Of a DNA stretch of 64,000 bases, positions 1-64,000 are shown one piece after another. The notes under the pieces were generated by a model that ran no database searches, was not told where the DNA came from, and was given only the letters and a program-made list of their open reading frames with translations. Origin of the DNA: Taeniopygia guttata (Eukaryota > Chordata > Aves > Passeriformes > Estrildidae); assembly GCF_048771995.1 (NCBI RefSeq), contig NC_133063.1, positions 22,507,063 through 22,571,062 of the forward strand, written 5' to 3'. Each line of letters begins with the position of its first letter. Position 1 is the first letter of the stretch. The translations under genes were made by a program, and so were the position numbers.

Positions 1-1
1 T

Positions 2-1831
2 GCGGAGGCCATCAGATCCCGCCAGGTGCACCGTGTGGACCGGGTCCTTCCCATCACCCTTGCCATCCTGGGTAAGTGCCCAAACTTCCATGGGTTGCCG
101 TTTCAGTGGGATGCTGGCCGGAAGGACCCACTCCTCATCATCGAGTGGCTGTTCCTTCCGCACCAGCCCCCCAAAACCATCTCCACACCCACGGAATTGA
201 TGGCAAAACTCATTATAAAAGGCAGACAACGCCTCCGGACCCTTGCAGGGTGCGATCCGGCATGCATTTATGTGCCTTTGAATTTGGAACAATTGGAATG
301 GCCGTTACAAACCAATGAAAATTTACAAATTTCTCTAGACAGCTATCCTGGCCAGATTTCGATACACTATCCAAAACACAAACTGTTTAAAGATACATTC
401 TATTTGGCCCCAAAATCGTACAAAAGTAAAACACCTATAAAAGATGCTCTCACAGTGTTCACTGATGGCTCGGGAAAATCCCACAAATCAGTGATCACGT
501 GGAAGGACCCGGAGAGTCAGAAGTGGGAGTCTGACATCCAAATTGTTGAGGGTTCCCCCCAGATCGCATAACTTGCTGCGGTCGTGAGAGCATTCAAAAA
601 ATTTCAACAGCCTTTTAATCTGGTAACTGATTCGGCGTATGTGGCCGGGATAGCAGAGCGAGCAGAACATGCGATGCTCAAAGAAATTCAAAACAAAAAA
701 TTATTCGGGTTGCTCACGGAATTAATTTGGCTAATCTCCCACCGCGAGCAATCCTATCACATAATGCACGTCCGGGCACACACAGACCTGCCAGGAGCCA
801 TCACAGAGGGTAACCGGAGGGCAGACCATTTACCTATGGCCACTGTCGCCACAACCTCTTCTGTACATGCATTGTCAAACACCATCCCAGACATCTTTGC
901 CCAAGCAAGGCTCAGCCATGCGTTTTTCTATCAAAACGCTCCTGCCCTTGCAAGACAATTCAAGATTTCAAAAGAGCAGGCCAAGGCCATCCTCGCCGCT
1001 TGCCCCAGCTGTCAGTCCCTCACCCTTCCACCAGTGGCGTCAGGGGTTAATCCCCGGGGACTGGGAGCATTGGAACTGTGGCAGATGGATGTCACACACT
1101 ACAACTCCTTTGGCCGTCTCAAATACATACATGTATCCATTGACACGTTTTCAGGTGCGATCTTCGCCTCTCTCCATACCGGAGAGAAGACGAAAGACGC
1201 GAAAAAACATCTATTTATGGCATTTGCAACATTGGGAGTCCCGAAGGCGATTAAAACCGATAACAGCCCGGGACTCACCTCGAGACAGTTCGAGGAGTTC
1301 TTACAGCAATGGGGCATCAAACACACCACCGGCATTCCACACAATCCAACAGGGCAGGCCATAGTGGAGCGCTCCCACAAAGAACTCAAGAGATTGCTCG
1401 ACCAACAGCATGATGCGGCGCTGGCGATGACCCCGGTAGAGAGACTTTGTAAAGCACTTTATGTGCTGAATTTTTTAAATTGCACCGAGCGGGAGCCAGG
1501 CCCACCCGTCATCAGGCACTTTACTAATAACACTCGAGCACTTTTGAAGGAGCGCCCACCGGTCCTTGTCCAAGACCCGGAATCCCGTGCAATCACAGGG
1601 CCTTTTCCCTTAATAACTTGGGGGAGAGGGTATGCCTGTGTTTCAACAGCTCATGGGCCGAAGTGGATTCCGGGGAAATATGTGAAGCCCTTCCTAGAAG
1701 ATGCCCCAGCTGCAGAACCGCCACCGCGACAAGACCCACAGACTGCGTCTCCCACAACACCGGATGACGCAGTCGCGTGGAAGAGACGAAGAACGAAGAG
1801 GACCGGGAGCTGTCCCAACTTGGTGTCCTGA
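2..1831 (+). pseudogene. pol: ERV pol 3' part: RT connection, RNase H and integrase, broken by one stop
   Basis: This is the C-terminal part of a retroviral Pol, entering from the left edge. One frame runs from position 2 to the stop at 1829-1831, interrupted only by an in-frame TAA at 569-571. Seen in order: RT thumb/connection-like sequence (to about 420); RNase H with TDGS at about 463, DSAY at about 629 and HTD at about 779; an integrase zinc-finger-like segment ending CPSC near 1005; and the integrase core with its first Asp in QMDVTH, second in KTDNSP and Glu in VERSH. The core acidic triad is intact. The zinc-finger segment has one His, then Tyr where the second His is expected, so it is probably damaged. 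The stop falls where RNase H enzymes carry a catalytic Glu. The C-terminal tail is rich in Pro and basic residues. The type is class II (alpha/beta-like). As part of a provirus lacking its 5' part in this window, it is judged non-functional. Confidence 0.9.
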
Positions 1832-2037
1832 GTCCTCATCACCAGACTTTACTACCAAACGCTGGACTCGACACCCCAAAATACCCCATCCCCTCCAGTT
1901 ACCTTTCCCTTACCTCCTTACCTTACCCGTTTTCCCTATGCCCCTCTACCCTAAATTTCTATTTAAACCCAAAGGGGGAGCTGGGAGGGGAGGAACCAAT
2001 CCTTTATGTTATTTACAGTTCCTTTTATTTTAATAGA

Positions 2038-3403
2038 ATGAGGATGGCTGCCCAAGTGACAACTACCCGGGAGAAACATCTGAAATCGCCCCACTGTGCC
2101 CAGCTGGCCGTCGCTGTGGCCTTTGTCATCTTGTGGCTGCAAGCGGCGGATGGCTGGATTGTTCAGCAGCTGAAAGAAAATGTGTGGGTCATGCTCGCAA
2201 AGTCCTTGCAGCAGGACAATCTGTGTTTGGCCATGGGCAGTGTGGACAATCCATTGTCCACATGCCTGGTGGGGGTTCCCCTGGTTGCTGATGATTGGCC
2301 CGTCTACAACTCAGACCTGCTCTGAACCACGGGTAAGAGACCTAACCCGGTCGACACTTGGGACGAGTGGACCAAAATTTTGTCTAATAGTAAGGAGGAA
2401 CCCCAAGAATTGGACCTGCTGGGGTCCTCCCACGCAGAGTACTGTGTCAAATTTTATTATAGGAGGCCAAGTCAGAATTGGCATGGAATTGACTTGGCCA
2501 AGAATACATACAGAAAGGATGTTACACCACTAAACAAAAAATACAATAGTCAGACCTGGTGCAATTACACCAGCCAGGTCATTTAGGTCTCGTCCATGCG
2601 TCCTAAGGTGTTGCCCAGGGGATTGTTTCTTATCTGTGGGGACAGAGTATGGTCAGGCATTCCATCTCGGCTCCAGGGAGGACCATGTAGCCTTGGCAAG
2701 CTTGCTACCCTCACTCCGAACAAGACCCAAATTCTAGAGTGGAGGAAGGAAAAACAATTGGCACGCAAAAAACAATCTTACAACCAATTCGACCCAAATT
2801 GTGATTCGGAGCTCTATAATTGGGGCCAAAAATTGAGAATCACTGCATCCATCTTCCTTCCATGGTATGCAGCAGCGAAGGCCCTCGGTGAGCTTTCTCA
2901 CCTGGAGTGCTGGATTAACAAGAATGCCAACGCTATGTCTGCCGCCCTCTCGGACCTTTTGGCGGATGAACAAACCACCAGGCATGCGACCCTACAAAAT
3001 TGGGCTGCGATAGACTTTCTGCTCCTAGCCCATGGCCACAGCTGCGAGGACTTCGATGGGTTGTGCTGTTTCAACTTGTCATCTCGAAGCACATCCATCC
3101 AGGCCCACATCAAACAAATCCGCGAACAAGTAAGACTTAAAAACGGAAAATCCATCAGCTGCTAACCCAGTGGACAAGACATTTTCGCAGTGGGGCATCC
3201 CCGGATGGGCAGCCCCCATCGTTAAAGGACTTATCTGGATTTTAGTTATTATTTTCCTCATTTTTATTGCTTTAGCGATTTTTAAACAATATTTAGTTAA
3301 GACTTTCGGGACTGTTTATATAGTTAATAAAGACGGGGGAGATGTGGTAGGGGGTGTGGGTGGTGACCTCCCTGCATTACCATGGGAGGCCACTGATGTG
3401 TAG
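2038..3403 (+). pseudogene. env: ERV env, alpharetrovirus-like, broken by two stops and a frameshift
   Basis: This is a retroviral envelope gene. The ATG at 2038 opens a basic N-terminus followed by a hydrophobic signal-like stretch (AVAVAFVILWL-type) ending near 2150, then the start of the surface subunit. The same frame continues to 3165 but is cut by TGA at 2323-2325 and TAG at 2584-2586. The transmembrane subunit shows a WAAIDFLLLAHG segment and a CX6CC disulfide motif (CEDFDGLCC) at about 3042-3069. This covalent SU-TM type is typical of alpha- and gammaretroviruses, and the neighbouring residues look alpharetroviral. After a stop at 3163-3165 the coding sense shifts frame to 3170-3403, where a membrane anchor (IWILVIIFLIFIALAIF) and short tail follow. 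The final residues before the stop at 3401 appear to read into the LTR. No clear furin site was seen. The copy is defective as it stands. Confidence 0.85.
3329..3342 (+). promoter_or_regulatory. Polypurine tract of the ERV
   Basis: A purine run with one interrupting C (AAAGACGGGGGAGA) ends directly before a TG that starts the LTR. This is where plus-strand DNA synthesis is primed in retroviruses. Assigned from position and composition. Confidence 0.6.
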
Positions 3404-3648
3404 TTTCCCGCCTCCCCAGTTGCCAATCATTTGTTATCCCTTCCCCCTGGTTATGTCAATCATTTTGTACTCCTTCCCTTTGTTCTAGAAAGTTCTCAGT
3501 TCTTTGTACCCCCCATTGGTTCCTCCCCTGAAACCACTCCTTCCCCCTATCCCGGTTGGTCATTGCCATGTCACTCTCCGTTGACTCCACCCTCAACCCC
3601 TTACCTGATTGGATGCCCTATACCCTGACCCTCCTTCCCTGTTACTGT

Positions 3649-3654
3649 TATAAA
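3649..3654 (+). promoter_or_regulatory. TATA box of the ERV LTR
   Basis: TATAAA is followed by a GC-rich stretch that should contain the cap site. It lies about 100 bp before the LTR poly(A) signal. Confidence 0.65.
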
Positions 3655-3752
3655 CCCTGCCCCGCCCCTGGTTCGGGGCTCTCAGAGCTGGCTCGCCCTC
3701 TGAGTGGCTGTGTCCCTTCACCACCCTCGCCTTCCCTCACCGAAGCCCTCAG

Positions 3753-3758
3753 AATAAA
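3753..3758 (+). terminator. Poly(A) signal of the ERV LTR
   Basis: AATAAA in the R region, followed by T-rich sequence (TCTTCTTCTCTC) about 30 bp downstream. Confidence 0.7.
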
Positions 3759-3877
3759 GCCCTTTGAGAGACACCTGCCTGGTGGAAGTCTTCTTCTCTC
3801 TACGACCATCGTGGCATTCCTGAGGTCCTGGACCTGCAGCTACCCGCGGCAATCTGGGGAACCCTCAGGGCGTCACA

Positions 3878-4834
3878 ATGGGGCAGCTGGGATCCCTCTG
3901 TTTGGAGATCTCTTTAGAGATACACGGATTTGCACATAGACAGTGATAATTCCGTGTATATTTCCATATGTGTCTTGCTATTTGTATGGGTTTATTTCCA
4001 TTAGTATATGTTGTTATATTTATGTATACTAATGTTGTTCTGTTGGTATACTATATATATACATATATATATATATATACACACATATATATACATATGC
4101 ATATATATATATGTATATATATGTATATATATGTATATATATGTATATATGTATATATATATTTGCTATTAAATATATGTGTATATATGTATACACATAT
4201 ACACACATATATCTGTGTTAAATTCTTTTTCCTGGGTATACAGTTGTGTAAGTATCTCTTTTGATGTAGTTGTAGTTGGCTTTTAAAATATATATATTGC
4301 TATTTGTATAAATATATTTGTCTATTTTTCTATATATATTTATCTCTTTCTGGATGTAATTCTTTTTACATATCTAGACTTGTATAGCTGTATATGTCTA
4401 TTGATGCAGTTCGATGGATATTTAGATTGGTGTAGTTGTCTATTTACAGATTGGTTTTTTCATGCATCTTTTTATATATATTGTATGTAATATGCAATAT
4501 TTAATCTATATTTACATCTGTATGCTGTTGTGGTTATATATGTATTACTTTCTATTTAACTATGGATGCAGTTGTATAGTTGTATAATTCTATCCATTGA
4601 GTTTTAGTACAGGGCTATTTTGGGAGAGTTATTGATATTTTTGTATTCCTAGATGGGCTTTACTTTTGTAGAAATATGTAATAAATTAAGTTGTGAGACA
4701 ACTAATTAATCTTTGCATATAGTGAATGGTTGTAGAGGTTGGAAATAAATAAACTGAAATTGGTATTTGTATATTTTTATCTAGATTGTTTGAAATAATG
4801 TAATAAATTCCTGACTTTAGCCTTAATGTATTGT
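3878..4834. other. AT-rich flank with (TATATG)n-like microsatellite
   Basis: There is no gene here. A TA-rich simple repeat occupies about 4048-4215, alternating TATATA with ATGTATAT units. The rest is T-rich single-copy-looking DNA down to the duplication at 4835. The open frame across the microsatellite is a low-complexity artefact. Confidence 0.8.
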
Positions 4835-4979
4835 CAGTGTGGATGTAGCAATTTGTAATAAATGACGTTTTCCAACTGAATTTGTTTCTCGTGCATTTGT
4901 CAATCAGCAGTGTGGCTGTAGCAATCTGCAGGAAATGCCATTTGTCAGCTGCACTTCGTGTTTTGTGATTTGTGCTACC
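4835..4979. repeat. Imperfect 73-bp tandem duplication
   Basis: Two adjacent copies begin CAGTGTGGATGTAGCAAT (4835) and CAGTGTGGCTGTAGCAAT (4908). Both continue through similar TTTGTCA and ATTTGT segments. The period is 73 bp. No coding role is seen. Confidence 0.7.
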
Positions 4980-6659
4980 CAAAGCCATGAGCAGATGTAA
5001 ATGCTCGAGGATTTTGGCCATGAAAATCTCTGGCCAAGCCCAGGACTTGCACTCAGGCTGGGCAAGGGAAGCACAGATTTGGGATGGCAGCAGAGCCACA
5101 CGTTGGCTCAGAACTCGCTGCAAAGGCCTGCTGGGAAAACTCCAGGACTCCACTGAGAGTAGAACTCCAAGCAGAAGCCACCCTGGCGGCAGAAATACAA
5201 TGAAAAAAAGAGACCAAATGTGGCAAAGCAGATGTGGGGATACTCTGTGAGTCTGATAAAATGCTCTCAATCACCGCTGCCTAGGCACATCTGCAAAAAT
5301 ACTTTGTTAAAAACTGAACGCCTCCCATGAAATACAGATTTCACTTTCCCCTTTATTTACCTTGCTCTGTGAGTGGAGACACTCTCTCCTTTTCCCTGAG
5401 AATGTTTGCCCTTCAGCACCTGACATTAAATCAAAGGTTACATACTACCACTTGGCACCATAAATGAAAACAGCCCTGCCCTCGTGACAGTGTTTGCAAA
5501 GTCTTTCATCCTCTTGTCCCCACATCTCACAAACGGAACCATCCCCTTCCTGTCCAAAGTGTGCCTGAGGTGAGTGAGGGCTCCAGGAGCTCAGGAGGGT
5601 GCAAGAGCTCTGCAGGTGGAAGGTTTTGCAAAGCTTCCTGAGCATCAGTAAACTCTGGCTTTGCCAGTCTTCCCCTGGAATATTGTCCTACTCAAGGATG
5701 ATCTTGGAGGACACTGTGCCTCCAGCTCAAGTAATGTTTGTTTTCTTCAAGGCTTGAATAGAGGAAAATGAAAATTGTAATTGTTAGCGTGAAATTTGGG
5801 TTTTGGTGCAGCTGGGTTTGCTCCATTATTTGCGGTGGAAAGTAGGGTAAAAGCTTTAAATTCCCAGCAGAAGTTGATTACCAGCCCACACAGACCTGAA
5901 TGAGACCCAGGTGTGCTTGCTGCACGCTGGTCCAAGGGAAAATCTGGAACAAGTCCCCTTTTATTGCAGCTGGAGCCTGTCTGTACTGTTGTCTCCAGGG
6001 CTGTCTGTGGTAAGACACGGCAATCCAGCCAGAAACGGTGGATATGAGAGTTCCAACAGCAGCCTGCTTCTCCAGAGTGAGGGACGAGGCCAGCCCGAAA
6101 GCCTGAAAGGTGTTGTGGGTACTGGAGAAGGCCAGGCTGTCCTTGTGCAGGGATGGCCTTCAAAGGGAACCTCACACCTTGTGCTGCTGACAAAGGACAG
6201 CTGGTAGCCTTCCACAAAAAGCTTCTTTTGTCCAGCCCTTTGACATGGTCCAGCCAGCAACAATTCCTGCTGCTCACACCAGCCCCTTTGCAAGCAGGAG
6301 GAATTTGTGGAAGCAGCCTGACAGCTTAGTGGCAGGAGAATAAAATACTCAGCTGGGTGTTATCAACTCTCTGCCAGAGCCTGCATCCTCAGCCCCTTAT
6401 CTCTTCCAGTTGTCTCTGATGTGCAAGAAGCAGCAGGGAATCACTGATCCTGGAAAAGCAGAAAGAGGAGAGGCAGTGGCTGGTCCCTGGAGGCCATGGG
6501 AGCAGTGAGAGCCATCCAAAATAGGATCTCTGCTGGGTTGTGGAGATAAGTGACCAGCCACCAATGCTCTGTGTGAGACTGGGGCCATCTGTGAATGTGA
6601 GCATGGAAATCTGACCTTGCAAAACAGAGAAAAAGGGGTCCTTGGGTATTTGCCACAGC
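4980..6659. other. Intergenic DNA, nothing recognised
   Basis: Moderate-GC non-coding DNA. Short overlapping open frames on both strands (for example 5747-6277 minus) show no domain, no splice structure and no family I recognise. Confidence 0.6.
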
Positions 6660-6775
6660 TTGGAGGGGCTCTGAGTCACCTGCTTCAGTGGAAGGTGTCC
6701 CTGCCCATGGCAGAGGGGTTGGATCTAGAGGGTCTTTAAGGTCCCTTCCAACTCAAACTCCTCTGTGAGTCTAAA
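6660..6775 (+). mobile_element. CR1 LINE 3' end fragment
   Basis: The segment GGAAGGTGTCCCTGCCCATG, then TTGGATCTAGAGGGTCTT and AAGGTCCCTTCCAACTCAAA, ending CTCTGTGAGTCT, is the conserved 3' tail of chicken-repeat-1 (CR1) retrotransposons. The copy is severely 5'-truncated and non-coding. Confidence 0.88.
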
Positions 6776-8000
6776 TTACAAACCCACGATGACAAAGAGA
6801 ACACAGCAAACCTGGGTCCCGCTACATTATTGGAGGCTGCCTTAGTCACTTGTGTCACCTGGAGACTGGTTTGTCTCCAAAATGTATCTGGAGAAGTTTT
6901 CATGGTCCCACAGTATTTAGGTGTGACTTTCCTGGTTCAGGGCCCCAGAAGATGCCAGAAGAGATTATTTGCAAGCAAAGAATTGGTTAAACTGCCTGTG
7001 AACCTGATGGGAGAAGTGTCCTCATGTTATTGCAGTGTTTACCCTATATAGGGGATACTTGGTTTCCGTTTTGAATATGCAATGTTCTTGCACAATGTTT
7101 GTATATGCATAAATACTGGCTTTAAATCCTAATTCCATCTTCACACAAGGATGTATAATGCATCAGGAATATGGAGCCATATTAGCTTTGGGCTTGATGG
7201 TATGGGCTGTTTAAAGTGTGTAATGAGTAATGGTAGTTCTAACAAATATCCCTCTTGTTAATTTGAGTCTGTCCTTTATCAACCCTGTTGCATAGAAATC
7301 ACTTTTTTACAGCAGAGACTAAATGAAATTCCTTAATACAGATGTTGCAATTGTACAATTCAGGCTGATTAAATGGGAAGTTTTCTGCTACTGTGGAAAG
7401 ACAATCTAGATAACCTGTTTGCTGTACATCCTGGAGGGGGCTTTGCTGTTAAGAATGAAAAGGAAAAAGAATTTTTTCTGAAGAGAAAAAATTCTCTTCA
7501 GAAGAGTCTTGCAAGAGCTTTTTGTATTACCAGAAGCAGCTACACTGGTTTTGACCAATGTGGGAATTGAATTTGTGGAGAGTTTTCAGGGCCTGACAGA
7601 AGACCCACACAGGATATCTGTATGCAAACTTTGACATAAGAAATGCTGATTTAGAAATGCTATGGAGTAGGACAGATATTGTTGAGAGAGAAATGGAGGT
7701 AGGAGAAAGTTTCAAAGGATTGTCTTGTAAATAAAACTAGATACTTTGGAGAAACAGAACTATGAATTGTAGTAGGACCCATGAGGGGTAGCTTTAGATT
7801 ATTGTCTTCAAGGCATCTACAGCATGGCATGGCAAAAAGCTGATAGCCCAAGAAATGCTTCTAGTCTATTGTAATTAGGAAATAGCTTCTGATTGTGATG
7901 GCATGAATTCTAGCATCTGTATTGTCTCACCCTTCTCATGAGACTGAAAATGGAATAAAAGTTTCTAAAATGCCTCTCAGTTGCCCCATCTCCGGATCAG
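6776..8000. other. Intergenic DNA with a small perfect hairpin
   Basis: No gene is supported. At 7477-7502 an 11-bp perfect inverted repeat (TCTGAAGAGAA and its complement) flanks AAAA. The rest is AT-rich unique-looking sequence. Confidence 0.55.
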
Positions 8001-8260
8001 TAAAAGAGTAATGTCCAACAAATTGGTGTTCCCATGTCAGGAACAAATAATTCGACTAAACTGTCCGACCTCGGAAAGCCCTGAAATCATTTTTGTAAAG
8101 TGTTGCTGAGAGAAGCACAAATCCTGGGATCATAACTCTTACAAAAAGAGAAAAGTTGTATTTCTACCCTCGTTGCTGGCTGAATCAAGATGGAGATCTG
8201 ACAAGGACTTGCCTGTTGTTCAGTATCAGGTAAGCCTCGGGGAACTTGTTAGGACACGAG
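8001..8260 (+). other. Probable 5' leader of the betaretrovirus-like ERV
   Basis: This is the untranslated stretch before the gag start. It holds a good splice donor (CAG/GTAAGC at about 8227-8235), as expected in a retroviral leader. A TTGGTGTTCCC stretch near 8019 could be a primer-binding site, but I cannot assign a tRNA. No clear 5' LTR is seen; only an AATAAA-like element near 7955 hints at LTR remains. Confidence 0.4.
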
Positions 8261-8482
8261 ATGTCCAATTTGCGTAGAGATGTTTATAAAAACCTTAAAG
8301 ATCTGGTCAAATCTAATTCCTGTAACATTTCAAAAACCGAGTTAAAACACTTACTATTATGCATTCAGAAGCACTTTCCAGCTACAGTTGAAACTTCTGT
8401 GCTTTCACTTCTTCTCTGGGAATTTTTAGAACTATACAAGACTTTTACCATAAACAGAGATCAAACAGCTGCTAAGTTCTGA
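8261..8482 (+). pseudogene. gag: ERV gag matrix fragment, betaretrovirus-like
   Basis: A 73-codon frame starts ATGTCC at 8261. Its helical, Lys- and Leu-rich sequence (YKNLKDLVKSN, TELKHLLLCIQKHFP) resembles the N-terminal matrix domain of betaretroviral Gag. It ends at a stop at 8480-8482, far short of a full Gag. Further gag-like sequence follows in another frame up to 8999, so the gene is shifted and collapsed. No capsid or Cys-His nucleocapsid box is visible. Confidence 0.65.
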
Positions 8483-8633
8483 CCAGCATGTTGTACAATG
8501 ATTGATATATTTAAACATTCTACTAAACCCTACTAAACACTTGGGCTGAATCCCCAGACTCCCTCTCTGCTTTGGCCGTGACTCAAGATCCTGAAATTCA
8601 GACTGGGGCTGTGACACTTCCACCCCTGCCACC

Positions 8634-8999
8634 GTGGTGTACCCCCTGACTTTTGCCATTTTCCGAGCCATGTCTGGGTCCTCCCTCTGTCCCCCCAGAA
8701 TGAGAACTCTTTGCCCCAAGGAAAAGGCAGGGGAGAGAAAGAGGGAGAAAGTTCTCAACACAAGGGTCTCTGCTAGCAAAAGAGAGGATTTCTCTGTTAA
8801 CATTACAAAACCAATAGCCTCTAGTCGCTGTGAAATTCCTCAGAGGCAATCTTGGATTTACAAGGCTGTGAGGGAGGAAAAGAATAGTGAGAACTCTAGT
8901 GATTCTGAAGAAGTTAACCTATTACATACTAGTCCTGCAAAAACAGAAAGAAAACCTACTTTACCTTATTTTATTCAGGAAATAATTCAAAAAGACTGA
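8634..8999 (+). pseudogene. Gag remnant downstream of matrix
   Basis: This frame continues the gag region, with an acidic Ser/Glu-rich linker (NSENSSDSEEV) and a Pro-containing segment (RKPTLPYFIQE) of the kind found between matrix and capsid in betaretroviral Gag. The first third may be out-of-frame noise. A large deletion separates it from the protease region. Confidence 0.4.
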
Positions 9000-9136
9000 C
9001 TGATTAGGCTAAGATAAGATGTAAAGTCATACAAGATAAAACCATCTCCCAAGATATCCCAACTTATTACCCCCAGGGGCACAATGTGAACTAACAAATT
9101 CCAAATGAATATATATTTTTAAAAAAACCTTTTAGC

Positions 9137-9757
9137 ATGAATACATTTCCACAGGAAATGTATTCACAGCAAAAACAAGACTTTTTAATTATAGGCAAGG
9201 GCAGTAATAAAATTATTCGACTGTCAATTTTTCCAACTGTCATCTCAGCAAATTATAATGCAGAGCTGATGATTTCAGCTCTTACGTTAAATGCTCCAAT
9301 GGTAATTGAACCAAAACCAACATTAGCTATCATTATTACATTAGCAATGAATATAAATAAGCAAGTTGTATGCCAAGAAATGCCTTTTGAGAGTTCTGGT
9401 CCAGTGCCTAATGTCCTTTGGATAAGACGTGTCAGCAATGAACAACCAGAGCTGACGTGCAGTCTAACACACCTTGGTAAAACAGTTCATAGTACAGGTA
9501 TGCTGGGCACAGGGGCAGATGTCACTGGGATTTCTCATGCACCCTGGTGGTGCAATTGGAATTTGGTAACACCTAAGGGTGCTCTCACAGGAATTGAAGG
9601 AGCTAACTTGTGTCTGCAAAGTGAATTCATGATTACTGTTACAGGTCCCAAGGGAAGGACATCAACCATCCATCCCCTTGTGGTGCAGAAGCCCATCACA
9701 GTATGGGGGAGAGATGTGTTGTCTGAGGGGGGAGTGAAGATAGAAGTGGGTTTTTGA
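9137..9757 (+). pseudogene. pro: ERV pro: dUTPase-like remnant plus aspartic protease
   Basis: This 206-codon frame has the order dUTPase then protease typical of betaretroviral pro genes. Residues about 30-75 resemble a degenerate dUTPase (ANYNAEL, then an isoleucine-rich strand). The retropepsin part begins about residue 110. Its active-site loop reads GMLGTGADVT, with Gly where the catalytic Asp of the D-T/S-G triad is required. The downstream W-G-R-D motif (VWGRDVLSEGG) at the C-terminal helix is conserved. The protease should therefore be inactive. Confidence 0.75.
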
Positions 9758-10065
9758 TGAAAACCACAGCAACGCTTGCCACTCTGAAGTTATCATGGAA
9801 AACCAAGCAGCCAATTTGGATTAATCAATGGCCTCTTACAAAAAGATACTGAATAGCCTCAAAAAAACTAGTAAGTGAACAACTACAAAAAGATCACATC
9901 AAACCTACAAACAGTCCCCAGAATTCCCCAGTTTTTGTCATTCATAAGAAAACTTTGGATTCCTGGAGATTGCTCCACGACCTGAGGAAGATCAATGAGA
10001 TCATAGAGGACATGAGGCCTCTGCAGCCTGGTCTTCCCTCTCTGTCAATGATTCTAAGACACTAG
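9758..10065 (+). pseudogene. pol: ERV pol: N-terminal reverse transcriptase fragment
   Basis: Following pro, the sequence encodes the start of a reverse transcriptase: [42 protein letters not shown] and LQPGLPS are the conserved fingers motifs. A TGA at 9850-9852 interrupts it, and the match ends near 10060, before the YxDD catalytic motif. The rest of pol and all of env are deleted before the LTR. Confidence 0.75.
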
Positions 10066-10134
10066 CCTCCTGTCATCTGTGGTCATTGACAGAGAGAGAA
10101 ACAGATAACTTTCCTAGGCATCTTCCTAGGGAAG

Positions 10135-10445
10135 TTGTGAGAACGCTCAGAGAAAGAATTCAAACAATTCTTATCTTAATTGTTGCACCTGGTGTTTGTG
10201 AACATTCGGAAGGTTTGTACATGATGTTTATGGAAAGATATTTTACCTGAAGATGTTGTTCCTAATTAACCAATGGTGTGAGGGGTGTTATTTAAGAACC
10301 AGTCAGGTTCTGGGTGAACCATCCTTCCTATACATTTATGAAATTCCTAATAAATCTCACTTTATTCTTTCTGATCATAGGAATCAATGTCACCTTTCTT
10401 CAGCCGTTCCTAACTCAATGGCCATAGTGTACCACAGAGAAACCT
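10135..10445 (+). repeat. Probable 3' LTR of the betaretrovirus-like ERV
   Basis: The stretch starts TGTGAGAACGCTCAGAG and has a TATTTAAG box near 10289 and an AATAAA at about 10350, followed by T-rich sequence. This fits U3-R-U5 of an avian class II ERV LTR and it lies just past the pol remnant. Both borders are approximate, and no target-site duplication was found. Confidence 0.5.
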
Positions 10446-10536
10446 GGTCTTAAGTAAGAGCTGTGTGTAAGGTTTCATGGTGTCAGTTCATTGATTTGAG
10501 CATAATGCAAATACTAATAGAATAATGGGTGGATAA

Positions 10537-11257
10537 TGTCTTAGGTTGCAAAATGTGTCTGGGAGTAGGTATTCTATTGCCATCTGTTAGAGGTAGGGCA
10601 ATTTATCTTCTGCTAATTGGGCCACCTGCTAAAACCAGGTGGGGCAGTTCTCTTTATCTCTTCCACAACTGATCCTCCCTCCATCAAATATCTTCTCTTA
10701 GTGAGCCATTGAATCTCACTGCATGACTGATAGAATTGCATCATCCCATTGTGAGATGCTCTACCCAGGGGGAAGAGCCGAGCATTACTATCTAGATATA
10801 ATCTGAGATTTGCAGCACCATAGAAGCCTTTTCCAAATGGATTTCCAGAAGAGCAGCTTTCTTTTCCACTGGATTGCCAGAAGATGACCAAGACCATCTG
10901 CACCACCACTGGACCTTCAGAGGAAGACTACACCCTTCTACAGGATCACTGCTTCAACAGAACCACAGCTGTCACACCAAGAAGACTACAGCCACCCTGT
11001 AATCGGACTGCTGCCACCTCCCCGACCCTCAGAGTGTCAGGTCATGTTCTGACTCTGTCAGCAGATTTTTTTTTTGTACTATTGCATTTGTATTTTGATT
11101 TTCCTAATAAAGAACTAATATTCCTACTCCCATATCTTTGCCTGAGAGCCCCTTAATTTCAAAATTGTAATAATTCAGAGAGAGGGAGTTTGCATTTTCC
11201 ATTTCAAGGGAGGCTCCTGCCTTCCTTAGCAGACACCTATCTTTTCAAACCAAGACA
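10537..11257 (+). repeat. LTR copy A (same family as 57962-59459)
   Basis: Starts TGTCTTAGGTTGCAAAAT and ends AAACCAAGACA. Long stretches match the LTR at 57962-59459, including GCCATCTGTTAGAGGT, CACCACTGGACCTTCAGAGG and CTACTCCCATATCTTTGCCT. AATAAA is at 11106-11111. A poly-T run (about 11068-11076) lies in U3/R. No 5-bp duplication was found around it, so it may be a decayed solo LTR or have lost one flank. Confidence 0.75.
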
Positions 11258-11596
11258 CAGGGCCATGACATTCCACCAGAGGAATCACTGGTGTACATTT
11301 CATGGACCTCTCTCAATCCTATTAAAGTATTGTAGTCCTGGTTTAAAATAGACAGGTATGAAACAACTTTGAGAGACAGACTAAAATGGCTTGTGGATTT
11401 TTGTTTAAGAATGGGGAAAACTACGCAAAAGGTGTTGTTTTATAACATTTTAAAATATACTACATAAAAATTAAAAACTGCAATTAAATAGAGTTAAATA
11501 AATAAGTCCTTTGGTATACAAATGATTAGAAACACAGATATGTGAATATATGAATGCACATTTTCATAAAAATACAAATTACAAAGGTAAGACTAC
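11258..11596. other. Spacer between LTR copy A and the gene's 3' end
   Basis: AT-rich DNA without a recognisable gene. It lies downstream of the minus-strand poly(A) signal of the coiled-coil gene. Confidence 0.5.
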
Positions 11597-11602
11597 TTTA
11601 TT
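11597..11602 (-). terminator. Likely poly(A) signal of the coiled-coil gene
   Basis: TTTATT on the plus strand is AATAAA on the minus strand, about 80 bp beyond the stop codon at 11684. This implies a short 3' UTR. Confidence 0.6.
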
Positions 11603-11683
11603 TAGACCTTTTTGCATTGCTGAAGTATTTTCCTTCTGAAGAGAAGCTAGTATTTTGATGAAGAAATCTGTCACATCTGGTAG

Positions 11684-12141
11684 TTAAATTTCCTGATTTC
11701 TTCTAGTGCTGGGTAAGACATCCTGGCTGGAAGGTCTGACTGAAGGCAAAGAACTGGCTCTGTGTGGTCTTGAACTGAAGGATGTGTTGACTGAAGACCC
11801 AGTACCAGCTCTATTCCATGTCAGACTGGAGGACATGTTGCTTGAAGGCACGGTAAGAGCTCTGTTTCTTCTCATATGGGAGGATGCATCCATTGATGAC
11901 CCAGTACTGGTTCTGGTTTGTACCAGGTTGATGACTCTGTCCATTGATGACCCCAAACCTGTTCTGTCTGGTGTCACATTGGAGGGTATGTTGGTTTCAG
12001 ACACACTGTAGAATCTGCTTGGTGTCACATTGGAGGGTATGTTGGTTTCAGAGACACTGCAGCTTCTGCCTGCTACCACAACTGAGGGTATGTTGGCTCC
12101 AGGTACGGTAGAGGCTCTGTGGCTAGGCACTCTCCAGCATG
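11684..12141 (-). CDS. CCDC171: Terminal exon 25 with eight 17-residue repeats
   Basis: 458 bp, phase 1 in, acceptor TTGTTTATTCCAG, stop TAA at 11684-11686. After a short lead (CWRVPSH) come eight consecutive 17-residue units at 11711-12118, then STRRNQEI. Each unit starts with Arg and is rich in Ser, Thr, Asn, Val and Pro, for example RSCSVSETNIPSNVTPS and RFYSVSETNIPSNVTPD. No domain is recognised and the tail is probably disordered. An ATG at 12211 lies upstream of the acceptor and is treated as intronic. Confidence 0.72.
11711..12118 (-). repeat. 51-bp coding tandem repeat, 8 copies
   Basis: The 51-bp period is exact, with no indels over 408 bp. The two units at about 11966-12067 are nearly identical at DNA level (TGGTGTCACATTGGAGGGTA twice). 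The others are diverged but keep the Arg start and length. Confidence 0.85.
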
Positions 12142-12684
12142 CTGGAATAAACAAAAGAATAAAAAACAAATCAAGAGAGAACCTACGTTTCCTGTTAAAT
12201 ACCTCTAACAAGGGTATGCATGTGAAGTACTTCTAAATGTTTGCTCCTTAAGTGCTTATTTGAAACACACCACACCTGATTATTATACATAAATCTTTAA
12301 TAGACAAAGGACATTAGCACAGTATCCTTCCCTAGGAAGTGTTGGTTTAGCACTTTATTTGAAGTGCTACAAGTACTTACTTACAGATATCTTTTACCTC
12401 TCCTATTAATTCCAAAGCTGTGTTTTTTAATCAAGGAAACAATCTTAGTCTGACAAAATTGTAACAAAATTCTGACAAAAATTTCAATGCCTCTGTTAGT
12501 TACCACACCCCTTTTTCTTCTGAAAAATGTCTCAAAACATCTTTGTTTGCACTAGATTTAATGATCCCGTATGTCTACAATTAAGTGTTGTTGTATTTGC
12601 ATACAGAAGTTGTACAGTATGAAGGGAAAAGCTGGCTAGGAATCCAAATCCAAGGGACAATAATTGCTCAAAAACCAGACTTAC

Positions 12685-12753
12685 CATCAGGCACAATAAT
12701 AGGATCTGGAGGTCCACCAGCTGCTTGCAGTGAAATGTAAGGCTGAAAAGTAT
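12685..12753 (-). CDS. CCDC171: Array exon 24
   Basis: 69 bp, phase 1-1, acceptor TACTCAATAG (a weaker pyrimidine tract than its siblings), donor GATG/GTAAGT. Peptide DTFQPYISLQAAGGPPDPII then VPD. Its intronic flank is the most diverged of the six units. Confidence 0.62.
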
Positions 12754-13289
12754 CTATTGAGTAAAAGTAAGTTTTAAAAACCAAGAAATGCACAGAATGG
12801 AAACAGTTATGGTTGAAAGGAATGGCTATTACAAAATGTTAATTGTTAATAACAGAAAGAAAGGCAAAAGCCTTTGGTTATTAAAAAAAGAAAGAAAGAG
12901 AGAAAGAATGCAATTAAAAGAAGTAATAAAATCAAAAATTCAAAAATCAAACACCCACCCACCTATCTCAACCACTCCCCAAAACCAAAAGAGTCCAAGC
13001 AACCAAGAATCCAAACCCAAACTAAAACCACAATGACATCCAAACCCACAAGGACATGGGACATAGAAAAAACATTCCAGTAATAATTTTAAACCCTGTA
13101 TAAGCTTTCTCCACCCCCTTCTCTTCTTTAAAAAGTATCACAACATTTCTGTTTGCACTATTTTAATGCTCCATTATGTTTTCAATTAATTGTTGTTGTA
13201 TTTGCCTACAGAAGCTGTGCAGCATGAAGGGAGGTGCTGGCTAGGAACCCACATCCCAGTGACAGTAATTGCCTAAAAAGCAGACTTAC

Positions 13290-13358
13290 CAGCAGGAGCA
13301 TAAACAGGAGTAGCAGGTGTATGGGGTGCTTCGGGCCCAACGCTAGCCTGAAAAATAT
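13290..13358 (-). CDS. CCDC171: Array exon 23
   Basis: 69 bp, phase 1-1, acceptor TCTGAACAG, donor GCTG/GTAAGT. Peptide DIFQASVGPEAPHTPATPVY then APA. Confidence 0.66.
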
Positions 13359-13882
13359 CTGTTCAGAAATAGTAAATTTACTTCAGAGGAGGTAAATTTT
13401 AAAAAGCGAGGCAATGCAAAGAACTGCAATGGTTATGTTTGCAAGAAAAGACAAATAAAAAATGTTAATGCTTTATAACATTATGGAAGGAAGAAACCTT
13501 TCAGGGGAAAAAAAAAAGAGAAAATAAAAAAAAAAATTAAAATTCAAAAACTAAACACCCATCCACTATTGCTGCTCTGGGAAACAAAAAAATATTCAAC
13601 CAACCAAGGAAACAAACAAAACAAAATCCAAAAAAGCAAATGGGGACCAACTGAAAAAAAAAAAAAACACAGTAGTAATTTTAATCCCTTTGTTAGCTTT
13701 CAGTACCACCATTCCCTTCTCATAGATGTGTCAGAAGATTTCTGTTAGCATTGGTTTTAATGCTCCAGTATGTTGACAATTAAGGATTGTTGTATTTGCC
13801 TACAGAAGCTGTGCCGTGTGAAGGGAGATGCTGGCTGGGGACCCACATCCAAGTGACTGCCATTGTTGAAAAGCAGACTTAC

Positions 13883-13945
13883 CACCAGGAGGAGGACCAG
13901 GAGGTGCAGCAGCTCCTTTGGGCACAAAGCGAGGTCCAAAAGAGT
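13883..13945 (-). CDS. CCDC171: Array exon 22
   Basis: 63 bp, phase 1-1, acceptor TCTAAACAG, donor GGTG/GTAAGT. Peptide DSFGPRFVPKGAAAPPGPPP then G. Most proline-rich of the set. Confidence 0.66.
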
Positions 13946-14097
13946 CTGTTTAGAGAAAGTAAATTTACCTTAGTGAATACAAATTTGAAATAAAACACAG
14001 AACTTAAGTAGTTATGGTTGCAAGGAAAGGCCATTACAGAAATGTTAGTGGTGTATAACAGAAAGAAAGGAAAAAGCCCTTGGTAATAAAAAAAAAA

Positions 14098-14222
14098 CAA
14101 CAGGAAAGAAAGGGAAGTTCCAGGAAGTTATGGGAAGGGAAGCTGCTAAGAGAGGAAGGGGGGAAGGGAAGAAGGGAAGAAGGGAAGAAGGGTGAAGAGA
14201 GGAAGGGAGGAAGGGAGGAAAT
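14098..14222. repeat. GGAAG purine-rich low-complexity run in array
   Basis: GGGAAGAAGGGAAG-type repeats, inside an array intron. Equivalent purine runs sit at about 12880-12905, 13500-13540 and 15405-15512 in sibling units, with different lengths and motifs. They explain most of the variation in unit length. Confidence 0.75.
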
Positions 14223-14586
14223 TTAAAATGGCAATAAAAAATCAAAAATGAAAGACAGATATACCCACCATCAACACTCCCCAAAACAAGAAAAATCCAA
14301 CCTACCAAGCAACCAAAGCCAAATTAAAACCTAGAATATCTAAGCAAATAGGGACCAATAGTAAAACCATAACAGCATTCATTTTAATCCCTGTGTTATC
14401 TTTCACCATCCCCTTTCTCTTCTAAAAAATGGCTCCAAATGTTTCTGTTTGCACTGGTTGTATTGCTCCATTATGCTGACATGTAGGTATTGCTGTATTT
14501 GCCTACAGAAGCTGTGCAGCATGAAGGGAGACGCTGGCTAGGAACCTACATCCAAGTGACTGCAGTTGCTTGAAAAGGAGACTTAC

Positions 14587-14655
14587 CATCACTGTCATGA
14601 GCATGTGCAGGACATGTTCTGACTAGCTGGTGTCCAACTTGACCCCGGAAAGATT
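14587..14655 (-). CDS. CCDC171: Array exon 21
   Basis: 69 bp, phase 1-1, acceptor CTGCATAG, donor GATG/GTAAGT. Peptide ESFRGQVGHQLVRTCPAHAH then DSD. Shares PAHA with exon 20 but otherwise differs. Confidence 0.66.
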
Positions 14656-15197
14656 CTATGCAGAGAAAGTAATTTTCAATCTAAAAACTGTTTTCATTTT
14701 AAAAAACAAGGAAATGCACAGCACTGGTTTTGGTTGCAAGGAAAGGCTGTTACAAATATTGGTTTATAACATAAAGGAAGGAAAAATTTTTGGCTAAAAA
14801 AATAAACAAACAAAGTACGAAATATGAAATAGTAAAATAAAAAAAAAACCAACCATAAACCAAACATACACCCCCCCACACCTCCATCACTCCCCCAAAC
14901 AAAAAGAATTCAGCCAACCAAGCTACCAAACCTAAACTAAAACCAAATATATCCAAAGAAATAGGGTTCAATAGAAAAAAACATTACAGTAGTAATTTTA
15001 ATCCCTGTGTTAGCTTTCACCATCCCCTTTCTCTTCCGAAAAAAGTCTCAGAAAACGTTTCTCTTAGCACTAGTTTTAATGTTCCCTTATGTTTATATTT
15101 AAGTATTGTTTGCCTACAGAAGCTGTGCAGCATGAAGGGAGATGCTGGCTAGGAACCCACATCCAAGTGACTGCCATTGCTTGAAAAGCAGACTTAC

Positions 15198-15272
15198 CAT
15201 CAAGAGCATGTGCAGGAGCTCCAGCAGGAGGTGTACCACCGGTTTCGGGTTCAAAGTGAACTTGCAAAGATT
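15198..15272 (-). CDS. CCDC171: Array exon 20
   Basis: 75 bp, phase 1-1, acceptor TCCAAACAG, donor GATG/GTAAGT. Peptide ESLQVHFEPETGGTPPAG then APAHALD. It shares E-S-x-x-V/I-H-F-E-P with exon 19. Symmetric, so it can be skipped without a frameshift. Confidence 0.7.
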
Positions 15273-15404
15273 CTGTTTGGAGAAAGTAAATTTTAAAAAG
15301 CAAGGAAATGCAGCATACTGGAATGGTTATGGTTGCAAGGAAAGGCTATTACAGAAATGTTAATAATTTATAACAGAAAGAAAGGAAAATCCTTTATTAA
15401 AAAA

Positions 15405-15512
15405 TAAAGGAAAGAAAGAGAAAGAAAGAGAAAGAAAGAAAAAGAAAAATAAAGAAAGAGAAGGAAAGAAAGAGAGAAAGAGAGAAAGAGAGAAAGAGAG
15501 AAAGAAAGATAA
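15405..15512. repeat. (GAAA)n low-complexity run in array
   Basis: AAAGAAAGAGAAAGAAAG-type microsatellite in the intron between exons 19 and 20. Confidence 0.8.
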
Positions 15513-15878
15513 TATAAAAAAAAAATCCCAAAACTAACACCCACCCGCCACCATCACTCCCCAAAACAAACAAAAAAAACCAATCCAACCATTCAAGCAA
15601 CAAATCCAAACTAAAGCAAAAAAACCCACAATTAAACTGCGACCAATAGGAAAAAAAACTTACCGTAGTAATTTCAACCCCTGTGTTAGCTTTCACCATC
15701 CTCTTTCTCTTCTGAAAAATGTCTCAGAACATTTCTCTTTGCACTTATTTTATTGCTCTCCATTATTATTACAATTAAGTCTTGCAGTATTTACCTACAG
15801 AACCTCTGCAGCATGAAGGGAGATGCTGTCTGGGAACGCACATTCAAGTGACTGTAATTGCTTGAAAAGCAGACTTAC

Positions 15879-16011
15879 CATCAGCATCAGGAGTAAGAGG
15901 CTCAGCAGCTAGGGGTTCAAAGTGAATCTCTGAAGATTCTCTTCCTGATGTTAATGCGTCAACTTTGGAAGCTGTCAGTGAGTAGAGATCCATAAAATGT
16001 TTATGCACGTG
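15879..16011 (-). CDS. CCDC171: Exon 19 (first exon of the tandem array)
   Basis: 133 bp, phase 0 to 1, acceptor TTTATTTAAAG, donor GATG/GTAAGT. The first half (HFMDLYSLTASKVDAL) looks like the ordinary gene. The second half (ESSEIHFEPLAAEPLTPDAD) is homologous to array exon 20, so the array probably arose by copying this exon's 3' part and its flank. Confidence 0.72.
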
Positions 16012-19000
16012 CTTTAAATAAAAGTAGAAGGAATCATTAGCGCAAGGCAAGCTACAGTTAAATGCCAAATAGCACACATCCAAATTTTTTACAAAAGACA
16101 GAACACTTTTTTGAGCAAAGAGATCAAATACAGTTTGTCAGCCAGGTAGATAGTCAGTCCCAGGATTTAAGCATCAAAAACATCTAACAGTGGATTTTGT
16201 ATTTTTTCTAGAACACTGAATATTGATATCATTGAGGAATAGGGAATGAGTCCACACCCTAGTTAGAAGATGCTTTGATATGATGTTTTCAAGCATGCAG
16301 TACAGCATTGAGCTCTTGATACAATTTTTTCATTTTATTTCAATACAAGACTTAGTGTAGGTTCAATTTCTGTTCACCAAAAGTTACCACACAGTTTCAG
16401 GCTCATGTTCACACTTCCAAGATGAGTCAAGTTACTAATCCTTCCACTCCACAGCAGAAACAGTAACTTGGCAGTAACAAAAGAAACATTGCAAACCTAC
16501 AGACCTCTGAAAACAATCTGATTGCACTATAACCGGAAAAATGTAACTATTTCCATGTATGAAGTGGAAGAATGTCCCAGTTTTGTTATATTGATTGGAT
16601 TGATGATAAAATTAGCAGAACAAGAAAGCACAGATGATTTGGCAGTTCTGGTAACTTTATATCTATCCTAAGTAATCTCAACTAAGGGTTGAAATTATTG
16701 GTCTTCTTTACAATGGTTAATCACATTTTATTTGTTATAATTTTTCCCTTCAGATAGTATGACACTGGTCTTTTGAACGTAAACTTGTGATACAGGCAAA
16801 AATCAGCTTAGTACCACAAACAGGGATTTACAAAGATTTTTGTAGGTCTTTTCTTTCCTTGGTTTCACACTGCTGATTTTCAGAATAGATGTTAACACAG
16901 CCAAAATCAATCAGGTTATTTCATTGTGGTTTCTAGGAAACAGCAGTGGCAAACTAACCCATATCACATCTTTTGTCATCAGAAAGAATCTCCAAAATGT
17001 CCTGGTGCTGTGGTTCTGTTTCTGAAAGAGGATTCTTGCAGATTATAAGGCCTTTAATTGAAATGTGCTCACCACAGACTGAGGCAGTTCTAGAGGATGT
17101 GCCTGCAAACAGCTCCACTGCTTTTAATGATGAGTGTTCCTACAGTGATTCCTAACTCTTTACCTCAGTCCAGATTGCAGGCTTGCATTTATTACTCTAT
17201 TGGCATAGAGTAAAACTAAAATCCATTAGGTGACCTCTGTCTATAAAAGGCAAATTTTGTAATAAAACCTCAATAATGAGCTTGGAAAGGAATCAAACAG
17301 GAACTAGAGATGAGGGCAGAGGAGAGAGAGAGGAAAAAGGGGGAGAGATGGGGAAAGGGAGAAGGAGGAAAAGGGATGGAGAAAAGGAAGTTCACAGTGA
17401 CACAGACTGTGAGCCATTGGTGCTGTTTGTATGTGTCCTGAGTTACCAAGTGCACCTGAGGCTGCCAGGTGAACAAGAACTTTACAATTCTGCCCCAGCA
17501 GTAAGCTCCCCAGCACGTATTCTACTATGTGAGTTATACCACAAGCACTTTGTGCAAATATGAAATGCAACTTTTTGTGTTTCTGATTCTCTTCCAGAGA
17601 GAAAGGGGGAACAGGCTGCAGTTGCTTCTGCAATCATTGTGAGGTCAAAAAGAATGAGAGCTGGGGTGGGATAAAAAGAAAAAAAGAAACAGCATCCACT
17701 ACCAAATTAGAAAAGCAGGATTTAAAAGTTGGTGATTGCCACAATGCCTCCTATGAAAGGATGCCACCCATGGAACCTTTTGTGCGGCTCTAAAATAGAT
17801 CATCACTGTACTGGGGAAACATTTGTAATTCTACCCTTTGACAGAAAAGTTCATCTGTGCTAATTAAGCTTCATGGGAATTTCAAAGCACTACATATTCC
17901 ATATCTCCGTCTTTTAGTGTGAAAACACAAAAATGCACATGTAATTTTATATCTTTATCAGGCATGAATGCATGCAAGAGAACAACAGTGAGAATTTTCC
18001 TGCTTAGAATCCGCCTTTCTTGAATGTTTGATTTTGTGACCCTGATCCTGCAATTATATACTGCATTAGAACAGCCAATCTACAACAAATTGGAAGGCAT
18101 TACTGCAGAAACTTACACACTGTATGCAATACTTACTTTGCCTAAGATCATTGCAATTTACTTGATTACCTGCTCTCTCTCTAATTCAGACAGAGAAGTA
18201 CAATTAAAAAAATATATTCTTACTCTGCCTTTTGTTCTCTCATTGGATAAAAAAATCTGTCTTGGCACTTATATATTCTGCACAGCTATAAAGACTAATA
18301 GATAGTTTCTGGAGAAGACATCAAACTTAAAAACAATGAGGAGGCATTGCACTGAATCTATGTTCAGAGCTGAAAATATGGCACATTTTCGGTTAATTTC
18401 TTTTTTTTCTCACTCATTGTTTTGTCCTAACAAAATTAGTATTTTGAAATATGCAAGTCTTTAAACCTACATGAGCAAAATAGCTTCTATATTTAAACAT
18501 TCTAAAGAGCAGTTTCTTTCAAATGAGGAATGCTCAAAATCCCACAATTGTTTCTAGAACTATGGGTTGAAAATAAATCTGATACTGACCATGAAGGAGT
18601 ATGAAAATCTTGTCTTTTTTGTTTGGTTTTGTTTGTGAGGATCTTACTTGGTTTTAGGTTTGTTTGTGGTTTTTTTTTTTTTTTTTTTTTTTTAATTAGT
18701 CTTGTGTATATTAATGGGAAAAATGAGAGGGAGATAGAGGGATATTAATTTTCAGGTACATATCCTTCTGCCCATGTTTGTATTCCCATCAGTTATTTAA
18801 TGTTGTAACTGGAAAATTAAAAGTTACCATCATCTCTGAAATACCATTTGCAAGAGTATACATGGAAATTGTCTTTCAAGTGTTGACTGCAACAGTTTTG
18901 AAGCTTTTTGCTCTCCACATGCTCAGAGCAGTCTATCTGCCTGTTGTGTCTCAGATGCCAAAAATGAAAGAAAATTAAAACATGAAAAAACGAAACAGGA

Positions 19001-19018
19001 TTTGTTTTAGACTCTAAC
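16012..19018 (-). other. Intron 18 of the coiled-coil gene
   Basis: 3 kb with no exon I can place in phase. Holds a purine-rich stretch at about 17318-17390 and a T24 run at 18670-18693. Confidence 0.55.
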
Positions 19019-19135
19019 TTGGAATGACATAGCCTCTGGCCTGTCCCTCACTGCTTCCTCTGAAAGGATCTCCAGCTGCAGGCTGGGGAGCGGCGTGGCT
19101 GCTGCAGCTCCTGGTGCCATGACCTCCTCTCTGGC
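19019..19135 (-). CDS. CCDC171: Exon 18
   Basis: 117 bp, phase 0 to 0, acceptor TTGCCCTTTAG, weak donor CAA/GTTAGA. Encodes an Ala/Pro stretch and LEILSEEAVRDRPEAMSF. It is higher in GC than its surroundings, as a coding exon should be. Confidence 0.72.
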
Positions 19136-20352
19136 CTAAAGGGCAAAAACCCCAGCATCAGTGGTAATTCTCCTTCAGACACACCAGCTAGGATGAGCTG
19201 GGTCCCCTTGAGCCCCTTGAGTGGACTTGCATTGATCACTGGACCTAACATCCATGAATAAAGTACAACTGATTGAATTCTCATTGCAAATAAATCTCTA
19301 ATTCACAGTGCTGGGAGAGAATGCTACAAAACCAATTAAAAAAACACTTTGCCCTGGTCAGAAAAGAGAAAGGCCAAGGACATGGCACATACGTATTACT
19401 GTAAAAACACGGCGGTTGCTGCATGACATTCACTTTCAAAGTTTGAAAGAAGCCAGTTTGAAGATAGTGGTGGCACAAAGGAAATTTTCTACAGCACAGT
19501 TTGCTGTAGGTGAAACATGCAGTTTAGGTTCTGTCACTTTCCATGAACATTAAAGGAGAGAGACTTGAAAAAGATATCTGAAAATATAATTAGCAACAGT
19601 TTTGGTGAAAGCAGAAACTAAAACAGAGAATCTCTTTGTTGCTAGGAATTAAAGATGTAGTAAGGGAAATCAACACTCCAAGGTAATGAAAACACTTCTT
19701 TTGCTCTATGCTGCTCTAGATTAAAAACAGTTATGAAACCATCTGCCATTAGAGCTAGAGTTGGAAACAGTCCTTTCTCCTAAATAATCAATATGTACAT
19801 CTTTATTGGACCTTCAAATAATCCTATACCAGGACACAATTGTACAAGTCAGGGGGAAAACTTGATATTACTACTAAGTTTAAAATATGATTGTAAAAAA
19901 TACCACAGAAGTTTCTGACCACAGATTATGATTTCCTGCCTTTTCTTTTCCTATTGATGATGTTTCATAGGTTAAAGGAGCAGACATAAAACCAAATGTT
20001 TTCTGGCCAAGTATGTGACCTCTCATTATTCAATAGAGGATTAACCACAACACTTGCCAATTTTTTGTGTGTTGCATTAGTCTTCACTTGTCAACCAGAA
20101 ATAATGCTCACTGAGGGAAGGAAAGTGAATTTTGGCATAACTTTTAGATTTAGAACAAGTTGTGTGTGTACTACAAACTTGCGTCTTATTTCACTGTGGT
20201 TTCTTAAGATGGAAGAAGTTGAGGGGGGAAACTTCAACACTAAGGAAAGGAATTTGCTTTGCAACAACTTCTCTCTTCCCCCAAGAAGAAGCAGTTCTAA
20301 GGCTTTGGCATGTTTGGAAACACAAATCAGAAGGAACACTTCAAATTCTTAC

Positions 20353-20407
20353 CTCATTCAGGGTGGCCTCCACAGCTTTCATATGATTAATGATCAACTC
20401 TTTATCC
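20353..20407 (-). CDS. CCDC171: Exon 17 (55 bp)
   Basis: Tiny exon encoding DKELIINHMKAVEATLNE after a shared Lys codon. Acceptor ACAACAG, donor GAG/GTAAGA, phase 2 to 0. It is open only in this phase. Confidence 0.8.
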
Positions 20408-21068
20408 CTGTTGTAAAAGAAAAAACAAAACAAAACAAAATAATGCAGTAACTTTATGGAACTGAAGATCTACCAATGTAGAAATTAATCTTCTGCTACT
20501 TTATGGCTGTCATGTCTTGTAAAATAATTGTTGATAACTCAAACTGTTAGGATTTTCTCTTTTTTTCATATCTCCAGTTCACACCCTAAAAATATTTAAT
20601 GTACCACTATTTGGTGCATTTCCATATGAAAGATGCTTCTGTTGAGGATAAGCAATTCAAATAGATGTAATAATAGGCCTATCAATGAACAACTATCGTG
20701 GCTGGGGTACAGAGGTCATAAAAAGTCTCTAGGTACGATGGTATTATATTCTTGTATTGGAAAACACAGACAGATTCTGTTTATTTCATCTGCTTTGTTT
20801 ATATGTTCCAAAAGGAGAAAAAAACCCTATTTGTTGTGAAGAGTTGCTATAATAACAAAGGAAAGGGTAGCTTTCTTTGTTGATACTCAGCTGCTCTATA
20901 CAGGGAAAAAATTCCAGTTTTAAAGTCACTTCACATTAAAATAACCTCTACTGGATATATGTATGGCCACAAGGAATGCTCTTTACTGAAATGCCTAAAA
21001 TAGATTGTGGCAGGATGAAAACAGAAAGCTTTCTAGAACAAATCCTTCTGCAGGTGACACCTGCTTTG

Positions 21069-21101
21069 ATCAAATCATACCATCATTTGGTATGATTTGA
21101 T
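21069..21101. repeat. Perfect 14-bp inverted repeat with 5-nt loop
   Basis: ATCAAATCATACCA, loop TCATT, TGGTATGATTTGAT. It lies in the intron between exons 16 and 17. Confidence 0.85.
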
Positions 21102-21966
21102 AATTTTAATTACCTTGTTAAACATCTTATTGAGGACTATGTGAATTGCATTATTTTCCTGGTGCATAAAATCCTTAAAGCTTCTCACACGTTCTTCAGA
21201 GGTTGAATGATCCCAGGTATAATGAGAAATTTCAATTAAGTAAAATTTTTTTAGTACCTAGCCATGGAACAACAATATTCATAATACGTATTTAATGCTT
21301 TGTAAGTATTAGAAAACAAAATCTGCAAAGATTTATTTTTTCATATGGTGCAAAAATAGCTCAGTAATAACCTCCTTCAAGTCAAGGGGGCTCCTTTTGA
21401 CTACCAATCTTTTCAGGACCAGTGCCTGAGCCTTTCTTTTCACTCTAGGTTGTTGTGTAGTGGTGTGGGGATTAGGGCTAAATCCAAAACTCCCTGAAAT
21501 CAGCAGGAAGATCTATCTTGTACCACAGGAAAGGCGAGGTCCAAAATGGGTTCCAGCCCCTTTTGTGGCAAAGACCTGTCCCCTAGCTGAAGCTTCTGTA
21601 TTTACTATAAATAAATTGTATCTGTCTACAAAAAGATGGTGTGGAAACACAGAGAACAAGCAGTCATTTCTTAAATAAACAAAACTTTAAGGATCTGTGA
21701 AGGAGATGTTGTCAGAGCAGTCAGATAGCACAGGTATTTTGTTTGCCAGTTATTTCAGCACCCAGAATTTGGAGCACTATTATGGGATAGCTACATAAAT
21801 TGTATGACCAAGTATTTTGAACTAACACTTTTGTTTTCAGAAGACTATCCCTGAATTTAAAAATAAAAGAGACGGATGTACTTTTCTAACCTTACACTGC
21901 CTGTGGAACTAGGAATTGAAATTTTTATTCATTTTAAGTGACATGCCCCAGGCCCCAAGGGCTCAC

Positions 21967-22112
21967 TTTACTCCCAGTTTGAGGGCAGGTTCTGCCTCCT
22001 CGAGAGTCTCCCGCAGCCGCTGCTGGTCCTGCTCTGTGTCCTTCAGGAATCTCTTCTGGTGATCCAGAACTTGGTCTCTGCTCCTCAGCTCCTCCGTTGC
22101 GTTAGAGAAGCT
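21967..22112 (-). CDS. CCDC171: Exon 16
   Basis: 146 bp, phase 0 to 2, acceptor GCTGGCAG. Two donors lie 5 bp apart, GTAAAG and GTGAGC. Only the distal GTGAGC keeps exon 17 open, so it is chosen. Coiled coil (SNATEELRSRDQVLDHQKRF). Confidence 0.85.
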
Positions 22113-22584
22113 CTGCCAGCAGACAGAGAGCAGAGTTACTCTTTAGCCCAAATAAACTTCACTTTATGCCATTGGCTACAGACCAACGTGGAAGACAAAT
22201 TTATTGCAAAGTAGATTTGGACCACTGCATACTAAGGTTTTATGAATTTCCTAGCTAAAGCATTACTGACTCAGAACCCTCCTAGTTTTTAGCATATTTG
22301 CTATGTATAAATGTGTTTTAGAAAACAAAATGATTGTAGGCAAAAAAAACAGAACAAACCCCATTTAAGACTTTTTCTTAAACTGTTAAAAGTAAAACAT
22401 AGATACCTTTAAAATTAAAAAAAAAAAAAAGTCTTTGAAGTGTTTCCTCAGTAGCCTAAAATTCCAGACTGAGTAGTGTGTGTGTGTATTTACTCCTGTT
22501 ACTTTATTTACACAAGGACTGCACTATCTGGCTTATTTAACAAAAGGTAAAATTCTTTTGAGTTTTCCAGAAGAATAATCTTAC

Positions 22585-22758
22585 CATCAGAGATACATTG
22601 GAGACTTGGCTTCTATCTGTGTCAATAAGTGAGCACGATTCCAGTTTATTACTCAGCTCCTGAAGCCGTCGCTGGTATTCTTGTAAAAGCAATCTTACCT
22701 CCTGCTCACGCTGCAAAGCATTTTCTAACTCCTCATGTATATTATCTTGGCTGATTTT
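22585..22758 (-). CDS. CCDC171: Exon 15
   Basis: 174 bp, phase 0 to 0, acceptor TTTCCAG, donor ATG/GTAAGA. Coiled coil (REQEVRLLLQEYQRRLQEL). Confidence 0.88.
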
Positions 22759-23484
22759 CTGGAAAGAGAAGCAAGCTGTGCCTGATTCTGTAATTATATT
22801 CAGTGGTTTCCCTACCAGTGAGTTCCACTTGCAAATATACAAAATTCTAAAACAAATGCATGCTTAGGATTAGTGTTTAAGTTTTTTTAACATGAAGACA
22901 GATCACAAAAAGAAGACGACAGACCAGTTAATTACTGTGTTTTTTATGAAAAGCATTCATGTAAAGTCTTGGCACTCATTATTCTATTCAAATTAGTACC
23001 CTAGGATGACAAACCTCAATATTTAGAAGGAAAAATATGCAGATCAATGTTCAAAATTTTAGTGATAACTTATTAACCCTTGTAAACACCTTTGTGGACT
23101 GTTCTTCTCCTCCAAAAACTGTTACAGAAAGAAGAAATAATTTTTCAAGGAAAGTTGTTATCTGCATTTCAACTACAATCTAAAATGTGATAATTTTCAT
23201 CTAACAGTCCCAAAACATTAAGGGAATAAAACCTGTCAAGAACAGAACTGAAGATGATTTAGATATTTTTGAGTAAAAAAATAAAAATCCATTTTACTAG
23301 CTAGGAAGAGGAAGGACAATGGGTGAGACATCTAGCTGATATTCTCTACTTGGAAGTGTTTGGACTGGGACAAACAACTACCAGGTTCTACCAACTAGGC
23401 TTCGGGTTAGGGGACCCACAGTGTTTCAGTAAGTCAATCAGCAACAGCAAAAAATTCAGGGGAATTTTGTGTTTTTGTGCTACT

Positions 23485-23570
23485 GAGAATGTAGGAAAAG
23501 CCTTTTTTTCCTTCTGCCATAAAGTTACTTCTTCGAGAAACAGACCCACTAAAATTTGTATTGTATTTAT
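23485..23570. repeat. Intronic repeat copy 1 (pairs with 25625-25705)
   Basis: GAGAATGTAGGAAAAG, then TTACTTCTTC and ACCCACTAAAATTTGTATT resemble the same series of words at 25.6 kb in the same order and orientation. Confidence 0.55.
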
Positions 23571-24000
23571 TATAACATTCATCAACATCCATACAGAGTT
23601 TAAACTGCTATATTTATATTTCATGAATTTCTCACGAACATTCTTATTGAATACCCTCATTCTAGCTGCCTTACTCTGTTGAAGTAAAATCTTCTTTTAG
23701 GATAGATAAATCATCACATCAACATTTCCAACAAATGGGAGAACCTGGACTGCTGAAGACCAAACTGCAATTTATACAGGATACCTCCTTCTACAAATCA
23801 AAAGGAAACTCCAGTGGAAAATGGGGCTTTCTGAATACATCTGTTTTCTAGTTTAGTGATATTTACAAGGCAAGGTTTCTGGAAAAGTCTGGTGGAAGTA
23901 AATAATTTTTATGCTTGTTTTCTAAAAGGACACAAATCAAAAATGTGAAGAAAGGAGAATCTCTTTGAAGCAAGAGAGCCTCCAAATCAAATGCACTTAC

Positions 24001-24180
24001 ATGCTGAAGTTCATTTAATTGCTCTTGCAGTCTGTGGGCTTTTTCAGCATCTTTTCGCATCTCATTGAAAGCCCATCTGCATTCTGCCAGCTGCAGCTGC
24101 AGGGAGCGGGACTCTACCTCTGCTGCATGAAGCCTTTGTGAAAATTCAAATATTTCTTGCTGCAAGATTGCAATGTTTCT
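24001..24180 (-). CDS. CCDC171: Exon 14
   Basis: 180 bp, phase 0 to 0, acceptor TGACAG, donor CAT/GTAAGT. Coiled coil with QRLHAAEVESRSLQLQL, the best family signature in the gene. Confidence 0.9.
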
Positions 24181-24815
24181 CTGTCAGCAAACGAAAACAA
24201 GTTGATGGGCTATAAAAACTGCTATTTTAGCAATAAAAGGAATCATATTTAAGGTCCAAGAAAATCAAGACAAAACTATAATTTTTTCCTCCACTTCTAA
24301 AAGACATACACAAGGGCAAAATTTGAACCTGTCACCTACCAAACTCACCAAGGACTGCTGCAAATTCTGTTTACAAAGAAGTACTATTTACACCTAAAGT
24401 CTACAATAAAAGATTATTGGAGAAAGTTTATCCTTTCATTTTGATTAAAGGGAAGAAGGTTATCTTTACTGAAAGAAAGGATAATAAACATGAGAAAGTA
24501 GAAAACCATAATAAAAAGCATCCTTAACATTTACATCAAGACAAAAGCAAATTTGGTCTTATAAGCTATTACAGATCTGATAGAACTTGAAAAAAAATCT
24601 TTTTCTTGGATACACTAAACATCCTCCAAAAATTCTTTGTCAATAAAAGAAAAGACCTATTCACACCCTAATATGTGACAAATCAACTTCTGAGTGTCCA
24701 TATAGTGGTACCTCATTGTCCTGGACTCATCACCAGCCTCAAACAAAATAAATGGTGCTATCAAGGGAGCTTCACTGTTGCTGTTTCCATGAAGGATGAC
24801 TGTAAATCTGCTTAC

Positions 24816-25042
24816 TGTGCTGGGCAGTCTGTCATACAATCCAGCTTCCAGGGCCTGGGCATTTACTCTGTGGAGCCCACGAGCCAGCCTCTGTATCAGG
24901 GAGTCCCTCTCCAGGTAAGCTCTGCCCCCGCAAGGTTTCCCCTGAACTGTCTCCATCAGTATGCTCAGGTTGTCCATCAGTTTTGCAAAGCAGTTCCTAG
25001 CTGCACTGATAAGTGAGTGTCCAGAAAGCCAGGAGTGCACAT
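24816..25042 (-). CDS. CCDC171: Exon 13
   Basis: 227 bp, phase 1 to 0, acceptor TTTCTTAAAG, donor ACA/GTAAGC. Encodes LISAARNCFAKLMDNLSILM and RVNAQALEAGLYDRL, strongly family-like. The intron after it (24181-24815) is absent from the copy at about 50.9 kb. Confidence 0.86.
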
Positions 25043-25619
25043 CTTTAAGAAACAACAACACAAAGAAAACATCAAGCAGGTTATTACTTTCCATTTCTTG
25101 TAATAACCCGTTCTTTTTAATTTATCCAGGATGGAACCAGTAAATATTCTGAAACACAGAATACTAAATCTGAAACACTATCCAAACTTTGCTTTTAAAG
25201 GATATGAATTAAAATTATTGAAAACAGCATGATCAAAGAAGAAAGTTCCTGAAACTGAATCTAAGCACATTTGATTCAATGACAACTTTTATACCAATTT
25301 AGTGTTTAGCCTTCTGGAAAATACATCACCTTGTCTTTCTCCTGCTATTTCCCTTTATTCACATAAATTATCCCTCTTCTAATATCCTCTTTTTCTGTGA
25401 CAAAATTGTGGGGATTCTGAAAGTAGAGATTGATAAAGAACAAGGGATTGCAGCAATGCAGATGAACCAAGGGAGCCTTTATCAGTTCTCACTGTAAATA
25501 AACTCCAGAAACACTCTCCAGCCTTCTGCTTCCATGGCTATATGCACTGAAAGGATAAAATATCCTATCAGCTGTTAAAGAAAATTAATCTGTTCCAACA
25601 GTACAGAGATGTGATCATT

Positions 25620-25705
25620 CGGAGAATGTAGAAGAGGGTTATCATTTTACCCTGCAATAAAATTGCTTCTTCAGGGAAACAGCCCCACTAAAATTTGAAT
25701 TCACT
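25620..25705. repeat. Intronic repeat copy 2 (pairs with 23485-23570)
   Basis: GAGAATGTAGAAGAGG, then TTGCTTCTTC and CCCCACTAAAATTTGAATT. An old segmental duplication or an unrecognised short interspersed element. Confidence 0.55.
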
Positions 25706-25888
25706 AGCTCAGGATATAACCTCTCGTCAAAGGTGTCTATCATAATATTCAGAAATATCTCTTCAGAGCTATGATCCAGAATAGTTTAGATAAAATCACA
25801 AAAATAGAAATGACATGACCACCCTGACTTTTTTTTTTGTTTTTTTTTTAAATATTTTTCTGCTACAATAATATACTATTAAAATTAC

Positions 25889-26005
25889 CTTGTTTGCAGA
25901 GAACATCCTCCAGTTCAGAGATGGAACTGACTATTGCAGTATAGAGGTTAGAGCTAGTCAACCAGTCAAGTGCTTCAATACAGTCAACTCCTTCCTCTTC
26001 AAAAC
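25889..26005 (-). CDS. CCDC171: Exon 12
   Basis: 117 bp, phase 1 to 1, acceptor TTTCCCAG, donor CAAG/GTAATT. Encodes an EEEGVDCIEALDWLTSSNLY-type helical segment. Confidence 0.86.
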
Positions 26006-26766
26006 CTGGGAAACAGAATTGCAGCTAGCAGGATAAGTGAAGCACTAAGATATGGCACACTGCTACATCCAGCTCTTTCAGAAATTAACCAAAAATAAGC
26101 ATATAAACAACAAATTAGCAAGACAATTTAGACCATTTTAAACATGCTTCCAGAATTACTAGAAAACAAAACAAAACCAAAAAAAGTAGATGAATCTTCT
26201 AAATTGAAAAACATTTTTGATACCATTTATCCTTGCAGAGGGAAGTATAAACTGGTCTGGCAACAGAAAGGGGCAAGTAGACATAATCTCTAAAGAAAAT
26301 TTCAAAATCCTATGCTAATATTTTACCTGACTCAGAAAGCAATTTTTGTGGTATTTTGTGGGTTTTATAAGGAAATAAATATTAAAAATTATTAAAAATT
26401 GAAGAAGAAATACCTTTTGTAAAAAGAAAAATTTAAAAAATGGTGACAGTTAATAATTTAGGAACATTGCAAGATATTTACCATAGAGAAGATGCTGTAG
26501 GTCCTAGTTCTGAAATCCATAACACAAATATCAAAAATATCAGATAGTGTTGAGTTCATGTGCATAATCGCAATTTTACCTGCAATGCTTAATATAAGAC
26601 TAGGCATTTCCTCTTAGAGTGAAATACATTTGCCAAGCAACATAAAAAAGATAAATAATATTTGTCCAAATGTCATTAAATAGGTCTTTATGCCCCAGCA
26701 ATAATAATAATCTTGCTCTTTTTTATTCCCTGACTAAGAAATTTGACATAAGAACATTTCACTTAC

Positions 26767-27268
26767 GTGACACATGCCTGCCTCTGGATTCTCCCACACA
26801 AACTTGAATTCCAGTGCATCCTCTGGAGCCATCTGTCCAGACGAAAAAGGTGCAAGAATGTCGGGCCAGAGCCCTCAGCCTGTGAGCGGCCAGAACTGCA
26901 ATCACAGCTCTTCGGAAGATGTAAACCAGGCGCTTGGCTCTTCTCTGCCCCAGCCTGCCTTTGCCTTGGCTGTTTCCCACGTTAGTAGGGAGAGCATAAA
27001 GGAGGCTGATGATCTTCTGGTTCAATAATTTGTGGTGCTTCACCTGTTCCTGGAGAATGTCTCTTTGGCAAGACAGAGCGCACAGTCTGCCGTAGAGAGG
27101 ACACAGGGCCCCTGACAGCAGTGCGCAGGCTGCCAGCAGGGATGGACGTGCCTTGGGATCATTTGATAATGTATTTGTCCTGGAATTGTTTTTGTGGGCC
27201 AGCTTCTCGTGGATTTGTTCAGGGCCATACAGTTTTTGCCTGGTTTTCTGCACTGTTTCTTCACCTTC
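26767..27268 (-). CDS. CCDC171: Exon 11 (largest internal exon)
   Basis: 502 bp, phase 0 to 1, acceptor TCTGTCGCAG, donor CAC/GTAAGT. Encodes 167 residues that look more globular-helical than coiled: SLLAACALLSGALCPLYGRL, QRDILQEQVKHHKLLNQKI, RRAVIAVLAAHRLRALARHS. The same block is present, decayed, in the intron-less copy at 51.2-51.66 kb. Confidence 0.87.
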
Positions 27269-28462
27269 CTGCGACAGAAACAAACCAAACAAGAACGGAA
27301 GAAATATTAACTAGATGGTTTTTACCTAGACAAGAGCAAAAAGAAAATTCTTAGCTTTGCCATTCGAATTATGCACTAAAGGAGTCAAAAATTCTTAGTA
27401 ATGATGGTGATGGGAGTATCTCTTCTAGTAAGCAATTCCAGAATCAGATATATGAAACCACAGCAATGGTAGAAGGGAAATTTACATGATCATCAACTGC
27501 AAATTTAACTCCTGATTTCTAACAACAATCCACCAATATGGTGACAGCTCACAGAAGGCCCAACACCTCTTGTCTGCCCACAATACAGTTTTGTGAGTTG
27601 ACTTAACAATAGTAATAACATCCTCCAATTTCAGAGAGAGAACTGCTCTACCAAGCAGAAAGCCAGTGTAAGTGGGAGGGAAAAGGTAAGGAAGGCTTGA
27701 ACCTGAAAGGAGACCGATTAAATTTTTCAGCATGCAAAGACTTCCAGTCCTGAAATCTGCACCAATTACAGCCTTATTCTTTGAAGTTAAGTTGCAGCAA
27801 CTCACAAATAAGAAGGGACATCTATTTCCTTAATTCACAATGCTTTTAATTCAAACAGGTGTGAAGGAATGTGGTGGTAAGACAGTAAATGGTGGTTGTG
27901 GAATAATGGATAACATTTTGGATTGCAAATAACTCATCTAACAAGCAGTGGCAGTTAAACACTTTAAAACCACTTCTCACTGTAGTAGTACTAAAGCAGA
28001 GTCACTTAACACTTGAAATCTACCACTGTTCTTAGGGTCAGTACAAAGGTAATTAAATTTATCCACAGGTAACACCACATTATTGTTACTCCATACCATC
28101 TCTGCAAATGGTGATGCTGAAAAAGTAGCTGCTGCCCTTAGTAATTCTTAAAAAAAGGAAATTCGATCTTACAGCTTTAGCACTCTCAGAAAAAAAAATA
28201 AATTCTACCACTATAGATGAAATCAGGCTTTTCAGCTGAGGCCGTAGACCAAATTCTCTTTAACAAATGCTTCAACAAGGTAATTTATTTCTTAAGTGAT
28301 GTCAATATTATCACAGTGATGAGTTGGTTTGTTGTTTGGATTTTTTTACTTTAAAAATATACTAACATTCCCAAATTACCTTAAACTGCTTAGGGCCTTA
28401 AACTACTGAAAGAATACATTAAATGTTACAAGAAAAAATATTAGAAGTTCCCAGCACCATAC

Positions 28463-28651
28463 CTGTGCTCTGGCATGAACCTCTGCAAGCATATTTGAGT
28501 ACTGCTCTTCAAGATATCGCCTTTCTTTCTGCCAGCAATGTTCCTGTGCTTTTAACTGTTCAGACATTTTCTCAAAAGCATCCTCCTGCTTCTGCTGAAG
28601 GTCATTCATAGTGTCAGTCTTGTGCTTGCAAATATATTCTAGGTGAGATAT
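28463..28651 (-). CDS. CCDC171: Exon 10
   Basis: 189 bp, phase 0 to 0, acceptor CACACAG, donor CAG/GTATGG. Coiled coil (DLQQKQEDAFEKMSEQLKAQ). Confidence 0.86.
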
Positions 28652-29040
28652 CTGTGTGACAAGCATTTAAGAAGAAATTGTTATTTACCTTTTCACTTTG
28701 AGTCAAACACAGACTATTCCAGCATAAAATCTAAACTGTAATTTCTTCAAAATTTTCATTAAAACTAAGTAAAATCCTTTCATAGCAGAATAATTACTTG
28801 GTTCTCAAAACAAAACTGAAATATATTTTGAAACAAAGTGTTTTATTTGGTTTTGGTTCTGCCATCTTTTTACCATCTTGCAGATATCTGTCTCCTTCTT
28901 TGTAGGAAACCTGAGCCAGACATTTCAAACATTTTTTTTAAACAATTGTATTAAATTTTAGTATATAAGTAAATTAGTAATCCAAGTATATACTTTAGAA
29001 ATTTGTAATGATTGCAAACAATTATTAAAAACAGCATTTA

Positions 29041-29160
29041 ATTTTTTGTTTTGTTTGGTTTTTTGGTTGGGTTTTGCTTTTGTTTGGTTATTTTTTTGTT
29101 TGTTTGTTTTGTTTTGTTTTGTTTTGTTTTGTTTTGTTTTATTTTGTTTTGTTTTGTTGT
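29041..29160. repeat. (GTTTT)n microsatellite
   Basis: T/G-rich tract with a regular GTTTT core at 29099-29157, in an intron of the coiled-coil gene. Confidence 0.9.
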
Positions 29161-30378
29161 TGAAAAGCCAAGACATTCCAGATTATTATTAAGTTTTTAA
29201 ACAATTTCAGGAAAAACATAGAGAATGTTTCCTTACAAAGAGCTCATAAGTTTATGATGTGTTTTCAACAAGCATGAAGGGATTCACTCTTGTGGTTTAA
29301 CACTGCACCTCCCATGCAAATTAAATGGAGGAATGAACCAAGCCAACAACGATCCCCAAATGTATACACCTGCATTTTTTTACTAGAAAATATCAGCAAG
29401 ACACTTCCAGATAAATCACGCTAAGTTGTAGGAAAAGAATCTTTGTACAACACGGTCTAAAATCCCAGAAAAGCTGCTAAGAACATGAGAAGAGTCCTAG
29501 AGGCCCCACAACCAGTCTCAGTAACAAGGCTTAATTAAAAAGCAAGCACATCAAGACACAAACCCCACAAACACTGCCAACAATATTCACCCCCTTCTCT
29601 TCCCATCTCTTTCCTTCTCCCTTTCTTCTTCTACTACAAAAGAGAAATAAGCCAGAAAACAAAGTGAAACCCTGAAGAGTTGCTTAGCCACTCTTAGCTT
29701 AGTCTCTGCAGCCAGCTGACCTATTTAAAAAAGGTTGTTTTTTTTTTTCTAAAAACACAAGATTTTCTGGGAAGAAAGGCCACACAAGCTTACTTGCATT
29801 AATATCACTCAGAAAAGTACAGCTCATCTTTCACACAAATACTGACATGTTTTAGAAAAGGTATTTGTATTGTGTTTCTGAAAAAAAAATGTCATAATTC
29901 AAAAGTTACAATTAAACAAAAAACCCTACACTGGAATTCTTCTTTCTCTATTATTCTTCTGAATAATAAACACATAATTTAAAGACGGTATTCCTGGAGA
30001 AAATGTATTTTGCCTATGTATTATGGTAAAATGAAGACTTGCTTTATGACTGTAAATGACTACATTCTGTGAATTTCTTCATCAATAAGATGAATTGATT
30101 ATCTTTTAATTAGGTCCCTGTGGCTAGTATCAGATAGTCCTTTCAGAATGTCCTGCACAGAGGGTGGAGCTGAGCGACTTGATGCACACTCCAGTCGCAT
30201 CTAAATGCTCACAGCAGCAGCATCAAACTGAGCAGTGGACCAGCCATAATTAAAGGTGTTCATTTGTTAATGTCCAAATCCTCTTGGGGGGATGACCATC
30301 ACTCCTTTTTAACGAGACTGCAGTGTGCACAAATGTCACTGAGCTCAGCAGAGGCAGCTGATGCCTGGGGACACTCAC

Positions 30379-30546
30379 CCTCTCCTTAGCCTTGTGGAAG
30401 TTCAAGATCAGGGCTTCAACATTCTCACGCAAGAGTGCACAAAGCTCTGTCCATGGTAACTCTTCCGGGGGGACGGCTGAATATTTGGAAAGCACATGGG
30501 CGTTTGCCATGCTCTGGTATAAGTTTAGGAGGATGGACAACTCCCT
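30379..30546 (-). CDS. CCDC171: Exon 9
   Basis: 168 bp, phase 0 to 0, acceptor GTTCCAG, donor AGG/GTGAGT. Encodes a Leu-rich helical block (ELSILLNLYQSMANAHVL, then ELPWTELCALLRENVEAL). Confidence 0.85.
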
Positions 30547-33153
30547 CTGGAACACGAAGAAAAATTAATTGCTGTAGCTGGGCAATGTTAAAATCAAAAG
30601 AGAGGCATCATATGTGCAGTAGCAGTGCTGCGTGCAGCTGAAAACAAGCCCTTAAAGTTCATTCTCACAGCTTTACAAAATTCCTCAGTTAATTTCTTAT
30701 AATTGCAGCCATAATAGTGTATAATCTTACAGCAGAGTAAGAAAACAGATTTCCCAAAATTTATCTTTAAAAAGATAAAAAAATTTAAATTTATCCACAA
30801 TATGTCTATAAAATATGTGAATAAATCCCATTCCTGTTGAGGCCACAATAGTGACCTGGCACAGATAAAAATCTCCATGCTCTTAGTGGATGCAATTCAT
30901 TCTCCCATGTTAATACTTTGAGAGGCATTCAAACTGTGCCCCCACACAACTGCACAGCACACGGAAAACAGTCCAGTTGGCTTGGCAGCACAACACACCA
31001 TAAATTAATTTAAACATTTGTTTTGCATGGGTTATATAAAATTTAATCGCTGGCCAAAATAGGCCTACAGCTCCATCAGTCAAACTCCACAAGCCATGCC
31101 TCATTTCTTTACAGTGATTTTAATCAGTGGTATAATAAATTGATTCAGGTTATAAATAAATTTTAGCAACAACAGCATGCAGTAGAAATTCAATTCTTTA
31201 TACTTTTAGTACAGGCAAGTGACTTAGAAACTTTTATTAGGCTAATAGAAAGCTGTTTCTCAAATGCCATGACACAAAGTATGTAAACCACTGTATCAGT
31301 ACAGCCAGAGCTCAAGAAAAGATTCTCAGACTAGAGCGGAAAGAACATATTCAGGGAGCATAAAAGTGGTATAAAATATGAAAGAATACTGTATTGGTCA
31401 GGAAAGCAGGAAGGGAAAATGAAGGGAAGAGAACACACTGACATTTTCACACGGTTTTGGCATGGGTATAGCGAAGACCAACAGCAATATATTAAATCTT
31501 ATCCATACTTAGTTTTTGCTACAGACTTCCACTTTTTCATTCTGGGAAACAAAATCAAGGCTGTCTTAATGGAGTAAATAGGATCACATACAGGCACTCC
31601 TGCTTCCCAAACAAATCCAAACAGCTTTGGGAAAAATATAAAGCCAACCAAGGCAATAGATATTTAATCCCATAAGGGAACCACTAATACAACTCTTCCA
31701 AAAATGTGTATTTTTATCAGCTGCTCAGGACAGTCCTGTGCTTTGAAATCTTTTGAATAAAACAATTAAAACAACCAGCTCTGTGAATATGAAAGTGAGT
31801 CAATCCTTTTATTTTTAACCTTTCAGAAATACAACATTAATTTTGAGTACACCATAATACATTACCAGAAATCTTGATCATGAATGAAATCTTGTACTGA
31901 ATTCTTGTCATGTATAACATATATTTTACTGAGGAATACAGATAAAAAGGAAAACTCCTACCACAGCAACACCTAGCAAGCACTTAAGGTTTCTGGTAGA
32001 ACATTTTCAGCTTGTAATTGTGTTTCATAGTTATAAATAGCAATCATCAATGCCTGTAGTTAGACCAGACAGTTGCTTTTCTCTCTATGCATTCCTTTTG
32101 TGCCTGATGAAATTACTTTTTCAGGCTAACTAGGCCAGCAAATGTCTTTTAATACATTAATACTTGCATGGAAGAAGCTGTTCTTTCAGAGAGAAAGGAA
32201 AAAGAAGGTTCTGGTTTTATTTTTCTTCAATTTGTGAATTACAGATCTGCCTGCGCAGCGGACAACACTAAGACAAAGTATAGAACAATTCCGTCAACTG
32301 AACAAAAGACACCCACAAATCTGAAGACTCTGTTGTACAGGTCTCTGCTCTTGTCAACAGGGAACAGACCTGATGTACCTTCCATGCTCCAAGCTCTGAG
32401 AGAGAAAGAGGAGAAGTTTCCAAGCCACCACCACCAAAAGTTAATATTGCTAAGAGTAGAAACAGAGCAAATATTACCACACAATGAAAGGAGAGATTTT
32501 CTAGGCATGCTAAGAACTTTCCTTCGTCCCTGCTGCTATGTGAAAAGATGGCACAATTTTTATTCAAGGTGTAGCTGGATAAAGAGAGTAGAAAGGCCCA
32601 AAGTGGTCATATAAGAGGAGAAAGTTTTCAGAAAATAATCCAGTAATATACAGCCATTGTGCCAAATCCACAGCAAAACAAACTAAAAACAAAACAACAA
32701 CAAAAAATCCCCTCTGCTTTTCTACCTGAAAGTTTGAAACAATTTTCAAGCAAATTTTACAGTCAAATACTTGCACTAAAACTAAAAGGGTTTATGAAAT
32801 AGAAGAAAACCTTTCTACAGTGGTAGCTAATAAAACTTGACAAAAAATTTGTGTAGAAAGGCAGAACATTCTTCACATGAAATCGTAATACATATCTACA
32901 AAATGCCTTCTTAATTAGGAATGCCAGTACATCATACCCAGACTTAAAAAATTATCTTCTCAAAGGCACTGGTTACATTTATTCCTGTATTAAATTCTTA
33001 AAAAGGTAGCATAATAACAAACAGGGTAAGAGAATGGCAGAGTTCTTCCACAGCTCAGCACAGCAAATGCAGCAAATCCTCACCACAGTAAATATTTTGA
33101 CAGTATATTTTAAAAAACCTAAACAATGTGTGCCATGGGTTTTTTTCCCTTAC

Positions 33154-33274
33154 TATTGAGCCTTCATCCAGGGTGAAGCTGGCTGTAGCATCCACTAATG
33201 TCCCAAAGGATTCTTCAGTTTCCTTCCTTTCCTCAGCCTCGTCTCTCCATTGCACATTTAAGGATGAATGCTGT
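33154..33274 (-). CDS. CCDC171: Exon 8
   Basis: 121 bp, phase 2 to 0, donor ATA/GTAAGG, acceptor TCACAAAG. Encodes EEFG-type acidic helix (RKETEESFGTLVDATASF). Confidence 0.78.
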
Positions 33275-34723
33275 CTTTGTGAACTGGAAAGTTTCCGCAA
33301 TAAGATACTTTAACCAAAATTGCTTTTGTCAAATGCAGTATATTCTTTTAAAGGCTTATTAATGGATATGGCAGATACCACATTAGCACATCACATGGCT
33401 TCTGAAGCTGCTTGCCTTTCTTAATTGAAGAAAGAAATTTATATTCCTTCTAAGAAAGGCTTTTGAAGTGGTTATATTTTCAGTTACCAAGCCTTGTATC
33501 ACGCAATTCAATAGATTCATATTTGGATATGGCCTGAAAATTAGATATAACAAACAGAATTCTTCATATTTTAATTAACACAACAGCTCTCATGGTCTCT
33601 CTCTCAGAGAGACTACATCACATCTTGCATCATCAACCCTGATTTCACGTACAGTTCTCACTCCTAAGATTTCCTCATGCCTGACTCTACTCTGGCGTGA
33701 CTTTTAAAGCAGACTACCCAGAATGTGAATCTGTTCTTTTACTGTATCAGTCAGGAAAGCAAGAGCCTGGCATGACCAAACAGGCAGCTGATGAGGACAC
33801 TACAAGGCCATAAAACAGCACAAAGGAGACAGAATCAGAGAGAGGAATCCAAGGAAGAATTTAAAAAGATTGCCTGACTATTTAGGCATGGTGTCAGAAA
33901 AGCGAAAAAGCTTGCTTAAAATTTATGTTTGCAAAGGCTGACAAAGGCTTTTCCAGCTCAAGTTTTAAGTATATCTTACTAAAAAAACATCTCCATAACC
34001 ATGACTCTTGAATGAGCTGCGCAGGAAACTTGCTTTTTTGTAGGAAAACCAGTTTCTTTCTTTCTCCACTACTCCTTGTGTAAGCCAACACAAACACCTG
34101 TGTATACAGACCCATACAGTTCAAGGCTGAAAGGGAGGTCACCCAAGCTCTGTTACCACAGACACAGCAGACTGTGCTGGGCAGGGAACATTCCAAGAGA
34201 TTTCCTCTGCTCTCACACATTTCAGTATTTTTTTCCACCGTTTAAAGCTTTCTACAGCCATTCAAAGTTGAAAACAAAGATTAGCCACTATAAATGATAC
34301 ACATCTTCTTGACAGGAATCTTGGAGATTCAAGAGAGTCACTAAGGTGGAAAATAATGTCTTCATAATAAGAATATATCTAGAATGTAGATAGAAAAGCC
34401 ATCTTTTCTAGACCTGCTGGCTATGTTTTCCTACACTCACCCCAACCACCACTGGAGGCTGGAGCCTACCATAACTACGATTTTCAAAAGTTTTGGTTTG
34501 GCAAATAGTCTGTAACAGGCCAGTTATTATCTGTACCCACTTACTATACCTTTGGTTATCGATACAGGACTGTTATTAATGGACTGCCAGGTTCTGAACC
34601 TTTTGTTTGGTTTGGCACATTGCACTAGATTTTCTGCTGACTGAAAATTGCAGGGAATGTAAACTACGAGTTGTACTCAAGTTGTCTGCTGCCATTTTGC
34701 AACACCTTTAAAAGGAAACTTAC

Positions 34724-34848
34724 ACTTTTTTTCCTCTCTCATGTGCATCTTCTGACTCTCTGAAATCTTTCCTTGCCACCCCTGAAAAAACTTCTCTCAT
34801 GCCGTGCTGCTCTTCACTTAAAGCATCTTCAAGTTCTTGAATTCTCAA
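34724..34848 (-). CDS. CCDC171: Exon 7
   Basis: 125 bp, phase 0 to 2, donor AAAGT/GTAAGT. The acceptor TTGGTAG lacks a strong pyrimidine tract. Encodes LRIQELEDALSEEQHGMREV and a charged tail. Confidence 0.75.
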
Positions 34849-36121
34849 CTACCAAGTGATAGGAAAGCAATTAAAAGAAGTTAGGAACAACTACCATGGT
34901 CTTTAGTGCTGTTCACTGTCTGTTCTGCTTTTTCCAGGTGAATATATTCTATTAATTCTATTTGGAATTAGAAAGCATTGAACACATGTAAAAGTGTATT
35001 GATACACAGAGTTCAAAACAGGCAGAAATAGATATGCTGACCAAAAGCACATTTTGTTGTCCTTTCACGGAGTTTGGATTTTGCTGTTTTCAATTATTTA
35101 TACTACTGAAGTCTTCCAGGGGAATTCTATTTTTTTTTTTTTTGTACATAAATAAGCAGAAAACCTTACCAGTTCTTCACCTATAAAAGATAAATCTCTA
35201 ACTTCAAGGAATGTTACCCTTACAGTTCTTTGTATATTGTAAAAGTGGAGAAGGAATCAAGAAAAGTGAATCATCACTACTTATTTAATCATAATTTCAG
35301 AAATCTAAGTGTTGTACTTAGAGAAGGCGAAAGGAATATAACTGACTGAAGAAGTGGCAATGCTTGCTTGTGTTCCTCAGAAAACAAGAAAAAAAGGATG
35401 ATATTCACTTTTGTTTTCTCATTTAGTTTTTCAAAAGTTCAGTATGAAGGCTTTGTTAGTCAGTATGAGATCACTCAGCAATCATCTTACAGGTTTTTCA
35501 CACTTGTTTTTTAAAAGAAACCCAAATCACTTTAATGGATCAAACCCTGTGTGATACAGTGTAATAACACAAGAATTTAATATTCAAGTATACATATTAC
35601 ATTTTCTTCGTGTATTCAAACTTCTCTGGTAACTGCAGATATAATGGCTTTGAAGCTAAAATGTACTCTGATTAATTACATTTGGAATTCCAGTCTCAGG
35701 ATGCATTATTATCTCACATCTAGAGAAGCTGGATGTATACACTGTTTCTCCAAAATTATCTAAGTACCCATTCCAAAGATACAGGACAGGCTATTTGAAC
35801 AGTTTTACTATTGTGAAACATTTTCTTTCCCCTCACTCTTTCAATACTACTTTGAATTCTCAAACCTAAGCATGTTACATTTTATTTTAATATTTATTCT
35901 GTTACATTTTATTTTTATATTTATTCTATTAAATTAATAATCCCCTGAAAAAAGGAGATATTTTTCTATTACCTTTTACAATTTTGACACTCATTGCAAA
36001 AAATCTATTCAGTATTTTTACTGGAGAAAGGAAGTCTTAGCATTTTTGGAAGACTGTACATTTACAAGTTAATCTTCTGTTTTACTGTAAACTTCTACCA
36101 AATATTTAACTAAAAGTTTAC

Positions 36122-36214
36122 CTGCATGATTTCTGTAGTGTATTTACATTCTATATGTGCTAGTCTTGCTGCTGCAACATGTTCCTCCAGTTCCTTTATT
36201 TTCAGTGTAGCTGC
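36122..36214 (-). CDS. CCDC171: Exon 6
   Basis: 93 bp, phase 0 to 0, acceptor CTTTTTAG, donor CAG/GTAAAC. Short coiled-coil exon (LKIKELEEHVAAARLAHIE). Confidence 0.83.
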
Positions 36215-37395
36215 CTAAAAAGACATTTTGAAAATATTTAAGTTGAGAAAGGTGATGAAATCATGCAAATACACCTTTATTTGTTCCGTTTATTAGGTCT
36301 CCATAAACCAACCTGGGCTATCTGAACTACTTGTACTTTAGAACTGTGAAAACCCATCTCAATAAATAAAGAAAAGAAAACAATTACATGTCCAGAATAT
36401 TAAAATAAAATTTTTGCTTAGTTAAAGAAATTGATGTAGGATTATGTTCTTGCTGCATTTTTTATACTCACAGATACCTAGCTCCATATAAAGGCCTGGA
36501 CATGGAATTTTAATTTAAAAAATGCTTTTAGCATTTTAGCAGTAATTACAGAGTTGCTATAATAGAAATTTACATGTAATTTTAACTACACTGTTTTCTA
36601 TCAAGAAGAATCTTTTCACTTAAGGCTAATGACTGATTTGAAAAGAACAATATATCCCAAAATGACTCCTGCCTCCAAGTGATACAACAAAGATCAAAAA
36701 AAAAGACATTATTATTAAAAGTCATTTAAGACACATAAAGTTACACAGATATAAGTGAAGTCATTGATTTTGGACAACTAAAACAAAGTAGCAACTATGT
36801 GAGACTGAATCTGACTCTAAGCACTTCAGTTAGGGAAACATTACTGGAAAATAAATAAATAAATACTTTTAAATACAAGCTGTCGGCAATAAATTTAAAC
36901 TCTGTATAATCTCACACATTCACAAAAGGAAATAACTGTGAAACAGAGATCTGTGGAAGGCCTATTAAAGAGAAAGTCACAGCACAGAGCTTACCAAACC
37001 TACTCCACAACAGCATCAGCCAAAAGGCTTAAGCTTTTTCTCCTCCCAAAAGACCTATCTGCTTAACATGTTTAAATTAAAAAAAAAAAAAAAGAAACCA
37101 AAATAAAAACCAAACACAAACCCTACAGAAATACTCCCTCTATACGTCCATATTTCTAAGAGCACTTTCTCAGGGACACAAAACTCTTCCCATCTGCTGT
37201 TCAGACACCAGTCTCAGGTCAGGCTCGCAGCATTCACCTGTGAATGCGCCTTTCCTGCCAAACTGATGCTCCACGTTTTGTTAATCAAACACAAGGCACA
37301 GAAAGCCTAACTCAGAGGTTCCTACCCTCAAAAATGAAATTGCTCAGTTGCATCAGTGCTTGCTGAGGCTCCCAGCAGCAGGCAGAAAGCTTTAC

Positions 37396-37542
37396 CTCCA
37401 GTTCTTTGATGAGCCTCTCCTGCTGTTTATCCTTGAAATGCAGGCGGTCGGCCTGGAGCCTCAGCATCTGGCTGCAGCCATGGTGCTCAACCTCCATATC
37501 CTTAAGATTCCTGAGCCTGCTTTTCAGGGCAGCATTAGTTTT
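37396..37542 (-). CDS. CCDC171: Exon 5
   Basis: 147 bp, phase 0 to 0, acceptor ATCTTTAG, donor GAG/GTAAAG. Coiled coil including LQADRLHFKDKQQERLIKEL. Confidence 0.85.
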
Positions 37543-40299
37543 CTAAAGATAAATAGGTAAATGAATAAATAAATACATCAAGAGGAACTTTTACGAAGAT
37601 AAAGCATTGCAGGAGAGAGTTTAACAGAGGAGTGGATACTGCATCCGAAGATGCTAGAACTTTAAAATCAAAGACACCAGCACAGGTCAATAGAAGTGTT
37701 TACCCAGCAGCAGACATGTTTTTAGTTTACCCCCAAGAACACTCTATTGGCCCAAAAATCACCGTCAACATGACCTTCTGTGGTAACACTAATAGAAAAG
37801 CCAGATCTCCACAGGAAATCTTCCTCTAAAAGAGTACAGCCCGTCCAATCTCTTCTGTCTGCCAACTCAGTGGCAATGATAGAAACAGGGGGCATTTGGT
37901 GAAATAGCACATGGGGACAAAAGTTCATTTTTGTTCTGATTTTAATTGCTAAAACTTCAAATCAGATGTTTTTAGAAACAGTAACTCTTACAGACTAAAT
38001 AATTTTAATTTCTCCTATTCTGAAAAGGATTTTCTTCTTTCTAGAAACTAAATTACTTTAAAAACTTATGAAATATGGAGTCCTCAGTAGAATAAAATAA
38101 GCTGATCCCCACATAAATTTCTGCGTATAGAAATTGAACTAAACTACAGGTTGGAAGAATTTACTGACATTTCTGGACTCTGTAGGTCTGTGAAATCACT
38201 GCTACAAAATCTCCATAGTCCATATGAATTTGGACTAAATTTAAGCTAATCCTCTAGTTTTGCATGTCCAGCAAGACAGGTTTCTTCCCTTCAGAATGCA
38301 AAATAAATAAATAAGTAAATAAATAAACCAAAACTAACAATTTCTATGGAACTATACCTGGAAAGATATAGTAATATTTCTTTAATTAGGTTTATCTTCC
38401 AGGTATTAACAAAAATGAACTGGGAAATATGAAAGAATTAACAGATAGTTTGCTGTAAAATACTACAAAAAATTTTAAAATGTTATACACTGCTAATGCA
38501 ATTAATATTTGCAAACTAAAATTGTCATGAATATATCAAGCTCATTAAACAAGTCAGCATGAGCTGTAGGATTTCAGAGTTTTGAAGAATTCTGGAACTT
38601 TTTGGAGGCGTATGACTGTTTAATACTATCCCCATAGCCACCTGCAAATATTTGCTCATGGAAAACATAGCTGGTTATTTTGGCTTTTTGTTTGGTTGTG
38701 GGCTTTTTTTTTTTTTTTTTAAACCATGTGTAAACCATGCAATCTCCCAAGTATTCTGAGGAAAAAAACATGAAGGGATGCGGTCTCCTGTCTAACCATG
38801 AGCTGATTCTATTGCCCTTCCCTTCAAACTCCAACCCCTCCTATTCTGGGCCAGGATACTCCCAACAGAGCTCATCGTGAATCTGTCACAAAGCAGAGAG
38901 TAACTTTCCTGCGTGTCCCAGAGACACAATTCAACACTCTGTGACTCCACTCCCATGCCTACCTCAGCATTTTCACAGCCAAGTTCAGAATTACACTTTG
39001 TGAAGTGCAGTTTTTCCAGCCAGGATTTGCTTACATGCTCAGAATCCCACTTCTCTGCATGTATTAAGACCACAATTAAATCTCCTTAGCTTTCATTTTA
39101 TAGCTCAGAATAATTAAAGGAGATTTCAACCAGGCCTGTAAATACACAACACAAAAGACTGCAACTCATTCAAAGTCATAATTTATAAACCCACATATTT
39201 CTGATGTCTATCTGACAAGTTTAAATGAATTAAGCTTTCAATGCAGTCAAGTCCAGATGTAAGATTTTTTTTATTTCCCAGAATTTTGTAACTATACATG
39301 ACATAACTGTAAGGTGGTGGGCGGAGGAACAGCTACAAAAGCAAAGGGGAAAAACTGAACATTTTTACTGCTGAAGGCAGGTTAGGGTCTGGCTCCTATT
39401 AGTGAATCACATTTTCCTTTCAGAGAGTTTTGAAAGTTCTGAAAGACTTCTGAGTTCAGAGACATCAAGATTCTGAATGTCTACAGCTCACGCTGACCTG
39501 TTTAACAAGCTAGATGTATTCATGGCGATCTTAGTCTACTCATGTTAATTACATCTCCTACAATTTTGTAGCTTTATTACATCTACCAAGAAAGCCTCTT
39601 CCTCTACAACCACTGGCAGAGAAGACTGCCAGGGAGCTGACAGAGAACACAATGCCCTGAGCGTACACTGCTCATTTTGTCCTTTTTCGAGGACAAACAT
39701 CATTTGACAGAGCATAGCATACTTTTTCAACGTTGATCTTTTGCTGTAGCACTAAACTCTCTGAAGGCAGCTTCTACAAAACACTGTACACAGCAGAAGG
39801 CAATACCCTTCCAGAGCCTCCTCAAACCAACTCAGCCACCTACTGTTAGCCAGAACTCAGAGCTTACCCTGCTGCACCTGGCAACTTCAAAAAGAAAACT
39901 CTATCTAAAAGTAGGCTTCTTCACAGCCTGTAGCCTGCCCTACCTTTATAGGAATCAGCTTTGACAAAAACTGACTTGTGATTCTGCTTGTTTTGAGAAG
40001 GAGCTTAGGTCCTGTTCACAAGCTCCTCTGTTTTTCACTAGCACTGTGTACTGATTACTTGGGTTAGGTGCTTACCATGGCAAACAGCCCCAACACATTC
40101 CATCAAAGCCCCAGATCAACGTTGCACACTAGGTGTAGCTTCATAAGGCTGTAACCTTCAGAACTATTCAGCAGTATTCAGCTATTTGGGGAATTTTTTT
40201 TCCCCTTAAACCAGAAAAACTCCAACCCACCACACACTTTGCACCAAAAAATTTTCAGCCAGCATCTCGTGGAACTTTCCATCTATTAATATATCACAC

Positions 40300-40481
40300 C
40301 TGACAAGCCTTTTCTGCTTCAATTTTTTCTTTGAAAAGGAATTTCAATTCAGCAAGGTGTACTCTGTGGATGTTATCTCTCTCAACTGCCAATCTTTGTT
40401 GCTCCTCTTCCCACTGCCTCTGAGCACTTTGAACCATTTTCTCAGCCTCTGCTGCTTTCTGCTTGTATTTGTCGTTGAGTA
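40300..40481 (-). CDS. CCDC171: Exon 4
   Basis: 182 bp, phase 1 to 0, donor CAG/GTGTGA. Coiled coil rich in Glu, Lys and Gln (EAEKMVQSAQRQWEEEQQRL). Its acceptor is preceded by a 35-nt pure T run on the sense strand, an extreme pyrimidine tract. Confidence 0.85.
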
Positions 40482-40491
40482 CTGACATTTA

Positions 40492-40492
<1 letters not shown>

Positions 40493-40527
<35 letters not shown>
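40493..40527. repeat. A35 homopolymer beside exon 4
   Basis: 35 consecutive A on the plus strand, that is a T35 pyrimidine tract directly upstream of the exon 4 acceptor on the gene's strand. Confidence 0.9.
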
Positions 40528-40529
<2 letters not shown>

Positions 40530-41598
40530 AAATGAAAAATAGCACTGCAAATAAGCATGTTCAGAAAGAAAAAAGGTATAATGAACCTAAGTTTGTCTTT
40601 GTATTGTGATATCCTGTGACACCCTGGAACATTAACACTTTCAGTTTCACTACAGAGCAACAATCATATTTTGTGTTCCTGTAGCATCTTTCACATAAGG
40701 ACATGGAAATCCTTTGGAGATTTCTACAAATTAAAGCTCTTCTCCCTTTGGAAAGGAATAAAAATTCTACTCTTTCAAGAGAGGCCTCTATAGCATGGGG
40801 AACTTAATTGCATTTTTCTGCACCACTTGGCTAGCTTATTTCCAAATATCTACGTGAAACTTTAGTCTGTACCAATTAATTTCAAGCTCAGTTTAAGTAA
40901 CAGTAAAGACAGACAGCTGCCACATGAAAAAGACTCTAGGAAAACCTAAGGCAGGTTGGGCTAATGAGCAAAGGCTTGGCTTTTCTGGGGAAATGTACTG
41001 CTGCTCAAGAGATTTAAATCCTCAGCCCAGCAACTGCCCCAAGACAGGAAAATACTGGATCTACTTCTCTGTGAAAGCTTCAATGCCAAGGAAAAGTTCT
41101 TTTCCTAAAAGCAGTTTTACTAGGAACTTTGCTTCATTTCACAATCTCAGTCAAAATATTTTGTATTAACTTTTTATTTCACTGAGTACAACTGGCTATG
41201 TTGGCATTTATGTGATCACCACTTTCTGATAGATTTTTATTTCAAATTCATCCCATTCTTCTGAAATTTCTTCCTAGCTGGAGAAGGGTGAAACAACCAG
41301 AAGACGCGTGGTGGGAAAACACAGAGAATTAGTGGACACAATGATGGGGAACACCTGTCAGATGTCAGGAAGTCAAGCCTCAAGAAGAACAGCAGAAAAA
41401 CAGTTTGGAGAAAATACTAAAGACAGGGCACAAGTCAGGTGCTCTGTCCAACAATTTAAGTTGAGATTGTATGAAAAACAACACACGAGGTGAGCAAGGC
41501 TCCAAGAGACAAGGAAGAAGAAGCATAACTTAAAAACTGAAAAAGAAATGAGAAGCAACACCATGACTATTTGGCTTCCTTGACATTTGTTACGATAA

Positions 41599-41690
41599 AA
41601 AAAAAAACAAAACAAAACAAAAAAAAACCGAAAGAAAAAACCCAACAAAGAACAAAACAAAAATTCCAAACAAACAAAAAAGTTTGAGAA
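41599..41690. repeat. A-rich low-complexity tract
   Basis: AAAACAAAACAAAACAAAAA-type sequence in intron 3 of the gene. Confidence 0.75.
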
Positions 41691-42591
41691 ATTTAAACTA
41701 ACCAAGATTTTTGTAATTTGTGTGTTCTCCAGATGAATGAAAACATAGATTTCTTATTATCTTTAAAAAATCTGGCAGTGTAAGTGCACTTGGAAGTTTC
41801 AGAGTCTCCTTCCATCCTTGCAAGGTTACAAACTCCAGGAGTGCTCCAGCCTTTTCAGTGAACACCAAAGGTTCACAAATACATCTCCTGTACTAAATTT
41901 TAGGAGTCCTATACTTACTTAGGTAACAAAAAAATGCACCTCCCCAGCTTTTAAGTGTGAGAAACATCTCTCTGTTTGAGAAAGAACAAGAAACTTTGAG
42001 TTTCTGAATGCAAAACTAATAGGGGGAAAATATGTACGTAAAACCCCTCCTTTCCACATACTACTGTCATAACACATGTTACTTGTATAAAAATAAAACC
42101 AAAGATGACATGAAGAGGCCAGATATGAGCAATGAAAAGCTAGAAATATCTGAAAAGGTGGAAGAAAAAAGCAGCACAATGAGAACTCCTGGGGGTGAAG
42201 GAAAAAGTTTGTGGAAAGAGTGTAAACATACAAAAAGAATTCGATTTTTTTTTTCCCTGAAATGTAGAAGGAAGAACTGCTGGCATAGTGATAAGCAGGT
42301 AGTGGAGAGGGACACCTTAATTACAATTCTGTACATACTGAGGGAAGGAATAACAGAAGGTAAGGAGCAAGAGGAAAAAAAAAGGGATTGATAGGTTTAG
42401 CAGGTTATATTTAATTCACATGAGACAGCAAGGGCTTTGTAAAACTCTTATGAACTTACAGAAGCCGATGTGTAAGACATGGGAAAATAAGAGACTTTCA
42501 AAAAAGGCTGTAACTGTAAAACCTTGTGAAATCACTGCTTGTTTTCATGACTTGGGACCGATGTAGCCTCTGGTCTACAATTTTTTATTAC

Positions 42592-42766
42592 CTTGAAGTT
42601 CCAAAACTTTATTCTTTACATCCCACAGCTCATCCTCTGCAGAAGACATCTGTATATGAGCCTCTTTGCTAGAAAATAACATTTCACTCTCCAGATGCTG
42701 ATGAAGAGCTTCTCCTCTCTCAAGTTCCAACCTTAATTTCATTATTTCTTGTTCATACTGAGACAT
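42592..42766 (-). CDS. CCDC171: Exon 3
   Basis: 175 bp, acceptor TTTTCTAG, donor CAAG/GTAATA, phase 0 to 1. Encodes coiled coil starting MSQYEQEIMKLRLELERGEA, the segment most like the N-terminal coiled coil of CCDC171. Confidence 0.87.
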
Positions 42767-43998
42767 CTAGAAAATAAATATTTCAGAAATTGCATTCACA
42801 GCTGCCATCCCTTTCCATCTGAATTTGAAATACAGTCTTGAAACTGCACATTATAGATACTTTTTTTTTTTTAATGCAAACTGGACCTGTTCCTAGATCA
42901 CTTTCATGTACCCTTAAACATACCTCCCTGTTTTTCCAAACACAATCAGCCTTAAGAAAATAAACACCACAATTATACTCCACAGGCAATTTTCTGGTAA
43001 CTGCATTTAATGAAAAGCAATTATGTTGGGATATTAGATTATCAGGCACCCAGTAACTCACTATGCAAGCACAAACTTCAGTTCAATGGTGTTCAGCAGT
43101 CATAACAGCAGTTAATAGCAGAATGCTATTAAACACAACAAAGAGAACAAAGAAAAGGCTTCAAACTGGCTCTTATCTGGTGTAAAAAAGATAGTTCAGT
43201 CACTGCTGCCAAAAACTGGACCCAGGAAACCACGTTCAAGCCATTTGAATGCAAGAAGGTGGAAAGTAAAAAATGAACTTCAGAATCTCTACAAAGCAGC
43301 AGCGTCCTTATTAAAAGGAGCTCCGTTCATGGGAAATAACTGAAGCCCATTACAAAGGTTTTCCCTGATGTTCTTGTGGCAAACTAGTACCTAAATGAAG
43401 TAGCAGGGAAAAAATACTTCATTAAAGTTTTCTCTATTTTTAATTTTATTACTGCTCTAAGTAACAATTCTGCTCTTAGGAGTTTGTTAGGGGCAACTGA
43501 TGTGGGTGCTTATTCATCTGTTTCCTACTAAATACAGCCAATAAACCAAGTTTGTTGTTCCCTATCCTTTTATTTAGAGATTACACAGTGACTTGCTCCT
43601 GTCGTGCTTCCACTGCTCCATCAGTGGTGGGGTTATTCTGTAAAATGGATCCCTGGAATTACTGGCACTAAAACACTCAAACAAAACACATCTTACATTA
43701 AGAATTCCAAAACTGGGGGTGCAAAATGTTCTTCTGCATGACTTTGCTGCTCTGTACTGCTCCAGTTTCTTACACACACCTTCAACTATTAGCAATGACA
43801 CTAAAAGTGATATCAGCTCCTGTGGACAGGCGTGAGATGTTTGTACAGTGCTATTTTGTTATTTTCCAACTACTGAATGTGATTTTGAGTCACCTGATGA
43901 GAGGATTATTTCAAAGAAACAAATTGCATTTAAGGAAAAAAATTGTGTTTATTCCAATGGTAAAATAAAGCAAACAAACAAACAAACAAAGTCCTTAC

Positions 43999-44137
43999 CT
44001 CTTGATTGCGTTGATTGTGTAATTCCAAATTTCTTTTCTCCAGCCTATGGAGGTTTCTTCTCAGATCTTCAACAGTGTCCATTTCTATTTGATTTCTATC
44101 CTGAGGCAACGGGAACTCTTCTATATCACTATCTGAG
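43999..44137 (-). CDS. CCDC171: Exon 2
   Basis: 139 bp, acceptor TTTTTCAG, donor GAG/GTAAGG, phase 2 to 0. It begins with an acidic stretch SDSDIEEFPLPQ and turns into charged heptad-like sequence (VEDLRRNLHRLEKRNLEL). Confidence 0.85.
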
Positions 44138-44811
44138 CTGAAAAATGTGTTTTGAAAGAAGCCTGAGCATTCATTTGAAGTTGTAATGCTTCTTTACCTC
44201 AATTACCCAATCAGGGTCCAGAGTTTTAAACCTTCACACAAGTAAAATTATTTTGTGCAGTTTTCACTTTACTATTGCTCTTTGAAGAAAGGACTATATA
44301 GAATTGCTTATTTTGCAAGATATGAGAGATGTGGCAGCAAGAACTTAAAAGAGAGATTCACTTTGGATTAACAAAATTGATTTAAGCATAACATATTCAT
44401 TATTATTTTTCAGTATCTTTGTTTCCGATAATGAACTTCCATCAGTTTTGATAATTACCTTCCAGGAGGCTTAAAAACATAATTCCAATTATGCAAATTA
44501 AAACAACTGGAAAGCTTTTTTTCTCATTTTTTAATGTTAGTTACTGTCTCAAAACCATGTCTGTCATGAAACAAATGCAGAGATGTGGGGAAAATACCTC
44601 TTTTTACGCACTTTGTCTTCAGAGATCCATACATTCAAACTACAGGCATGCAAACGATCACAAACACCACACAAATTGAAGGTTTAGTCCTCCAAACTAC
44701 CCTGTTTTATCATAATTTCCACTACTATTGCAGTTAAAACAAAATCTACTTGGTAATTAGCAGAATCAGCCCTCAAACACCACAAACAATAACAAAAGAG
44801 TAAAAATCAAT

Positions 44812-44925
44812 TTTATATATAAACAGTGAAAAATGTATACTAAGAATATATACATTTATATAGATACACTCACACATAAATATGTATATATACATATACA
44901 TATAAATAGGTATATTTTTAAAAGT
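44812..44925. repeat. TA-rich simple repeat in intron 1
   Basis: TATATA/CATATA-type repeats. The rest of intron 1 (44138-49381) is AT-rich with T-runs at about 45390-45432 and no supported exon. Confidence 0.7.
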
Positions 44926-47900
44926 ATTTATTTACCAGTTAAGTAATTTTAAGTGAAATGATTATAACTTGAAACTGGAAAACTTTTAAGTTATTTCAGT
45001 TCTTGAAAATCAGTGCTCACATTATTTGATATGTTTGTTTTCACATTATTTTAGGTATGTAAGACTGCAATAATTATTTTCTCTAGACAAAAGTGCAAGA
45101 GCTTATGGGCAATAAATGTGAAACACACTGATAAAAGAAACGTGACCAAATTAAGCACTAAACTGGTATCCTATAATACAGAAATAGAAATACTAAAATA
45201 CTATACCTTTGTCTATATGGAGTATTTTTTACAGAAATAACACTTTAATGGCATTTAATTAATAGCTCTTTTTAAATAAAAAGTGACCACTTTACCCTAG
45301 ATTTGTGTATAGGTACAATTAACATTTTTCATGACCAAAAATTTACCCAATGATATATGTCTTCTCATGGGTATTTTTGGGGGTTGGTTGTTTTTTTTTT
45401 TTTTTTTTTGGTTTTTTTGGGTTTTTTTTTGATTGGCCAAAGAGACACAAATGTCATCTACAAGGGGATCAGTAACTTAGATTAAATCTTGTCTTTGAAG
45501 ACATTACTACTATTAAAGAATGAAGTTTCCATTTTTTGAGCTGCAGACCATAAATATTTTATAATTGAATAAATGCTAAGTGTATTTCCATTTAAACAGA
45601 AGACAGACTTCATCTGTCAGATGAGAACAGCTATATGTGATCAGAAATTGTTCCACAAGGTGCCGTGTTCTTAACAATTTTATGTATTTAATAAATGTAG
45701 GAGATAATAATCTTTGAAACCTGCATGCACTGCAAGAAAACCACAAGCTCATTATTGGTTTTCAGTACTTATTACCAGAGCCATACTCAGAGTAAGCAAC
45801 ATGACTCAAAGAGCAAGAGACGAGAAACAATTAAAATCACTTTTTTAAATGCAATTCAGCTACTGCAAGAAGAAGATTTGGAAATAAGTGGAACCTGAAC
45901 AGCCAGAGCATCTCTATGCTAAATAAAATACTGTTTGTGGGCATCATGTAATAGTGTTGAGTGACCCTTTTTTTCTCTCTTTCTGGGGAAAACGCAGAAG
46001 AAATAAGGGCAAGTAATTTTATTTCGAGATGATAAATGAAGTATCAATCTCAGCTGAAAATAGATAAAAGCCAGACAGCACCAAGGGGGAAAAATGAAAC
46101 CCAAAGTGAAAACTGGGGAAGACTTGGTCCAAGAAACAAGGGTTATGGAAAGGGACCATTTATTTGGTCTGGAGGCAGCGGGGAAGTCATTTGCCTTCTT
46201 TAAACTTGGTGAGATTCAATATTACTTTCATGGAGACCACACAGAATGAAAGCAAGAGGATAACCACTTTTTGTAAAAAAACTTTAAGGCTTTATTTAAA
46301 TTACATTGGTTTTCATGGCAGTCAGAATTAAAGAAATCTGTTTCTTTCAGCTGTCCTATGAAATATCCGACAAAAAATCATAATGGAAAGACACATTAAA
46401 ACTTACTCTTAGGATAAACTAACTATGTAATTAACTATTCTGTTTAACTGAATCTGTGAGGGGGCTGTGGGGAGAATAAAAAAAACCAAAACCATACCAT
46501 GCACAAGTTATATGACACCACAAGCATTAGCAAATTAAGGATGCTATGGAAATGAAAAATGTGTATTAGAGCGCTAAAACAGTGAACATAATACTAAGTA
46601 CTGGCAAAAAAAGCATTAGACACCTTTTGAAGTGGCGTATGCATAGCTTCTGGAGTGACAATGCAATTGATGGAAACTTAAAAAATATATATCCGAAAGC
46701 CCTATTTTTTTTTTTAATCTTAGTATAGAACTAAAAAAAAAAAACCCAAACCAACAGAGACAAACAAATTAATGAAAAAACCCCCAGCCAACCTGTGTCA
46801 GAACTGTTGAGCTATTACTTATGTTACCCCTTTCATTTTGGTTGTCTAATTACACATTTTCAGATAACATAGAAACTAGCCTGAAGAATTTTTTTTTCCG
46901 TGATACTTTATTTAATTGTCACAGCATGGCCAGCAAGTGCAGGACTTTATGAAAGCTTCCTCCTACAACTTCTAGGAGATTTTTCCTTCCACCTTCATAT
47001 AACAGCTGGAAGTGCTACAACCATAAGGCTCTCAGAAGATTCAAAGACAAAACCACACAAACTCCCTGGAATGTTTCAAAGTATGCACAATTTGCAGTCT
47101 AACAAAATTCAGAAAATGGTTTTTACATCCATTTTCGTATCTTAGTAGTTCATCAACCCTTGGTTTTGAGCTAAAATATTTAATAAGACACCATTTTTAT
47201 TTAGACACCATTTTTAGCAGGACTTTAAGAATCTTCAATAAAGCATATGAGCAGGTGAAATAGCTCTTGAGTTCTACACTGCAAGAAGGTATTTTGTAGC
47301 TCAAAACCAAAATTCTCAGTCTTCACTTCACAAGTCTGTTGGTTACAGTCAGCACTGACCATTGCAGAAAAGCAGCTTTTCACTAGCTTCAATTCCACTG
47401 CTGGCAAAAAATGCAGAGTAATTTTGCAATCGAGAGTAATGTTCTTTTACTTACTACCCAGCAGTGTAATTTTGCTTAACTTCTGCAGTTCAGGGAGCAG
47501 ACTGCAGTCTGATTTTCTGACCAAAGTCTGTATTTGTGGAATTTTGCTGTTCCCATATAACTGGCAGTTTTTTACAGATTAAGAGAGAAATAGTTTGTGT
47601 GCCAAAGATCAAACTCTTCTCAAGTTATAAAACCCAGGGGTCATGGTAAGACTTACAGCCAATCTCTACCACTTTAATTAATGTGGAAAACCCTCCTGTG
47701 CCTCCTGGGCAGTGTTCCTGCATGCTTGGTAGAAACTACCTCTACCTCCTGATGACTCTATGACAGCTTGCATGTATCACACCATATCTGCTTCTTCCTC
47801 AGCCCTAATTGCTTCATTTCAGGCATCTAGAAAATAAATGAGCCACAAAAGCAGGAATTAAACTGCTACACTTAAAAATCCAGAACTGGATCGCACTGAT

Positions 47901-49059
47901 TAGCTTCCCTGGAAGTGATGTTGTCTGAAGGGGGTGAACTCATGGTGTCCAAACTGCAGTTTTTTAAGTCTATAAACTGTGGAGAATTAAGAACATAGCT
48001 AGCTATACATTCTTGTACTAGATAAGCTTCAAAGATTAGCCTCTTCTATATCATAAAACCATCAAGACCACTAGCAGAGACATGCTTTACTTTATTTGTC
48101 AACCTACTAAAATACTGATTTTTTTAACCACTCATACTATCATGTCACGTGAACCATTACCACAACTGCAATCTGACATCAGCTTTAGAAAACAGAATTG
48201 TACTGCTAGTCCTCTAAGCCTGAATATTGTAGAGAAATAAATGAATATATATATAGCAGAATATCCACTCTCAGAGTTTTCAGAACACCAATAAAAGAAT
48301 GTTATGTTTGCATAGATGGAGCTACAATCTCCTAAACAGATTACAAACTCTGCTTCTCTTCCAAACAATTCTAAGTGAGATAAACAAAGGTACTATAATT
48401 TTTGAAGTAGATCAAATGTCCAAGGTTACCTGCCTAATAGAACACTTGCTATGTTAAAGGCTGCTAAGTCTTTCACAAATTGCACAGAATTCTTGCATTA
48501 AGATGTAGCCCTAAGAAGTAAGAAATTAGTTTTTCATAACAACATTCTTTTTATTATTGCAACTTACACCTAAATCTCATAAGGCTTAAAAAATTGTAGT
48601 TTCATAATGCTTATCAAGAGTTAAGATCAAAACAATCAAAAAACAAATCAATCAAACACAATCAAAATGTCAAAATGTTTTCTGTCACATCCACATCATT
48701 CTGAGGTTTTAAAACTTCTTTAAATTACTCTGAAGTTGCATAGTGGAAAAGAAAAAAATAATTCTGAAGAATGTCACCTGGGAATGCTAAAGATTTTGAA
48801 TATGCACTATTCCTCTGTTAAAATACCTATCAATAGCTTACTAGCACACAAAGGGATAAATTCAAAAAGCATGGTATTTCACTTAGGGCAAAAAAACATT
48901 GCAGTGCCATGGAGCAGCTTGTAGGAGCTCCATAAGTAAACAAAACAGAAGAGGAAGTTTTTGCTTGGGGAATTATGTTTGATGTGTCATTAAAAGCTTG
49001 TGTCAGTTTCTTCTGGCAAACTTCCGAATATATGCCAAACACTTCAGAACAGGCCCCTG

Positions 49060-49270
49060 ATTTAGATATGAGGGAGAAATTCACCACAGTGAGGGTGGTG
49101 AGACCCTGGCACAGGGTGCCCAGAGAAGCTGTGGTTGCCCCATCCCTGGGAGTGTCCAAGATCAGGCTGGACAGGGCTTGGAGCAGCAACCTGGGACAGT
49201 GGAAGGTGTCCCTGCCCATGGCAGGGGGTGGAACAAGACGACATTTGAAGGTCCCACGACATTTGAAGGT
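49060..49270 (+). mobile_element. CR1 LINE 3' fragment in intron 1
   Basis: Conserved CR1 3' words: CACAGGGTGCCCAGAGAAGC, CATCCCTGGGAGTGTCCAAG, AGGCTGGACAGGGCTTGG, GGAAGGTGTCCCTGCCCATG. It lies opposite to the host gene, about 110 bp inside intron 1. The final ATTCTATGA-like tail is lost. Confidence 0.92.
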
Positions 49271-49381
49271 GACAGAGGCCACTCAAGAAAAAAATCTAAC
49301 CGCGATCTTAAGGGGCTCTAACTTAAAACAGGCAAAGCCCGGAGCGAGTAACAAATCCGCAGTGAAGCTGCAAAAACTCAC

Positions 49382-49437
49382 CGGAAAGTCTGCAGCGGAT
49401 TTCTGGAGCTATCCCGACGATGCTCGTGCTCCAGCAT
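49382..49437 (-). CDS. CCDC171: Exon 1 (start codon)
   Basis: The ATG at 49437 opens MLEHEHRRDSSRNPLQTF and runs into a consensus donor TCCG/GTGAGT. It ends in phase 2, exactly what exon 2 needs. The ATG has a purine at -3. An overlapping ORF in another frame (start at 49598) cannot splice in frame to exon 2. The link over the 5.2-kb intron is inferred from phase only. Confidence 0.65.
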
Positions 49438-49720
49438 GACGAGGTGGCACCGCCGCAGGAATTCCAGTGCTGGGAGCAGCCGGGAGCCCAGACGGGAATT
49501 CCGCGGCTGCCAGGGATGCGCACGGCGATGTCACAGCGCCCCGAACCGAGCGCGGCGCTCCGCCGGGGCTCCGCCGCTCTCTCCCGCCTCCCAGACATCT
49601 TGAAAGGCTTAAGGGCTCCCGACGGTAAAATACAACCGCAGGAAATTAAAGACCGACTGACACCAGAGCCAGGCTGAGACGTGCGTGTCCTCAGGGCAGC
49701 GCCCAGGTTGCGGAGAGGAA
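49420..49720 (-). promoter_or_regulatory. CpG-rich first-exon/promoter segment
   Basis: This is the only strongly CpG-rich stretch in the window (for example CGCGGCGCTCCGCCGGGGCT) and it surrounds the exon 1 ATG. It is probably the promoter and 5' UTR of the minus-strand gene. No TATA box was seen, as is usual for CpG promoters. The transcription start is unknown. Confidence 0.6.
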
Positions 49721-50744
49721 CAAACAGCCGGGAAGTTTTGAATGTCTGTGGACAGAATTCAAAGCGGGGACCACAGCAGCGCATCTGCGGCCACGAGGAG
49801 GGAGTTAGGGCTAGGGAAAGGTTCTCGTGAAACCTCTCAAGCCGAGAGATTTCGAGCCCCAAGTGTAAGCATGTGTGTCAAACAACAAGCGAATAAAACC
49901 CACCTACAGTACCCTGGGAAAGCGCTCTCTCCTTCTCAAGCGCTGCTGTACTTTCTGTGGCTCCGTTTTTAAAGTTCTCCTTAAATTCTCTCTCTGCACA
50001 CTTAGCATGCAGATGATTTAACTTTTGCTGGCACCAGCACGGTATCCTGAGCTTCTTTCAGCTTTTGTCTTAAAGCACACATCCATCAGGATACCTGGGA
50101 TATATCATTCAAGACTGGAGGTTTTAATTGCAAGAGAAAAAGACTCCACAACATTCCACACTCTCTGGGATAAGTCTCAAAATTTCGTTTCTCCTTTGTG
50201 ACCTGATCTCTGTAAATGGCTTTCAGCCGCAGTTTTGTTAATTCTGTGTCATGTAGTTATTAAATATATTGAGTCAAACAAAATAAGGGGGGGATGGAGG
50301 GTGTGTTGTGCGTTGCTTCATTTCTTCATTATTGTTTCCAAGAGATTTTAGTGCACAAGATTGTGCTTGTAAAACAAATAAAATAAAGTAGACAGTAAGG
50401 CAACAAACTAACTCCACGGACAAATCAGTGTCACAGGAAAATTAAGTTTAAATTTGCATATCTGAAATAAAGATTGAGTTATAAAATGCAGACTTTCTCA
50501 CAGTTGTCTTCTCTTTCCTTTTGTAAAGAGAAGTTGTTAAGTCCAGTCCATGGCCATACTCTCTGTGTCTTCTTTGAAAGTTTCATGTAAGGCTTAGCTT
50601 TTATCTCCTTCTTCACTGGAGTGCAAGTTTAGTTTTTTGTCTTACTCCTGTAACTGTTGCTCCTGTTCATTCCAAAGTGATCATGCCTGATGCTTCCAAT
50701 GTAATGCATTGTTTAATTCTCCTACACTCAAACCTCTCACAGTG
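49721..50744. other. Upstream region between promoter and retrocopy
   Basis: No gene recognised. Composition falls from CpG-rich to AT-rich moving away from the start codon. May hold upstream regulatory sequence of the minus-strand gene. Confidence 0.45.
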
Positions 50745-51665
50745 TGGTGAATTTTTGCTGAAGCATATTTAATTGCTCTTGCAGGCTCTGGGCTTTCTCA
50801 GCTTCTTTTTTTCGTCTTACTGAAATTCCATTTGAATTCTACAAGTTGTAGGTTTAGTGACTAGTATTCCATTTGTGCTGCATGAAGCCTTCCTGTAAAT
50901 TCAAATATTGCTTTCTGCAAGGATGCTTTGTTTTTCATACTGGACAGTCTGCCACACGATCCTCCAGACAAGGACTTTTTCTCCAGATCAGCGGTGCACT
51001 TGCTGTGGCCTAGTGGAACTGTCTCCATTATTGCATTCAGCTTGTCCATCATTTCTGAGAAGGAGTTTCTGGCTGCACCTGTTTTTAAATGTCCACAAAG
51101 CCCTGACTTTGGCTAGTTAACAACATTCTTCTGTTGGGTCATGGAACTGATTATTGCAGCATGGAAATTAACTAGGAAACCAAGTGAGTGCTTCAAAGCT
51201 GTCAGTTTCTTCCTTTTCACAAACTGGCAGATTATGCCTGTATTTGGGTTCTCCTACACACACTCGAAATCCAGTTCCTACTTTTAAACCCTTTCATCCA
51301 GGTGAAAAGGGAACGAGAAGACTGGGCTGAAGCTTTAAGCCTTTTAGCCACCAAAACTGCCATCACAGCTCCTCAGAACACACACACCAGGCCTTTGGTT
51401 CATCTTTTCCTCAGCCTTGCTTCATCTTGATTGTTTTCCTCAGCCGCAGGGAGAGCATTTATTAGGCTCCTGATTTTCTGTTTCACTAATTTGTGGATGT
51501 TGACCTGGTCTTGGAGAGATTCTCTTTGGGAAGACAGAAGCACTCAGCTGGCCATAGAGAGGACACAGCCATACCATGCTCCTTTTTGCCCACTCCTAGC
51601 TGTTGCATTTTCTCAATCCTTTTTTAATTTGCCTGCTAATGTCCTGGAGATTGCCCCAGGTTCGC
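50745..51665 (-). pseudogene. Intron-less decayed copy of CCDC171-family exons 11-14
   Basis: On the minus strand, pieces matching exons 11, 12, 13 and 14 follow in order without introns. CPLYG lies near 51573, a VKQKIRSLINALP-like piece near 51475, AVMAVLVAKRLKA near 51350, a VCVGEP motif near 51260, then a WFPS and SFEALTW-like piece, MMDKLNAIMETV near 51030, and LQKAIFEFTGRLHAAQMEY ending near 50865. Three introns of the gene are cleanly absent at the matching points. Several stops and frameshifts break it, and part of exon 13 is deleted. No poly(A) tail or target-site duplication was seen. It looks like a fragment of a processed pseudogene. Its exon 14 part (VEFK, KAQSLQEQLN) differs from the neighbouring gene, so the source may be a different family member or an old transcript. 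Confidence 0.8.
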
Positions 51666-54600
51666 AAGTAAGAAGAATTAGAAGCTTATGGAAGTTTTCT
51701 AGACATGGAGATAAATAAAAAATGCCACCATTAAGCAAAGATACAAATAAGGAAGAACAAAGAGCAACTGCACAGCCACTGTTGCACACAAAATATGTGA
51801 GATTTTGTTTCCACAGCAAGACCCAGCTACTGAGGATTTGGAAGTCAGCAGATCTGTTTGTGGCAGCTCACCATTGGTCTGGAGCTCAGCAATCACGTGC
51901 CCTGACTACCATGGATATCCTTCAGAAAGAAAACACGTCAGAAAAAAAAACATTTTCTTCCAGAGGCCGCTCTGAATTCTGCAGGAATAATGATGGTTTG
52001 TTTTGTTTTGTTCTGAGACATTTAGCTGGTGGGAAGAGGAGTCCTCGTGAAAGCATGGTAGTTATAAATTGGACAAATTAGGACTGATCCTAGGAAGCTG
52101 GGTTTGAAACATTCAGCAGTTTACTCTCCATTCATCAGCTCCTGAAGCATGGGCAGTGCAAAATGAGAGACAGGAGGAGAATTGGGACAGAGAGGTTGGA
52201 GATTTAAGGGTTGTTACACCAAGCAGAAAAAGCTAGAGAGGTTTTGGCCTTAAATCCTGCTGCCGAGAGCAAAACTCTTACTTAATAACCCTATTATTCT
52301 CTGTTGCTTTTGGGGATGAAACCTCTGTTGAAGCCAAGGATTTTAGAGACATTTAACCCCGACTTTAATTTCCCTGGTGCATGTGGGAAAAGGAGCTGCT
52401 TTCCTTGCTAAAAAGCATGCCCTACATGCTGTCATCACTGTCACAGGTGCTGGTATGGGAGAAGATACCTTTGGGCTTGATCTCATCAGTCAGATTTTCA
52501 GCTGCAAAAAAGCAGCTTAAACATCACTGACCACTGCTAAAATTCAAGATGCAGTTTTCCTAAGGTGTAAGCAAATGGTAAAAGTTTTTTGTTAGAAAAT
52601 AATTAAATGTATGAGATACTGTTTTGTCATTAATTTCAGTCCACCAAAAATGCCCTTCACAGAGGATGAAGGCTAAGAGGGTTGAGGGCAGCCTCTATGA
52701 AGCAAAATCCTTATTGTTTTTAAATGTCTAAATCCCAAAAGGCTGTTAATCTTTTTCATCCTTTGGTTATTACTGAGGGACAGCATTGTGCTGATGAAAA
52801 CCAAGTGCCTGAGTTGAAGAGCTCCACTTGTGACTCAGGAAAGGAGGAGATGATGGGGCAGGGTGATCTAGGCATCAGGTGCAATGCTATGTGCAATGCA
52901 GTAAATCAAATCTCTTCCTCTTCCACTCTTACTCCCACATACAGGGAAACTAATTGTATGACTCCACACACTGCAGCTGCAAACACAAGATAATTGGAAG
53001 GTGAGCCTTGACTTTGAACTAACAGAACATTCAACTTAGTTCAGTGCATAATCACAGCTGGAAGTCCATGCATGGATATTTTGTTCCAGGGAGGTGCAAT
53101 GTTGGCTGGGTTTTAAAATACATCTGAAGGGGTTTAGCTTCTCAGATGCCACTGAACGACAAGGAAAGTTGGGCCCCTGTTCCCTCTGCTTCCTTTAAAA
53201 TTTTCTGTAAAGGCAGACCTTTCCATCAGCAAGAATGGTGTGTGGTGGTCATGCTTCTGATAGGTGTCTGTAGTGTTTTTGAACACTGCAACAAGCTGAG
53301 CTGAGGAAATTGCCATTAGCTTTTCTGAGAAAGGTAAACTCTCACCATCTCTAAAGGTAAGTACATGTTGATGACTGCTCACAAAAATGGATAATGGCTA
53401 AGGCTCTCAGCTAGTATACAATTACAGGGTGTATTCAAAGGACCAAGCTCATTAACACAAACTGCAGAGCGGATGAACCTTGAATAGCTGGAAATGCTGG
53501 CCTTTGAATTTTATAATTAGACTTCTGATAGGAAAGAGAGACATGAGAGATCAAGAAAGCAATTAATTCTGTCACAAAAAAAAACATATCTGGCTCATCA
53601 GCATGAGCAGCAGAAAGATCTCTAAAACTTGTCCTTTGAAGCCAGGGTACTGTAACAGAGCTGTTTGAATAAAGAGAATGGAAAAGCACAAAATGCACAA
53701 AATGTGCTCCTTCTTGCCTGGCTCTGTTTCCAAACTGCCATCTCTTTCTTTTCAACTGCTGTGGAATAACACCCAAGTCGATTAATTGTCATCTGTTTTC
53801 ATTTTTTGGGTATGTGAGTGCATTCAGAGTAAGCATTGCAGAATTACTCAAAATTAATAACAAGCAATCTATCTTCTGGCTGTTCTTCAATCTTGATTCA
53901 TATGGACAGCCCCATAATATGAAAAGAAATGAATTGTTATAATACACTATACATGGTCTAGCTTCTTATAAAGGAAGAGTATTCCCTGAGATCCCAAAGA
54001 AGAGTAAGGTCACACAGGTGTGAAATCCCTGAACATCTGACAACTTTCTTAAGGACATTATGTTATCCTCTGTGGCAGTAAGGTGTCCAAATGTAAGATG
54101 CTTGTCAGGGGATCTGCAAATGTTGTTTCCCTAATAAAGAAGGTTTTGCACGCATTTCCGAGAGGGAAGGCGATTCACCATGCCAGGTTGAAACCCAGTA
54201 CACTGCAATGTAAGCAGCTCATGAGACTTGGTGGCACAGTGTATGGAAATCCAGGCATGACTCACACACTCATAGGATTGCAAGGAGGTATTTGCAGTAA
54301 TTGAGCAGAACTTTAGCATCATATCCCCCCTGTTCCGTGCGGAAGTACCATGCAGGAATGATCCTTTCTGATTCAGCCAAGTATTTGGGGAGGTACTTGA
54401 TCCCACACATGCAAATAAACAGGACAGGAGACAGATTTAAGCAAGTAAATAGGATTAAGTGTAGGCCTAATGGTTTTGCATCACACGCAGCCTGTGCTTT
54501 AATGACTTGCTGAAATGAAGAATGCCTTTTTTTTCCTGAATTGATTTTTCTCAAGCCTCTGGGGTTGAGAAAAGAGAACGAGCCAATTGCAGAGACAATC

Positions 54601-54778
54601 TTGGACAGCAATGGCACATCCTTGCAAATGTTCTGTAGCCATCAGTGGACTGGATTGCTCCATTGTCTGAACACACGGGCAAGAGCTTCAGCCCAGCTTT
54701 ACAAAAGGCGGACTCAGCATGGCTCAGCACCATCCTGGGAGCGAGAAGGAGGAAGGGATGGAGGCAACGTTAACCCTG
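51666..54778. other. Intergenic DNA, nothing recognised
   Basis: Mixed-composition non-coding DNA. Short overlapping frames (for example at 51722-52081 plus and 53435-53776 minus) have no family resemblance or splice support. Confidence 0.55.
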
Positions 54779-55420
54779 TGTTATGTGTAATGAATGTAAT
54801 TCGCACCAGTATATTATGATATATGTAATATTTGATTTTGTTGGAAGCACACACGCTGGCACTGGGAGTTGCCCCCACATATTCAAAACCGGACTCTGAC
54901 AAAAGCTCATTTGCCAACTAATACGTGTGGCTCACCTGGAAATGGGCCATTTCTCGAGGTGACACAGCGATGCCCAGGCGTTAATCATCCCAGCAACAAC
55001 TCTAGATTGGGATCCCTGAAATCCTCTGGGCTGATACATCTGAATGCCACGTGGTGAATGCCGTGTTCCAGTAACTCCATCAAGAAGATTCATCACCATC
55101 GGACACCGAATTGTTCCACCCCAACATAGAGAAAAGAGACTTTATGAATATGTGGGACTTTGAATGGGAAGAAAAGATGGATTGCAGAAATCCCAGCCTC
55201 GGGCAGAATATTTCCTATAAAAACTGCTTGTACCAAGAGGGTGGTGTGTGGGCATATGGAGAACCTCTGCTGAGGCTGTCCGCTCTGTGACACACCCAGT
55301 GCTGATCCCGGGCCCGGCACTGTCCTTTTCCTTGTGGCTGGCTCAGAGAGAATTCAATCGCTATAATAAATTTTTTTTTTTTCATTTCTAATTTGGCTGG
55401 ATCAATTTTTATCTATAACA
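54779..55420 (+). repeat. Solo LTR (second ERV family)
   Basis: Starts TGTTAT and ends ATAACA, a perfect 6-bp terminal inverted pair. TATAAAAA is at 55216-55223 and AATAAA at 55365-55370, followed by a T run. About 642 bp. Flanking 6-mers ACCCTG and ACTGCC are not a clean duplication, so the borders or the flanks have changed. No internal retroviral sequence adjoins it. Confidence 0.65.
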
Positions 55421-57845
55421 ACTGCCTAATGTAGACACATAAATTCAGTGCCTGAATGAAGAGTGTGATTCACAATTGCTGTATACATCTGGAGACAGAT
55501 AGTCTCTATAGTGTAACTCAGAATGACCTCTGGAAGCTACAGATGCTCTAGAGGAGGCTATGTCTATTAATTTTAAAGTAAATACAAATAAATATTCAAG
55601 GTATTATGAATACTTCTTCCTGAAAAGTTTCAAATTCAATGTTCAAAGTCTTGAAAAAATTTTGACTGCAAACTTTTTGCTAGAGACTCAAGATCCAGTG
55701 TTTGCAGAGCCCATACACACTCGTTAGTTGTGTTACAAAGCCAGCAATGTTGAACTAATGTTGTCTAAACTGTTCAAAGCCCTCTGCCTGGCTTCTCAGT
55801 CCTTCCAAATGCAGTTCCACTGCCACATCTGTTGACTTTCACGCAGCAAGGGAGCCTTTGAAAAGGATACGGCTTGGCTGGAGCTCCTGTCAGACCACAT
55901 CAGGATAATCAGCTTTGAGAAAAACAGGTACATGTGCTCGACTCTGGGTGCATACGCGTCCTCCCTGCTGCATCCATGAAACTGTGAGACAGGGATCCTG
56001 GCAGCTCTATAGTGCCTCACTGGAGGTCTCTTACAGGCAGCATGGCTGTGACACAGCCCCATGAGGAGGAGAATTTGCAGCTCGGTGTGTAGGCCACGGC
56101 TGTTCAGGTTTATCTGGCCAGGCTGTCGGGTTTGATCTGACTGTGCCTGAACAGCTGCTTCTAGTGAGAGCTGTGCATGGCAGGGGGGGATGTTAGGCTG
56201 AGCCTGCTTTTCTGTTTGGAATGGAGCAGAACTGGCTTCCAGATAGCACCTGGCAGAAAACAGGAAATGTGCAGCCAGCATATGCTCCGTTAAAAGGTTT
56301 CAATATATATGACTTGACAAAGGACTGTTATCAAAAGATGATGGAACACAGTGGAGGATTTTGGAAAACAGAGTTGCTATGCATTTCAAAAATCAGAGAA
56401 ATATTCCCCAGAGTAATGGGGAAGTAGCAACTGTGATGCCTGTGCCACAGGATGTTGCATATGAGCGTGTGTATGGTATGAATGAATTGATAGTATTGCT
56501 TGGCTGTGTTAGACCATGACTGGCAATTACAGCAACTTTTAGGAGTTTTTAAACAATTTTTTTAATGATTGCCTGGAATATTCTGAATAATAGTGAGGCT
56601 CTCAGGGCATAATGAAATGGGATAGTCATTCTTCTGTAACTTTCTGAAAGATACCCTTAAAAGTGTGTTTCTATATTTCTATTGCAAGGTTAGGAAAAGA
56701 TAAAGGAGCGCAATCATGGAAAATTCATTCAGAATCAGAGCTTCACCTGTGAAAGAAGGGTGAGGATTCTAAATTGCCAATGTGTTCTTGTCATAAATAT
56801 CAAAAATGAGAATGTGCAGGTTGCGTATGGGTTCACCAGCCTGCATAGATGTCTGACCTCCATCGCACTGCACTTCTCCAAGTTCTGCCAGTATTATTTA
56901 GAAGACTGGGTTAATGATGGTTTTCTAACCTAAGAATTAGAGTGCTTTGTACACCTGACAATGACCTCATCATCACTGGAAAGTTGAAGTTAAGTTTAAG
57001 GGCAACCATTTAAAGTTAAGGATCAAATGTGGATAGCAACAAAATGTACTAAAAAATCTGCTTCCTAGGTGTGGGGGAAAGCTGCACAACTTTATGGCTT
57101 GTTTGCACCCCTGTACAGACTTGATAGACCTTTAAAATTTGCCTATAACAAGCCCCAGGTGTTATGCCTTAGACAGTATGAGTTGAACTAATTAGCAAGT
57201 TGAAAGGTTTAGATTGTTCTAGCAATTAAAGACTTTCACATGGATTTATGCTCCCTTCTACTTGCAGAGCTTGATGCAGTAGCTCTCTAGCAGGTATCAT
57301 TCTTTGCAGTAGTTTTGCAAGAGCAGGGACTGTTTCTTGAGTGTTTTTATGAACTTACATTGAAAATATCCCCATTGTTAGCTTGTTGTACCTTTAAACA
57401 AATGGGTGAATCAAGTTCATGAAGCTTAGGAAGAGAAATGACACTTCCAAGGTTGCCAACAGTGCTGGTGATTTTAATTGATCAACAGCAAAGAAAAATG
57501 TGCACCTCTGTGTTTGACTCCCAGGAAAGGAACAGGATGCACTGCCACATTGGTAACTTAAATTAAAAACTGTGTGGCAGTTGAGTTTTCTGTTTCAATG
57601 ACATCTTAAACTGCATCATGTGTTAGGTACTACACAGAAATTAGCAAATAAATTAGATTAATGTGATGCTGCACATGAAGACCAAGATCAGTTTATCTGG
57701 ACACAGTGGTGATACCAAAGTACAAATAAGTACTTTCCTTTTATTTAAGTAAAACCACATCTTGCTCTGCCGTGTTGTCATTTAGGTTCTGAAATACATT
57801 TTGCTTACGTCTTGCTGATATCTGCCTGGCTCTATAGGCTGAGTT

Positions 57846-57876
<31 letters not shown>

Positions 57877-57961
57877 ACCATAGCAATCTCTTCACTTGGA
57901 GTGGCTGATTTAAGGAAATTGAGAAATTAGGATAGCAGACAACTGAGATGAATTGAAGTAG
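55421..57961. other. Intergenic DNA, nothing recognised
   Basis: No gene supported. The minus-strand open frame at 55796-56281 (161 codons) has no recognised domain. A T26 run lies at 57851-57876. Confidence 0.5.
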
Positions 57962-59459
57962 TGTCCTAGATTGCAAGGTGATGTGTGCATTCTATTTGCC
58001 ATCTGTTAGAGGTGGGGCAGTTATCTTCTGTTAATTGGGCAGTTTTCTTTATCTCTTCCACAAACCAGTCCTCCCTCTGGGGAAACATCTGCTGTTCATG
58101 GGCCATTGAGCCTCACTGCAGGACTGATAAAATTACATCATCCCGTTGTGAGATGCTCTGCCCAGAGGGAGGAGCCAAGCATTCCTACCTGGATATAACC
58201 TGAGCTTTTGGCTCACCAGGACAGCCCGTTCCACTCTGGGTTCCCAGAGGAAGACCAGGCCCATCTACACCACCACTGGACCTTCAGAGGAAGACTACAC
58301 TTTTCTTTCTACAGGATCACTGCTTCAACAGAACCACACCTGCCACTCCAGGAGGACTGCAGCCAACATTTAATCAGACCACAGAGGCCCTGCAAGGCCT
58401 CCCTGGTGGTCACTTACTTAAGATAAAGAAATGCCTAGTCATGATGACAGGACCAAAGAAGCCCCTACTCTGCCTTTGGAACCCTCTTTATCTCTCTGTA
58501 AGACCAAAGGTCATATTTGCCTGGACCCTTACTATTGGACAATTTCTAACACCCCTGTACCCTATATAAAACCCCATTTCTGCCCAGTTTGGCAGAAGAG
58601 GTGTCACTGAAACCCTTCGCAGAAGCTGCCAGTAAAGACACATCTGTGGAACCTCATACAGCCTTCTCCTTTCTCTCCCCAAGTCTACCTAGGCACCTAG
58701 CAAGCAAAGAGCTGAAATTACTAAAGGGCTGAATTCACCAAAGAGCTGACCTCACTTAAGAGCTGAGCTGCTTGCTAAGATTGCCCGCGGCTCAGAGCCT
58801 GTCTGAAGGACCTGGGCATGTTGTGCTTAGCGGGATTTTGCTATTCGGGACACCTACGGCAGCCGTGGTCAGATAGACCCTGAGAATCCCAGGCTGTAAT
58901 AGACTCTGTCAGTGTTTGTAGCAGCCTGAAGTGCTACAAGTAAAGTCCAGGGTAAAGAAGCAGAAAGGGCCTTTGCATAAAATCCACAGATGTTTAATTC
59001 AGCTGCATGGTGAGATGTTCAGAGTTCCCCCAGCACACACATGTCTCAGCGCTCACTGCCCTGTCCGGGGGGGTCTGGGGGTGAGCCGGCTCTCGGGACA
59101 GTACAAAGATGAGGGCCAGTCAAGGAATAGGGAGGGAGTGGCTCAGGGACACAGGAACAGACATAGGAACAGGGAAAGGAGACAATGGAGTTTTAACAGC
59201 TTTGAGGGAAGCATCCTGTGTCTCCCTAAACCAGGGAAATGTCCCCCAGGGTCTCCACAAGTGTTGTTTTGTATTACTGCATTCTTTATTTTTTATTTTC
59301 TTCCCTAATAAAGAACTGTTATTCCTACTCCCATATCTTTGCCTGCAAGCCCCTTAATTTCAAAATTAGAACAATTTGGAGGGAGGGGACCTACATTTTC
59401 CATTTCAGGGGAGGCTCCTGCCTTCCTTAGCAGGCACCTGTCTTTTTCAAACCAAGACA
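57962..59459 (+). repeat. LTR copy B with target-site duplication and internal insertions
   Basis: Starts TGTCCTAGATTGCAAGGT and ends AAACCAAGACA, flanked by AGTAG on both sides (57957-57961 and 59460-59464). 57962-58380 and about 59246-59459 match LTR copy A (10537-11257). AATAAA lies at 59307-59312. A 5-bp duplication fits class III/ERVL-like or related avian LTR elements. At about 1.5 kb it is twice the length of copy A because of foreign DNA in its U3. Confidence 0.85.
58381..59245 (+). mobile_element. Foreign sequence nested in LTR copy B
   Basis: About 865 bp absent from copy A. The first part (58381-58900) has LTR features of its own: CTATATAAAA at about 58562 and an AGTAAA-like poly(A) site at about 58631. 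A short island, GACTCTGTCAG (58902-58912), again matches copy A. Then another foreign stretch with GC-rich and purine-rich segments follows to about 59245. Probably one LTR inserted in another, plus a second event. Borders are approximate. Confidence 0.5.
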
Positions 59460-59464
59460 AGTAG

Positions 59465-60311
59465 CTCATCTTTGTCAGAAAAATCCTGTCTCTCTCAGCT
59501 GTCCCTCTTGCAAGAAAGAGGAGAAACTGGGAAGAGATCTAAACTTCAGAGTCATATGATAATTAGGAAGAAGCAAAGTGAGAAAGTGTCTTGAACAAAG
59601 CTGGAATAAAAGGGCATCCTTTGGACTGAATTAGGTATATAGAAGCTCCTAATTCCATATGGAACTGCAGCAGACTATCAGTGTACTCTGAATTCACTCT
59701 CCTCCACAGTACCTCATACAACTCAATAATTTAGATGTCTTATACATCTTGGAAAGTGAAGGGAAACAGACTTCCTGATTTACAGACCAGAATAAAGGCA
59801 GCCGTGCCACTGGCATGACAGGAGAAGGGACACAGCTGGGAGAGAGCCTGAGAGGGGAGCTTGTGGAGCTTCCCTTGAGGAAGCAGTGGTGACAGGAGGA
59901 CATCTCCAATGCCTGCACAGAAATGGATGCAATGCAAGGAGCAAATAAAGGGAGCTGGGAACCTGTGGAGAGTTGCAAAGCTCTGATTACAAAAATGTGG
60001 AGCTCCGGCTTGCTCACAGTTCTTCTGCTGATGCACACAGACTCTTTGGCAATGCAGCTGCACCTGCTGCCCAGAGGAGAGCCAAGAGGGTTTACCAAGA
60101 GATGCAGGGATAGTGAGGCTGCGTTACAGCCTCTGAGAGTGCTGAGAGGTGGATCATGTTCTTGGATGGTCTTTGGAATGTCTGGAGGTTGGAGACTAAG
60201 GAAGGCAACCATGGGATGATAGAGAGAAAACTGAGCCAGGATCTTACAGGAAACTTCCATTCATCAAAAAAAATAGGAAATCCCACCAGAATACAGTGAA
60301 AGTTCTTTCTT
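59465..60311. other. Intergenic DNA, nothing recognised
   Basis: The minus-strand open frame at 59694-60260 (188 codons) is Ser/Leu/Pro-rich and shows no domain. It may be part of an older repeat. Confidence 0.45.
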
Positions 60312-60487
60312 TTCACCTCAGAGATGATCAACACTTGAACAAGCTCCCCAGAGAGGTGTTGAATACCCATCTTTGCAGAATACCCACTGGGCAGAATCCC
60401 TGGTAGTCTGCTCTAGCTGGATCTTACTTTAGAAACCACTGTACATCTCTCTTAACCTGAACCATTCTGCGCTTCTGTGCTGTGCAG
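60312..60487 (+). mobile_element. Decayed CR1-like 3' end
   Basis: GAACAAGCTCCCCAGAGAGG, then CTGCTCTAGCTGGATCTTAC and GAACCATTCTGCGCTTCTGT follow the order of CR1 3'-end consensus words, with more mismatches than the other two copies, so it is older. Confidence 0.5.
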
Positions 60488-63400
60488 GGGCCCAGGCAGA
60501 TAAAGCTTCAGCATTTAACTTTGATTTTTATCTCTTAAGTAACTACTCTAATGGTCTGTGATGTGCTCTGTCATACTTGGACTCCATACACAATTTTTTC
60601 AACCAGAGTATATGTTTCATTCAAAGTCCCTTGTTGAATAAAGAGGATTAATGTTTGAGGATTTAATAGTCTCCAGTTTAGCTGAACTCAGTCAATCTGT
60701 CTCTGGGTTGACAAAGCATTTGAGTGACACATTGAATCTTCTTTCTTTAATATTGAGGAAGTATTGAAGAATTTAAATAGAAAATACCAAATCTTTACTG
60801 AATTATTAAAATAATTTGCTGTTGATGTGCAAAACACACATCACACTAATGGGGTTTGGAAGCAATTTTAATGGAAGCAAAATTGACTAATGGCAGCAAG
60901 TTTTTGACATGAAAGTATTTTTATGAACAAGATGACATAAACTTCATTAGAGACAACAAGCACAAGAATGTTTTTATGCAGGAAAAAAATTCCCCACATA
61001 GCAGTTTTAATCATAAGCCAAAAATGCAGAAATTAGTAAGTCATGTCAGTTTATAAATTGGTCCTTCAAACTCTGCACACTAGATCCTTCAGCCACCATT
61101 GAGCTGGGGATTAACAATGGGAGGGTCTCCAAGCCATCCTCATAATGACCTTTGCTTGCGCTGCTGCAGATTTTGGAGAGAGCTGGGCAGTAGAAGCAGA
61201 CTGGGGCTGGCATGCTCTGCATTTCCAGGATGGCTCATGGACAGGGTAAGATGGTATCAGTGCACTCTGGATCAAGCTGTGATTCTATGGATACTTCAGC
61301 AAGAGAGGGCTTTGTCAGGGTGATTAAACCTTCATCCTTGCTATGCTTTCTGTGACCTTTGCACCTCTATTTTGTAAAAGTTCAGAAATCTTAATCATCT
61401 TTAGCCCTGTGAAATGTTATGGACATCAGCAAAAGTCATCATAGTTTGCATGCAAAAATACATGATTTTTGACATTTGGGAACTGGAAGGAACAAATTTC
61501 TTCTGCTGATGGTACACAAAGAGGGCAGGTTGGTGCCTTGGGGCCTATGTCTGCTACTATTGACTGAAAAACATCTTTTGAAGTAGCACCCTATGGCCCT
61601 GGATGGTCAGAACGGAGGTCCAGGAGGCTTGATATGTGTTCACTACTGAGTCTTTGACCTTTTTGCCAAATAAAAATTATAAATTCTTAGAACTATGTAT
61701 TTATAAAAGAAAAGTATAAAGGAGAGATGTGTGTGTGTGTGTGTGTGTGTGTGAAACCTTGAACATACGACATTATCATAACACACTCTCCAAACATCCA
61801 TTTCTTTTTTGTGACTATTCTCCATTAGGAAATGCCGTGCAAAACTTAGTTCTTCGATCAGAAGTACCTCACCTACTAATTAGACAACAATTGCTTACAG
61901 GGCCTCAGTTGCAAATGCAAAACGTTCAAACCTCAAACTTATTGGTTATATTAGAAAACACACTTTGTTTTTCTCAAGAGCCTGATTGTGAGCTATTTTC
62001 TAAGCTATTCCTTAAAATATCCTGGGGCTGTTTGAATCAAACACTGGGATTTTGTTAGCAGTAAAAGAGGGAAAGTGCACCATGTGTGGAAAAGTAATTC
62101 CCTCATAAAATATGTTCTTGGAGGCTACTTAGGTCAAAAGAATTGATTTTTAATTCCATGGGCTGAAGAACCGCCCATGATCTGCTTTATTAGAAAAAGA
62201 GGGTTGAGTCTTTGGCCTCTTTCAGAGCCTCAAGTGACTAAAGCTGAAGGGATTTCCCCCAAAAAGGAAGAAGTGTTTTGAGGAGCGTGGCCATACCTGT
62301 CTGCAGGACTGACCATGGGCCAAGGGAAGGTCCTGCTGCCAGGAGCCCAGCCCAAGGTGTCCCTGAGAATTTGTCACATCCTCTGCCTCTTCTGTACTGC
62401 TGCCACAGAGCACAGCAGGAGGGACTCCAGGGATTTGTCAGCTCAGGGAGGCAGAGCATGAGCTCCTACTGATATTTCTCCTCCAGGGGTGGCACTTTCA
62501 GGCCAGCAATGACAAATTCTGCAGCTCTGACCTCACACTTGTTGTTGGCAGTGCTGTGACAGCCTCTGCCACCAGGCAAGAGCATCTGCAGGGACAGGAT
62601 GGTGTAGAGATGCCTCTCAGAGAATAGAGAGAGCACCTTCAAACAGCATCTGGCAGAGTTAATGAAGGGGTGGTAAATCCCTTTGAAGATGATGGGTTAT
62701 AAAAACCTCTGTCTGTGAAAATAAGAGACAATAGGAGTGAAGGGGGAATGGGAAATGGGAAATGGGAAAGGGGAAGGAAAAAGGTAAAAAATAGAGGCAA
62801 AGGAAAGAGAAAGGGAAAGGGAGAGGATGGAGTCCTTGGAAATTCTGATTTTATCTAAAGGACATTTTCTGACAACAGAGATGTTTGCTACAATAAATAG
62901 GCCTTTCCCACATGCTTTGGCTTTCTAGCTCTTGACATTAACTGAACTCTGTGAGTTTTAAAGAGATAGGAAAAAAATCAGTAAAAAAAGTTTTCCTTCA
63001 AGGCCAAGTATCTGCCAGAGATTGAGTGCTATGGTTAATAGCTTTTGAACATTCACAGGAATTATTGAAGCATTAAAGTAATTAAACAGGGCTCTCAGAA
63101 TCCAGCCTAAGTTGTACTGGTAAGGAGATTAAATAGAGATTCACATTGCACTGTGTGTTTTATAATCTTGAAAACAAAGGCTTAGTAACAGTATTTCATG
63201 CACTCATAATAACATAAAGAATGACAGCTCATCCTTTTTGTCCTGATAAGGATTTTGATTTGCTGCAGCAGCCACCTTTCTTCCAAGTAAAGATGTGTTC
63301 AGAGGCTTTATTCCTCCGTTTTCTGTTGAAAACTGTTTCATAGCAAAAAAAGAATTAGTCCCAACTGTAGTCTTTTCTTCATGTCATGGAATGAGCTCAA

Positions 63401-64000
63401 ATCTCCAGGCAAATATAAAAGGATACAAGAATTTTGAAGTATGACAGTTACAGTGTTAATGAACCTGACTTGAATTCAGTTTTGACTTCTGAAGAATTTA
63501 AAATCCAGCTGAGAATAACACCTTTCCTTAGTGATAGGTGAAAAGCCAGAACAAAAAAAGAGACTGACTTACTCTGCTGGTTCCTGCTGAAATCAACATG
63601 TACTGAGAAATTACTGTTATTATTGAAAGTACAGTTTAAATAACAGGAGGGTCTCTTGGCCTGGTGAGCTCATAGCCCACTGTGATACACCTCACCTCAG
63701 TGCAGATTTGAGGTGGTTGTTGTTTTCTTTTTCTTCCTCCAACACACCAAGAGATCACAATTCTTGGTAAAAACGGGACTTCTACTTTCAAGCAAAGCCA
63801 AAGAGAAGCTCTGCAGGCTTCTTCCTAGATACAGGTAAAATACCCTGGTGATCTTACCACACCCTCTTCTCAAACTTTTGGCACCAGATTGTACTCTAGA
63901 ACACCATGACTTCCTTGTGGTCTGAAAGAAGGAACAAATCAAACCTCAAGAGCTGGTCTTACCTTTAAAACCAGCGTTCCTCCTACCAGAAACTTCTTTT
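60488..64000. other. Intergenic DNA with simple repeats
   Basis: No gene supported. Contains a (GT)12 run at 61729-61753 and a GGGAAATGGGAAATGGGAAA-type purine run at about 62736-62822. The remaining short frames lack coding signs. Confidence 0.55.

Follow-up and report, generated by a model that had tools for sequence, protein, structure and literature searches.

Architecture of the Array and Identity of the Gene

The window, by which we mean the whole 64,000-nucleotide stretch of Taeniopygia guttata DNA analysed here, lies 22.5 Mb along a contig of 82 Mb. Its minus strand carries tandem units of ~0.6 kb that hold five exons of 63-75 nt and, of a further one with 133 nt, the 3' end (Table 1). 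An earlier note had described six tandem units with one short minus-strand exon each, and six donors and seven AG acceptors were indeed found where it had placed them; the donor reads GTAAGT in all six. Introns 1-5 (524-641 nt) can be aligned over their full length. The array exons are small and phase-symmetric and chain in one open frame into the terminal exon, each cassette exon contributing 21-25 residues of a Pro/Ala-rich peptide. These peptides share a loose frame, [E/D]-[S/T/I]-[F/L]-Q-x-x-[F/V/I]-x-P, followed by a Pro/Ala-rich end, and seven of the eight terminal-exon repeats start with R-x-x-S/T. When 12 exons were chained, splice sites and phases were consistent and a single frame remained open throughout.

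Table 1. Positions of predicted exons, introns and other features in the window.
Feature	Position	Strand	Peptide or remark
Open frame containing upstream exon with weak PACT-like match	26759..27292	-	exon ends not set
Upstream coiled-coil exon, used as control	24001..24180	-	RNIAILQQEIFEFSQRLHAAEVESRS...
Upstream coiled-coil exon	22585..22758	-	KISQDNIHEELENALQREQ...
Upstream exon	21967..22112	-	SFSNATEELRSRDQVLDHQKRF...
Upstream exon	20353..20407	-	(K)DKELIINHMKAVEATLNE
Upstream exon	19019..19135	-	AREEVMAPGAAAATPLPSLQLEILSEEAVRDRPEAMSFQ; match to putative human CCDC171 sequence weak, E 2
Exon 1 of array, 133 nt	15879..16011	-	HVHKHFMDLYS...ESSEIHFEPLAAEPLTPDAD; homology to other cassette exons confined to last (3') 60 nt
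Intron 1, 606 nt	15273..15878	-	conserved donor block = first ~90 nt
Cassette exon 2, 75 nt	15198..15272	-	ESLQVHFEPETGGTPPAGAPAHALD
Intron 2, 542 nt	14656..15197	-	
Cassette exon 3, 69 nt	14587..14655	-	ESFRGQVGHQLVRTCPAHAHDSD
Intron 3, 641 nt	13946..14586	-	
Cassette exon 4, 63 nt	13883..13945	-	DSFGPRFVPKGAAAPPGPPPG
Intron 4, 524 nt	13359..13882	-	
Cassette exon 5, 69 nt	13290..13358	-	DIFQASVGPEAPHTPATPVYAPA
Intron 5, 536 nt	12754..13289	-	
Cassette exon 6, 69 nt	12685..12753	-	DTFQPYISLQAAGGPPDPIIVPD
Intron 6, 543 nt	12142..12684	-	homology to other introns limited to about first 215 nt
Terminal coding exon, ends TAA	11684..12141	-	eight degenerate 17-residue (51-bp) repeats
AATAAA polyadenylation-type signal, past stop	11597..11602	-	

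We take the gene to be probably CCDC171, from collinear exon matches to a putative human sequence. This provisional stretch of human CCDC171 matched the minus strand, in order, at 24171, 22740, 22142, 20409 and 19090 (the last weakly, E 2), and the exons so matched also chain in frame; the name rests on this probe and on the collinearity. The window gene thus looks like the 3' end of a CCDC171 orthologue. It resembles mammalian CCDC171 in these collinear matches but differs in that neither the array nor the terminal exon matches the putative human C-terminus past the FMD-Y region. An upstream frame gave a PACT-like match (pericentrin/AKAP450 centrosome-targeting, PF10495; E 0.0048) of 17.7 bits, below the Pfam cut-off of 25. 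Pfam searches of five upstream or terminal frames yielded sub-threshold matches only, the 534-residue joined model had no match at E 0.01, and neither the tail nor the terminal-exon frame had a homologue at E ≤1 in a set of 5.8 billion proteins. An intronless fragment at ~51.6-50.5 kb of the window holds core exons only. Centrosomal association of CCDC171 is confirmed in human cells according to PMC7618310, and PMC5961004 places quail CCDC171 on the Z chromosome, near a SNP at 23.17 Mb. The likeliest reading of the tail that the array encodes is a disordered extension, variable in length, of a centrosomal protein.

Two other ideas about the units were tried and dropped. For Dscam-type selector/docking pairing, which would make the exons mutually exclusive, the six donor blocks paired with two targets, intron 0 and the 3' part of intron 6, no better than 20 permuted controls each. 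For a transposon origin, parts of the units were compared by BLAST with the remainder of the window, and the matches were all short and scattered.

Further Copies of the Array on the Same Contig

The array DNA is multi-copy, a feature on which the earlier note did not remark, and all copies found lie on the same contig, which is probably the Z chromosome. An inverted copy, 98% identical, lies ~312 kb from the window array, and eight additional array locations were found at 63 and 76-77 Mb. The 3' part of the gene has further copies on the contig, and the arrays are longer in some of them: six array exons are present in the window copy, 11 usable ones in each of two distal copies and at least 15 in another. 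The 51-bp repeats number eight in the window terminal exon; in another copy a single exon, itself repeated, holds up to ~16. In being present as several closely similar copies on a single, probably sex, chromosome, the gene has the character of an ampliconic sex-linked family. Exon 1 is frameshifted in one distal copy.

It is scarcely credible that the segments are decayed or never-spliced repeats rather than exons. Such a reading could draw on the loss of the donor or the exon in some distal units, and on a search of the genome for the joined peptide, whose 19 matches were single exons only and included no spliced retrocopy. Against it, canonical splice sites bound the window exons, which chain in frame with those upstream, and AG, GT and a frame-keeping length are present in 22 of 22 units analysed, units without a usable donor having been excluded beforehand. 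No stop occurs in these 22 exons, whereas simulated neutral decay put stops in 5-6.5 of 22; since the set leaves out units that lack a usable donor or exon (of the 17 donor blocks in the 63.81-Mb copy, two: one has lost its donor, the other has no exon), this absence is partly by choice.

Exons Diverge More Than Their Introns

The earlier note had further claimed that the exons diverge more than the introns, and alignment of the units bears this out. Among units 1-5, exon divergence is 0.23-0.48 against 0.18-0.23 for whole introns, and exons are higher in 10 of 10 pairs; in pairs with unit 6 they exceed the whole intron in three of five, and they exceed the donor block in all 15 pairs. The trimming of exon 1 for these counts was 2 nt off the reading frame, with a small effect on the nucleotide values. 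The conserved block on the donor side does exist, but calling it nearly identical was too strong, as it differs by 10-16% among introns 1-5 and by 17-26% in comparisons with intron 6.

Joint likelihood models were fitted in 15 settings, combining five intron partitions with three codon alignments. Fixing omega at 1 and the exon rate at that of the introns gave a worse fit than a model with omega free (2dlnL 11-67). When the exon rate was also free, omega for the window exons exceeded 1 in every one of the 15 settings (1.69-2.31), with 2dlnL above 3.84 in 11 of them; when the exon rate was tied to that of the introns, omega was 1.83-3.81. With omega free, the exon rate relative to introns was 0.91-1.84 and was not significantly above 1 at the 5% level in any setting. 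In parametric bootstraps the observed excess was matched in a fraction of 0.022 of 400 null data sets for the six window exons, and of 0.035 of 200 for 22 exons, a set from which units lacking a usable donor or exon were excluded.

Support for omega above 1 is moderate. By Nei-Gojobori counts its bootstrap support was 0.72-0.99, depending on the alignment; the 16 gap-free codons gave 2dlnL of 2.5-4.1, and a single omega for the 22 exons gave 3.1, or 4.3 with kappa fixed. A site-class model of the 22 exons assigned an omega of 2.4 to 24% of sites (2dlnL 9.7 over a model in which omega may not exceed 1). Most of these sites are codons 5, 6 and 8, ahead of the P/A tail, the per-site values presupposing the intron rate. 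Removal of two long branches lowered this 2dlnL to 5.6 and left codon 8 alone clear. An omega above 1 between tandem exons, measured against an intron-based neutral rate, is what diversifying selection should leave, and we regard such selection on the cassette exons as moderately supported by these comparisons.

A nearly unconstrained disordered spacer would call for no positive selection at all if its GC-rich, triplet-repeat-rich exon DNA mutates or slips faster than the AT-rich introns. Rate-only models (omega 1, exons at 1.5-3.2 times the intron rate) fall just 1.2-4.2 log units behind the omega-free models, and length differences between the P/A-rich tails come in multiples of 3. On the other hand, omega stays above 1 when the exons are given their own rate, the bootstraps seldom reproduce the excess, the exon rate itself shows no significant increase in models with omega free, and the excess is concentrated at particular codons before the P/A tail. 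We consider this account possible but doubtful.

Comparisons between Gene Copies

Between the window copy and the inverted copy, cassette exons 2-6 differ by six nonsynonymous changes and one synonymous change. The nonsynonymous changes fall at about 6 of 262 sites, against 30 of 3361 in introns (p 0.042); all exon changes together (7 of 345) are borderline (p 0.051), and the 3' flank also changes faster (40 of 2724) than the introns. All four substitutions in exon 3 are derived in the window copy, as is one of three in exon 6, the other two being of ambiguous polarity.

Against the distal counterparts, the window cassettes show pN 0.165 and pS 0.127, with 196 of 1513 differences in their own flanks. 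The nonsynonymous excess over these flanks is not significant (p 0.11, or 0.040 with an earlier mix of rows). In an alignment of window and distal cassettes the distal exon of unit 4 has 3 nt in excess, so that it gains one gapped codon and its acceptor flank is displaced by 3 nt. A control coiled-coil exon of the same gene gave pN 0.049, below the cassette value, and pS 0.164. Only the 24-kb exon serves as this control, as 20 bases of the 22.7-kb row are intronic and the 19-kb row, differing in length, was left uncounted. The figure for the "upstream introns" is 732 of 8700, in alignments that include core exons too.

Among seven distal copies, segregating sites number 19 of 761 in exons and 313 of 10338 in introns; 11 codons have amino-acid variants and eight have silent ones only, with no per-site excess. 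Because this variation shows none, the nonsynonymous excess looks historical rather than current. Silent variants per site are at least as many as amino-acid variants, which favours the unconstrained spacer and runs counter to the case for selection made above, so that the reading of diversifying selection proposed in the earlier note stands with moderate support from the models and bootstraps and finds none in these copies. Diversification appears to have been strong between the units of an array, and gene copies of the highest similarity show little or none of it.

Have the Introns Been Homogenised?

The earlier note had offered as its second reading a gene conversion that homogenises introns only. 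Conversion or unequal exchange would in this case have evened out the introns, chiefly the donor block, and spared the exons. Some of the evidence is of the expected kind: intron bases 7-90 differ by 0.112 between array units, about as much as between one-to-one counterparts (0.107), while bases 91-210 differ by 0.207 between units versus 0.102 between counterparts. What is more, distal unit h4 pairs an exon-2-like exon with a unit-3-like donor flank, and recombination between units has therefore occurred. However, the flank tree joins W1-h1, W3-h4/h10, W4-h11, W5-h12 and W6-d6 with support of 96-100; W2 (window unit 2) has no such partner. Homogenisation is thus disfavoured, since for all window units but one of the six the donor flank falls with its positional counterparts in other copies. 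With the outlier unit 6 left out, the row sums show the donor block to be slower in the counterparts also (26 of 330 versus 50 of 471 and 123 of 713), and mild constraint therefore suffices. Nor does conversion predict omega above 1. We judge homogenisation improbable; the other reading, diversifying selection, has the stronger support.

Discussion

The reading that we favour, and hold to be somewhat probable, is that the 3' end of CCDC171 has acquired a tail consisting of an array of small exons, whose peptides diversified under weak constraint with some positive selection. The units would have arisen by unequal exchange between similar introns, and the predicted cassette exons would be spliced in additively. 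After duplication the peptides may have diversified under weak amino-acid constraint and positive selection at a few positions, the best supported being codons 5, 6 and 8, while splice sites and frame would have been retained.

Exons usually evolve more slowly than the introns beside them; the opposite is known chiefly from gene families of toxin and immune type. In venom phospholipase A2 genes, duplicated copies, there of whole genes, show coding change faster than that of introns. The titin PEVK region consists of many small, phase-symmetric, Pro-rich tandem exons that encode a disordered, length-variable stretch; these exons resemble the present ones in being tandem, small, Pro-rich and phase-symmetric, but belong to an unrelated gene. 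For the habu small serum proteins, PMC6609765 gives a Ka/Ks of 1.739 between SSP-1 and SSP-2 and an intron rate of 0.0649, and places the acceleration just after duplication. The snake SSP genes described there are likewise duplicated copies in which coding change is faster than that of introns, but they are whole genes, whereas in the window single exons of one Pro/Ala-rich, probably disordered tail are concerned.

The PAK3L ampliconic arrays of the zebra finch Z, for which PMC13060935 cites testis expression and positive selection on some copies, are similar as multi-copy gene arrays of a songbird that are Z-linked, as the present ones probably are. They involve another gene, and neither "CCDC" nor "palindrome" occurs in the main text of that paper. 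The array-copy loci examined contained no kinase (PAK3L) motif by pattern.

A stronger proposal, which we rate as unlikely, is that the gene, for a centrosome protein on the bird Z, has become an ampliconic, germline-expressed family whose tail acts as a two-level diversity generator, through exons and 51-bp repeats, with positively selected peptides. If it were true, such peptide diversification would be as expected of a sex-chromosome conflict, in meiosis or sperm, over how centrioles or chromosomes are passed on.

The fast exons described here lie in an apparent centrosome-protein gene that is copied along the probable Z chromosome, with array length differing between copies. This suggests that an assembly or annotation that takes the gene as single-copy could merge several loci. 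The copies would offer a natural series in which to follow the growth of disordered tails by exon duplication, and to ask whether sex-linked germline conflict reaches the centrosome.

The tandem exon array and its host gene

The last seven exons of the minus-strand run lie between positions 16011 and 11684 of the window and join into a single reading frame (see table). The junctions after exons 1-6 of the array are all in phase 1, GTAAGT stands at all six donors, and AG is found at every acceptor. The cassettes are homologous to the final 60 nt of exon 1, so that exon 1, judging from the sequence, is likely to have founded the cassette units. The terminal exon is a tandem array too, made up of eight 17-residue repeats.

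Exons of the tandem array in the window
Feature	Position	Strand	Length
Exon 1	16011-15879	minus	133 nt
Cassette exons (five)	15272-15198, 14655-14587, 13945-13883, 13358-13290, 12753-12685	minus	
Terminal exon (TAA end)	12141-11684	minus	

A Pfam search with the host gene gave no family above the cut-off. The gene is probably CCDC171: a stretch of the human protein matches five successive places in order, at 24171, 22740, 22142 and 20409, and weakly at 19090. Five upstream exons are in frame with exon 1, and the joined frame stays open as far as the stop; an open frame further upstream weakly resembles PACT, with a score under the cut-off (PF10495, E 0.0048). Near the window edge, a plus-strand open frame (584-1831) resembles retroviral RNase H and integrase (Pfam rve, E 7e-22).

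Published work reports an association of human CCDC171 with the centrosome (PMC7618310) and places the gene on Z in quail (PMC5961004) and chicken (PMC13069001). In the tawny owl it is one of two chicken-Z-mapped genes with a higher level in females (PMC13069001), for which, speculatively, an extra or W-linked copy could be the cause. PAK3L arrays have been reported on the zebra finch Z (PMC13060935). Among the listed papers that name CCDC171, those that also name zebra finch included, no report of this array or of additional avian copies of the gene was seen.

Copies of the array in the genome

The window occupies 22.51-22.57 Mb of an 82.2-Mb contig (C40), presumably Z, in an assembly of 1.14 Gb and 41 contigs. 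An inverted copy of the array at 22.835-22.840 Mb is 98.4% identical over 9 kb. The window gene and this copy are about 312 kb apart (C40:22518746-22839775) and may form a palindrome. Array DNA also matches at 63.10, 63.81, 76.18, 76.36, 76.57, 76.77, 76.87 and 77.00 Mb; among the matches listed (of 193), all are on C40 except short simple-repeat ones, mainly to query bases 487-643. Exon 1 occurs at 9 places in the genome and the full-length terminal exon at 6. A coiled-coil exon matches at 8 places of the family and at a diverged paralogue (73.6 Mb), with three weak matches besides. The PACT-like exon likewise has 8 places in the family and a match in that paralogue, plus two fragments at 31.9 Mb.

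The 76.77 and 76.87 copies, both ends of which were seen, have 14 donor blocks (the first ~90 intron bases), 11 of them with an exon and a usable donor. The 63.81-Mb copy has at least 17, at least 15 of them usable, and its array extends past the first stretch examined. An additional 5 kb was covered as well. In this copy, at C40:63825000-63830000, the 17-residue repeat exon (YRTYTVSGSDVPSSVTP type) is itself multiplied: it recurs at intervals of about 1.5 kb, and a single exon carries as many as 15.8 copies of the 51-bp repeat. In all three copies the exons retain the motif, and some of them have long Pro-Ala tails. Exon 1 was searched for in the 63.10 copy and not found; the 76.18, 76.36, 76.57 and 77.00 copies showed no full terminal exon, and units 4-6 were not seen where the examined stretch ends on the 3' side. 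Exon 1 of the 77.00 copy is frameshifted (131 instead of 133 nt), so not every copy is intact. The 76.36 copy has one TAG within its PACT-like exon (C40:76387122-76387313).

The diverged CCDC171-like paralogue (C40:73638544-73645408) has exons 54-63% identical with open frames. A CCDC171-like intronless fragment with several stops lies on the minus strand at about 50560-51600 of the window, comprising two exons by tblastn and about four by eye; by eye it resembles this paralogue more closely than it does the exon of the window itself. The same fragment lies next to the inverted copy (C40:22800469), and there is an open-frame relative at C40:63773301.

Divergence of exons and introns

The earlier note had claimed that the exons diverge more than their introns, and this holds for each of the 10 pairs among units 1-5. 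Exon differences are 0.23-0.48 (optimal pairwise alignment, 15 pairs), against 0.18-0.23 over the whole length of introns 1-5. In pairs with unit 6, whose intron shows only partial homology, the exons are the more divergent in 3 of 5. The donor block had been described as near-identical between most units; over the first 90 bases past the donor hexamer, introns 1-5 differ by 0.10-0.16, so that the block, though conserved, is not near-identical in every unit.

Besides diversifying selection, it had been proposed that gene conversion homogenises the introns and not the exons. The difference in the donor block within the array (0.112) is close to that between counterparts, the same-position units of other copies (0.107), which could be taken for homogenisation. 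When the outlier unit 6 is left out, the donor block is slower than the adjoining intron between counterparts as well, and mild constraint is therefore enough to explain it. In the flank tree five of the six window units unite with their positional counterparts elsewhere (support 96-100), so that within an array the introns have had histories of their own ever since those copies separated. Both results argue against homogenisation by conversion. One unit of the distal copies (those at 63 and 76-77 Mb) combines an exon 2-like exon with a unit 3-like flank, which demonstrates exchange between units.

Selection on the cassette exons

The dN/dS comparison suggested for the window exons gave ratios (omega) above 1 by two approaches. 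The Nei-Gojobori method puts omega at 1.37-1.82 (codon-bootstrap support 0.72-0.99). In a joint model, one tree and its branch lengths were common to intron (nucleotide) and exon (codon) data, with the exon rate relative to introns (r) and omega as two extra parameters; it was fitted to each combination of five intron partitions with three codon alignments. With r free, omega was 1.69-2.31 and 2dlnL against omega 1 was 2.5-8.5, above 3.84 in 11 of 15 combinations; r itself was 0.91-1.84, never significantly above 1 at 5%. With r tied to introns, omega rose to 1.83-3.81. Simulation of the window array under omega 1 with the fitted r reached the observed excess in 0.022 of 400 data sets.

A larger set comprised 22 distinct cassette units: the window's six, fifteen of the 63.81-Mb copy and one of the copy at 76.77 Mb, leaving out two 63.81-Mb donor blocks without a usable donor or exon. 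AG, GT and a frame-keeping length are present in all 22. With one class of sites, omega was 1.38 (2dlnL 3.1). When kappa was fixed it was 1.45 (2dlnL 4.3), an excess reached by 0.035 of 200 null data sets. In a two-class model 24% of sites, chiefly codons 5, 6 and 8, had omega 2.4, and 2dlnL was 9.7 relative to a model in which omega could not exceed 1; minus two long branches, 2dlnL was 5.6 and codon 8 the only clear site. Broken units having been excluded beforehand, 0 of 22 exons have a stop in the first 16 codons, against a mean of 5-6.5 of 22 in neutral simulation.

Younger comparisons were made between copies. Between the window and the inverted copy, cassette exons 2-6 differ at 7 of 345 nt. 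These changes all fall in exons 3 and 6, and 6 of the 7 are nonsynonymous as the codons read. The introns differ at 30 of 3361 positions, the 5' flank at 16 of 1975, the 3' flank at 40 of 2724 and the terminal exon at 5 of 455; the exon excess over introns has p 0.042 for nonsynonymous changes and p 0.051 for all. Five of the exon changes are window-derived and two unpolarised; for 27 flank changes the numbers are 15 window-derived, 8 inverted-copy-derived and 4 unpolarised. Against distal counterparts, units 3-6 gave pN of 32.2/194.7 and pS of 8.8/69.3, with p 0.11 relative to their own flanks (196/1513) and p 0.0003 relative to aligned upstream sequence, mostly intron. The control coiled-coil exon of the same gene had pN 0.049 and pS 0.164. 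Among the seven distal copies themselves, segregating sites number 19 of 761 in exons and 313 of 10338 in introns, with amino-acid variants at 11 codons and silent-only variants at 8. Comparisons between units thus show a strong exon excess, the inverted pair a borderline one and the distal copies none among themselves.

A model for growth of the array

Most likely, units are gained and lost through shared introns, and the tail they encode is weakly constrained and in part fast-changing. Misaligned chromosomes would add or remove whole phase-neutral units via the shared intron sequence. The added peptides would lie in a tail with hardly any constraint on amino-acid identity, where some positions would have changed faster than neutral, with frame, splice sites and the Pro-rich end kept. 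For this bird we infer unequal exchange, additive splicing, disorder of the tail and a centrosomal function.
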